Of a DNA stretch of 64,000 nt, positions 1 through 64,000 are shown one piece after another; the first letter of the stretch is position 1; each line of letters starts with the position of its first letter. This DNA is from Amanita rubescens (taxonomy: Eukaryota > Basidiomycota > Agaricomycetes > Agaricales > Amanitaceae): contig WION01000033.1 in NCBI GenBank assembly GCA_015039365.1, forward strand, positions 186,001-250,000. The letters are read 5' to 3'. The position numbers and the translations under genes are program-made. Under the pieces are notes generated by a model that saw nothing but the letters and a program-made list of their open reading frames with translations, searched no databases and had not been told where the DNA came from.

Positions 1-58
1 AGTATGTGGTGGTTAAATCTACCTCCCCAAATACGTCGCACTATTCCTATGCCAAACA

Positions 59-319
59 GTGCGTATCGTTTTTGTCATTGCTATTTTCCGCAACGATAGT
101 CCTAATACGCGCCTATTTGTTTCAGTGTATGTAGATGACCCAAACAAAAGTTACGACGATGGTGTCATTTATATACGAACGCGGCGTGCAGTTGCCGCTC
201 AACAAATTGAAGAGTTGAGCGAGACAGACGTTGATAGGGCGTTCAAGAATAATTTTTTACTAGCGATGGGGAAGAGGTTCGATCCGAAAGAGTTGACATT
301 CCTCGTAAAACGCCACTAG
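59..319 (+). CDS. Possible 3' exon of a hypothetical gene, cut by the window edge
   Basis: An open frame of about 86 codons ends at 317-319. The first codon of the frame is GTG, not ATG, and a CAG lies just before it, so this may be the last exon of a gene that begins before the window. The protein is mixed and charged, with no motif I recognise, no signal peptide and no membrane span. It could also be chance. Nothing around it suggests a function. Confidence 0.25.
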   Translation: MRIVFVIAIFRNDSPNTRLFVSVYVDDPNKSYDDGVIYIRTRRAVAAQQIEELSETDVDRAFKNNFLLAMGKRFDPKELTFLVKRH

Positions 320-844
320 GATCTGTCGTTTACCTCAGACATAGGCTTGTGACTACCCCGAATATGTACAATATTGATTTATATTGGAATGTTGCCAAGA
401 TATATATACTCAAAATCATCCTCATGTCCGGAACGTAGAAATGTTTGACTTTCGATGCGTATCAAGCGCATCTTATGAATTGACTCGAGCGAGTGATGGC
501 TAGTGACAACGATGCATGGGATTCAACACGCATGCGACGAACGCGTCGAGCGCGTCGAACATGGAAGGGTTCGACATCGTCATGACAACTGGCACCCTCT
601 TCGGCAGGAGGATCCCCGGCCCGACTGGGGCTGCTTGGATACAGAGTCACACTCTTCAGATCCATTGCTCTCATTCCCTTTCGCCCTCTTCGACTTCTTC
701 TCCTCAGTGACGCTGTGGGTCGAAATGGTTGAACGTTGAAAACTTGAACAGGCGATAATCGGAGTTCGGACAAAGTACGTCACGGCTCAGTCTGCTTTCA
801 GAACTTTCATGCCTCATTAACATTGATCTTCCTCTGCATCAACC
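320..844. other. Gene-free stretch
   Basis: Overlapping open frames occur on both strands here but have no recognisable family, consistent splice signals or start context. I see no RNA gene or repeat. Confidence 0.4.
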
Positions 845-1637
845 ATGCGTCGCGCTTCCACTGCAGTCGGCTTCGTTGAAGACATGGCGCAGAAACAGAT
901 CAGATACGAAACCATCTTTGGAGAACAGTCCGAAGTGCTTAGATCTGACCTACCCAAGTTCGAAGCAGCCATGGCGCAACTCCAGAAGTCACCCCTGGTT
1001 GCGAAACGCGGTCAACGCTGGGACCCCACACAAGATAATGTTGATGAGTATCTTGCGCGCTGTGATGAAATTTGTCATTTAGTGCCTCGGGACTTCGACG
1101 AGTTGAGTTTTTTCACAAGGCTGCTAAGGTTTTACCATCTAACATATTCAGTCGCGTCAAAATCTTGCATGCAGCTCATGCGGCCCTCATGTGCCTTGTA
1201 ACCTGCAAGATTGCACAGCAACACGACAAGGTTCAGTTGGCGATCTTGAAGAGGCATAATGAGTTAGCGTGAATAATCCAGCTCAACGACCCTGTCCTGT
1301 ATTCTACATCTCATCGATGGTTTACAGGATGTCTCTACACCCTACTCCTCCCATCCAGGGCAATCGTGAGGCGCCTCTCTCCAAGCCAATGGTTGAGCCG
1401 AGGCACATCACGGCCGAAGAGCTTCGACTATTCCGGGATCCCGAAAATCTGCACGGGAAGCAATTTGTTCTCTCGGCTAACAACGATTCTGGGATATACG
1501 AGGTCATTGGCTACTCCAGGAAGCGGGACAGGACGGTTGAATACGACGTGCTCTTCGACGATTGTGGGGACCCTATCATGGTGAATGCGAAAGAGATGAT
1601 GGCAATGCTGGAGGACAGTCTTTACCTACCCGCTTGA
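845..1637 (+). CDS. Hypothetical fungal protein (about 240 residues), two or three exons
   Basis: The first exon starts at ATG 845 and encodes a charged helical N-terminus. Near 1045-1100 the coding frame shifts. An unusually short 35-base GT-AG intron (about 1045-1079) would join the frames; otherwise there is a frameshift. The second frame runs to about 1270. A 63-base intron (GTGAAT to TTTACAG, ending about 1333) then joins it in phase to the last exon, which ends at 1637 with an acidic, Met-rich tail that looks like a small beta-barrel reader or linker. I recall similar proteins being numerous in Agaricomycete genomes, often near transposons, but know no function. Confidence is moderate that it is coding and low for the first junction. 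Confidence 0.45.
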
Positions 1638-2898
1638 ATTTAATGACTCGTACTTACTATCTGTTCGGATTACGTCCGAATCCGGCTCGCCATGCATGGT
1701 CCGAACCGAAACACGAGGATGTCAGCAGGCCATTCCGCAAAGACCATGTGAGCATCAGTCGTAAGAACTTGGGGGGTGCTCTTGATACCGTGACATGATC
1801 ACCATACGCTACGCGTTCTGCCATTCACGGACATTCAAGGGGTGAGATTCCCAGAAGATTTCTCGGCCTGCTTGACGCCCCGGCTGACGTCCTCCCATAG
1901 TAGCGCTCCTTCTCGTCGCAGAACGCTGGAATTCCACTTCACAAACCAAGTCTCGCTCTATATGTAACTGTATGTTTTGCGCTTGGCCCACACTCCGGCT
2001 TCAAATCGAATTTACCGCTTCTTGGGGTGAGCTTGCCAGTGGTCAAGAACAAAAAGGCTAAGGATTGGGAACGTATTTCCGACGCGTACACAGGCTCAAA
2101 AATTAATCTGAAGTCGTGCTACCAGGAGATCAGTAACCGATTTATATCATATTCGATAAAAGCCCGCCATCCGCGGAACTTCATGCGCTATTCGTTGAAA
2201 TTGCAATCGCTCCCTCTCCGTTTGAGGCTTTCAATCGAGGTCGAGAGGTTGTGTTCTCAGAATGGGTGCGATAATTCAGAGACATGCGTTTAGAACGGCC
2301 CTTGGTGTAAAGGATAAGGCCGCAAACACCGATATTAAACTCGCAAGAGCCTTATCAGGCTCCTTAGCTACATATATTTAGAATACTAGAGTACTTAAGC
2401 CGAGCTTGTACTCGTTACTGTAGGACTTTCCAAAACCTTTGACTACGCATTTCCCTCGCGTGATCTCTCTCTCTCTCTCGGGAATCCTCCGCTGGAAACT
2501 TATCACCTCGTGCAACCACGAAGATAATCTAAGTCTTCACATTTTTTTGCGTATAAACTACTCTTAGAATCCTACAGGCCTGATCATAGCCTCAAAACAA
2601 ACCAAAACAACATCAAAAAAAATTTCTCTGCGCTCACCGACAATGACAATGAGAAGAACTACAAAACCAGTCGACAGCGACCTTCGTGCCATGCCCAGGA
2701 ACCTGGCCAAGGAACTAGAGATAGCAACCAATCGCCACAAGTCGTGCTACCAGACACGTGGCCCAATCCGATGTAGGTTCTTCCACTAACGACCTAGATA
2801 ATAAATGGGGCCACGACGGCGACGGTGACGATCCTGAAAATCCGAGACAGACGCTCAGTGGACAGGCGTGACAGGAGCCGGTACACAACTCCGGCTCG
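1638..2898. other. Intergenic, no supported gene
   Basis: AT-richer DNA with a short CT microsatellite near 2466-2479. Open frames are short, on both strands, and match nothing I know. Confidence 0.4.
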
Positions 2899-3384
2899 TT
2901 GAATCGACACATCGCCGACCTTTACTGCCACGTCACGCATATCGTAGAAGAACTTGACAATCCAAACGAGTCTCAACTCATGACACCAGTGCTGGAGAAT
3001 TCGACACGACAATTCTCCAAGGACATTTCCCACTTGAGCAGTGAGCTCGTGGAAGAGGAGTGGCGCTCGGGCGGCGAGCTCGCCCACAACAACTCTCGCT
3101 TGAGCGGTGAGCTCGCGACTAGGGACTTGAGCGGGGAGCTCGTCCCCGAGAAGTATCGCTTGAGCGGTGAGCTCGCGACTAGGGACTCGAGCGGGGAGCT
3201 CGTCCCTGAGAAGTATCGCTTGAGCGGTGAGCTCGCGACTAGGGACTCGAGCAGCGGGCTCGCCCCCGAGGAGTTATCAGCCCACTTGAGTAATAATCTC
3301 GTGGCTAAATCCGGGGTCGACCTGGAGGGCGGGTCTCTCCGCCCCGACCTAAGCCGACGACGAGGCTCAACTGGGACCCCTTGA
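2899..3384 (+). CDS. Possible repeat protein with SGEL repeats
   Basis: An open frame of about 161 codons carries an exact-phase tandem repeat of 20 residues built on SGEL. The reverse strand is also open across the same interval (2973-3515), because a 60-bp GC-rich repeat stays open in several frames. Neither frame starts at a convincing ATG or has splice signals, so coding status is undecided. No family recognised. Confidence 0.25.
   Translation: MNRHIADLYCHVTHIVEELDNPNESQLMTPVLENSTRQFSKDISHLSSELVEEEWRSGGELAHNNSRLSGELATRDLSGELVPEKYRLSGELATRDSSGELVPEKYRLSGELATRDSSSGLAPEELSAHLSNNLVAKSGVDLEGGSLRPDLSRRRGSTGTP
3097..3276. repeat. Minisatellite, three 60-bp units
   Basis: Three near-identical 60-bp units start at 3097, 3157 and 3217 and differ by one or two bases. 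Each contains two shorter GAGCTCG-centred half units. The period is a multiple of three, so both strands stay open. Confidence 0.85.
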
Positions 3385-3607
3385 TAACCAACTGAGTGAG
3401 GATGACTATAAACTTGAATACTTCCCCACTCAGGCGAGCCTCGAACCTCCTCGTTTACCCGAAATTGATACCAGTGATACGAGACATGTCTGATACGGAA
3501 TATAAACAAATTCATGTTATGGCTGTCGTACTAGAGCTTGGAGACGAAAATACAAAAAAGGGAGCCTCGTCTCCTAGGCTAACTACTGAAATGGAGGGCG
3601 AGACTAT

Positions 3608-3931
3608 TTATGAACGAAAAGGAAAGAATGTTGACCCCTCGAGACCGGTCCGCGCGTCACAAAAGGAGGACTCGAGGATGTCCATATTGTCGGCCCCGAT
3701 CATGATGGTGATCAACCGCCTCATCCACTCTATAGTATCACCCACACGGCCCACACCACCATCGCAAGCACGGTAAACACCACAAGCATCACGGAGGTAG
3801 CCCTTCTTATTAGTAAGCTCAGCCCAATTTGCTTTTCCACGATCAGCTGACATGCCCGTATGTAAGTGGAACAATTTGTCTTCCTTTGTTTCACCTCCTT
3901 CTTTCATAGCTGGCACGTCGACTTGCATCAT
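3608..3931 (-). CDS. Hypothetical small open frame
   Basis: A 107-codon minus-strand frame with mixed composition and a hydrophobic patch near its C-terminus. I see no family, signal peptide or splice evidence. It is listed because it is the longest frame between two repeats; it may be chance. Confidence 0.15.
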   Translation of the reverse strand: MMQVDVPAMKEGGETKEDKLFHLHTGMSADRGKANWAELTNKKGYLRDACGVYRACDGGVGRVGDTIEWMRRLITIMIGADNMDILESSFCDARTGLEGSTFFPFRS

Positions 3932-4320
3932 GGGCTCTGACCAGGACTAGCGCCTATCGGATCCTATCGCATTCTTGCGTCGAGCACCAATGCATAACCC
4001 TGTTCACTGCACTGAAGGTCCTCAATTGCGCAAATGAACGCTTACGACAAGCAGTAATCACACACCATACTTGATGCACAATATGATCTCGAGGCCGCCG
4101 TGGGCTTCGTATGCTCATCACCGCTTGCCCTGCACAAGGGGGATACGAAGATGTCTAGGGTATCTGTCGTGTCCCTTCATGCTCACGCGTGGCAGGGCAT
4201 CCCAGCGGTAAAATTATTATATTCGTACCCAGACATGGACGAAAAAAGATCAAATGAACGTGAACAGTTATCACGATCGAAAGTATCTTGGATCTAGATA
4301 TCCGATTAGATTCCTGACAG

Positions 4321-5574
4321 GCGATGGTCGTTTGTGGTACACGAGAACGTTTGCTTTTCGGCTTCGTTTATCGGTACCGCTCTTGCTTGCAAGGCGGCGC
4401 GTCTCCTGCGGAGTCTTATCCAGACATGGACGAAAAAAGGACGTAGACCTCGATGACTATGACCTGAAGATTCCTAACAGGCGATGGTCGTCTGTGGTAC
4501 ACGAGAGCATTTATTTTCAGTCTCGTTTATCGGTACCACGCAAGACGGCGCGTCTCCCGGAGTCTCGTGTCCAGACATGGACGGAAAACAAATGAATTTA
4601 ATTAAGATTCCTGACAAGCATGGTCGTTTGTGGTACACGAGAACGTTTGCTTTCGGCTTCGTTTATCGGTACCGCTCTTGCTTGCAAGGCGGCGCGTCTC
4701 CTGCGGAGTCTAGTGTCCAGACATGGACGAAAAAAGGACGTAGATCTCGACGACTATGACCTGAACAGACTCCTAACATGCGATGGTCGCCCGTGGTACA
4801 CGAGAGCGTTTGTTTTCAGTCTCGTTTATCGGTACCGCCCTTGCTTGCAAGACGGCGCGTCTCTCGGAGTCTCGTGTCCAGACATGGACGGAAAAAAGGA
4901 CGTAAATCTCGACGACTATGACCTGAACAGACTCCTAACATGCGATGGTCGCCCGTGGTACACGAGAGCGTTTGTTTTCAGTCTCGTTTATCGGTACCGC
5001 CCTTGCTTGCAAGACGGCGCATCTCTCGGAGTCTCGTGTCCAGACATGGACGAAAAACAAACGAACGTGAACTGTTATCACGAATCATGGATCTTGGATC
5101 TTGATGATCCAATTAGATTCCTGACAGGCGATGGTCGTTTGTGGTATTCGAGAACGTTTGCTTTCAGCTTCGTTTATCGGTACCACTCTTGCTTGCAAGG
5201 CGGCGCGTCTCCTGCGGAGCCTAGTGTCCAGACATGGACGAAAAAAGGACGTAGATCTCGACGATGACAATTGTCTCACAGGCGATGGTCGTTTGTGATA
5301 CACGAGAACGTTGCTTGCACCCTCGTTTATCGGTACCGCTCTTGCTTAGAAGGCGGCGCGTCTCCTGCAGAGTCTACTGTCCAGACACGGACGAAAAAAG
5401 ACCAAGTGAACAGTGAACAGTTATCACGAACGAAAACATCATGGATCTTGATGACTACGATGATCTACATGGATTCTTGACAGGCGATGGTCGTTTGTGG
5501 TACACGAGAACGTTTGCTTCCAGCCTCGTTTATCGGTACCGCTCTTGCTTGCAAGACGACGCGTCTCCTGCGGA
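4321..5574. repeat. Large minisatellite, eight units of about 136-202 bp
   Basis: Eight units begin at a shared GCGATGGTCG block at 4321, 4481, about 4617, 4780, 4942, 5128, 5282 and 5484. Every unit holds a block around TTTATCGGTACCGC and ends with a 'CCAGACATGGACGAAAAA' type segment. Units 4 and 5 are almost identical over 162 bp, implying recent duplication, while linkers of the others vary. Open frames of up to 215 codons here are by-products of the repeat. Confidence 0.9.
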
Positions 5575-5708
5575 GTCTCAAATGACCTATGCCAGTCTAA
5601 TGGTGCATGTGTCACAGTCTAGAATGGATATAACGATGACGGTCTCAAATGACCTATGCCAGTCTAATGGTGCATGTGCCACAGTCCAGAATGGATATAA
5701 CGATGATG
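5575..5708. repeat. 67-bp tandem duplication
   Basis: Two copies of a 67-bp unit (5575-5641 and 5642-5708) directly follow the last unit of the larger minisatellite and differ at a few positions. The shared flank suggests the same array kept growing by slippage or unequal exchange. Confidence 0.85.
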
Positions 5709-6680
5709 ATTCATATGATTTCATTGAAATTATACGTATACCTTAGCTCGGAATGAGTTCAAGGTAGCGGCAGGGGGTTTCCTCGTAATGCATTCATTCC
5801 TTCGGGGTGCATTTGATGCATGGCTTGCGAGCATGCGTCGAGGTCCGCACAATTTTTTGCGTTTGTCTTCTTCGCGAAGACTTTGTTACCTTGTATACTT
5901 TAGAGTTTGTAATAGACGTCCTAAAATTGAAGTGAGAATTGATTATTAGTGCGCGGCGAAGGAGAATTTGCCAGGGTCTTACCTGAAAAGTTTTTCACCA
6001 TTTGAACAAGATGGGTAACGGCAGTTACTACACTCATTCGACAGCAACTTGTCCCTAGGCACGCTTGCTTTGCGTGGATAGATATCCGAGAACAGATAAA
6101 TCCAAAGAAGCCATGTCTTGAGAAGCAGTATTCTTGAGTGTTTCTTATCGTCGGCCAAAGATTTGAGAATATCTCCAAGGGTGAGCGCTTTGTCACCATG
6201 GCGAGATCAGGCACTCCGAGGCTGTGCTTTACAAAGTTTTTCTCATATACGCAGGGGCGGCGGCAAGCTTCTTGATTGCTCAGCTCAAGCACAATTGCTG
6301 ACAAAAAAACATCACTGGTCCTTGATCATCATTGCCGACGCCGATCGCTGCCTTTCAATGCCGATTGCGCGATTGCGTCGCGACTCGGGAGATCAAATTA
6401 CTGCTTCAGTTCAGCAGTGGGTGATGTATTTACCTGCCGAATCGGACGCTGAACCTGCTGCTCCCGACTCTACCCTTATCATCTCGCTCTCGTATACACA
6501 TGTTCAATGCAATGTAAAACCTTGCAGCCCACGAACTTTGTATAATATATCCCGCGACTCGGAGTGAAGCTCGGTTACTCAGCATCCCACAACGTAATGC
6601 GGTAAGCGTACATGCTGAGTCTCGTCTAAGCGCCAATCACTATTGTCTGACTCAGGGATTATTCATCGTCGCAAGACGAT
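5709..6680. other. Intergenic, no supported gene
   Basis: Short open frames on both strands overlap each other; none has a family, signal peptide or splice support. Confidence 0.35.
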
Positions 6681-6687
6681 AACCATG

Positions 6688-6695
6688 TATATAAA
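6688..6695 (+). promoter_or_regulatory. TATA box of the Old Yellow Enzyme gene
   Basis: TATATAAA lies 57 bases upstream of the ATG at 6752, a usual distance for fungal core promoters. Confidence 0.6.
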
Positions 6696-6751
6696 GACTA
6701 TTCATTCTTCGGAGCGCGGAAGCGAACTGCATTCACCCTAGGCTACTGCAA

Positions 6752-8026
<1,275 letters not shown>

Positions 8027-8808
8027 CAAAGTATACCCTATCGTGCATTGTACCTATAGACTATATGTACTAGAACTAATAAGGAGCAGATGTACGATTC
8101 ACATACGATGGGGATCGAGGCCCCATAAAATCCAGCTCACCTGGCTGAGGAACGATGACGGGCGTGAACAGGTAATATGGCGCATGGTATTTATATATGA
8201 CCCTAGTGTAATGCGCAGAACACCTGAAGCGAAGGTCTAGACTCGCATCGCAGATCCAAGATAATAGCTAGTCCAAGATTTGCAATGATGGATATCACAT
8301 AGTGTTACCTTGCTTGAAAAGCAAGGTTTATTCGTAGAGAGTTTCTGTCCCACAATAATACCAAACACCTCGGCAAAGTCCGCCAATTCCGGGCCCCACG
8401 GCCGCCGCCCAGCAATCCCTCGCGTTCCTCCCTCCCCCTTCCTCCTCCCGCCGCACTCACCTATTGCGCCGGCCGTCGCTTTGCCCTCCCTCTGACCCCG
8501 ACCGCTGTCACGTTCTTTCGCCAACCCCTACCGACCAGACAACCCGGCAATGTCCAACGTTTCGCATGGGGGCCGAGATTGCCTCCGTCCGAGGACCCTC
8601 TCTATGCCCGCCAGATCGTTTGCAATGGGCTCCACCTCGATGAATATGCGTCTTGATGATCAGGAAAACCCAACCGAAAAAAGAAAAAGAAAAGGTCCCG
8701 TTAATTTTGTCTTTTGGGTCGGACGTGGACTCCCCTTCTTTCTGTCCCTGACCGCCTAGAGTATGCGTATTTCACCGTGCCTAACGTCAGACTAAAAATT
8801 TGGCACAG
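8027..8808. other. Intergenic
   Basis: No supported gene. A pyrimidine-rich, GC-rich stretch (about 8390-8530) gives open frames on both strands without any family. Confidence 0.35.
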
Positions 8809-10320
8809 ATGTCTGGCCATGGTGAAGAGGCCCGTGAAGAAGTTTATAACCGCCTCTCCGATTTGCGGTGGAGTACTCTCCGTCACTATGCCTCTTTTTT
8901 CTGTGGACTCCCATCTATGGATCGCAGGAACAAGCACGACCTGATCTATTGGATCATCCGCAGTTCACCACCATCTGTCTTAGACCGACTTTTGACGTTC
9001 GCAGCAGAAGCTTCACAACAGGCCGATACTCATCTCGGAAAACGCACGCGTGCTCGGGACGGCACTGACGAGGACGAACCAGCCGCCACCCGTGTTAGAG
9101 CTGCCGAAGCCGTGGACTCCTCGTCGTTTCTTGAGGTACCCACCGACGCCGAGTGAAGGCACTGCTATCGATCATTCTACGACGCCACCTCAAACGAAGC
9201 CTTGGGATCTGGTGTCTGTGGCGTCTGCAGCAGACAGGCTTTTTTGAAAGCGGACCTCTTAAAATGGTTTTCCTTACACGCGATTCCCAACCGTTGCCGC
9301 TTGGTCCCCGCGACCTCACATCCTGATCACGACCTCTTTCACAATCTTTGACTGGAGCCATTGGGCACTTGACAAATGCCGGATGGCTTCTTCGTTTGAA
9401 CCTGTCGTCACTGCGACGGGGATTTAAAGAACGGCGACCTGAACCGTCCGCCCAGGCGATCCTTGGCTAACAACCTCTGGATCGGGAGGGTTCCACCGGT
9501 TCTGACGCGCCTAAGCTTTCCGGAACAGCTGCTCGTAGCTTTGGTCTATCCAAGGGTTTTTGTATTCAAGCTATTTCCGAGGCGAGTGAACAATTTTTAC
9601 TTGGGTTCAGACAACCCTAGCCTTCAGAGAGCGATGTGTGGGAATGTCTGCAGCTACGAGCTGGATGCGCCAGGTGTTGCTGAAATGGTTCAGGGAAATT
9701 TAATGCCTCGTCGTCCGGAAATTCTGGCCTCCGTCATCCAAATTACCTTGTTCGGCCAGCGACGATTGCCCGAAAACTGGATGCGTAACCTCTTTCGCGT
9801 TCGAAGGAACTATATCCGGCCTGGTTGAAAGCCAATAATCCAAGATTTTACGGACACATTCGCATCTCTTCCGAACACCTGGATTCTCTTCCCGATGATG
9901 GCGTCCCCTTGGAATTGATGGCCATCGCCCGTCATGTCGACGATCCGGATTTAGTGCATGAGCAGAATGACTCTTATATTCCCGGCAAGAACGATGAAAT
10001 AGGTATTCTGGAATCCTTTTCTCTGTCGTCTCACGTGAGACTCATAATGTTCAGATTCGGATGCCTGCAATGCTGACGTCGATTCAGAAGAGGGGTCCAT
10101 TTCCGATGAAGATGACCTCGAATCTGGTGCATCTCGTTTTCTTAGGTCCCCCCTTGCTGTCTATCTGACGATATTCTTCAGTGCCCCCCGAGGTCTTTCC
10201 GATTCAGGTTTCGGGCGCCATAGATACGGATCTCACCTCCATGTCGGCGCCTGACCTCTTGCGACAAGGTCTGTCCAATCTGTGCTCTGACTCGCGAGAA
10301 CCTCCATATGGCGTTCATTG
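8809..10320 (+). pseudogene. Decayed DUF6570 gene of the Helitron-linked type
   Basis: The frame 9463-9828 (LANNLWIGRVPPVL, then FPEQLLVALVYPRVFVFKL and LMPRRPEIL) matches the DUF6570 region that precedes the Helitron helicase-like domain in Agaricomycete Helitron proteins. The continuation KANNPRFYGHIRI (from 9825) is in another frame, so a frameshift lies near 9815. Stops interrupt the frame between about 9240 and 9440. Downstream, short introns (about 9999-10053 and 10145-10181) lead to a VSGAIDTDL segment ending near 10320. The N-terminal SAP-like part (8809-9156) is also out of frame. No Rep nuclease or Pif1 helicase follows, so this is a 3'-truncated, broken copy. Confidence 0.65.
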
Positions 10321-10472
10321 CTGAATGGTCTGGAACTCGAAGGTTTTCGTAAAATGGATCAGGATGACAAGAAATTTGTCACAAAGTACAAATACGTGGT
10401 GCCCGCTAATGCGAGATCCCACCCGCCGAAACTTCAGGAATCCCCAATCAGATGGGCACGAGGGCATCTTTG

Positions 10473-10643
10473 AGGTTCAAATGCGAGGTTCTGTTCACGT
10501 ACACATTATCAAAAAACGAAACGAAGGAGGCGAAATATGATGTATGAACGCTCTTGGAAGGTTCAAAAGCGAGGTTCTATTCACGTATGGCAGATTATCA
10601 GAGAACAAACTAAGGAGGGGAATTATGATGTATGCGACGACTT
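10473..10643. repeat. 86-bp direct duplication
   Basis: A unit beginning AGGTTCAAA at 10473 recurs at 10559 with about 80 percent identity by eye, including the AAGGAGG and ATGATGTATG blocks. Both copies can be read in one frame with similar peptides, but no gene could be built around them. Confidence 0.75.
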
Positions 10644-11065
10644 CACTTCTTAGTCCAATTTTAGTAGCATACGCTGTCTCTTGGAATGGATTTCAAGCAA
10701 GGTTGCTGCCGCCGCAGGCGGCGCTCCCCGATATGTATTAAAAGTCGACAGATGGATAAAAATACATATATACAGACCAATAGATGCCTATCTGATCATG
10801 AATTACATACATGGCGGCGAAGGAATTAAGCCTTGATATATACCATAGTTGTCTTGTCAGCACCCTGCGTCACAGATGTGGTAAAATCGTAAATGAACCA
10901 ATCCGAGAAAAGCCTAGTCTCGAATCTAGTGCGTAAAACAATAAGGACGGTGAGATAAAGGTAGGGGATTCCTTAGAAACGACGACATTCGCGCAGCGTG
11001 TCGTAACGTGCGATAGCTGATAGGAGGGGACCTAGTAAACCACCGGGTTCACGCGATGGCTATTT
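10644..11065. other. Intergenic
   Basis: AT-rich DNA downstream of the 7-TM gene's stop. No gene or repeat seen. Confidence 0.4.
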
Positions 11066-12507
11066 CTATGTATCGTTAGCCATCGTGAGGGTCTCGCGCC
11101 CAAAAAGTTCGTCCTTCTTGCGCGAGAACCTTGACTGTTGAAATGTAGCGCTGCTTGAGTCACCGGAAACAATAGCGTTCGACAACTGAGGGTTCGCCGC
11201 AAATTGCATGCCGGTAAGTTCGCGAGAGACTTCGTCGGTCTCCCACAATGACCTGTGTAGTTCGACGAGAACTACGATTGCTGTAGGGTACATGCCCTAG
11301 TAGCTCATTAGAAACGATAATGACCAATTTTGCAGCAAACTTACAAAGGCTTGTTGAATTATCGCGTTGACGACTTCCCAAGCGATTGGAGATCCAGGAC
11401 TGTACCCTGCATAGATTGGGACGGCTTGAAGGGTCTATAATAGTCATAAGTTTCGGTGAGAGATTTGCAAATTGGAGATAATCACATATATGGTCAAATA
11501 TAGTAAGCCAGACTCGACCAAAAGAACCATGATCTTTTCAGCTTGCACTTCTTTCCTGGCAGAACCCAGGTACTTTTTCATAGTGCGTCGAAGACTCCTG
11601 TGGATGTGACTCATCAAAGACAAGATCGATCAAATCAAGTGCACGACACCAACCACGCCCTCAAAAAGATGAGAATTGTGCAAATGATGTTTGTCGCATA
11701 CGACAGAGAGAAACTTGACATATCGGCTTTGGCGCACGACGCAGCCCCCTGCGATGAAACAGAATTTCCGGGATCTAAAAAACCCCATTTAGTTTTGATA
11801 TCGCAGCCCAACTCGTACACGCCCGCAACTGAGATTGGGTTGCAATTAATGTAATGCCTCATGCGATCCAAAAGACCAACGTACGGGTAGAGCCGAGCCA
11901 CGTAAGGAAAGGTATGATGACGAAAACTCTTTTCCCATAGTAGATAGAGTATGTTCTCCACAGGACGACTGTATCCCCAAGGATGAGCTTGAAATCGTGA
12001 CGTAAGAATAATGCACGTTGAACATGGGTTAAGCGTACCATGAACACAAACAATATCTCCCCTGTCCACGTCAAAACTGTTGTTTTGTCATTTGCACTCG
12101 CTATCCGTTGCCGGAAGACATCCGGATCCAAGCTCGAGTTATTCATGAAGATGACCTTGAGCCGCTCGATGATATCTGCGACATCCATTGCGAAAAACAA
12201 GCTGGACCCCGCGAACATAAGAAGCGTTATGCACAGCAGGTAGATTTTCCATGGAGATCGAAGTCCACCTCGACTGAGAAAGAGGTTAAAATTGGCTTCG
12301 TTGTACCCAAGTCGAAAACATACTATAGGATGATGGTGGATGCGGAGATGAGCAAGAGATAGGCGCCTAATGACAAATCAATCGACACTTCTCCACCTTG
12401 CTTGCCATCCACAAACCATAGAAAGCAGCCTCAAATGCGATACGGGTTACTTTGATAATGAGCGTGAGCCCAAGGTCAGACAGTACACCAGAGTCGCTGC
12501 TGGACAT
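11066..12507 (-). CDS. Basidiomycete multi-pass membrane protein (probable seven-TM)
   Basis: Eight exons (12507-12417, 12366-12324, 12273-12039, 11987-11885, 11828-11654, 11597-11486, 11434-11345, 11296-11066) join in phase to give 359 residues. Introns are 48-56 bp; that at 12038-11988 has no stop and may be retained. The order of hydrophobic segments and marker motifs fits a large uncharacterised basidiomycete family: EAAFYGAYLLL in helix 2, a DVADII loop, GDTVVLWRTYSIY, SYATNIICTILIFLRAW, and a late GMYPTAIVVLVELHRSLWE. The fold is receptor-like, but ligand and function are unknown. The cytosolic tail is polar. Start chosen at the only ATG in phase before helix 1. Confidence 0.85.
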
Positions 12508-13386
12508 TGGGTTCTGCCCGAATTTTTGCCGCTACGTGCTTGAATAGCGGTAGGGAGGAAAGCGATTTGGTGGCACTGGGTGGGGATAGAAGAAACGTCA
12601 GCCTCGCGCGGGCGGTATTAAACGAGCTTAAAATAGACGAGTTCCGTACTTGTGTGTCGACAGGGCCCAATAAATGGCTTGGAGTCGCTTCCCGTCACTA
12701 CACCCTGCGACACCCGACCCATTCCTTACGTCGGCCCTTTTGACAAGTGGAATAGAAGCGGCCCAAGTTCCATAACAGGTGGTTGGGTCTCAGGATGAGA
12801 TGTTATAATCAATACTTACGCAGCATTCCCAGAAGGGCAGTAGTGGGAATTCTTATTCAAATGGACTTGAATATAATCATTTGTTCACGCTGAAAAGAGC
12901 AGGCTGTGGTGCACCGCTAGAGGCGCGCATTCAGGCCTGGCTTGCATGGGACATTTAATGATGCTCACCAGGGAGCAGCTACGGAGTTGGCAACGGTTGA
13001 ACACGTGTTACGTTACATGGCGAAAAACGCCGGGGAATGTACAAGGGCGACGCCAAAAATGGCTTAGCTCACTTTAGGTAATAGCCCGATCTGGACGGGC
13101 AGTGTCGGAATGTACGGTATTCTTCGGAATTGGGCAGATTCTGTGAGATAACCACTTGAATGTAAGGGAGGTATGCTGCTACTAGCGTACGTGTGATGGA
13201 TTGCAGGGACTCCGCTCCAACAACCTAGACGGACGTGTCCATCTAAATTTAGAAATGCAGAGTAGCATCAGTTGTGCAACGCGGACAGCTGTTACTGGCA
13301 GCCTAAAGCTTAAATTCCAAGTATTCCCTTATACAAAAAATTCAAAAGTCCACAAATGTAAACAAGTTCGTCCTCGGCTGATGCCA
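12508..13386. other. Intergenic between two minus-strand genes
   Basis: It holds the promoter of the 7-TM gene and the 3' end of the next. No extra gene or repeat recognised. Confidence 0.4.
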
Positions 13387-14960
13387 TTAGACCTTCCCCA
13401 TCATCTTTTTGCCTTCCATAATCTTATCCTGATTATTCCCAAGTTTGCCGCTTAGCACTTTTATCTCGCCTCTTATCTTATCCAGGAAACTGATCTTCCG
13501 CGGAGAAGCACAATCTGTGCTGTTGGCCATGTCCTTGGTAACCGGCGCGCCTTCTTTGAGATCGGAAACGTTAGTGGTTTCAGCGACTTCTTGAAGTGTC
13601 GGAGATGATGTTCCTGTTGCCTTGTCCACTTCGGCCGTCGGGTATTCCCGTGGACTCTTTCGACTTGCTACGTCACTAGATGCTTGAAACGTGTCCGTGG
13701 CATTCGCGACCGGAAGGCCGTCCTTCTGAATCTCTGGTATCGTTTCCTGGGTTGTCCGTCCTGCAATGATATCATTGTCCGTTTCTGCACTTCCACCTTT
13801 TAGCGATTGTCCATCAGGCCCGCGTTTAAACCAAGCAGGAAATTCTTCCGAAAATGGTTGCTCGGAATCAATATCAGTGACGTTCGCTTGGCCATCGCCA
13901 TTGCGAACCCTCTGCTGATGGAAGTATAGTGGTGAACTCTTCCATGGGCTTGCGTCGCCCGCGAACCGTGACACCCGGCGTTCTGAGCTGGACGATTGAA
14001 CCTCCTGAAGCACAACTATTATAACAATTTCTGACGTGGATTGGAACAAGACGCACCTCTCTTGCCTGGGATGAAGTGAATCGAGGTATGGCTGGCGCTC
14101 GTGAGAGGGTTGAAGTATCGTTTACTCCTGGTTGCACTGGTTCACCCAAGTCCATCTGTCCTCCATTGGTGGCTCCATCGCGGGCTTTGACGAGATCGTT
14201 TATCCCGTTCTTGGTTTTTAAGGTTCTGAGTGGCAAGGCCATATTTTGCATGGAGGGTGTCGTGTCGCTTAGGAGGGACTCAGGGGTTTCCTCCGTCTCG
14301 ATATTAAGCGTCGGGTCTAAAAAATGAGGGGTCCGAAGGCTAAGTAAGGTACGTCTCGGCAAAAAATATATATTTACCTTGTTTGTGATCAACCGCGGCG
14401 GATGAAGCGCGTCGGTTCAGAGGAGACATCTGATAGTGAAACCAAGTGCGCACCTGTTGACCCCTTTTCTCGGCGGTCTCGACCTGTGGAATCTGGCAGG
14501 TAAGGTGACCGTCGAGTGCTAGTTTAAAGGCTCTTACATTCGGAGGCTCTGACATCCTGTGATTCTGTCAAACGGACTTGATTAGATACGCAACGCGTAG
14601 AGAATGACACTCACCTGAACGACGCGCCATTCCCTCTGCGATAATTCGCCGCTCTTGGTCATTTGAATTCATAAGGACATCAGTTAAGCCGCGGGGCCTG
14701 GCTTCATTGTTAGGTGTCATAGGCCGCTGTATATCCATGGAACGAATTGGTGTGTCTGTTGACCTGCCGTCTACAACAGAGAAAGCGCCTTGTAGGCTTT
14801 GTCTAGGGGAATTAAATGAAGTTCGGCAAGACACGAATCCCTGGTCTTTATTTACCCCCGCATCAGGACTGGTCGTAAACCTTGTGTTCGTCTTCCAGTC
14901 CTGAGCAGTCTCGGAGGTGAATGCCCTACCGATGAGTCTCGGAGTTCGCCACAGCATCAT
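13387..14960 (-). CDS. Disordered hypothetical protein with CsbD-like C-terminal segment
   Basis: Best model: exons 14960-14615, 14564-14538, 14483-14394, 14316-14057 and 14004-13387, in phase, about 446 residues. Most is Ser/Thr/Pro-rich and disordered. The final 35 residues (KISFLDKIRGEIKVLSGKLG onward) form an amphipathic Lys-rich segment resembling CsbD-like or conserved C-terminal helices of other basidiomycete proteins. Introns at 14614-14565 (GTGAGT) and 14537-14484 (GTAAGA) are strong; 14393-14317 uses a weak GTTGAT donor. An alternative model starts at ATG 14555 and uses the canonical donor at 14377, giving 351 residues. A further upstream ATG at 15148 could also contribute. No function can be assigned. 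Confidence 0.55.
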
Positions 14961-15171
14961 GGTAGGGTATGGAAGAGTCGCAAATGTCTAACATTCCAAA
15001 ACCCGCACTCAAAACATCGTGACTCGGATGTCACATAATCATCGTATTGAGGTCGTCGGGTGGAAGGACGCGTGAAGGTAGAGGCAGTAGGATTGACGAC
15101 ATGTGCACTAGATCGAGCCAGGCGTGGACACCTTACAGTGATGATCATCTACTGTAGAGGTACGACGCAGC

Positions 15172-17194
15172 CTAGCCAATCTCGTCATTGTTGACCGGAT
15201 AACTGTCATGCATTGTCCAAAGGTCGTTTTCCAGTTCCCTCAACTCGTCTGTTTCCAATCCTACATCCACGCCACCACGGCGAAGAGTATTGTGGATATA
15301 TTCCGCATATCCGGAAAACATTTGTGCCGTCCCTGTGTTATTAGAAATAGAGGACAGAACGGATACAGCTGGTGGTGCATCTTTCCCGATGAACGGAGAA
15401 GCAACGAAATCCGAATCCCGGATCATTGCAGGGTACGATGTTGGCAAAGGGTATGCAAAGGCATGAGTGCTTTAGCCGAAGGGGACCGGTTAGGCAGAAT
15501 AGAGCCAAATTAAGGGCGCGCTTGCCTGGATACGGATGTTCCCTTCATCTTGGCCTCCAAGGACCAGTGCGCGTATCTTTCGAGCAACGGAGGCGAAAAG
15601 CCTCGTGTTACATCTATCCGTGACAATTCTTCCGCACCCTAAACAGCCCTGATTACTAAGGCTGTCAATAAAGGTGCGAACTTACATGTAGAGATTCATT
15701 TGCAGAAAAGTTAAATTGTTGAGTATCAAATGCTGTGGAGATTGACACCGGGAAGCATCCACTGAGCTGGCAGAATGGGCCTACTCCGTCTCGCCTAACC
15801 CGAGCACAGAAATCAGGTATAGTATTGCGATATCTGTCCATTCTTTAACTGCATTTCAGGGGTCATAGTGATGGTGGGAATCGGAACTACGGACCGGAGG
15901 GAAAGGGTCGACGATTCAAGGTGGGTTGATATCACGGCTGACGCTCGGTGTATACTATTTTGCTGGACGGCAATCATCGTGAATACGATATGGCGAAATC
16001 ACCGACACTCACATTCATACCGACCAAGCGCGGGTTACGGTCCGACTGCCATGCCATTGGATTTTGAATCGGAAGGTTCATTGTAACCATTTCGCTTAGA
16101 CTGCGTAGATAGAGCGCATCATTAATGATGGTCCTAACTTGCACCTAGCACATCGGTGAGGTTATGAAACGAATACGCAGTCAGCTTACACCGAGGTTGT
16201 CCGCAATATTAAACGATGCGGTCGATAGGATGGGCACGGCCAGGGACGAAGCTTTGGAAAACTCGTCGCGAAAAGTAGTCAGGAACGTGTTCGTGAAGCC
16301 ACCAAAAGTGTCAACGTCGTTCATAACATGTAATCCCTGGAACATCACAACAAGTTGAACGCTTGATAGGAGTATACTCTACCTGGAAATAATCACATTC
16401 CTCAAGGAACAGTCGCACCGACCCGTCCATGAGGGAGGTGTCCTACAAACGCAGGCATCAATGACAAATATAGAATTTAACTCGTAATTGAACTTACTTC
16501 ATTGTAACGAGAGAATAATCCGGACCCACCCCCCCAGTCTCCGCATTCCAATTCCCCGTATACAGGGTCAGGAACGGGCTGAATGGACCTGGGAGAATAA
16601 AATACACGACTAAAATCGGACCAGTACCGGATATCTTGAAATGAATATTCGTCGCCGTTGTCGGTCTGTGCGGTTTCCGGATCACTGGTCTCCTCGAGCT
16701 TGACATGATATTTGCTTTTTGAAATGGTTGTCTGTCGATGTTGCTCGATGCCATCATTCCTAGAAAAGTCGTTAATGACAGATACCCCTGCACACGGGTG
16801 CGACTTACCAAAGCGGATCGCCGAGCTCTGCATCAACCTCCTCGTTGCCTAATGCATTGTTTTTTGCCAACGTCCCAAAGTTGCCTGATCATATCGATCA
16901 GGCGATACCAATGAATCATCAATGAGGTAAAGACTGACTTTTTCGATCAAAAAGGAGCACTCTAGGGCAGTAAATGGATTGTCCCTATGTCTTCATGGGG
17001 ACCTGAGTCGTCAGGAGGACGAAAACAAGGGTGCAAACCGTTGGGCCGTGCAAAACCTCCTTGAACGACACGTCATGCCGAATTGTGGAATTTTCCGATT
17101 CTTCGAATGACAGGTACGTTTCTTGGGTGTTCCAAAAGTGAGTTCCGATGTAATTAGCTAAAGATCCAGCCTGTATGTACAATATCTCCTTCAT
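15172..17194 (-). CDS. DML1: Misato/DML1 homologue, mitochondrial DNA inheritance and distribution protein
   Basis: DML1/Misato proteins are tubulin-related factors needed for mitochondrial partition and mtDNA inheritance. Eleven exons (17194-17057, 16984-16939, 16884-16809, 16759-16498, 16442-16383, 16336-16190, 16144-16013, 15962-15850, 15794-15686, 15638-15526, 15469-15172) close in phase to about 497 residues, a normal length. The start is fixed by the family N-terminus MKEILYIQAGSLANYIGTHF. The tubulin-like segment II marker DIRYWSDFSRVFYSPRSIQ is near residue 140, followed by the MNDVDTFGGF region and a C-terminal HAFAYPLPTSYP block. The intron 15525-15470 is GC-AG (GCAAGC donor). The gene lies tail-to-head with its minus-strand neighbours. 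Confidence 0.93.
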
Positions 17195-17899
17195 CTGACA
17201 GGAGAGAAGTGTGGCGAATTTGTAACTGTTGTCACGTTGTGATTCACGTGGTCCCCTTGTTTTATTTTATTTTATTTTTTATGGTGCAACTCTTTTTCTT
17301 CGCGTATGTTCAACAGCATCACATTTGCTCAACATTACCCGAGCAACAACTCCTCCGATTTTTCATATGAATAAGAAAAAAATGCGTCTGGCTTACGTGG
17401 CCAACACGCGCTTGCTTTTTCTCCTCGCGGACGTTATTGTATGTGCCTTGCCCATCGGAACTCCGAGAACACAGTCAAAAATAAATTCATATATCCACCG
17501 TTCATCTAATCTCCAGTGCAAGCGGAACGCATTGTGATAAAAGAGACCAGCACCCGTCACTCGCCTATCTACGCCTATCTGCAACAGGTCATGCGGCACG
17601 AGGCTAGATTATCTCGTCCCTGTGGGCGCCCGATATGCAGTCAACCAATCGCTGGATGTTCGTCAAATGTGACAAGTCGTTTATTGTTATGTGATCTCAT
17701 GTTCTAAGATGTCTTACTTTTAGTTGACGCATTATCCCGTGAAAGGCTAGCACATGCGCCGTTTTAGCTGCCAAGATCAACGGACGTTACGGACGTTAAG
17801 ACTTAAAAAGCTTTTGTAGCTCAATAACGTATTTGGTTAGGTCATTGGATGGAATATGCCATTATACTGTAAAGCTATACATCTACATGCATCAAAAAT
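17195..17899. other. Intergenic
   Basis: Separates the DML1 start from the end of the WOPR gene. A T-rich stretch near 17262-17281 is the only feature seen. Confidence 0.45.
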
Positions 17900-19110
17900 T
17901 TATAGCACGACGCGTAGCTTGTCAAGCGCTCTACGGTCTTCCGGGGTCAAAGGGGCGTAAGAAGACGGGGATGAAGCAGTGTTGCGTGGAGGTTTTAGTT
18001 GAGGTAGTGCAAGAGCCGAATTTCGTTTCGCAGGGTCACGACTGTCGGTAATAGGAGGAAGGATGTTGGTTCGACCTTGAGGAAAGGGAAGATGTCTCCC
18101 GTGCATCAGGGCAGCAGTCATTAGTGATGGCGACGTTCCATTTGATGCATGGGGGCTTCTGGGTGGACTCGGATACTGTCCAACTGGTGACAACGGCGAA
18201 CCGTGTCCTGATTCTTCCTGAAACTCGCTGTCATCGGAATAATAAGAATAGCGGTCGCTTCTTGCAGTCGACGTTTTGCTGTTCAGAAAGATGCCCTGTG
18301 GGACGCGGATGGTGCGTAGATAGTCGTAGCTCTCTATCACCGGCAAATGCATATAGTCGTTCCCCTGGTCACCCTTGTCAATTTTTTATGTATATTGGTG
18401 AAAGAAATGTCCTATACCGAAAAATATGCGACAACATGCCATTTCCGGGTCTCACCAGTTTCAGGGAAGTTTACTGTTGCCGAGTACGTTTGCTTCGTAA
18501 GTCCGTTTGGTTTCGAAGGCCGGTCTTTGCGCCTCACTGGTGGCGGTATGACGGCATTAGGATCTGACGCTCTTCGTGCTCTAGATATATCCGTTAGTTG
18601 GGGCGATAAGCGTATTTGGAAATTACGCAAACCCACCTGCGTGCTGCCTTTGCATCTCTTTCTTCCTGCGTGGTCTCAATCTTTTCTTCGTAGAAGAGGT
18701 AATCACCTCTCATTCTACTTTGGGACCTAACGCGGAATGTTCAGTTTCCCGATGCGATCGCGAATGAAAACTCCTTTACCAACGTCGGCCATCCGTCCAT
18801 CTCAGAAGACCACCTTCGTCTTGGGCTTCCTCCCATACGTAAACATGACCACTCCTAAGTTCCTCTCGCTCGCTGGAGAGGAGACGTCGTTTGATGAGTG
18901 GTAGCAGATTTCGCCTTACGGCTTCCAAGACAACATGCGCATCATGAGCGTCTCGGATATCTGCAAAGCATTACATTAACAATAATGTTTGATGCATTCT
19001 GCATAACAGCATTATGGTAACTCACGAAGTGATGGATGGGTGATAGTGCCAGTACCGTTGGCCGGGGGGTAAGAGTAAGCAGGTGCAAAAGACATCTGGG
19101 GAGGGGACAT
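17900..19110 (-). CDS. Gti1/Pac2 (WOPR) family transcriptional regulator
   Basis: WOPR proteins (Wor1, Ryp1, Pac2, Gti1) are fungal DNA-binding regulators of morphology, mating and virulence-type switches. Five exons, 19110-19026, 18960-18780, 18726-18637, 18580-18418 and 18373-17900, join in phase to 330 residues. WOPRa spans about residues 29-115, with RSGHVYVWEE and WTDGRRWSQSRMRGDYLFY, the latter built across the intron at 18779-18727. WOPRb follows with LTKQTYSATVNFPETGETR and KWHVVAYFS. The C-terminal 150 residues are Ser/Pro-rich and probably disordered. The two boxes are close together, as is normal. It is one of the shorter members of the family. Target genes cannot be read from sequence. 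Confidence 0.92.
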
Positions 19111-21531
19111 TCAAAGTATGTGATAGAACCATACGCTTATATCAATGTTGAAGCATGCAGTGACGTTAAAGTCACCAGGATTTCGGCAACTTGACGGAAA
19201 GAGAACGCCAGCGAATTGCGTTTTTCATAACCTGATTAGAAAATGTTTAATTGCACCGTGTATGCATGAATGTCCCGGAGCATCATGACAATGACGCCAC
19301 GGATCTGGGATACTTTAATCGCCTCCTACGGCCCGGACTTGTGACAGGCGAACCAACATGTGGGGATTACTGCCGATTCTTCGATACAACTGTCGTCGGG
19401 GCTTCTACGTGTGAACAGATCTCTAAGCTTCGCAAATGGTCCAGGGCAGCCGCAGCGACAAGAGCCATCAAAGCTTGTGACTCGAGGCAGACAATATAGA
19501 CATCAACTCGTTTCTCACAGTTTAAGCAGAGTAGCTAACGTCAGGGCCGCTCTCAGGGGGATCATCGGTGCACACGCCGTTTTTCTGCTCTGCGCCAGCG
19601 TTGCAGAGATACGGTTCTCGGAGTCAACGCCACAACACATCGCAGTCGATGGCAAATGAAAAGGTGACAGACATCTGCCCCGGAGCGAGCCGTGCGTGAG
19701 ATCGGAGATGCTTCGGTGCTGCTTCCGAGCCGATTATCCCACGCACTCATCAATCTATCGCGTGCGTGGCATCAGAAGCATATCCAATCCTAACCACTAG
19801 CACGCTGCAAACCTGCAGGCATGCCTATGATGACCTAGCGTGCGTTGTCTAAGCTTCTAGCAAAGTCTATCTTGTGGAATTGCACCAAAAGGACGTACAC
19901 GTTGTGCATGCTAACGTTATATGTCGTCCATGTGGACCATGAAAAAGTCATTGCCAGCAACCCAGCTTGTTCGCTTCCCATTATAAACCACGTCTCGGGG
20001 ACCCAGTGGTGCGCTTATTACTAATCCGTGATTTCATGCTTGGGCCTAACCCGCATGTCGACAGATTCTGACTGTCTTCTCAAGAAAGAGTGAATGCAAG
20101 GACAGAGTACTTACGCATTGTAAGCAGGAGACATGTGAAAAATGTGGATTTAATCGCACTAGGCGACATTTATTATTGTTCGTCGGAACCCCAAGGGTTT
20201 AAGTAACCTTGCTAAACGATTTTGTCAAAATGAGCGCTCGAGGAGGCTTTATAATTAAGGTTTTCCGATGAATGCCAAAACCCTTGATGGAATGAAATAA
20301 TTCGCAAGCTGTCTACAACGCTAAAGGTTTATACAGGAGTAGCTGAACTTTGGACAAGGAAAAGCAACACTCTCACCTTATCAGGAAAATAGTAAATGAA
20401 AGAACTTGAAGAAGCACCGCGTCGCAAATATAGTGTCTTTATAGCACTGATAGTGGTACTTAGCGGGAGAGTCCGGGGAGTTCTGATATACTTTCGGGCT
20501 TGCCCGGTGAGCATATTAGCCGAGGTAGCAAACCCAATAATACGTAACATTATGTTATTAAACTTCTTAGCTCCAAAGTCTTTTCGGGAGAACAACACGC
20601 TACTCACAAGCTCGTTAATTCAATGCGAAACTTTCTACAACCGATCAGAACGAACCTCCTGGAAAGAAATAAAAAGCGGCAAAAAAATGACACGAAACGT
20701 CAAACGTTCGCGTTTTACATTGGCATATACACTTTGGTGTCAAGCTGGACAAAAAAACTGGGTGTTTCAAATGCATATTGCTTTGAGTGGCGGTTGCTAG
20801 AGGAATCGTCGAACAGATTTGCGCGATTGGTAAGTGGGGGGAACGGTTATGATCGGCTTGGGAGTCCAGACTTACAAATAGCATTGGCTAGCCTCGCCTA
20901 CCAATTGATATTACCCTTCGATGAAACTGACGTCAGTGTCCAATGACGCGAAACTTCCTTTCAACTAGAGTGCTGATCCGCTATGCATTCCCTTTGTCAT
21001 GCAAGCGTTAGGAGTCAAACTCTATCAATCGATGGACCTGGTCGCATATTGTTAGTGACGCAAGGCGAGTTATCTTGACGCACCTTATCTAGTTCTAATC
21101 ACGGTGTTTGGTGGCCTAGCGATGGTAACTTAGCCCCTTGGAACTATTGCCACATCAATGCACGTTATAGTTTGATTTGGATTGCCCTTCCTATACCGTG
21201 GCGGGGCCATGTGTAGCACCACGCTCCGGGGATACCATTGACACGAGTTTGGGACTTCTGGTCTCAAGACTCTTACGTCTTTCAGCGAATTCCAAAATAA
21301 TAATTAGTGTCTGTGCCTGATACGATGTTGTGCTATGTAGGGTATGTAGTAATTTACAATGTACAATACGACCTGGTCCATCCTTCACTACATGCAAGCT
21401 CAAAGCGCCAAAGTCCTCGACTCTCTAATCTTACAGTCCAAGAGATAGAATAGTGAACCAAGAAGGTAGAAAAGCACTGAATGCCGGAGAACCGGCATGA
21501 AAAGAAACATCAAGCGCCTTTACGATGCCGG
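19111..21531. other. Long intergenic region without a supported gene
   Basis: About 2.4 kb. It includes the WOPR promoter. Frames at 20396-20946 (+) and 20329-20884 (-) overlap and look random. No transposon ends or tandem repeats recognised. Confidence 0.35.
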
Positions 21532-24500
21532 CTAGAGAGATGTAGGTTCAAGTACGTCCGGTTTGAACCTTAGCCGCGCCAGTATCACACTATCCCAGCC
21601 GTCCCCCGCATTGGATATGCAACTAGCGGAGGACGGCGTGACAGTGTGAGATTCATTATAGACGGGTCCGCCTACTTTCGGAGAGACATGCGTATCTGTT
21701 GTGAATAGTCCCCAAGGTTGTCCGTTTTTTGGAGCCGCATACACGTTGAAATGAAGCTGTAGTTGCATCAGTCTATGTCGACAAGTAGGACAATTTGCTT
21801 ACTTGGCAATCAGGATGTTTGTGGCTGACGTACAAGGCGTAATCAGGACTATTCAGAGTTCCAATGACTGGCGATTATGAATGAGCAATGATGCAGTGAA
21901 ACATCTTGCGACTCACCAAGGTAAAGGTTTTCTCTCGTGATAGGATGATCAGAACCATAAATCTTGAGGATGCGATCAACGTTATCAGAAAACCATCTCT
22001 TTGGCACTTCGAGGCTCTCCATATATCGATAGATAGTTGTTTCGGTACAGAGATAGGCTGCTTTGTGTCCGCCTCGAAGGAGAAACGAGTGTCGTCTGCC
22101 AACGGATCGGCTAATCTAACCGTTAGAGACGTGTATATCCAAAACACGACTGCGTACCGCTCGCTATTCCGGAAGGTGAGGAGTCCGTGAAGCATATCGA
22201 GGCCTCGTTGAGCCGCATTTCGCTTGTCCTGCCTCTGCATTCCAACATCGGACTTACCGTACCCGTCCAAGGAAGGTATTTTCCTCGCCTCTTCATCGGA
22301 AGCTTTTTGGGGTGCGTACGAGTTGAACAAAGTTACGAAACTACCTGATGGTTTCAAGAGATAGCCAACAGCGCCTAATTTGACAGGGCTAGGATCCCAC
22401 AACGGCAACGTCACTAATAACAATCAATCAACTAAACTAACTTGACAAAAAAAAGCGACATACGAGATGGGTGGAAGTCATGGGTCAATAGCATTCGATA
22501 CCGCATTTCGTTCTTTCTCTCGAGTGCTCTATCGTCGCGGAGAACTGGAGATTCGTAACCGTCAGGTCCCGGAAAAACAAAGCTCTCTGACGAAGTAGAT
22601 GGATCATATGAAAGTACAGAAGATGCCCGAGTTGACGGTTCTGAGGACGTATACAAGACGTGATCAGACCGGCGCACGCGCTGCGTTGCGACAGTATCTT
22701 CCATGTGAACATGAGGCTGACCAGAATGATGTGGTCTAGTTTCTTCAGAGCTACGACCTATGTTACCGTAAGCATGCTAGTAACACTACGTCTAGAATAC
22801 GTTACTTACTATATGCACTGTTCGGCAGCGGAGAAGGCCTCATATCAGGAGAAAGCCTAGAAACACGGTGGTCGTCGGATACCGGCCTTCTGGGAGTGTT
22901 GGGCTCATCAGAATTTTGGCCTCCGCTCTTGCGGATCGCCTTCATCTCGTGAACAATCTTGGTAAATGACGGTCGCAGTGTTGGATCGCGGCTCCAGCAG
23001 GCCTGGACAAGTTCCCGCAGAGCCAAGCTATTGAAGGGGACCTCTGGAAAAGGAGGGCGTCGGTCCTCGTCTGATAGCCGAATTAGTCGAGAGAACAGAA
23101 AAATAGATTATCATTACCTAACACGAAACGGCGGACGTCATTGTCATCAGACAAGGCCCAGGGGATGCGTCCCATGAGCAATATCTCAATGCAACAGATG
23201 CCGTACGCGTATACATCCATTGCCGGAGTCAGGTCGATGGCACCTGCCATCAACTCAGGCGCTTGCCAGCGAAGTGTCCCGTCTGCAGAACATCTCAGCA
23301 TATCAAAATAAGGTTGGTTTTCGGTCAACTCACGTGGAAGCGGCGTCCCGCTGATGCGGTACGCCTCCGACTTCATTTCGCTTTGGCCGAAGTCCGAGAT
23401 TACACAGCGGAGACGGTCATCGACGAGCACGTTGGCAGCCTAATGCACCAGGGTCAGTTAAGTTCCGCTAGCGTTGCAGGTATGCGTACTTTTAAATCAC
23501 CATGGAGGACACCGAACAGCTCTCTTTCTCCACGTACAATCTTTACGTTGTGAAGATACTCCATCCCTTTAGCGATTTCAAGCATGAAGCGGTAAAGATC
23601 CCATTCCTTTGGAATGTCGCCCATGCTGGGGGGTCGGTCCTGACGCCCTGGGAAACTTCCTGTAAGGCTACTCCTAAGCAACGAATCGCGAGCCGGACTT
23701 GACTTTCGAACTGAAGCAGACGACACGGATTGAGCTAGGGGTGCAGGGAAACTACCGTATTCCAATTGTAGTCGACGTAGGTATTCAGGCAAACTACCAT
23801 TCTTGGCATATGGGCTGACGAAGAACCAGGGAGGGTCGCACGAAGTGCTACTGGCGCCGTAGAGCTCGAGGACATGGGGGTGATGCAGAGATTTCCATAT
23901 CTCGACTTCATTGACGAAGAGCTTGCGAGGTGTGGTTTCTGCCAGGACCTTGATCGCTACAGTGCGCCCGCGCCATTTGCCTTTGTAAACGTCTGAAAAG
24001 AAGCCCATGCCTATCTTTTCTTCCCGATCTACTTCATATCTAACATCTAGATTGAGCATCTAGTCCACGGACAGCAAAAGGTACTCGCCTTGTAATCGTC
24101 CAGCTCGGTAATGTGGATTCCAACCCTTTACTCATCCTCCTGAGAGCGTCGAGCCCACTTTCAATGAATTCGCGATCTAAAGTGTCCCGTGCGCGACTAT
24201 TGCTTGTTGAACCAGCGCTTGTAGCATTGGTATCGTCGCTTTCCTGGCTACTCTCAGTCTTTGAGCGCTTCATTGCGGGTGCTGGCTTGCTTTTGAACGA
24301 TTTTAGAGTCATGCGGCGTGCGATAAAGCTAGGCCTGGTGTTTCTGGCGCTAATCGCGGGTTGGACGTCCGCGTCTTCTTGGACCGCTGACTCCATCACT
24401 TGCGTACTATTGGGTGAATCACGTTCGAGGAGCTTTTCCAGCGCACGCTGTAACGTTTTCATCGCTTCGGGCATCTCGTCCCTCCCGATCTGCAGGACTT

Positions 24501-26056
24501 CCAGCATCTGCGCGTCGTTGGTTGTTTGGATGGCGGTGCCTAATAGACGACGGAGATCGGCCAAGTCCTTCGCAGCATCGTAAGAGTTTTGTCTAGTCCG
24601 AATTTCTTGTAGAGCAGGGAGCACATGAGCCTCGTGGGCATCGTTGAATACCAGCTCTGGTTGCGCGACTTGCCGGGACGTGTCGTCAGCGGAAATAGGA
24701 AACGCGGGCGGCAGCAGCGACTCTGGAGAGTCAATTGGTGGGATCGAAGTCGAGTTCTCGACGCCGGTCAATAGCAAAGCATTTGACGGCGGGCTCGCAT
24801 GAACAATGGTTTCAAGAATCGCACGGGTATCTTGTTGCCGTTGTAATTCTGAAGCCTGAACTTGCTTCAAAATGCGGAGCTGGATAGATATCTAAACAAA
24901 GGGCATTCAACATCGAGAACTGTGAAATTTATCACAATAAACTTACACTGAACATGCTAAGCGCATCCGTTAACGCCTTATCACATTCGGAAATCTGGCG
25001 GAGTATATCGTCGCGCTTCAAATAACGCTTGATAAAGGGACGATGGTTGAGTTTATGAATCAGGTCGTACACAAGAGAGAACGACCTGATTGATAATGAT
25101 TAACATTGAAAGCGAGAGTTGGTTTCACATACTCTATCAACTTGTTCACAGGAGCGGCAAGGTCACCACCAACGACGTCACCAGCGTCCCTTATCTCTTC
25201 ACGAACAGAAATGAGAATGTCGGCGCAGCGTTCAGTCAAACGGAGGCAGGCAGTTCGGTTCATCTGTTAGATAGTGAGATAAAGCAATGGGGAGACACTT
25301 CTAGTCTTACGTCGACCGTAATTAGCCCATCCCATATTTCAAGTAGGGTCCGTGCAGCGGGCGCCAATCCGGGGAGAGGTACAATCTCAAGCAGATCGAT
25401 ACCGGCGCCCAACGTCTCGTGGATGATATCAGTCGTAGGTCCCAGGACCGAAGCAGCAGCGTGAACAACGCGCTAAAAAATCAGTAAATATGCGCGTTTT
25501 TCGAACATGGAAGACGGTATATGCGCACCGCTTTGACTTGCTGCCATCCTGCGATAGGCTCCTGCAGCTCAAGATTCTTCCCCTTGTGTTCATTCTTGGT
25601 CCACCATCCGTGGGGGGAATTGTTGCGCTGGGACGCGCGTCTTGCTTCGTCGTGATTTCCCCATTGGGTAATAGTGTCACCCAACTGCCCAAGAGGAGAC
25701 CGGGAGCGGGATTTAAACGAAGAACCACCCGAATCGCCGAAATGGCCGGGAAGAGAAAGCGCTGACGAGTAAATGGGAGCCGCAGACAAAGGCGCCAGAG
25801 CAGCGAGAGGATGACTGACGGAGGATGACAGGCTTTGTTCACGGACAGTAGAGGAGGAATCTCTCCGTGACCTGGGCGGGGTGGCTCTCGGAGAAGTCGC
25901 CTTTGGAGAGGACGTGGTCGAAGGCGATATCACCCGGAACGAGGAGGAGAGGTCAACTAGGGAAGATGCACGAACTGTTGATGTTGATTCAGAGATGGAG
26001 AAGGCAGAATGGTCGCTGAGCGAGGATAAAACTGAAGCAGAAGATGGGGTGGACAT
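21532..26056 (-). CDS. TKL-type protein kinase with MLKL-like N-terminal region and fungal C-terminal domain
   Basis: Fourteen exons close in phase to about 1287 residues: 26056-25529, 25472-25311, 25263-25133, 25085-24947, 24891-24089, 24039-23490, 23439-23334, 23282-23118, 23070-22810, 22757-22464, 22413-22158, 22095-21917, 21867-21803 and 21756-21532. Residues 1-176 are Ser-rich. About 177-330 form an amphipathic four-helix-type region like the adaptor/MLKL N-terminal domains of basidiomycete kinases. A Ser-rich linker follows. The kinase (about 588-900) has GMGFFSDVYKG, VAIKVL, HGDLKAANVLV, ISDFGQ and WQAPELM. The last 330 residues are a conserved fungal domain of unknown role (LPLWDPSPVKLGAVGYL, then GTLNSPDYALYVSHKHPD). 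The catalytic HRD reads HGD, common in fungal TKLs. The intron 24088-24040 is GC-AG. ATG 26056 is the first in phase. Confidence 0.88.
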
Positions 26057-27578
26057 GATTGCGAGCACTTGAGACCGTGTTCGTCGTTGGAAGGAAGGTG
26101 AACAGGGACAACGACGACAAGGGGAGGTTCTTTGTACAGGGAGCAGCTAATATATGCAGTGTCGTGGGAAGAAGTGATCGGTTTCTTCGATCTGTTGATT
26201 CCGTCATAGCAGTCAGCCTCCGAAACCGTGGTACGCACACGAGCTTCCATACCTTCAGAATAATGTGGAAGTTCAAAACAGGTTTTTATGAGTCACATTC
26301 AGTGTGCGGTGCTGCGGTTCAATTGGTGTGACAATGATGGCTACAATAAACTATTATATTTATTATCAACACAGCTCCACAGGCACCGAGTCGAGGAAGA
26401 CCATGTTGTCACCATGTTCAATAACTATTGGCGTTGAGCTTGGGGTCGCATACGTGACGCAATGCCAGTATTTACAGAAACTTCCGTACTTGGTCATCTT
26501 GGATGGTACACTCGCCGCTGCTGCGAGCCCGGGCCGGCGCTCTCCCGTTGGCACAGCATAACGCGAAACGAACTCAAGGATATGCCAGGATTACTGCTAC
26601 ACCAAATGGATTCGCCTCAACTGCAGGCGCTTCCGTTAAATTTCAAAAGTAGCACCCTGTCGATCCTAAAGCTAATCGTCAACACCAATACTGTATTCTT
26701 CTCTTCTTTTGCTTGCCTCCATACAACTTCTTTCACCCTTTACACGCGATTAGCACTCACACTCAACCACATTGCTCCTATACGTCTCCAACGGTGACGA
26801 TTGTCCGAGCACTCAAGCAAAAGCAGATACATCTCCCCGCCTCGCGGTGCCGCCCTCCTACTTCATGACCCCATTATCGGACCAAAAAATGGAACCAGTA
26901 CAGTATCAGTGCATGACCGCATGCAACAGGAGCTCCCGCTGATTTCTTTTTCAAGTTACATGACGCACGTATGATGTCAGACATGGCTCGCAGCCATAAT
27001 TGCTTCTCCATTTTGGTCCAGCATCTCGGCTGATGTGACTCAACACGCATACATCTATCTCTTGTACTGGCACCTTCGATTTCAATCACCGGCAATTCTA
27101 ACAACCAACGAAACGCGCCATCCACTTCAGCCCACGTCTCTACATCTTGCTCAATTTCAAACGAAGCACCCCTCCTTCCAATTAAGCCTCCTCTTCTCTT
27201 TCACAGTAATACACCCTAAGCTGCCACCTGCTCAACCAACAACACTTCCTTGAACAACTTACTCTTCATACAGCTTCGTTCTCTATTCAAACGCCACCAC
27301 AGTATCTATCACCCAAGTCAAATCCACTTCCATATCGGGCGCCTAACGCTCGCCTTCTCGTCTTCTCGAGTTCTTAGCCACCCAAAATCGTGAAAGCACC
27401 CCACTGCATCTGCTTCCCGCGACGCAACACCTGCAGTACAATACAATACAATACACCGCGCTGAATTCCTCATTCCCACTTGCAGTGAGCGCACGCATAC
27501 AACCCAAACTGGAAGCGGATAAATTATTGGATCCGACTTTCAGTTTACGCATATAACCCAAACCGTATGTCTTGCGTA
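26057..27578. other. Intergenic
   Basis: Pyrimidine-rich DNA upstream of the kinase gene, probably its promoter and that of nothing else identifiable. A short ACAAT microsatellite occurs near 27437-27453. Confidence 0.35.
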
Positions 27579-27611
27579 TTACCATTGGGGTATGCGGCTA
27601 GCGCTTATTGG

Positions 27612-27969
27612 GTCATGTTCCACCCGACAGGGTGCAAATAAGACAGCAATAGGTACAGATCGATTGCAACATCCATACTGTTGCTCAAACCTTGGGGGCT
27701 GCCAAGGATGTGGCCACAATCGTTGTCGTTCCTGCATCTCGATATCACCGTTAATTTCCGTTTCAGTCGATGTCACCCACTGGATTATTTTTGAAATTTT
27801 TTGAAGGAACCTGCTTTTTTCAGGAGCTAGATTCAGAGCCTCAAATTTTTCCCGATGAGCCCATAATCTCGGAGACAGATGTCTACAGGACGATACAGCT
27901 CGTCCGTTCCCGAAGTGCTCAGAAATTGGAGTCATGTTCCGTACGACACGATGCAAATAAAACAGCAAT
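27612..27969. repeat. Decayed direct repeat, copies at 27612-27650 and 27931-27969
   Basis: A block starting GTCATGTTCC and containing TGCAAATAA is repeated 319 bp apart. A second pair (about 27800-27880 and 28040-28115), with 'GAGTTAGACTC' and 'CCCATAATC' type blocks, sits in the same order, so a unit of about 250-320 bp was tandemly duplicated and has decayed. Confidence 0.6.
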
Positions 27970-28345
27970 CAAATTAAGATCACAGCGCACAACAGATGGC
28001 TTTCATTCAAAGTTGTTGAAGGGTCCCGCGTCAAGCCAATTATCGCTTTAGTTTAAGGAGTTAGACTCAAAAAAAAAAAATTCCAGTGACCCCATAATCG
28101 GGGCCCCGAGTCAGTGAGGCCGCCTTACACCAAAGTATCAAGATCCCCATGAGAAAAAAAGGCTCCACTAACACAAGCACCCACATTCTGGCAAAGACCC
28201 CCTTCACATGCTCTCACAAGCGTTTTTGATGTCGTATTACCCTAAGAGGCCTAACGATTGTCTATATGTGCGACTGGAACTGATGCCGGGCCTCGTTCGG
28301 CCACCGTTCTTCGTTCCACCGCGACGCGCCAATGCGCGTGACCGG

Positions 28346-28347
<2 letters not shown>

Positions 28348-28380
<33 letters not shown>
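28348..28380 (-). other. Poly(A) tail of the LINE insertion
   Basis: An uninterrupted run of 33 T on the plus strand equals a poly(A) tail on the minus strand, the strand of the LINE reading frame 277 bp away. This marks the element's 3' end. Confidence 0.8.
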
Positions 28381-28656
28381 CTTCCTTCCTTGTTTAGGCC
28401 CCATGGCGCTCGTAGCGCATGGTAGGGCATGATCGTATGTAGAATACATCTTTGTAATATACCTGTGTTTCACTGTCTTCATCATCCGCTGAGGAATACG
28501 CCCCGTAGTTGGTGCGTAGTGTGGGATTGAAATGGTGTTTACGACGGAAGGTCGTGTGGTTAGATGGTAGAAGCGCACACTCACTGTGCATTGTTCATCG
28601 TTGCCTTGCCCCGTCTTTTATCACCCCGCTCCCGTTCTGCCTCGTCTCACCTCGCC

Positions 28657-30141
28657 TCACCTCCCACCACTTCGTCCCCATTCCCCGCCAGTGGTATCAC
28701 CCCGCCCTGCCTCACCCTCTCTGCCTTCCCCCTCGGTCCTTTCCCTCCCACTTTGCCTTGCCCCCCCGCTGCCTCTGTTGCTCGTTAGCCAACTGCGTAT
28801 GTCTCCTCTGTCATATGTGTTCCATTCTCCTTCTACCCTTCGAGCCCCGTCTCCCGTCGCGTGTTCCCTGTTGCTTTGGGCATTTCGTTCCCTTGGTGCT
28901 AAGCGCCTGTTCCCCTGCTGTTCGTGTGTCATGTATCCATTAAACAGGTTGTTTTGCGCTGGTTGTTTTTTATCTTGTTTTAACATCCACGGTATCCGTT
29001 TTGTTTTCTTGACAAAGGTGGTGATGTACGTCAAGTTGCTGTCATTTCCCAAGAGCTTTTTGAGGTCTGTCATGTCTCGCTTGACCTTTCGTCGGAGTTG
29101 GTTCCGTAGTTCATCGTAGGCTCTGCAGTGGCGTAGTACATGGTCTACTGTCTCGTTGTATTGTTTACATGACGGGCATAAAGGGGTTTTGCTTATGTTG
29201 ATGCGGTGGAGGTGTGCGTTTAGGCCAATGTGGCCTGTTTTAAGTTGCGTCCATAGGCTACTTGTGCGGCGGTCGACCTTTGCCAGTGCCTTCCTGTACT
29301 TTTTACCACCCTTGTCGCTGATGACATCCTTGAGTTTTTCCGCTTGGGGCGATATACGCCAAGCCTCCCGCGCCGCTTCTTTTACTTTCGCGTTAAAGTG
29401 TTGTTTCGCTGCTGATTTACTGGTTGGGAGGGGTTTCCTAAAAAGCTTCGGTAGCGCTGTCCTGATACTGCATGTGCCTGCGCTCGCCGCCTTTGCTGCC
29501 TCATCCGCCTCTTCATTTCCTTTTATTCCTGCATGGCCTGGCGACCACCTGATTTTCAACTTTACGTTGTCGTTCCTGTGCTTAAGTGCCTTGACTTGCT
29601 CATGGAAGTTGTCGAGAATGTACTTGCCTGGTCCCTGTTTGCTCTCTGTGGATGCGATTATGGCTGCCTGGTTATCAACATTAACTGTTACGGATTTCAC
29701 GCCTCGTTTGTTCTTGATCGAATAAACCCCCAGGGCCATTGCGGCACATTCCGCTTCGTAAACCGTGTGCTTTGCGGCTGGCCCTAAATGGAACTGTATG
29801 AGTGCGATGCGTTTGCCTTTTTTATAGATTACTGCGGCAGCGCCGACCCCGTCCTTCGTTAGGGATCCATCCGTGTACAGCTGGTATTCGGCGTTGTCCT
29901 TGCGACATTGTTCGATGGCGGCGTCTTTGTTGTCCGGGATGGCAGTTTTGATGTCTGGGTTCCACGCGCTGGGGTGGCGTATGGGTATTATCTTCTCCAT
30001 TGAGTCGGGCTTGATGGACCGGTCTTTGACAACCCCAATTCCATGGAAACCATTTTTAACTGTCAATCCACCATCATACCCATCACCTATCATGCCTACG
30101 GCCAGTGTAAACCGTCGGTTGTTCCCGAGTTCTAATCTCAC
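28657..30141 (-). CDS. LINE ORF2 C-terminal part: RNase H and zinc-knuckle end
   Basis: A 494-codon open frame without an upstream ATG (first codon GTG), so it is a remnant. Residues about 90-215 are an RNase H type I domain with all four acidic positions visible: YTDGSL, EAECAAMAL, VDNQAAI and the HAGIKGNEEADEAA motif, showing no decay. Near residue 345 a CPSC...H...C zinc-finger typical of LINE ORF2 ends follows. The tail after residue 400 is low-complexity Gly/Arg/Glu. The enzyme would remove the RNA strand during target-primed reverse transcription, but without a reverse transcriptase this copy is not autonomous. Confidence 0.85.
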   Translation of the reverse strand: MRLELGNNRRFTLAVGMIGDGYDGGLTVKNGFHGIGVVKDRSIKPDSMEKIIPIRHPSAWNPDIKTAIPDNKDAAIEQCRKDNAEYQLYTDGSLTKDGVGAAAVIYKKGKRIALIQFHLGPAAKHTVYEAECAAMALGVYSIKNKRGVKSVTVNVDNQAAIIASTESKQGPGKYILDNFHEQVKALKHRNDNVKLKIRWSPGHAGIKGNEEADEAAKAASAGTCSIRTALPKLFRKPLPTSKSAAKQHFNAKVKEAAREAWRISPQAEKLKDVISDKGGKKYRKALAKVDRRTSSLWTQLKTGHIGLNAHLHRINISKTPLCPSCKQYNETVDHVLRHCRAYDELRNQLRRKVKRDMTDLKKLLGNDSNLTYITTFVKKTKRIPWMLKQDKKQPAQNNLFNGYMTHEQQGNRRLAPRERNAQSNREHATGDGARRVEGEWNTYDRGDIRSWLTSNRGSGGARQSGRERTEGEGREGEAGRGDTTGGEWGRSGGR

Positions 30142-30150
30142 GAGAACAAT

Positions 30151-30569
30151 ATGAGCCCACTACATACTTAGAGGAGAATAGAGGACACACGAGGACACAC
30201 GACGCGATCTCAAATGAGTCTAAATCCTCTCGTATCCTTGGAAATATCAAAAATAAACGAGGAAATCTATCATTAGCGGAGCGGTGATGAAACGCCGGCG
30301 CACGGATTATCGCTTACCTTAAGGTAAACGATCCAACAAGTGATCCGTTCACTGCTTTCAGTCAAGTCAATGCAACCTAGGTGCTACATCAGACTTGCTC
30401 AGTCGTTTTATTTGCTCCCTGGAATTTCAAGGTAAAAAAATTCATCGAGACCCTTTTCTGACTCATTACATTTTGGAGATGGCGACAAGGACTTTCGAAC
30501 ACCGGTCTCTTCGGGATAATTATGATGGCTTAGCGACGCATAGACGCAGGATTATGAAGTTTCCAAACG
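30151..30569. other. Intergenic
   Basis: Short GAGGACACAC repeats near 30180-30200 abut the truncated LINE end. No gene seen. Confidence 0.4.
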
Positions 30570-30593
30570 TCGGGCATGGCGGTCAAAATCGTC

Positions 30594-30599
30594 TATAAG
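30594..30599 (+). promoter_or_regulatory. TATA-like element of the first secreted-protein gene
   Basis: TATAAG lies 70 bases upstream of the ATG at 30664, inside a block that is conserved upstream of the second secreted-protein gene. Confidence 0.5.
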
Positions 30600-30663
30600 A
30601 ATGGCTGGCCGAGTTTTTTTCCTCGGAAACAGTGCTGGTCACTTGTTATTCTTGACGTCAAAG

Positions 30664-31104
30664 ATGAACATTTTCCGCGCCGTTCTCGCCCTCCTCTGCA
30701 TCATCGCTCTCCAGGCTGTTATTGCCGCTCCCGTCGTTAATTGCGATACCTCTGACGGTATCTCTGATACTGACAGTGAGCTCAGCGACGCGGAAACCCT
30801 TGTCGACGAGGGCGATGCCCCTGACGACATTGGAGGATGCAAAGCAGAAACCATCGTCCAGAACCTTAAGAAAAATATTTCGCAATTCAATAAATGCCCC
30901 CACATCACGACAATGGACCACGCCAAGCTTGATGCTTTAATTATGGATTTACCTCCGAGTTCCTGGAAAGGTGCCCATGCAAGATGTTCGAACAAAAAAG
31001 GACTTAAAAACGCTGCACCTGACTCGGATGCGTATTGCCAATGCTTAGCGAAACAAATGTATGCCTGGTCCTCTGCTTGCAGTGGTAAACATTTTGGAAA
31101 CTGA
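30664..31104 (+). CDS. Small secreted Cys-containing protein 1
   Basis: Single exon, 146 residues from ATG 30664; an upstream in-frame ATG at 30601 would bury the signal peptide, so the later start is preferred. The N-terminus MNIFRAVLALLCIIALQAVIAAP is a classic signal peptide (core LALLCIIALQAVIA), with cleavage likely after AA-P. The mature part begins acidic (SDTDSELSDAETLVDEGDAP region) and carries about seven cysteines toward the C-terminus, as in effector-like small secreted proteins. No domain recognised. A second gene 1.7 kb downstream shares its promoter and leader. Secreted to the medium or cell wall; function unknown. Confidence 0.7.
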   Translation: MNIFRAVLALLCIIALQAVIAAPVVNCDTSDGISDTDSELSDAETLVDEGDAPDDIGGCKAETIVQNLKKNISQFNKCPHITTMDHAKLDALIMDLPPSSWKGAHARCSNKKGLKNAAPDSDAYCQCLAKQMYAWSSACSGKHFGN

Positions 31105-32250
31105 ACCTTCGTGCTATTTGGTCAGATCTAAGCAGCTACGATGCTCTTCTCCTCAGTGCGCAATTAATGAAATGCAGGCAAAAGCAGCTAGAAGGGCAGA
31201 AAAAAAAGTGAAAAGGAAGGCAAAAAAAGCGGCAGCAAAAGAACGCGAAAAAGCGGCTTCTTCTTCCCATAAGAAGTGATCGATTTCTATGCCGGTATTG
31301 GTACGTATTAATCTCATATTGTCTACCGTGGATTCAATGAATTCGAAGCAGAATTGCTCTCCGGTCATCATCGTCTAGTAGGGAAAATTGGTTTATGGTA
31401 GGAATGGACGACAATATCATGAAAAGAGGTTGTGTATATTCTATAGGTTTTTGTAATGCGAACCGGCGTTGGTCGGGAAATGAAGAGTAAATCTTTCTTG
31501 CCTTTCAAGGCGACTCCACGTATGGAAAACGGGGTAAGATCCACGATGGATTTATGAATGTTATCATCTATAGAGATACAAGTATAGAAAGAATAATCTG
31601 CGTGGTACTGGGCCATACATACGCATTGGAAAATGTCCCATAGTCATTCTAAGCGAAAGGCCAACTTTGAATTTTATGGGTTGGAATGGTTTGAGAGTTG
31701 GTGATAGCCCAACTCTTTCCGCGACGACATTTTTTTCTCGAGAGTCCTAAATCTAGCACTGAATGTGGATTCGCCAATTAGTTCTAACCTACGTCTATGA
31801 TCTATCGCGTGCGAGGTTACAGCGATGACAGCCAGGTCCCTTCAAGCGACGGCCTGATATTATTTTATTTTGCTTCGTAAAAACGGGCATTTATGTCCTC
31901 ATACGATGTTGGAATGGTGAATCTGAATCAACTCAATTGCGCGTAAGTAAAGGAATTGCTATAAGATGACCCGGGAATAAACCGATACCCTTTTCGACTC
32001 CGAATCAGGACGGGCACTGGCCAAATCCTGCGAGCTTGTGAATGTTTCGCCGTACTCCTCTATTCCCATCATCATGCTGCAGCACCTCAGGTCAAGTCGG
32101 TTGGGCTGTGCACAAGATTGTTATTTTTAAATTTTCGCTGGTGGGATTAATAATGTGTCCTTCCATAATAATTGAAACAGACGGAGGCCGAGTCACCCGT
32201 GTTATTCGTCAATCGGTAAAACGACAGCGTCTTCCAGACACCTACAAGCA
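31105..32250. other. Region between the paired secreted-protein genes
   Basis: Contains a Lys/Ala-rich short frame (31170-31279) that may be chance. No supported gene. Confidence 0.35.
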
Positions 32251-32351
32251 TCGGGCAGCATGGCCATCGGGTCGACGCATGTCGTCTATTAATCAACTCG
32301 TCGTAATTTTTTCTAGCAGCAGTGCTGGCCACTTCGTCTCACGCCATCAAA

Positions 32352-32675
32352 ATGAAGTTCTTCGTCCTGGTCATTGTCCTCGCCCATCTTGCCTTTGCCT
32401 CTCCTTTACATGCTTTCACTTTGCCTTGGCGCGAAAGGATCAGGTTAAAAATGCTTACTCGGAAATTCAATGCATTGCCCGTTGAAATCCGAGCGGAAAT
32501 CCGATCCGATTGCGGCACCCGGGGCGAGTGCCTTTTTGTCTTTGTTCACAGTGGCGCGGACGAGTGTCGTGAATTCATCTTGGGATGTGGAGAAAATAGG
32601 ATAATTGAAGAGTATAAGCGCTTGCCGTTATTAGAAAAGGCGAAGGGGTGGGTTCGGCAGAGTCCCAAATGGTGA
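32352..32675 (+). CDS. Small secreted protein 2
   Basis: Single exon of 107 residues from ATG 32352. MKFFVLVIVLAHLAFASP is a strong signal peptide. The mature part is basic (RERIRLKMLTRKF), with four cysteines in CGTRGEC and DECREFILGC groups. No domain recognised. The sequence from about 100 bp upstream through the signal peptide resembles that of the secreted gene at 30664, while the mature parts do not align by eye, which suggests an old tandem duplication with fast-evolving products. Its TATA-like TATTAAT lies at 32287. Confidence 0.65.
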   Translation: MKFFVLVIVLAHLAFASPLHAFTLPWRERIRLKMLTRKFNALPVEIRAEIRSDCGTRGECLFVFVHSGADECREFILGCGENRIIEEYKRLPLLEKAKGWVRQSPKW

Positions 32676-32732
32676 TCAAGTCTAACTTCGTAAGTATCTA
32701 TGATACTGTCTCTTTTGCGACGGTGACCCATT

Positions 32733-33164
32733 TCACTTGGAAGTCGTCGCCAAAAAGCGTTCAATCAAAATCTGCGACTCACGACATATCCACATCTGCG
32801 TGCCGAATTAGAAGGGCTTGTATATACAATCTTTCTTTTTGTTCACTCGACTAAGCCTGGAAGCCCTTGTCACTACCTGATTAGATTAGTGTATCATTGA
32901 ATCTTGTCTAAACTCCGCACTTTCATTCTCGTCAAACTCAACAACAGCGCCTAACGCCAAAATGGGCATATCTGCGGCAGCACATGTTTAAGAAGCAGGA
33001 GTATGATCAGGAGACGCATTGACGCATTGACGTTTTGGAGCGAGAAAGAGTTGGCTAGGCGTGAAAATTGGAGCAAGATCGTCGTGACAAGAACCCAGGT
33101 GACAAGCGACGGATGTCCAGCCCCTCGACTTTGAAAGCTCGGAGAAAGACCGGATTTGGACAAG
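32733..33164 (-). repeat. Interspersed repeat, inverted copy
   Basis: About 430 bp that match, in reverse orientation, 49634-50052 over nearly the whole length with small indels. The shared order includes the CTTGTCCAAATCCGGTC end, a TGCGTCAATGCGTCTCC block, TAATTCGGCACGCAGAT and the CGACTTCCAAGTGA end. No coding capacity or terminal inverted repeats seen. Confidence 0.85.
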
Positions 33165-33186
33165 AAGTTAATTGGCTACAAATTGA

Positions 33187-33993
33187 CTACTGTGTCGGCA
33201 AGCCCTCTTGAAATCTAGCTACTATGAAGCCATTTTGGGGTTGCTCCATCAAAAATTCACAGTTGGGGCATGGAGCCATAATGTCTTCGCTTACTTTCCC
33301 TGCCTCATCCTTGTAAGGGATTATGTCGAGCTCGGAGGCCTTATATAGGGAACTGGCTCTCGCAGTAAACCCTGTGGCACTCCTTCGAATTTCAACGGCT
33401 TCAGGTTGATCCTTGGCAAGCCTATATCCAATAGTTCAATTCATGAGTAGACCTTACAGTTCCTTGGAAGACGCTTACGAGAAAATAAATAACAATGGGT
33501 AAGTTTCTGCGCAGTGCCCAAAATCTTGAGCACGGCACACGGCCCGCTGCGCTGGGGCACCCTCGTCATCCCAAACCAGCATTCCCCCATTTTTCAGCAG
33601 ACGTTTCCTGAAATCTTTGGCGTCATGCTTCTGAATTTTTCCTGGCTTATCGAGGTTTGCGCCCAGTACGACACGCGTGACCAGCTCGTTATTGACCATC
33701 TGTTCGAACCACATCACCGACCATATATCTGACGCCTTGCTTAATACGTCTCTTGGGGGCTGTCCCTTGTGTTGCGAGGTTGTGGCATAGATTAGCTTTG
33801 TGCAGAAAACGTAACCAATCATCATCAGGGCATAATAGTAGTTTTCTGCAGTCGCCCCATTTGGCACATCTCCGACCACGGAGAAGATCCAGCCGACAAT
33901 ATCATACAATGTTCGCAGCTTGAATTCATTGCCTTGATAGCCGATGATGAGACTCGCGTCGCTCTGACCGGAGAAACAACCTATTTTTAGCAT
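33187..33993 (-). CDS. Deaminase-like protein (zinc-dependent deaminase fold candidate)
   Basis: Two exons, 33993-33479 and 33421-33187, join in phase across a 57-base intron and give at least 249 residues; exons further upstream (34000-34140) are possible. The zinc signature of nucleotide/nucleic-acid deaminases is visible: GHCAETYP (Cys-Ala-Glu, supplying one ligand and the proton-shuttle Glu) about 75 residues before APCPNCEFL (Pro-Cys-x-x-Cys). The N-terminal part is helical. Similar CAE..PCxxC proteins are widespread in fungi and belong to the broad deaminase superfamily; the substrate is unknown. The motif spacing is plausible for the fold. The repeat at 32733-33164 lies just 23 bp past the stop codon. 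Confidence 0.6.
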
Positions 33994-34489
33994 TCCAAGC
34001 AGTTACCGAATGCGGCGATCCCGCGCATCCCGCCTAGCGTCGTCCAAGTTCAGCTGTCCACGCACACCTCTTGTTTCGGTAAGGCTCGCTCTCAGACAAT
34101 GTCAGGATACAGGAGAAGGTTTGGATAGCCTCGTGCCGTGTTTCAGAAGTTTTCGGTCGATCACCTTCATTTTAGTCTACATTAGGCCATACATTTCTTA
34201 CTATATATACAACCCCCCTGTACTTAGGTACAAAAAGTGAATTATACCCCCGAGCCTCTCCTAATTGCGAGTGAGAGATCCCTCATACATTCATTCATCA
34301 CCACTTTGCCCTCGGGCACCCCACACTAGCGACTAGCGACGTTTCGACATCTCGACATCTTTCATTTGGCCTCGGTATCGCCTTCGACTACTACAGCCCA
34401 CCTAGGTTACAGGAGAGAGCATCAGGACTACTACTAGCAACCCTCGACATCTCGACATCTCCACGACTCCTCTCGACTTCAGTTTTAGG

Positions 34490-34921
34490 TCATTTTGGTG
34501 TTGGTTTTGTGCTCGGCACTTCGTACTCTGTCCATTCGCCCCCGCGCCGAACGTTCTCCCACGGCCCTTCCCCATTCAGACCGTAGGACGACGCATCACC
34601 GACTGTCAGACTTCCCAATTTATGGGTCTTGTCCTCGATATACCCAGGATTTCGATCGATTTTTTTGTAACTGACTAAATGTCAGCTCAGCATACTAGTG
34701 GCCTGTGCCGGATGTACTCACCGCTCGTGTATGGTCTCGATCATCGAGACAGCATTTTTCATGTAGTTTCGAGCGTCTTCCTGAACTCCATACACATCCT
34801 GATCATTGGCAAAATGCTTGAATAATGTTATAATCTGTGCTGACTGGTCAGCCTTTGAGCCCCACTGATTGTACTGAGACTTGCTTTGGCTGCATGCATA
34901 GACAAAGCCTCTTTCAAGCAA
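34490..34921 (-). CDS. Hypothetical gene, 3' exons only
   Basis: A helical exon (to 34722) joins in phase through a 51-base GTGAGT intron to a last exon 34670-34490 that ends in a polar, Gly-rich, Trp-containing tail. The frame at the 5' end has no ATG and is closed by a stop before 34935, so upstream exons are missing from the model; acceptor-like CAG sites lie within 34860-34895. No family recognised. Confidence 0.4.
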
Positions 34922-35510
34922 ATTTTTCCATTGAAAAAGTCACAGTAAACAACCATTTAGACTTTAGAGGAGAATAGCGAATGGGGTGTTGCCGTCCAGT
35001 GGGTGATGCGATTCGAGAATCGAATAGCATCTAGACCGTATACCACTGGCATGATGCAGACTTTCGGCGAAGCCGCGAATCCGATTCAAGAATGGCAACT
35101 CACATGCTCTTCTTCGGACCGAGTGCTGCTTCTCGCCTTGCCTTCGCTGTCGGTCCCTTCATTGTTAGCCCTAAACCGAACAACCTTCGCACAAATGGAC
35201 TTGCTGGAAACAAGCATACGGCCCACCGCCCAATAGCCGGCAACCCACATCAGGTTTTCGGCCGTTTCCGCTCGGGCTGCTTTCCAGAGTGCTCAGAGCG
35301 ACCAGAGCAGCCCGAGCACTCGCCGCTTTTTTAGGCGAGGTACAACCTCTCAGAGCGGACAAATTTGCTGAGAGTGCTTCCACCGCTCTCAGAGTGGTTT
35401 TTTAAGCCGTTCATAACTGCTCAATGCGGCACGAAAAAGCTGTTTATTACTGGTGGTAACGAATACAACGACGATGCGAGTGATGCATAACATAGTGGAC
35501 ACCGAGTCTG
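34922..35510. other. Intergenic with Leu/Ser-rich antisense frames
   Basis: GAGAGTGCTC/GAGCACTC-type inverted blocks cluster at 35285-35395, but no gene is supported. Confidence 0.35.
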
Positions 35511-35519
35511 AAAGCAATT

Positions 35520-35850
35520 CGATGACGAGCATAAAGCATGAGAAAACAGAGTGGTTTTTGAGATTGATGACTAGCGTAAAGCGCGCGAGAAAACAGAGTG
35601 AGTTTTTGAGATTGATGACTAGCGTAAAGCACGCGAGAAAACAGAGTGGTTTTTGAGATTGATGATTAGCGTAAAGCGCGCGAGAAAACAGAGTGAGTTT
35701 TTGAGATTGATGGCTAGCGTAAAGCACGCGAGAAAACAGAGTGGTTTTTGAGATTGATGACTAGCGTAAAGCGCACGAGAAAACAGAGTGGCTCTTAGGA
35801 GTGAATGATGACTAGTGTAAAGCGCGTGAGAGAACAGAATGGTTCTTGAA
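35520..35850. repeat. 47/48-bp minisatellite, six to seven units
   Basis: The AGATTGATGA block recurs at 35561, 35609, 35656, 35704 and 35751, alternating 48- and 47-bp spacing, with diverged units at each end. Each unit carries GCGTAAAGC..GAGAAAACAGAGTG. The minus strand reads as a 16-residue repeat, interrupted where the period is 47. Confidence 0.85.
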
Positions 35851-36036
35851 TCTTGAGAGCCATCCTCTTCGACGAGGGTGCTAGCTGCGCTCGTTGCACG
35901 GAATTGAGACTTGTATGCTTGGCTTGTCCTTGCCTTAATAACGATGTGTCGGTGGCGATGAGGTTTTCTCCCACAATGAACGTTATCGGCAGAGGTCGCA
36001 TTTGACGACCGGCTTATTAGTAGGTTCATTCGGACG

Positions 36037-36768
36037 CTATCGACTATCATTCGCGTCGTGTTCCATCATACCCCGAAACCTGAAGGACAGTAGGGTTGTA
36101 CGCTTAAAAGCATACGATTTCCCTCTATTCAACCCGAAGTGATGAAAGTGCTGAACACGAGGGAGCATCAGTCAGATATGTTCATTGATGCCAGCTTACC
36201 TTGCTATTGACACCGCCGTTCCACTCGGCCAATTGGAATCGCTTGATGTTGGGATCTGACCTGTCTCTGCGGTTCTGCATCAGCTCGCTCGAGAGGATTG
36301 GTGCGCTTTTCACCTTCACTCGTGTCGTGGTCTGGCCAAGTTTTGCATTTGCATTCTGAGGGTGCATATGTAATTCAGTGACGGCGGCTGGAGAGGTTTC
36401 GACCGAGTAACATAAGCCAAATGAAAATGGAACTGTAAGTATGACCGTGAGGGTTAAGAAGGGGTACAACTCACCACCGCTCGCTGAGCGAGTCCGGTCA
36501 CTTTCCTCGTTGGGTATGACATCGGACGGTTCATATATGCGGTGAAATATGGCATATAATCGGCTCTAGGAGGCGTTAAAGGATGTAGTGGGAAGAAAGA
36601 CAAAACTCATCTTCTCGTCGTTGTGTAAGAGTTGTAAGCCTACCAGAAACCATTTGATCAAGCATGGAGTCACTATATGTGCACCATTACTTACCCGTGA
36701 TCCTTTTGCATGAGAGGAAAGAGAGAAAGGTGGAGGAAGGAAAGGACGAAGTTCAGTGAGTGACGCAT
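36037..36768 (-). CDS. Hypothetical, possibly secreted protein
   Basis: A candidate start at 36768 gives a hydrophobic leader (MRHSLNFVLSFLHLSLFPL) followed by a GTAAGT intron (about 36692-36641). A middle exon ends near 36473 at GTGAGT; the intron to about 36432 ends in TTACAG, and the next exon runs to 36201. A final GTAAGC intron leads to a short basic exon with a stop at 36037. Later junctions hold phase, but the join between the leader exon and the middle exon is not resolved. No domain recognised. Confidence 0.35.
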
Positions 36769-39214
36769 CTCGATGTCAAAGTCAGTTATTTGGTAGTATT
36801 TGCACGTTCGCCCAAGTCCAATGCCACTCGGGCGAGGGTGAAGCGGAATGGTGGTGAGCAAGGCCATCAGCAAAACGCGTTTTTCTTTCTATGATGCTTT
36901 TAGCATCTCATCCCACTTTTACACCTTACGTGGCTACTTTTGGTACCTTATGTATCTTAAACTACCTTGCGCTGAAATATGACAAGTAGCTTACATGTCA
37001 GAAAATGTAGACAAGGACAAAAAAGCAATTAAAAGGCAATTCAAGCTGGAAAAAAAGAAGTTAAGCAAAAGTAGTCGTTCGAGAGTGACAATAGCCCGAG
37101 TCCGCGCTCATACTTGAGGTATTCAAATTTGATTTCAATTACTCTGGTTTCCAGGATGCGTTTTCCACTTCCCTAACTCTTTCAACCGCTACACGACGCG
37201 CTGCTTTCGAATATGCGCTATCCCTCTTCTCCTGGTGTTCCAATCCTCTTTCATCGCACAAGGACGGCGTTGCGTGGGTGCAGACAATCCAACCAGGTAG
37301 TCCCCGGCACGAAGGTGTCAATTGATTTCCGGCTTATACTTGCGATGGACACGTTGGAAGGCCGAAAGAACGTGAATGGGAGGGCGCGTTGCTGAACGCG
37401 CCGGAGGTGGAGTGACGAAATCAGAAGTGGGATGCGCGGTTCGACCAACTCTAGAGATGGGAGGTGGTGCAAGGTCTGCTGGAATGGTGCTGGCGGTCAG
37501 TTTGGGCGGGATTACATGCCCTGAACCAAGTCCCGAGCATTTTTTGCCCTTGACGCTGCCAGGATGGATCAGCCGACACTTTGCCGATGGTCATGGTATT
37601 GGCAGCGGGTGGAGCTGGACGTGATGGCGCAGCTGGCTTGGATGCGAGTAGAGCAGAGCAGATCAAGGAGAGGGAGACAGTGGGGTGAACCGCGATGGTG
37701 CAATCTAAGCCGTCGCATATTCGGATTGACGGGACCGGCGAGCCTGGCTGGCGCGAGAGGGTTAGGTGCATGACTGCAGGAAAACATCATTCCGCAGACG
37801 GTGGGAGGCGTCTAGCTGCTGCCGATGGTGTAGAATCTGCAGGCAGAGGCTTCGCGCTGTTCATTAATCACTTCGATCTTGACCGAGCAGAGCCACCACA
37901 CCATTTGGACCTTCGAACAAGCTGCTGACACGAACACACTGATTCTACTGAGTGTTACCCTGGTGACGCTGGGGCGTGCTGAAGGACCTCGAGGTGCATC
38001 AAATTCCCAGGCTGCTAGCGCTCAACGCCATCCTAGACCGCATATCTAAAGCATCATGACCCGCACTTCCGGACCTCGAATCTTGCAATCAGGACGAACG
38101 CATCATGGCAACTGCCACGCCGAGGAGGAGGAGGAGGTAAAGAACGGGATTCGTTGGGCGGTGAGAGCTTTCAGAGGAGATACGAGCGGCCTTTGAAAGC
38201 AATGGCCGGGACGTCGATTGGGTGGTTATGTGAGTAATCATATCGTTTTCGCCTTCCGGAGACTGACAAGACGTAGGAGCAGGGTACACCCTTCGGATTC
38301 GGAAAGGATGGTTCATTGGACAGTGCGCGGGTACCAGGAGGGGATAGCGCGCTTCACGCTTCACGTCCTCCGGCACGGAAGGGTGGTGGATGGATGGCAA
38401 GCGGGAATCGCAAGCGACCCGGCGTCACCGCTGTTACCGCTTGTAAGATCCGTGGAGGCGAAAGACGGTACTGCAAATGGGAAGGAATGGGAATAGAAGA
38501 TACGGAAGGCGGGGGTGAAGGTGGATGTGACGGGGGCGAAACTATACTTTGGAACACTGGACAATATCATTTACGACATGTCTGAATTGGTGCAAAATAC
38601 AAACATACCTCGTTGATCTTAGCAGTTCCGACGAGTCAGAATATAGAAATGGTGGGCAGCCCGAACCAAACTATGTATATCGTAGGGGGTAATTGCTATC
38701 ATTTTGGTTCTTGGACCGCCGTCGTAAAGCTATAGTATCTGTTGTTGGAGGGGTAGCCCACTTAAATATTGTGCTACGTCTGGAAATTTCTATAACATAC
38801 TGGTGAAGCTTCTTGAGTTGGAGAACGCCGTAATATACGGAGTCCCTCACATTGTATTAAGGAACAAGGATGAGTAGTCACCCACAGACCATGGGCAGAC
38901 CAGAAAACCAGGGTCGTGGCGGTTGACGTTGAGATTGAAGGAGGGGCAGCAGCGGGCGGGTAACGTGTCAAGAGAGTGCGAGCTCAGATATTAGCTGGGA
39001 GAAATTGTCCAGAAACTGCTAGCCACGCAAACACGGCGAACGACGGTGCTGGGGTTCACCCAGCAATTGAAGCTAAGGTGAAGGCACCGTGCTACGCCTA
39101 TGCATACGCAACGTTAGTTCCGCAGACGAACGCAGGAGACAGCAGAAAAAATTTACCACGTAATCTGCCCAGCTACAAACAAGTGCAACCAACCAACTTC
39201 GGTACCACTCCGTT
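36769..39214. other. Long region without a supported gene
   Basis: Includes a GC-rich section (37370-38560) with open frames on both strands, all lacking families or splice-consistent extensions. An unrecognised or decayed gene here cannot be excluded. Confidence 0.3.
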
Positions 39215-40733
39215 ATGCTCAAGGAATACGGCAATTTCTTCCGCAGCATCTCGCAGACATTAAATAATGACAGAGAATTCTGTTCGCTGCTTAGCATCGC
39301 CGTAACGAAAGGCGAAACCGACACTTGCGTAACCCACCTACTTGCCGCTCTCAACAAAATCGACGCGCCTGCATCTTTATACAACCATAATGATATATTT
39401 GGCACGTTTCTATGCTACTGCAATCTTGATTCATCCTCGCAACACATAGGACATAACTTGCGGCAGGCTATCAAGTCGCGGAAACGAATATGTGCATTCC
39501 GCAGAAATTACCATCGCAAAATTATACGAGATGCAGGTCTAAATTGGAAATCTCCAAAACAGAAGATCGCCAGAGACCAAAGGTTCAATGATGCTCGAAA
39601 GATATATGCCCCATATCTTCATACCCCCTACCCTCCTCGTGGAGAATGGATCGTCGAGCATCCTGATATCATGCATTTATGGAAGCAATATCTCACGAAG
39701 CAAAAACTTCCTGACAAACGACGATCTCATTCACCGCTACACATGATCGATGCAGATCATCTTTTCGCATTGATAGAACCCGACGAAGATGCAATCGTAT
39801 ATGACAAAGATTCAGGGGAGATTGTACTCATCGTTTATCGCAACATATGTGCTGTCGGCGAACTTGTAAAGAAAGCAGATTCTGTCGTAATTCAGGCACT
39901 GGATGTATTGAAAAATTGTCGTGTGAGTACAGATTTCAAGTATGCCACCACCATCTAGATCGCTTATTCATTATCCAGCTTGAAGACACAGGTTCTATAG
40001 TTCAAATAGGATATTCGACTGGATCTCGCAGTGCTCCTACCTTTGATTGGGCTCGCAACATTATATCTAAGCGCACGACAAAACAGGTCACCGAAAATCT
40101 CGACATCGCGACCAGCGCCGTTTTTGCTATGTTCTGGAACTTATGCCGAGCATGGTTACCATGTTCCGTAATCCAAGACATTGCAAACTTTACAAGTGCG
40201 AATCAAATAGCCCTAATGGATGGCCATCGCAGAAAGGACACTACCTATGGAACATACACAGTTAATATAAACGACATCGAAATTGAATTTCACGAAGCTC
40301 TTCTTGCGCCACCATCTGGAGTGATGTCGACAAACTATTCCAGGTAGGTTGTTACGACGAATATAACTACAATGCTAAATTTGCAGTTATTAGAGTGATA
40401 CACCGCGAAGATCAACCACACAAATGGGCGATCACATGGACAACCGAGCGAACGCGCGAAGACGACATAGGTGGAGCATTTTTCATTGCTCAGTATGGGA
40501 TACGAGTTTCAGGTGCCAAAAATACACTTATCGCATGGCAGCCGAATCATTTTCATGGCACAAGCCTACAGTACTTCTCCCCCGAAGACGATAATCCAGA
40601 TTGCGTTCAGAGAGGATTAGCCATCGTTACGCCTAAGCGACTGCCACAAGTATGGAGTCAATACAAAGAAAAAAAGATTACCAGACAAGAAGCGACACGT
40701 TCTATATACCGAGATGAAGAGATAGAGTATTGA
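39215..40733 (+). CDS. Putative 2-oxoglutarate/Fe(II) dioxygenase, TET/JBP-like fungal family
   Basis: Three exons, 39215-39922, 39979-40343 and 40394-40733, join in phase to about 470 residues. The C-terminal half resembles the basidiomycete TET/JBP-type oxygenases (5-methylcytosine or thymine oxidation in the wider family): a PPSGVMSTNYSR lead-in, HREDQPHKWAITWTTERT carrying the first metal-ligand His (about 361) and an acidic partner, and WQPNHFHGTSLQ with the distal His (about 412). The acidic ligand reads E in HxE, or the next D, so activity needs checking. The N-terminal 230 residues are basic and possibly DNA-binding. In mushrooms these genes are often expanded beside KDZ transposons; no KDZ transposase is visible here. 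Confidence 0.55.
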
Positions 40734-41217
40734 ACAATAGTTCTACGTAGTACGTACCACAGAGGAGAAAAATTGCCATAAGCTATTTGATCTTGTTTGA
40801 CGAGTTGGTGGTCGCGAGTCGGTATTAACTGACGACGTAGAAACACCGAAAGATTGAGTTCCCGCTAACTACAATCTTTCAGATTCTACCAGCTAAACTT
40901 TTTTTATTATTCTACTTCAATATATATGAAAAAAATGCAAATCGCGTTGAGAATGAGCTTAGACATTGGTTTGTTTATTTCGAAAGGTCTCGGCCATCAG
41001 TCGGCATCTTAACGCGTCACAAAACTCGTCCCGATTACTCCTCTCAGTCGTCCTCGGAATTTGGCCTCAGAATAAGCACTGATTATCCTTTAATAACATG
41101 GTGAGACTACCATCCATTCCCAGTGAAACATTGACTGACCTTCTGGCAACAGCCTAGGAAGGTATGTGAGCGAAAGACACGCCATCTCCAGAGTCTTACA
41201 TTCACCCTCAGCCTGAA
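40734..41217. other. Intergenic
   Basis: No gene, repeat or RNA gene recognised. Confidence 0.4.
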
Positions 41218-41595
41218 TGGACGGAAAAAATCAATCTAAAAGTAAAGGTGGAGGAGGGACTGGGACTTGATACTGGCATCACCTCAATCGATGTCGTGCT
41301 GGCAGAAGTGCATGGAAGCCGATATGTGTTTGCGGGATTCAACCGGATCTTGTGGCCGCAACTCCAGTACTTCTTCTGGAACAGCATAACGGAGTCATGC
41401 GATCGCATTACAAACCCTGTGGGTAAAGACAAAATCATCGAGCAGATCAAGAAAGACATTACGAAGGTCACAGTTGAGGCATACGATACAGAGGATGATG
41501 CAGAGGATGATGCAGAGGATGATGCAGAGGATGATGCAGAGGATGATGCAGAGGATCATCAGGAAAACACCAAATTGCGAACTAGATATAATTAA
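41218..41595 (+). CDS. Hypothetical protein exon with EDDA repeats
   Basis: A frame of about 125 codons that may follow an acceptor (TTCACCCTCAG, ending at 41213) and ends at 41595. It has a mixed globular-looking part and then an acidic tail made by a 12-bp microsatellite. No recognised family. Upstream exons are not resolved. Confidence 0.3.
   Translation, partial: WTEKINLKVKVEEGLGLDTGITSIDVVLAEVHGSRYVFAGFNRILWPQLQYFFWNSITESCDRITNPVGKDKIIEQIKKDITKVTVEAYDTEDDAEDDAEDDAEDDAEDDAEDHQENTKLRTRYN
41491..41556 (+). repeat. 12-bp microsatellite encoding acidic repeats
   Basis: GAGGATGATGCA is repeated about five and a half times without change, in frame as Glu-Asp-Asp-Ala. Confidence 0.9.
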
Positions 41596-42286
41596 TGATG
41601 GGTAGTGGTAGATTTGTCCTACCACTTTGTTTCAACTTGACATATCGTACATCTGGCAAGAGCGGCTGAGACTTTGGCTGTGGATTCAGGTTTCATTTCG
41701 CCACCGGTAAGTAGCCTAATGCTCAGGATTCACTGGTAGATGAATCTACGACGAGCAGCACCTTTCTTTTTTGAGTCCTGCTGGCGACTCGCCTCAACCT
41801 TCCTTGTCAGCCGCATTATGGCTACTGCTTCAGCGAACATGTCTGAGGGCGTAACTACCTCGACAAACACTGTCGCTACAGTCTCCAAGTTCTCGCCTCC
41901 GCCACCCTACTCAGGGCGAGCTATCAAGCTGAAGATAGTCGGAGATGGTCATGTCTGCACCTAATGATGCATGACTCGCTGCCCTCATGGAGCACTCTAT
42001 CTCCGTCAGGCCTTTAGCGTGGCTCACAAACTTCCACTTTCGACTTTGCTGTTCGCGTCCCTACCATTATTGCAGTTCCCACTCTCTGTGGCCGGTTGCC
42101 ATCGTTCGGACCTTCAGGTGGACCGTGGACCCCGTCCATGACCCAAATTGACCCAGGCGAGAAAGAGCGGATCTTCCCCTTTGCAGCACCATCCCGCAGC
42201 GCCATCACTGTGCTAACTCGTCTGCTGCCAGTGCCGAACGATGTGTACCATTCCCGGCGCCATCAACTCGGGCCCCGTGGCCCACG
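41596..42286. other. Intergenic or unresolved 5' region of the next gene
   Basis: The frame 41740-41964 is Ser/Pro-rich and could be an upstream exon, but no phase-consistent junction was found. Confidence 0.3.
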
Positions 42287-42917
42287 ATGGAGCCAGCCAC
42301 CACCGGGGATGTGAGGAACATGGGAGAGGCGATCCTGAATCGACTGGACGCAGTGACGATGCCGGCGCATATCAGTGGGTCTCAGAATGGACCCACACCG
42401 CCCCAACACCACGCCGCGACGCTGCCAACCACCTCCTCGCTACCAGCAGAGCATGTTGAAGACCCTGCGATGCCTGGAGTTCGCATCCCCGACCTTGCGA
42501 TCGGAGAGTGGAAGAAAGCCATAGATCAATGGCATCGTGGGGATCCGGCCGCTGGCTTCAGGCAGCTCAAGGTTTGGGAACCGCGGGAGTACCGAGGGAG
42601 GACGAGGAAGCTGATGGCGTCGAAACGGAGGACGAGGGAGTTGATTGCGATGGCGTACGAGCGGTGAGTCTGACTCCCTTCTCTCCCCCGGCCTTTTCCT
42701 TCCCCAAAAGCTCGCTCACCCGCCCATTAGCTGCGGCTCGGACGACACTTCCTTCCTCGATGCGTACCCTCAAGCGACATGCACCCTCTCGGAGCTGGCC
42801 GACGCGATCCGCAAGAAGTACGGCCTGCGCCGCAACAGCAAGAACGGTGCCCCCTCCGAGCGAGATAACCGACGCAGATCGCTGGACCACCAACGCCCCC
42901 AGCCCGAGACAGGCTGA
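42287..42917 (+). CDS. Hypothetical basidiomycete protein of a multi-copy family
   Basis: Two exons, 42287-42663 and 42731-42917, joined in phase by a 67-base GTGAGT-TTAG intron, give 187 residues. The pattern IPDLAIGEWKKAIDQWHRGD..LKVWEPREYRG, then RELIAMAYER and SFLDAYPQA, recurs in many short Agaricomycete proteins that appear repeated in genomes and often lie near transposons. It looks helical and basic and could bind DNA, but that is inference. The C-terminal tail is Arg/Asn-rich. Confidence 0.6.
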
Positions 42918-43648
42918 CGACGGTCGACCGAGGGCGCACCGTCGTTCGACTCTTTTCTTTTCTTCCATTCTCAATTCACTTTACGAGATACACTCCATAG
43001 CATACATACTCCATGGCCTACTGAATGGCACATATGTTTTTTTTTACCTTAGCACTTATCTAATGAAAATAAAATGCGCCTGTTTTTATTTTGGGCCCCA
43101 CGAAAAAAGGCTAACTTGGACGCGAGAGAGAGCGAGCGCATCACGGCGTACTACCGGCCATCACCGAAGGAAGGTTTGCTCCCGCCTGCTACAGTACTAC
43201 ATACTTACCACGACAGTGTTGCGAACACTAGGTCACACGTATGGACCACCAGGACCCCAACGTCTGAGTAAGCTTGCGGAGTTCAGAGCCGGACCCTCGG
43301 CCCAAAAAATTTCCGCAAGATTATCTACATAGAAACACTCTCGGATTTGGCACGCCATGTCCCTATTACGCAAATCGACATCCTGCCTGCAATATACCGG
43401 TTCGTACTGGCGGTCCATGTGATTGTCATGCTCCTAACCGGTCTATGATAGGGAAAACCTCAAACATGAGGCTAAGATAACTCTTCCAGTACCTAGCCAG
43501 TCAAACATCTTTGGTGTACCTCTAGAAGATTTGATGGGACAGCGTGGCGACGAGACTGACGCGATCTGACCTGCCCTAAGTCAACTTTTTCCAAAAATAG
43601 TACGCGTCACCGGCGCGTATGATCACCCGCATTTGTATAGCGTAAATA
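42918..43648. other. Intergenic
   Basis: 3' flank of the previous gene and promoter of the SNF2 gene. No other feature. Confidence 0.45.
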
Positions 43649-47682
<4,034 letters not shown>

Positions 47683-47699
47683 TACCGCGAAAAAGGTGT

Positions 47700-49838
47700 G
47701 GCGTGTAAACAATCATAATCAGATCTGTATAGGGGGAGCGCTGTGTAACTAGTGCAGATATCGCGAAGAATCATCACTTGAGTGCATTGCGTCGCAATCT
47801 TTCGTTCATCACGAAGGAGTTGGATAGTATTCAGTGGGTGCAAAGAGTTAGACCGCTTTTGGTTAGATAGTCAAATCGATCATAGGGTGCGAGACATCTA
47901 TCTTACTTCTACCCTCAATCAAACGATTTTCGGAACTCTACGTCACGGTTTCATCTGTGGGCACCAAACCATCTGGATGGGACGTAGCGTTGAACCAAGA
48001 CGGCGGGGGAGAAACTAAACCGTTGATAACTGCCAAGAATCCCTCCTCGCCTCTGAACGTCAAAGAGGACCCGCTAAAACCTGCATCTAATGCGTCAGCG
48101 ATTCTTTCGATACGTGGAATGAAGAGTTTAATTAACTTTCCTTTCGATTTAAATCCTTCAATTTTGAATAGTCCATCTGCGATATTACCTGCGGTCACAA
48201 TGGGGAACGCATCGCGAAAGAATTTGAGTACGACTCTGTTGAAGCCTGTCTCAACCCACGGCCACGGAAGCATCAACGTTACCCGAGTATCGTCCCGTTT
48301 TTTATAAAGCAGAGAAAGCTTGGCGTTGAGCGTCGTATTCCAGGATCCAGGAGTAGGGGTAGTCGCTGAGATCGCGCTGACCATGTCATCCAGCCAGTTG
48401 TGGTCGCGATCCTCAACGTCGAGGAAAAGCATGAGCTCTTCTAAACGAGTCTCGGGTACACTGATAGTCTCGACGGTTCTAGCTAGGTATAAGAGGGATT
48501 CCTGAATGTTCGGAAGGTTGACTACGAGATAGAGGGACCGGAGATAGTTAAGTCCGGCCAAGCTGATAACATCCCTGCCATCTACTGGTCATTAGCTAGG
48601 AATAGGTTGGAGAGGAGCAGATAGCATACACATATCTCTCCATATGTACAGTCTCAAATCTTGGAGAGTATCTGCGCATGAGGAAAGAGTTCCATTAATC
48701 AACGCATTCCTGCCCGGGCTGTCTAGCAATTGTAGATAGAGCGTAGTCAGGCAAGACAAGTCCAGAAGCTGTCGGCGCTGTATGACTTGCAGTAAACCCG
48801 ACATGGTATCCCACCGAGTCCCGTTGGACCCCGTGTGCATGGCCAAAGACGTGAGCGAAGGAACCCGGCCTGCAGTTGGAAGAATGCCTGAAAATGAAAT
48901 GAAACCCGAAACATCGAGCGATTTTAGGTTGTGAAATTCTCTGAACAAAGTTAGGGGCATATTCGCTACGCCCTCGAGAACAATTTCTTGTGCTCTTTTC
49001 AAAAGACATGTCAGAGCATCTCGCACTTGCTGCGATGTTTCATGCCAATCAAGGCGCATATCTGTAAATGGCCCGAGATGAATGGAACGAAGGCCTTTTG
49101 CGTGCTCCGAGATGAATGCGATGGCGCAGAATGAGTCTGGTCGTTCCTCGATTTCCTCGTCTTCCTCGACTTTTCCCTCCTCGACTCCTTCGCTTGTGTG
49201 CCGGCATTCCAAATTGACCTCGGCTTCCATGTCCGTATCGACCTCTGGTAGTGACCCTGTGTCATCTGGCTCATCGGCGAACCAATCGTCACAGAAGAGC
49301 AGGCTAAGGTTTTTGATATAACTAGCCAATGTTGCACCTCGTGGACGTGACTGCAGCAACTCTTCGAAAACGGTCAACCTCGCGTGTTGCGCGTACCCGT
49401 TTAAGATGATCGTAGAAAACAAGTGCGATTGTGCAAAGAGGCAGAAATCATGGCATGAGAGGGAGACGTTCTTTAGCGTTTCGAAGTCATCGGCAACGTA
49501 GTCGATGATAATGGCGGCGACCTCCGGCGGAAACTGGTGGGACATTGGTTAAGATCAAAACTTCCCCATGTGTCCGGCGATTAACGGCAATACTTACCAT
49601 TACCGATGCGGACTACGTGCAGCAGAACCGTGACTTGTCCAAATCCGGTCTTTCTCCGAGCTTTCAAACTGGATGTCTGTCGCTTGTCACCTGGGTTCTT
49701 TGGCGGATTCACATAATCAACACCAGCTATGCAAGACCTGAATACCCAAAAAGTCACATCTGGCCAACTCTTTTCTCGCTCCAAAACGTCCATGCGTCAA
49801 TGCGTCTCCAGATCATACACCTGCTTCTTAAACATGTG
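47700..49838. repeat. Segmental duplication, copy 1
   Basis: About 2.1 kb matching 61903-64000 at high identity, beginning at the shared TGTAAACAATCATAATCAGATC. It contains a complete F-box gene and its upstream region. Copies differ by many small indels. The right end of the match lies beyond the window for copy 2. Confidence 0.9.
47938..49545 (-). CDS. F-box protein, intact copy
   Basis: Two exons, 49545-48630 and 48581-47938, join in phase by a 48-base intron (GTATGC-CAGTAG) to give 519 residues. The N-terminus (PPEVAAIIIDYVADDFETLKNVSLSCHDF region, about residues 5-40) is the F-box-like helix set seen in large basidiomycete families; such proteins recruit substrates to SCF ubiquitin ligases. 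The rest shows leucine-rich spacing (LTTLYLQLL, LQDLRLYIW) without clear LRR consensus, plus an acidic, variable loop near residues 105-135. A duplicated, broken copy lies 14 kb away. Confidence 0.8.
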
Positions 49839-50052
49839 CTGCCGCAGATTGCCCATTTTGGCGTTAGGCGCTGTTGTTGTTGAGTTTGACGGAAGATGTT
49901 GCCGGAATGAAGGTGCGGAGTACATACACTGATCTAATCAGGTAGTGACAAGGCTTAGTCGAGTGAACAAAAACAAAGATTGTATATACAATCCCTTCTA
50001 ATTCGGCACGCAGATTTTGATTGAACGCTTTTTGGCGACGACTTCCAAGTGA
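49634..50052 (+). repeat. Interspersed repeat, forward copy
   Basis: About 420 bp that matches 32733-33164 in reverse and the window's last 157 bp (from 63844) directly. The beginning lies just upstream of the F-box gene start. It carries no gene. Confidence 0.85.
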
Positions 50053-50482
50053 TAAAAATCGTACATTGATGTAAAATAATGACTCATAATCATCCGATCT
50101 GCAAAAAACGGGTTTAACCCAATCGTGCCCTTGCCAATGTGCACGAGCCCCGACGTACGATATCCCGAGCCCCATGATCGCGGAGGTCTTGCCTGAGTGG
50201 GACGGATTTGTCCTCGGCGAATGCGCCGAGGAGCGCGAGGATGGTGTTGGCTTCGGTGCGGATGCCGGTGGCGAAGAAGGCTGGCTTGTGGAGGCGTTCG
50301 CTTTTTGTTGGGTGAATGTGCCTTGATGTGTTCCTCTGAGAAATAGGTATATTTGTTGACGTGATCGAGGTTGGCGTCAGTGCCCCATAATAAGCCCAGA
50401 TCGAGATGCAATGGCGCTCATCATGTCTGTGCGTTGTGGGTTAATTCTGAGAATCAATTAAAGATTAGAAGGGTACCCACCA
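50053..50482. other. Possible decayed exon on the minus strand
   Basis: A coding-like Ala/Leu-rich stretch reads on the minus strand at about 50150-50330, but no start, stop-free extension or family was found. Confidence 0.3.
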
Positions 50483-50802
50483 CGGTCCTTGACTGTTTCC
50501 CTCTTGCGCCTCCGCGGACTTTAAGCGCGCTACGCCGACCTGTCAACGAAGTTCTCACAGGAGATGGTAAACGTAAGCATAGAACGATAGGCACCCTCAC
50601 ACCGGGGATGGAAGCACGCATCATTGTAGAAGATGATGGAATACCTGACAGGACACCCGCCGCCCCAAACCAAGTTGGGAATTTGTGGCTTAAAGGAGGC
50701 AATGTCACCCTAGGGTTCTGGAATAATGAACAAGCAATGAAAGAAACATTCGTCGATGGATGGTTGAAGACGGGCGATAAATTTTGGGTGGATGAGGATT
50801 AA
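50483..50802 (+). pseudogene. Fragment of an adenylate-forming enzyme (acyl-CoA synthetase type)
   Basis: The frame shows the late core of AMP-binding enzymes: GTLTPGMEARII, GNLWLKGGNVTLGFWNN and GWLKTGDKFW (the WxxTGD-type motif). It stops directly after this, where the C-terminal lid domain should follow, and nothing before about 50500 belongs to the N-terminal core. It is a small relic inserted between repeats, not a working gene. Confidence 0.65.
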
Positions 50803-51063
50803 AATAAAGTGGCTAAACCATTCAATCTTCAACTCCGATTACGCAGTTTTGCGATCTGGGCCCTGGGGCATGAGGATTTCATTCGTAATCTTCCTTAGCT
50901 TAAAGTCAAGGCGCCCTTGCCATTCTTCCATCTCACTATCAAGTACCACAAGCCATTATTAGCTCTAGTGATAGCCTCATTATCGGCAACAGCCGTGATT
51001 TCGTAACACCTTGAAATATTCAAATATTTATACTGGGGGCGAAAGGGAAAGAAACGCAAATAA
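50803..51063. other. Intergenic
   Basis: No feature recognised. Confidence 0.4.
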
Positions 51064-51215
51064 CAATGGCCCCACCAGGTTCGTCCAAAACGCCAATGGC
51101 CCCACCAGGTTCGTCCAAAATGCCAATAACAATGGCCTCAGGTTCGTCCAAAACGCAACGCCAGGTTCGTCCAAAACACCGATAACAATGGCCCCAGCAG
51201 GTTCGTCCATCAAAA
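51064..51215 (+). repeat. 30-bp minisatellite at the 5' end of the MACPF-like gene
   Basis: Units of about 30 bp around ATGGCC-CCAGGTTCGTCCAAAA occur about five times; two adjacent copies at 51066 and 51096 are nearly identical. Later units have indels that change the frame, so several ATGs are in different frames. Confidence 0.8.
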
Positions 51216-54200
51216 CGAAAACACCAGAGGATCTTCTCAAAAGTGTCCCCTTCCATCTTGTTTTTCGGGCTGAAGACGGCGCAACTGTCAAGACGAGTAC
51301 CATCCCATCTGAGAAATTAGCCAAGAAGGACGCCACCCCGCTCCGGGACCTGAGGACGAATGGGAACTTGTGGGTTCTTTCTACTTTGCGCCTTGACCCC
51401 ACCTTACCATACACTTCCTTCCTGTGTATAGGTCGTCGAGATACCGCTTTTGTTTTCCAGGTGATAGCAACACGATATCGGAAGACATCACACTAGGATC
51501 ATACATCTTATCGACCAAAAAAGTGCGCTTGTTCTGCATTTGACATGGAATGACGAAGCTTACTGTAATCATACTGGGTCGCAGAACGTTACCGCACTCC
51601 AAAATGCAGGAACAGAAAAGACGGTTGCGATACTCACGCTGTCCTGCAGATCAAACGCGGCGTTCAGACTTGGCCAGCAGACTTTGTCAACGTGAGGGTC
51701 ACATATGTCGTCCACCACATCACCACCCAACTGATGACCACTGAAAGGGATTCCACAGACATGTCCGAGCATGACTGGAATGTCGTTATGTTGAACAATT
51801 CCTTACTCCACGGAATGGTCTATGATCCCGAGAGTAAGACCCTGCAACCAGCCAGAGAACCTGGTAAGTCTAACTTGAAGCTTGGGTGCCTGAGTAGGCC
51901 AGATCTCTAAGGAAAGCCAGGCTGACCATTGTTCGATAATAGCATTTAAACTCAAAGGGTTCCATCCCGACCGATATGCCTCACCAGGAGGTACTACTCC
52001 TAGTTGCCTGGACAGCCAGGTAAGACCTCTACCATGCGGTCCGATTTTTGCTGCAGAGGGTTGGCTAACTTTCACCAGCATAATTTCTTAGCCCCCGCTT
52101 TTGAGGTAGTCGATGATTCCTCAGTTACGTTTACCTCAGTGAGGAATTCGCTCCAAATGTCAATGATAAAGAACGGCTTTTCTTCTTGGAGCGTAGAAGC
52201 ATCTCTGTGGGTGACACTACCCTTTAATTTCTACGTTTCCATTGTGACAAGGCTTTTGCAGTTCTGGAGGCTACAGTGGATTTTCTGGTGGTGTGAATGC
52301 CAGCGGCGGCCAATCATCCCAGGATCTCCAGACTGCAGCCAAGGAACAAACGATGGACGTTGTCCATTCATCGTACAATGTGCGTTTACTATGCGTGGTC
52401 TGGATGTATATTATGATTTTGACACCCAGTTTTAATAGTTCCCACGCGTGAAGGTCTTTCTCGATGGCGATGACCTCGAAGTGTCGGACGTTTGCAAAGA
52501 GTTCATCCGCACGGAGGGCCAAGGATACGATGGCGTCCAGAAGTTTTACAATAAATTTGGTGAGCTCTGTGTCTCCTGTTTTCATGAAGCGCTTAGGTTT
52601 ATGTGTGAACAGGCACCATTTTTAGCTGTTCTGTTGTACTCGGAGCCCGCTTGCATAGCACCGTTGAATCGAGCTCATGCATAGAGGTCACGGGACAGAC
52701 AACGAAAGAACAAAAGACAGCTGCGGTTTCTGCCTCGTTCTCATCTCCGTTTGCTTCTGGATCGGCCGGAGCTTCAAAATCTCGGTGTATGAACTGGGAG
52801 GCGCGAGGCGGGACGACATTCTTGGCGATTGAGTGAGTATGAAGTCAAGGGTGTCTAACCGAATACTGAAGCATATTGCCGATAGACCGACTGCGTGGAT
52901 CAACACAGTTGGCACGTACCAGAATTGGAGAGTGATAGAGGTAAGTCAGACTCCTACCCAGTCCCTCGGAGCTAGCTTGACGATGTTATGTAAGCGTATT
53001 GCTCTGGAGGGACTGGCAAATAACATGCGTCAACAACGTCGCGGTAGCGTTACTTTCTGTGACATCTTTTCGGACTTTGAATAACTTGAGCGCGCGTTGG
53101 CCGTGCCGTATCACCCAGTTGCATGGCACGCCTGTCCCCTGGCCACAATTGCTCGGCTTGACAAAAGGTGAGTGGTATATCAATTCTTGTACCATATCTA
53201 ACCCTCTGACTCAAAATTTCAGCCAATCTCGGCGATTTCTCTATGTCTAGTCAAACAGATATGGTTGTTGATCCGTATTGCCCATCGTTCGATGAAATCC
53301 GGGCCAAAACACTTGAGAATCTCGGAAGACGGCCATGTCTATGGCAGGTTCGCGTCTGTGATGCGATTTTACGTGGCCAAGACGTCATCTCGCTTGCGGC
53401 TACTGGCAGTGGGAAGACCTTAACCTTCTGGATGCCGCTCTTATTCCGGCCACAAGGAATCCAGATCATTGTCACACCCTTAAACATTCTTGGGGAACAA
53501 AATACGGAGCTTTTGAGCAGGTTGGACATAGAAGGAATCTTCATATCGGCTAAAACTGCGACAGAATGGAATTTTCGGGTGAGCCTTTGACATTCTTTGC
53601 ATATTCAACATATTTGCTCACAACTTGAGTAGCTCATTGCTTCATTTCGATATCGAGTCATCATCGTCAATCCGGAGGAGCTGATGCGGCCTAAAGGCGG
53701 CTTTGAGAAGCTCCTCAGCGATAAGACTTTCAATGACCACGTCATCAGTATCGTCATTGACGAAGCCCACTGTATCTCACAGTGGGGAACTTTTCGACCT
53801 GAATACCGTGAAATCGGACGTCTTCGTTATTTGCAGCGTAAACCCTGCCCAACTCTAGCGACATCGGCAACAATGTCATCAGGTGTAATCGACGACGTCA
53901 AGAAAGTCTTGCACCTTCGTGAAGAAGCTTTATTCATTTCCCGTTGCTCTACCGATCGCACCAACATCAAGATACTCGTCCGCCCAATTCTCAATCCCAT
54001 TCGCACGTTCCGGGACCTTTCGTTCTTATTATGCAACTGGAAGCTTGGTGATCCACCACCGCCGAAGTTTCTGGTCTTTTTCGACAACATCAACGAGTCT
54101 GTTTTAGCCGGCCTATTCTTGCGAAGCTTATTGCCTAAAGATCAACACCACCGTGTCAAGTGGTTCAATTCAGAGATGTCAGATAAGTTCAAGCGGAATG

Positions 54201-57200
54201 AAGCAGGACGGTTGGCTCGGGGTGAAACGTGGGGTCTGATGGCAACCGATTCATTCGGGATGGTGAGTTCACGTTAGCGCAAATTTACAATGTACTAAGG
54301 GATGCTCAGGGTATGGATCTACCTGACATCGCAATTGTTATCCAATGGCGTGCCACTCCATCTATATCAGCTCTTTGGCAACGATTTGGACGTTGCGTTC
54401 GTGATCCGACCCTTGAGGGTACCGCAATTTTTTTTGCCGAAAAGGAGTATTTCGACGTTCTCGCAAACGAAAAAAAGAAACGAAAGCGCAATTCTTCTTC
54501 TATCAAAATCGAACCAGGTACATCATCGACTGCCAAACAAACTAAACTGGGGCCTTCTACGAGTCGGTCAGCGGCATCCCGGGACCACGAGGCTTCCGAC
54601 GAAGAGGGAGAGGAGGAAGGGGAGGAGGAGGAGGAGGCGGAGGAGGAGGAGAAGGATGACTCTGATGATGCCGAGGATGAGAAGGACGACGAGAAGGGGA
54701 AGGGGAAGAAAAAGAAGCCCTCAACGTACTCGAGAAAGAAATCCAAAAAAGAGAAGATTGAACCTGCTGTTTTCACCTTGCTTAATGCCGATACCCGGGG
54801 GGTCAGTTGTCGCCGCCAGCCATTCAGCGATCAGTTTGAAAATACAAAAGCTGGTGAGTTTCACATTTGTGACTGTATGACGTTTTGTCTGATATATTCA
54901 AGTATCCCTCCACCTTGAATGTGACCCGAGTATGCTCAACGGTTGTGACCGCTGCCGTCCGGCTGTCATTGAGACGTGCTGTGATATACACAACCCGGAG
55001 CTTGCTAGTCTGTACAAGGCCACTGTCATCAAGACTCCCCGTCAAGTTGGCCGTTCGCGCTTGCCACTAAAGAAGGAAATGAGCGCTGAGGACAAAGAGC
55101 ATCAGCAGGAGAAGGATCAGGCGCTTCGCATGGACTTGGAGAAGTGGCGGCGCGACATGACGGCGAAGAAGTACAGTCGTGGGCACCTTCGCAATCTCGG
55201 CGCTGGCCTGGTGATGGGTACAACAACTCGTGATCGCATCGTCGAGTGTGCAAGATATGGCAAGATCAGGACCATTGCTAACCTTGACCGCGAAACCAAG
55301 TGGACGGGCGCAAACGAGTTTGGCAACGATATACTCAGGATGATAGAAACACATTATCCCATCGACCCACCTCCTATCATTTCCATCGAGCAGATTACCG
55401 AGGCGTCATCAAATGCCGGCTATTCACATGAATTACCATTTACACAGAATGTCGGGCACAGTGACTCAGCGTTACGAGCAAAACGTCAAGTGAAGTGTAG
55501 CGTGTGTCATCTGGAGGGCCATACGAGTTCGTTCACTGATTGTCCACTCTGACACTCTGTGATTAACACGTACTAGTGCGAAGCAAGAAGTGCAAAGCGA
55601 ATCAAAACAAGGAAAATATCCCGGTGAATGAGCCACCGCTTCTACCATCAGCGCTACCGCAGCCATCGTCTGTTGCGCAGCTTCCACCCATCTTTGCATC
55701 GTCGCTTTCAGGAACGACATTATCTGCTTCAACAATTGCTTCAATTTCATCGCACTTATCCATTTCGCTTTCTCAACCACAGACAAAAAGGCAAAGGAAA
55801 AAGAAAAACTAGAACAGCTCTATAACGACATCATCAAACTCCGGCTTTTCCATCTCGTCACTTATGTCTATACTTTCCACTGTCCGTCCAGTCCGTACCT
55901 GCATCAGTTCGTGTCCTCTACTTAGCAAATCGTCAATAACATGTGTTGTTTTCCGCCCTGGAGTGAAAACGTGAAGCAAAGATTCTTCATATTGCAGCAA
56001 CAGCTCGGAGAATGTCTTGTCTAGGTTTGCGTCGCAATGTGCCGTAGTTTCATTCACCAGAAGAAAGTTGCGTTGCATGATTTGCTGCACTGACTTGTAG
56101 TTTCCGACCAGCGGTGACTCGGTAATGATGCGTTTGATTGTGCGGTTAGGTCCCTCACCACCGTGATCGACCTAGTATAATGCGTGAGTCCTTCAAGTTT
56201 CAACCACCAATGCAAAGAAATCTGACTTTGATTCGCATATTATGGAGTTCCACATACCAATCAACAGCGCGGAATTTTCCTGGCTTCCCTGTCACGTTGA
56301 TGAGCCAGTTGTACCTGATTGCATGCCGTGTCCGCTCGGAGAGCTCAAAGTGGACTGTAGTTAGGAATCGGGTGAGGTGAGTTGCATATTTGTGTTTTCC
56401 GGTGGCCTTGAATAGAGCAATCCATGGTAACAGGCATCTCTCCACACGTGCAATATCTCCGTGGTTCATTGCCCATGAAAGCTCTTCGTATAATGCGAGA
56501 TACTTCAAGACAAGTGTAGCATTCTCGAATAGCTGATCCCGTTCACTTGTAGGATTTAATCGGCTCAAAGGCAAGTCCTCGTTACTTGTGAATTCAAGCG
56601 CTAACGTATTTGCCATTTTCTTCAGGTCCTCAACTGTAGGCTGTGACGCAGCAAAACATTCAAGGGTTGTATGATCTGGATTCAGTCTCCGTGCAAGAAT
56701 CCGCCAGCAATCGAGACGTCGGCAAATTCCAACGTGAGTGATGCTTTGATGCATTCTTCGGAAACCTGGCTTCGTTGTCATGACATGAGTTTCTCTAGGA
56801 CGTAAAACATTGATCTCGTTCATCATGCAAGATGCATCTTTGCGTGCTGTATCGGGTTTGACAAGGACACGGTGAAGCGTATCCGTGCAAGCCATTTTGC
56901 AGTGGAAGAGCCCTGGACAAAAGAGAACACACTGTTTCCGATGATATGGTTCGTCTTCAATTGACCGGCGTTGGTGAATCGATTGAATACGCTCCCCTGT
57001 TCCTAGATCACCATGGAACGGAAGGATATATTCAGTAACGTCGAAGTCGGGGTCGTGTTCATCGTCAGAGATTTCGTCTGGATCCAGAATACCTGCTTGT
57101 TCTAGTAAGTTATCGATTGCCTGAATATTTCCGCTAGTCGTCGAGTTATTGACTTCCATTGTGTACGCAGGCAGGATTTTGGTTTTGACGAGTGGTATCG

Positions 57201-59378
57201 CTTCAAGCGCTTCGGGTTCACCAACATCGTTCAGGAACTTCTGGAAGTAAACTGGTCCATACGTGCAGAGATCTCGGAGGAAAAGCCATGCAGTAAAGCG
57301 GTCCCGTGCAGTCAACCCATCCTCGTCAAGTTCATCTGTCAGCAATGCTACCAAGTCCAAGTAAGTCTTCTTGTTCAGTAGAACATCGACGTTGCAAGGG
57401 TTGAACGAGGACTTCTCCCATAGTTCTTTCGAGCATTTCAAGTCCTCACGTTTTACACCATGCATGAGGGGAAAGAAAAGACCCGAGGTAAGATGCCGCA
57501 GGTTTTCCGTGGTTTTCTCAACAGTTGGGACAGATGTCTTCAAGAGGACATCTACATTGTCATAAGCAATAGCAAAAGACATCGTTCGGCCAAGGTCTTG
57601 CAACGCTCGTCTAGCATTTATCGAAAGAGACTTGATGGCATCATAGATAGCCGTCATCGAGATGCTGATCCCCATATGAGCAAGTGTTTCAATAACTTTC
57701 TCTGGTGCTCGGCAAGCGTGAAGGAATATGCCGAAGACACTTTGGAACGGGTTTGCCTTCTGACTGGTGCTCTGCATAAAAATACTGATGATAACTGTTT
57801 TCTTCTAGACAGCAATTCGATTGTATGTGAATCAAATAGCAAATGCCTCACGATTTTACGCAGAGCAAGCCGACGGTTTGATTTCTTCTCATTTTTTTGC
57901 TCTGGAGAGGTTGGAGGCGTCCTAACAGTTCCTTGAAGTGCAGCGTCATCATCATCATCAGTTTCACCATCACCAGGACTAGCCCTAGCAACATTGCCAT
58001 CAGAATTCGCCAGTTGTTTATTCTTTGCCGATAGCAAGATATCGAGCAGAGCCCAGAGCCGAGGAGCAGTATCAGCTACATCCGAAGCCAAGTCCTCAAG
58101 ATCAAAGTCATCAATATCCTCTGGTGTTGCTCGTTGGGCCGAGAAATTCCATCCAGCACTTGGCTTGACAAGGTCCTTGATTTCACGCACATAGACACGG
58201 TGCAGAGCCTCACAAGCAGCCTTCTCAGCATTCCTAGGCAATTTGGCATGTCTTAACAGACTCCTGAGGACGTCACCAGACTGCTGAAGTAGCTCAGCAG
58301 TGTATGCGCTGCTCTTGAAGCGCCGCTCGGTCAAGAGAGCAATGACGAGGTCCGGAATTGAGCAGCCAGATGCATCAAATGCATCCAATATAGCCGTAAA
58401 GTCCCTTTGAGGTAGTGGCTGTATGCCCTGTACTTGTGGCTGTTGTAACTCAGGCATTGTCGAGCAGAAGGATAGTGCATATATACATCTAGTATTTCGA
58501 CGTTCCCCCGACGCTGTACGACGTACATATTTTTAGAAATACATTTCAAGGTCCGCCGCGGCCGAAGCCAAACGTGACAACTGGTGACAACGCGGGACGT
58601 TGTTGACGCATGTTATTTGCCAGTCCCTCCAGAGCGACATGCTTACATAACGAGCGATGCTGGGACTGGGTAGGAGTCTGGAGGTAAGTTAGATCTTTAA
58701 TGTTTACTTGAGAAGAATAATTAATGGCGTGTACTAGCGTCACAGCGTGAGAAATATCCTCAATGTAGGGCCCAGACTCATGCTATTCGACGGCATGTCT
58801 GGGATATTGCCGTATATCGAGCCGAACAGGGTCTACCTAATTGGTAGTGATGGTCGGCTGCTGAAGTGCTCTTCCAGTGGTGTCATTAGCCTCATTGATC
58901 CTAACAATGCTCAGGACGGCAGTGCAACTCAGGTATGTGGCTGCCTCGTAGTTTTTTCAACACCTTGATAGACAGATTTAGTGGTTTATTGTCAAGTCCG
59001 ATCTCCGGGTAACTGTAACTGACTTGGACAATCAAAAAGAACTGCGCTATGACGCCGGGACTGGTGTTAGTGCAGGCGAACCATCCTTTTCATGGAAGGT
59101 CTGGCAGGCGTCACCGGGGTCTGACTCTTTCTTGTGATTATCCGTTCTTGCCACTGTTGTAATGACGCTGAATGCTGATCAATTATTTCTCTGGCAGCAT
59201 ATCTTGTTCCAACTCTGAGGAAAAGAATATAGCCCTTGAGGCGGACATTTCACCCTCTGATAAGGTAAGTCAGAACATTTGTTACCCTAAAATTGAGATC
59301 TGATGTTTTGTGCAGGTTTTAATGAAACCCCTCGATATACGTAGTGATAATCAAGTCTGGCGCCTTTTGCTAGTTTAG
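51188..59378 (+). CDS. MACPF-like gene, interrupted in an intron by a DNA transposon
   Basis: Approximate multi-exon model. Exons between 51188 and 52940 encode a polar N-terminal region and then a MACPF-type domain; the FGT-x-F signature forms across an intron near 52560-52609, followed by the Gly-rich and NWRVIE segments usual in fungal MACPF proteins. After the transposon (52947-58680), coding resumes near 58740 and continues in short exons to a stop at about 59378, giving a small beta-rich C-terminal domain. The MACPF superfamily includes perforin-like pore formers, but many fungal members are uncharacterised. The start at 51188 is the last ATG of the 5' minisatellite in the right frame. 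Some internal exon borders are unresolved and it may be damaged. Confidence 0.5.
52938..52946. repeat. Target-site duplication, left copy (9 bp)
   Basis: GAGGTAAGT directly precedes the left transposon end and is repeated exactly after the right end. It is also the exon end and 5' splice site (GAG|GTAAGT) of the host gene. Confidence 0.85.
52947..53040. repeat. Left terminal inverted repeat
   Basis: Begins CAGACTCCTACCCAGTCCC. The outer 19 bases match the right end perfectly; a variable spacer follows; the inner 40 bases (GCTCTGG to AACAACGTC) match perfectly again. CCAGTCCC (52958-52965) and GGGACTGG (53009-53016) are complementary, so the repeat can fold on itself. Confidence 0.9.
53243..55812 (+). 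CDS. RecQ-type DEAH helicase of the transposon
   Basis: Five exons, 53243-53578, 53633-54262, 54310-54853, 54903-55526 and 55577-55812, give about 789 residues in phase. Helicase motifs are all present: ATGSGKT (about 53-59), TPLNIL, DEAHCISQWGTFRPEYR (about 155; the RecQ signature), ATSATMS, ATDSFGMGMDLPDI (built across the intron at 54263-54309) and QRFGRCVRD (about 346). No RQC or HRDC domain is apparent. Instead there is an acidic Glu/Asp block (about 430-475), a CDRC..CC cluster and a CSVCHLEGH..C zinc-knuckle near the C-terminus, suggesting nucleic-acid contacts. The last intron, with a weak GTTCGT donor, completes the knuckle; otherwise the protein ends at 55552. Its stop overlaps the convergent DUF6589 gene by four bases. 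Confidence 0.88.
55809..58457 (-). CDS. DUF6589 protein of the transposon, candidate DDE-type transposase
   Basis: Three exons, 58457-57852, 57804-56227 and 56171-55809, close in phase to 848 residues. DUF6589 is a fungal domain of unknown function, abundant in basidiomycetes. Recognisable segments: ISIFMQSTSQKANPFQSVFG (about 207), AIAYDNVDVLL (D284/D287), TSGLFFPLMHG, MEVNNSTTSGNI, PFHGDLGTGERIQSI (D468), FRAVDWYVELHN (D717, E721), then VDHGGEGPNRTIKRI. The YDN / GD / D..E order is what an RNase H-like DDE transposase would show; this is my inference. The first 200 residues are helical and acidic and could recognise the ends. Starts at ATG 58457, 139 bp from the right inverted repeat. Confidence 0.85.
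58596..58680. repeat. Right terminal inverted repeat
   Basis: Reverse complement of the left end; starts CAGACTCCTACCCAGTCCC when read inward from 58680. It lacks about 9 bp of the left spacer. It contains the same self-complementary CCAGTCCC/GGGACTGG pair. Confidence 0.9.
58681..58689. repeat. Target-site duplication, right copy (9 bp)
   Basis: GAGGTAAGT, identical to 52938-52946, immediately after the right inverted repeat. Confidence 0.85.
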
Positions 59379-60690
59379 GGTTGAAATTTTTGTTGGAAGC
59401 AAAGTTGCTTGAGTACTACTTGTATTAGGATGGACAATTGAAATGTACTTGAACGGTGGTGAATCACCAATTGTCACTTGGAAGAGGTGGGCCATTGTCG
59501 AACTCACTCTCCTCACTTTCAGACACTTCACTCTCGCTCGACCCTTATGGAGTGAAATTTAACTTCAGAGCGCAGTGCACACCCAGCGCGTCTTCTTCAC
59601 TGGATTCAAGGCTGGCGTGTTCAGGCTCCGATGAAATCATATGGGCAGGTCAGCGCGTTTAACTTTAAGCGCTACCGATATGCCATAGTACCTTCGTCGT
59701 GCTACGTTACTAGCTCTCTGTCGCTTTCCGGAAATGCCCTACTCCCTCTCTTTTGAGGCAGTCGGATAATTTTCATTCAGAGTACTATATCTGTTTACTC
59801 GAGTCTTTTTGCTTAGCATGGGGATTTATATTTACGCGATCGTTTCGATGTACGTTCTTTTACAATGCAAAAAAGTACTTGCTGCCAACGGCGGCCCAAA
59901 GGATACATCGTCTAGCAGTGGTCGAATACTTGTTGGACAATTATAGTGCATGTTAGCAAGTCAGACAACTCTGATATCTGCCGGGGGAGGTCAGGAGAGC
60001 CATGTTGAGGTGGCTTACCCGATGCGGACAGGGTCGAGGCTTGAAGCCTTCACCCCTATATCATCCAAATAGCGTACCGTTTTGAGTTTCCCCTATCCTC
60101 ACGGCTGGAGAAGCTGAGGACATCCACGAAGTAGCAGAAAACGCGCGTCAGAGGGCCCCCATGATGGATCTCGTTTGTCAACTGAGAGCCTTTTCTTGTC
60201 GATCCCAATCAGAGTAGCATCGATGACTTCGACTTGTTGCCAACGTCAGCTTGGATTCCGCCACCCATGAGAGAGCAAACTTGGAGACATACAATGTTGG
60301 CCCTGCAGGCTGCGGCGCGCCCTCGCTAATGCTATTGAGCAAATACATGAATTGGAGCAGAATGCACATGCCTTCTTTCTCCCAAGTGAAGCCTTACGAA
60401 TTGATCATTCCGAAATCGGCTCCCGTTCTTCGATATGTCCCAATCACTTCTCGGCGCTTGCTTGGTCCAAATCGCTCTCGACAATTTTAGACACCTCTCT
60501 CTACTAGACACTTGGTAAGTGCGAGTAGTATGCGGGTTAAAACGAAACGCACACCTAGCGCGTCCTCTTCAAGCTCGCGTCCGCGACTCCGCGTCTGAAG
60601 GCTCTGCAGTGCTAGAATTGGCCAGTCCCAACATTGCTTGTTATGGAAATGTGACGTCCTAGACAGTCAACTCTGTTAAACGGTAACACG
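59379..60690. other. Intergenic
   Basis: Ser-rich short frames (59456-59662) and a related block near 60535-60610 with GCGCGTC-TCTTCA words may be decayed copies of each other. No gene supported. Confidence 0.35.
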
Positions 60691-60845
60691 CTAATAGTAA
60701 AGATGTACTCAGTTACGAGTGTTCGTACTGGTATTAGTTGCATACCTAATAGTAAAGATGTACTGTACGACATAGATTAGAAAGGTATGCGTGGAAATTG
60801 TTAGAATTATCTCACCTCAGTTACGAGTGTTCGTACTGAGGTGAG
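60691..60845. repeat. Short repeats and a hairpin
   Basis: TAATAGTAAAGATGTACT occurs twice (about 60692 and 60749) and CAGTTACGAGTGTTCGTACT twice (about 60710 and 60819). The second copy is set in an inverted repeat, 60811-60845, whose arms are CTCACCTCAG and CTGAGGTGAG with an inner TACGA/TCGTA pair and a GTGT loop. Confidence 0.8.
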
Positions 60846-61902
60846 AGAGAGGAATGAGGGTCTATATATATGTTTACGAATGTATCCGTGAAGCGTATAA
60901 TGCGGCATGTAACAATGGGAATGAGCAAGTGAGTAGAATGAGGCAAATGATGCGCTTTATACCTGTAAAGCGCATCTTATGACGTACTAAGCGTTGCAAT
61001 GTTCAACAAACTCCACTTCAGCTCGTCCAGGTATACAACAAACATAACCGCTGGTGACCCATCCCGCGGGACCATCTCATTGAGTACCCAACGTTCTCCT
61101 CAACAGGGCGCTACCGTTCAGGTGCGAACCACTTTTAATTATTATTTTTATTAAATCTCACCCGACCTAGTTTTCCCACCGCGGGACAAAATCCCTACAC
61201 GATCTTCTCACAGAACAAGGCGCACTTTCGCACCTTATGCATCGACTGGTGAGCCATTGTTCACGCCGAAATCATTAGACTTGTTCCCAGTTGCCGGAGA
61301 CGACGCGTTCAGGGCTCAAACGAATAGCGAGGACGTATATATATGATACTTTTACAGCGGTGAGCAAGGATGGGTTTTTGTTCAGCCCGAAACAGCGTGA
61401 GCAACGAAAAGACTCGTGGACTTGTGCTGTCCCTGGGGCTCTCGCTACTTTGGAATGCGTCTATTGAAAATTAGGGAGCCAAGCAGCGATATTACACTTG
61501 CTATTACTTAAGTAAATCGAATAAAGGAACGCGAGATTGAACTTCCGTTGAACCGAAAAAAACAGCTTGGCACTTGGTATTCCGAAAACGGAGCCCAGAA
61601 AAGGGGACACGCGTTGACGTTGAGGGATTCCAAACATAAAAAGGGCTGTGGTATAGCTGTGTGAGAAGATCGGACTATCAAGTTGTGACCGCATGCAACC
61701 ATACCTGGGTGAGGGCCGAACACGTATTCTGGATGACAGATGCGACAGGCACAACCCTGTCATGCCCGCCAAGACGGAAACCACCAAGTACGCAGAAAGC
61801 TAGACCTGGGGGAGAGATTATGAAGGAAAAAGATATTCGGATACGGGGAAATGAACCCCGAGCTGCCGCGGTCAGTCTTTCACGATGAAAGGCGGCAATG
61901 TT
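60846..61902. other. Intergenic
   Basis: No supported gene. Minus-strand frames at 61461-61787 overlap one another and have no family. Confidence 0.35.
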
Positions 61903-62150
61903 AGCCTGTAAACAATCATAATCAGATCTGTGTAGGGGGAGCGCTGTGTAACTAGTGCAGATATTGCGAAGAGGTGTAGAGAATCATCACCTCAGTGCAT
62001 TACGTCGCAATCTTTCCGAACATTCCGTTCATCACGAAGGAGTTGGATAGCATTCGGCGACAGGATAAGCGCGTGCAAAGAGTTAGACCGCTTTTGTAGG
62101 GTACGAGACATCTATCCTTACTCCTACCCTCGGATCTCTACGTCACGGTT

Positions 62151-63755
62151 TCATCTGTGGGCACTAAACCATCGATGGGACGGAGCGTTGAACCAAGACG
62201 GCAAGGGAGGGTCTAAACCGTTGACAGCTGCCAAGAATCCCTCGCTTCTGAACGTCAACGAGGACCCGCTAAAACCTGCATCTAATGCGTCAGCGATTCT
62301 TTCGATACGTGGAATGAAGAGTTTAATTAACTTTCCTTTCGATTTAAATCCTTCAATTTTGAATAGTCCTGCTATATTACCTGCGGTCACAATGGGGAAC
62401 GCATCGCGAAAGAATTTGAGTAAGACTCTGTTTCGGAAGCCTGTCTCAACCCACGGCAACGGAAGCATCAACGTTACCCGTGTATCGTGCCGTTTTTTGT
62501 AAAGCAGAGAAAGCTTGGCGTTGAGCGTCGTATTCCAGGATCCAGGAGTAGGGGTAGTCGCTGAGATCGCGCTGACCATGTCATCCAGCCAGTTGTGGTC
62601 GCGATCGTCAACGTCGAGGAAAAGCATGAGCTCTTCTAAACGAGGGGTACGCTGATAGTCTCGACGGGTATAGGAGGGATTCCTGAATGTTCGGAAGGTT
62701 GACTACGAGATAGAGGGACCGGAGATAGTTAAGTCCGGCCAAGCTTATAACATCGGTGCCATCTACTGGTCATTAGCTAGGAATAGGTTGGAGAGGAGCA
62801 GATAGCATACAAATATCGTCTCTCCATATGTACAGTCTCAAATCTCGGAGAGTATCTGCGCATGAGGAAAGAGTTCCATTAGTCAACGCGTTCCTGCCCG
62901 GGATGTCTAGCAATTGTAGATAGAGCGTAGTCAGGCAAGACACGTCCAGAAGCTGTCGGCGCTGTATGACTTGCAGTAAACCCGACATAGTATCCCACCG
63001 AGTCCCGATGGACCCCGTGTGCATGGCCAAAGACGTGAGCGAAGGAACCCGGCCTGCAGTTGGAAGGGGCCACGGCCGAATGTCTGAAAATGAAATGACG
63101 TCTGAAAATGAAATGACGCCTGAAAATGAAATGAAACCCGAAACATCGAGCGATTTTAGGTTGTGAAATTCTCTGAACAAAGTTAGGGGCATATTCGCTA
63201 CGCCCCCGAGAACAATTTCTTGTGCTCTTTTCAAAAGACATGTCAGAGCATCTCGCACTTGCTGCGATGTTTCATGCCAATCGAGGCGCATATCTGTAAA
63301 TGGTCCGAGATGAATGGAACGAAGGCCTTTTGCATGCTCCGAGATGAATGCGATGGCGCAGAATGAGTCTGGTCGTTCCTCTTCCTCGTCTTTTCCCTCC
63401 CCGACTCCTTCGCTTGCTTTATCTCCGGCGTCCCGGCATTCCAAATTGACCTCGGCTTCCATGTCCGTATCGACCTCTGGTAGTGACCCTGTGTCATCTG
63501 GCTCATCGGCGAACCAATCGTCACAGAAGAGCAGGCTAAGGTTTTTGATATAACTAGCCAATATTGCACCTCTTCGAAAACGGTCAACCTCGCGTGTTGC
63601 GCGTACCCGTTTAAGATGATCGTAGAAAACAAGTGCGATTGTGCAAAGAGGCAGAAATCATGGCATGAGAGGGAGACGTTCTTCAACGTTTCGAAGTCAT
63701 CGGCAACGTAGTCGATGATAATGGCGGCGACCTCCGGCGGAAACTGGTGGGACAT
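62151..63755 (-). pseudogene. F-box gene, duplicated copy with frameshifts
   Basis: Same start (63755) and layout as the intact copy at 49545, but a 22-bp deletion near 63572 shifts the frame after about 60 codons, and deletions near 62640-62670 disrupt the second exon. An in-phase insertion of two extra short repeats near 63075-63120 adds Ser-Phe-Ser units. Long reading frames survive between the breaks, so decay is recent. Could only be functional with unseen alternative splicing. Confidence 0.75.
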
Positions 63756-63843
63756 TGGTTAAGATCAAAACTTCCCCATGTGTCCGGCGATTAACGGCAA
63801 TACTTACCATTACCGATGCGGACTACGTGCAGCAGAACCGTGA

Positions 63844-64000
63844 CTTGTCCAAATCCGGTCTTTCTCCGAGCTTTCAAACTGGATGTCTGTCGCTTGTCAC
63901 CTGGGTTCTTTGGCGGATTCACATAATCAACACCAGCTATGCAAGACCTGAATACCCAAAAAGTCACATCTGGCCAACTCTTTTCTCGCTTCAAAACGTA
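63844..64000 (+). repeat. Interspersed repeat, third copy, cut by the window
   Basis: Direct copy of 49634 onward, next to the broken F-box gene, nearly identical over the visible part. Confidence 0.85.

What the first reader, a model, noticed from the sequence alone, without database searches (positions are those of the whole stretch)
52947..58680. Complete-looking transposon with only a RecQ-type helicase and a DUF6589 protein
Seen: inverted repeats of 94 and 85 bp with perfect outer 19-bp and inner 40-bp blocks, an exact 9-bp target duplication, and two intact multi-exon convergent genes filling the interior. Known: RecQ-type helicases are mobile or subtelomeric in several fungi, and DUF6589 is abundant but uncharacterised in basidiomycetes. 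Inferred: these are the two proteins of one autonomous cut-and-paste element class, with DUF6589 as transposase and the helicase as an accessory or replication factor. I do not recall this pairing being described as a transposon.
Basis: partly seen in the sequence, partly recalled or inferred. Interest (0 to 1): 0.93.

Follow-up and report, generated by a model that had tools for sequence, protein, structure and literature searches.

The report
Two-gene mushroom transposon with a helicase
This is a complete, recently mobile jumping gene in a mushroom genome that carries its own DNA-unwinding enzyme and a protein of so far unknown function that is very probably the enzyme doing the jumping; it most likely belongs to a little-studied group already called AcademH.

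The parts
52938..52946 (.). left target-site duplication GAGGTAAGT (lies on a likely host splice donor)
52947..53040 (+). left terminal inverted repeat (94 bp), helicase side
52958..52967 (+). pairing arm starting at position 12 of the left end (CCAGTCCCTC)
53007..53016 (+). inner pairing arm of the left end (GAGGGACTGG)
52986..52993 (+). subterminal motif TTATGTAA in the left end
53243..55812 (+). RecQ-like helicase gene, 789 aa; exons 53243-53578, 53633-54262, 54310-54853, 54903-55526, 55577-55812; Walker A GSGKT from residue 55, DEAH motif from residue 154, zinc-knuckle-like stretch from residue 702
55809..58457 (-). DUF6589 gene, 848 aa, inferred DDE transposase; exons 58457-57853, 57804-56228, 56171-55809
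57558..57560 (-). codon of D284, proposed first catalytic Asp
57006..57008 (-). codon of D468, proposed second catalytic Asp
56481..56483 (-). codon of E643, proposed catalytic Glu (E657 is the alternative)
58596..58680 (-). right terminal inverted repeat (85 bp), DUF6589 side
58662..58669 (-). pairing arm starting at position 12 of the right end
58620..58627 (-). inner pairing arm of the right end
58643..58650 (-). subterminal motif TTATGTAA in the right end
58681..58689 (.). right target-site duplication GAGGTAAGT

Best explanation
A full-length, apparently autonomous DNA transposon. Shown: ends, 9-bp duplication, precise insertion, many copies including internally deleted derivatives and ~820-bp short forms of a related subfamily, and two genes that stay and diverge together. 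Inferred from predicted fold and conserved residues: DUF6589 is an RNase H-fold DDE transposase of the Hermes / P / ISCth4 / RAG1 type, which binds the ends, cuts them and joins them to staggered target strands 9 bases apart; repair of the gaps makes the duplication. Inferred: the RecQ-like helicase works on the transposition intermediate, most likely opening the ends or remodelling the joined complex so that host repair can finish, and it is needed for sustained spread. By what it works like, and probably by descent, it is an AcademH element.
Against: No Academ transposase sequence was available, so membership rests on duplication length and helicase. 8 of 23 fetched DUF6589 loci show no complete pair of ends with a duplication: C3, C515, C236, C760, C385, C115, C331, C300. 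C331 has long open frames for both genes but no ends found. C4 has both tips but no duplication. 3 of 35 DUF6589 loci lack a helicase within 10 kb and 3 have it on the same strand; 12 of 44 helicase loci have no DUF6589 within 10 kb. Foldseek alone gave no E below 0.001 (best 4.4e-3, Hermes). For 5 of 17 elements no empty site was listed. The right end of the window element folds hardly better than shuffles (z -0.74). The helicase's role has no direct evidence. No expression or transposition data.
Confidence: 0.85

Rival explanations
1. Same element, but the helicase is a passenger or a general fitness factor (for example keeping element DNA replicable) and is not part of transposition.
For: 12 of 44 helicase loci have no DUF6589 within 10 kb; no direct link between helicase and the transposition reaction was shown.
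Against: 32 of 35 DUF6589 loci keep a helicase; low pN/pS in both genes; correlated divergence; helicases are reported as cargo of AcademH and KolobokH (passages).
Confidence: 0.15
2. A KolobokH element: fungal Kolobok transposons with a RecQ helicase.
For: RecQ-type helicase plus DDE-like transposase, fungal (passages of PMC9587614).
Against: Kolobok makes 4-bp TTAA duplications and has 5'-RR..YY-3' termini by that paper; here the 20 duplications listed are 9 bp of varied sequence and ends begin CAG or TAR.
Confidence: 0.03
3. A superfamily separate from Academ that converged on 9-bp duplications and a helicase.
For: Two separate genes, whereas I recall (unsure) a fused protein for Academ; no Academ reference sequence could be compared; DUF6589 appears in 0 papers of the library.
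Against: 9-bp duplication, helicase and Basidiomycota all match what is reported for AcademH (passages).
Confidence: 0.15
4. About the ends only: the arm pairing is not a hairpin but two inverted binding sites for the transposase, which change together because one protein reads both.
For: Predicts the same covariation as a hairpin; usual anatomy for DDE transposon ends (established knowledge).
Against: A second, nested stem also fits its own partner better than swapped ones (5.27 against 3.80, P 0.0002, 11 related ends); spacing varies from 20 to 74 nt.
Confidence: 0.6

Closest known systems
AcademH (Academ superfamily, helicase lineage; Kojima 2020)
   Same: 9-bp duplication (reported 9 or 10 bp), a DEAD/Helicase_C helicase, host in Basidiomycota (passages of PMC10045372 and PMC10799480).
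   Different: Here transposase and helicase are two convergent genes; whether that differs from AcademH, and whether its transposase carries DUF6589, could not be checked because the paper and Repbase are not held.
KolobokH
   Same: Fungal DDE-like transposon with RecQ helicase (passage of PMC9587614).
   Different: TTAA 4-bp duplication; [quoted passage not shown]
hAT (Hermes), P element, ISCth4 and RAG1/Transib transposases
   Same: Predicted RNase H-like core with a helical insertion before the last proposed catalytic Glu.
   Different: No sequence similarity found (one exon against PDB); G-x-F-H where the hAT/P/MuDR/Kolobok/Dada group has C/D-x-x-H (motif); hAT duplications usually 8 bp (passage of PMC12730594).
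Telomere-linked RecQ helicases of fungi
   Same: RecQ-like helicase core in many copies, also in a mushroom (passages of PMC7473861).
   Different: Those are reported as subtelomeric; these are paired with DUF6589, many within TIR elements. No tree of the two was made.

Membership tests
AcademH | 9- or 10-bp target duplication | tested here: met
   exact 9 bp in 17 of 19 distinct paired elements, and in C693, C46/C383 and C373; definition from a PMC10045372 passage
AcademH | encodes a helicase (DEAD / Helicase_C) | tested here: met
   PF00270 E 3.5e-21 and PF00271 E 1.1e-10; domains as named in a PMC10799480 passage
AcademH | transposase homologous to Academ transposases | not testable with these tools
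   no Academ reference sequence; AcademH paper not held
AcademH | transposase and helicase in one protein (recalled, not verified) | not testable with these tools
   here two genes; whether fusion is a defining feature could not be checked
KolobokH | TTAA 4-bp duplication | tested here: not met
   9-bp duplications of varied sequence; definition
hAT | duplication of 5 to 8 bp | tested here: not met
   9 bp; hAT lengths from a PMC12730594 passage
MULE / MuDR | MULE transposase domain (pfam10551) | tested here: not met
   Pfam scan to E 1 gave only PF20231 for the DUF6589 protein; domain named in a PMC8290104 passage
DDE/D RNase H-fold transposases (general) | RNase H-like core | tested here: met
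   two predicted models of branches about 25% identical; prediction only
DDE/D RNase H-fold transposases (general) | catalytic D, D, E in the active-site geometry | tested here: inconclusive
   residues conserved and placed on the expected strands and helix; no coordinates were available to superpose them
RecQ helicases | RecQ-type helicase core | tested here: met
   core motifs, PDB matches RECQL5, WRN and RecQ, TIGR00614 best but below its cut-off in 3 of 3 relatives
RecQ helicases | HRDC domain | tested here: inconclusive
   weak in the C373 relative (E 7.6e-4, below cut-off), none listed for the window protein to E 1

The most novel reading that the evidence does not exclude
The ends act as structured DNA: each end is an 11-nt tip plus a fold-back hairpin, kept by compensating changes over deep divergence, and the element's own RecQ-like helicase is there to extrude, hold or resolve those hairpins during transposition, so that end recognition or a single-stranded step depends on DNA structure, unlike textbook cut-and-paste transposons. 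The transposase would also read the same subterminal motif in its targets.
Probability: 0.2. Interest if true: 0.8.

Novelty: new member of a known kind. Interest (0 to 1): 0.5.

Why it matters
It suggests a function for DUF6589, a Pfam family 'of unknown function' found in many Agaricomycetes, and links it to a little-studied transposon group. Proteins annotated as DUF6589, and some RecQ-like helicases, in mushroom genomes may well be transposon genes. An intact, recently mobile copy with near-identical derivatives makes the question of why a DNA transposon carries a helicase directly testable.

Tried and rejected
Relatives in viral contigs: none in 2 scans; plasmids: none. Viral fold library: nothing under E 0.001. 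Sequence match of one DUF6589 exon to PDB: none. Literature: 'DUF6589' 0 papers; PF20231 only in an unrelated physics paper; RecQ/transposon combinations listed no paper whose title or abstract start describes this pairing; Academ searches found papers that cite AcademH but not the AcademH paper; bioRxiv is not held. KolobokH, hAT and MULE were rejected on duplication length, termini or domains. C236, C760 and C385 were not taken as same-strand elements: helicase and DUF6589 there sit beside ends of two different subfamilies, so they look like neighbours. Ends were not found at C331 and C300. Ends of C46/C383 and C373 come from a scan that itself required a duplication; C373 is backed independently by a 100% empty site.

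Full report
OBSERVATION. The outer 19-bp blocks are exact, 2 matches against a shuffle mean of 0.01; the inner block is in a 93% complementary 59-nt pair; GAGGTAAGT flanks both sides. Both genes can be spliced into intact proteins of 789 and 848 aa. They run towards each other and overlap by four bases. The splice sites are predicted, not seen in RNA.

SAME ENDS ELSEWHERE. The species is probably Amanita rubescens: contig lengths 415399 and 275227 of this genome equal those of contigs that carry named A. rubescens proteins. The table has 25 rows, 20 with exact 9-bp duplications. The other five are two pairings of one element (C4), one of C760, and two chance pairings inside C10; so 20 of 22 elements, or 17 of 19 when haplotype duplicates (C138/C580, C321/C605, C135/C189) count once. 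Further elements with exact 9-bp duplications are C693, C46/C383 and C373 (that scan required a duplication). The 20 duplications have no fixed sequence, with a mild excess of G at the first and C at the last base.

EMPTY SITES. Joined flanks of 17 elements were searched. Eight gave a full-length 100% match without the element: C41, C124, C25, C373, C13, C138, C135, and C693, which lies in a repeat. C46 matched 176 of 211 bases at 100% across the junction, also in a repeat. The window matched at 95%, C321 at 91%, C72 at 89%. Five (C5, C726, C67, C94, C651) gave none, but only 40 of 141 and 40 of 469 candidates were scored. For the window element the alignment shows a single GAGGTAAGT and an exact junction in two near-copies, C44 and C257:251998, with a 7-base gap and a few single differences nearby; one may be the other haplotype of the other. 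Copies C651 and C25 are internally deleted forms of the window element at 99.3-99.8% identity, and C25 has empty sites at 100%. So this subfamily moved recently.

THE PAIR. DUF6589 loci (35, fragments of a locus counted once) were set against helicase loci (44): 32 of 35 have a helicase within 10 kb and 29 of these are convergent. Haplotype duplicates are included. Missing: C3, C26, C168; same strand: C236, C760, C385. A second helicase query gave 47 matches, largely the same places. The pairing reaches copies with 24-26% DUF6589 identity (C46, C373, C115, C97, C300). In other species, of 81 DUF6589 rows taken from the 120 listed (meant to be the NCBI-sourced ones) 17 share a contig length with one of 119 listed helicase rows; five of the 16 contigs exceed 1 Mb, where sharing means little; under 300 kb it is 8 of 35. 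Both lists were cut at 120 rows. Two pairs have adjacent gene numbers. Distances of the two proteins correlate, r 0.95 for 9 own pairs and 0.81 for 16 pairs elsewhere; species history may add to the second value. dN/dS is 0.05-0.07 in the three of nine comparisons with a finite dS, itself near saturation.

WHAT DUF6589 IS. A model of an A. muscaria relative covering 98% of the window protein (mean pLDDT 83) and a separate model of the distant C373 branch (pLDDT 83, pTM 0.86) show the same strand order with a long helical insertion. Foldseek alone is weak (best E 4.4e-3, Hermes). YDN, GD and a YxEL glutamate are conserved between branches (14, 13 and 13 of 14), in the window D284, D468 and E643, with E657 (14 of 14) as alternative. 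The tools gave no coordinates, so the active site was not superposed. Pfam's DUF6589 model matches downstream of the first Asp.

THE HELICASE. Its core matches RECQL5, WRN and bacterial RecQ and recQ_fam in 3 of 3 relatives, below the cut-off. The C-terminus has a zinc-knuckle-like stretch (E 0.028, below cut-off); a relative has a weak HRDC match.

THE ENDS. Of 22 ends examined, 18 have an 11-nt tip and then, from position 12, an arm complementary to an inner arm 20-74 nt away. The two C693 ends pair from position 14 in the fold only; C46:33355 pairs from position 8; C13:170227 lacks the outer arm. Fourteen of 16 ends folded with the shuffle control have z of -2.84 or lower; the exceptions are the window's own right end (-0.74) and C693 (-0.21). 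In 15 of the 22 ends (C693, C13, C46:33355 and duplicate ends left out) arms match their own partner better on average than partners from other ends (12.6 against 7.5; none of 20000 permutations as good), though for C257B, C515 and C373R some swapped partner scored higher; the second stem alone, 11 ends, P 0.0002. Related ends are not independent, so these are guides. Two inverted binding sites would also covary, so a hairpin is possible but not shown.

TARGETS. TTACATAA, the reverse complement of the subterminal TTATGTAA, lies 18-47 bp outside the tip in 9 places (6 independent: C13/C501, C343/C520 and C578, which look like other copies' ends or remnants, and C25, C41, C651) and in none at 70-99 bp. 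The motif was noticed first and tested on the same genome, with one orientation and one tip sequence, so this is a lead.

PLACE AMONG KNOWN THINGS. AcademH is reported to make 9- or 10-bp duplications and to encode a helicase (PMC10045372, passages) and to occur in Basidiomycota (PMC10799480, passages). KolobokH carries RecQ but duplicates TTAA (PMC9587614, passages). I did not see the AcademH paper. On what could be tested, AcademH is the best filing; the transposase comparison is missing. The 2021 Marasmius oreades genome paper noticed widespread non-autonomous Academ elements (PMC8290104, passages), so such elements are known in mushrooms.

VERDICT. Real, well supported, most likely a new member of a known kind, with the added value that DUF6589 gets a probable function and that the ends show a fold-back design worth testing.

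Noticed in passing
window 52938-52946 / 58681-58689: The element landed on what looks like a host splice donor (GAG|GTAAGT), duplicating it; uninterrupted near-copies of the site are at C44:93.8 kb and about 7 kb downstream in the same contig (C257:252.0 kb).
   Followed up: partly
G000 C25, C41, C651, C13/C501, C343/C520, C578: TTACATAA, also the subterminal motif of the ends, lies 18-47 bp outside 9 tips and outside none at 70-99 bp: possible target preference or insertion beside other copies.
   Followed up: partly
G000:C578:187713-187759: Two facing tips lie with one 9-bp stretch between them, as if two copies shared one target duplication.
   Followed up: no
G000:C10:105108-105932 (L006): An 825-bp non-autonomous copy inserted into the tip of another copy; its duplication GGTAGGAGT is end sequence.
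   Followed up: partly
G000 C10, C13, C72, C105, C124, C175 and others: A set of short 812-828-bp elements; the two compared (C10, C72) are 99.8% alike, have the ends of the C5 subfamily (91-97% over about 100-127 bp) and no other similarity to it found.
   Followed up: partly
L037, L038, L042 (C236, C760, C385): Three similar segments hold a helicase and a DUF6589 gene on the same strand beside ends of two different subfamilies.
   Followed up: partly
L054 (C331:1049200-1055200): DUF6589 (725 aa frame) and a convergent helicase (454 aa frame) with no recognisable ends: old element or possible domestication.
   Followed up: partly
G000:C84:61318-61408: Two facing tips only 91 bp apart, perhaps a minimal or end-only copy.
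   Followed up: no
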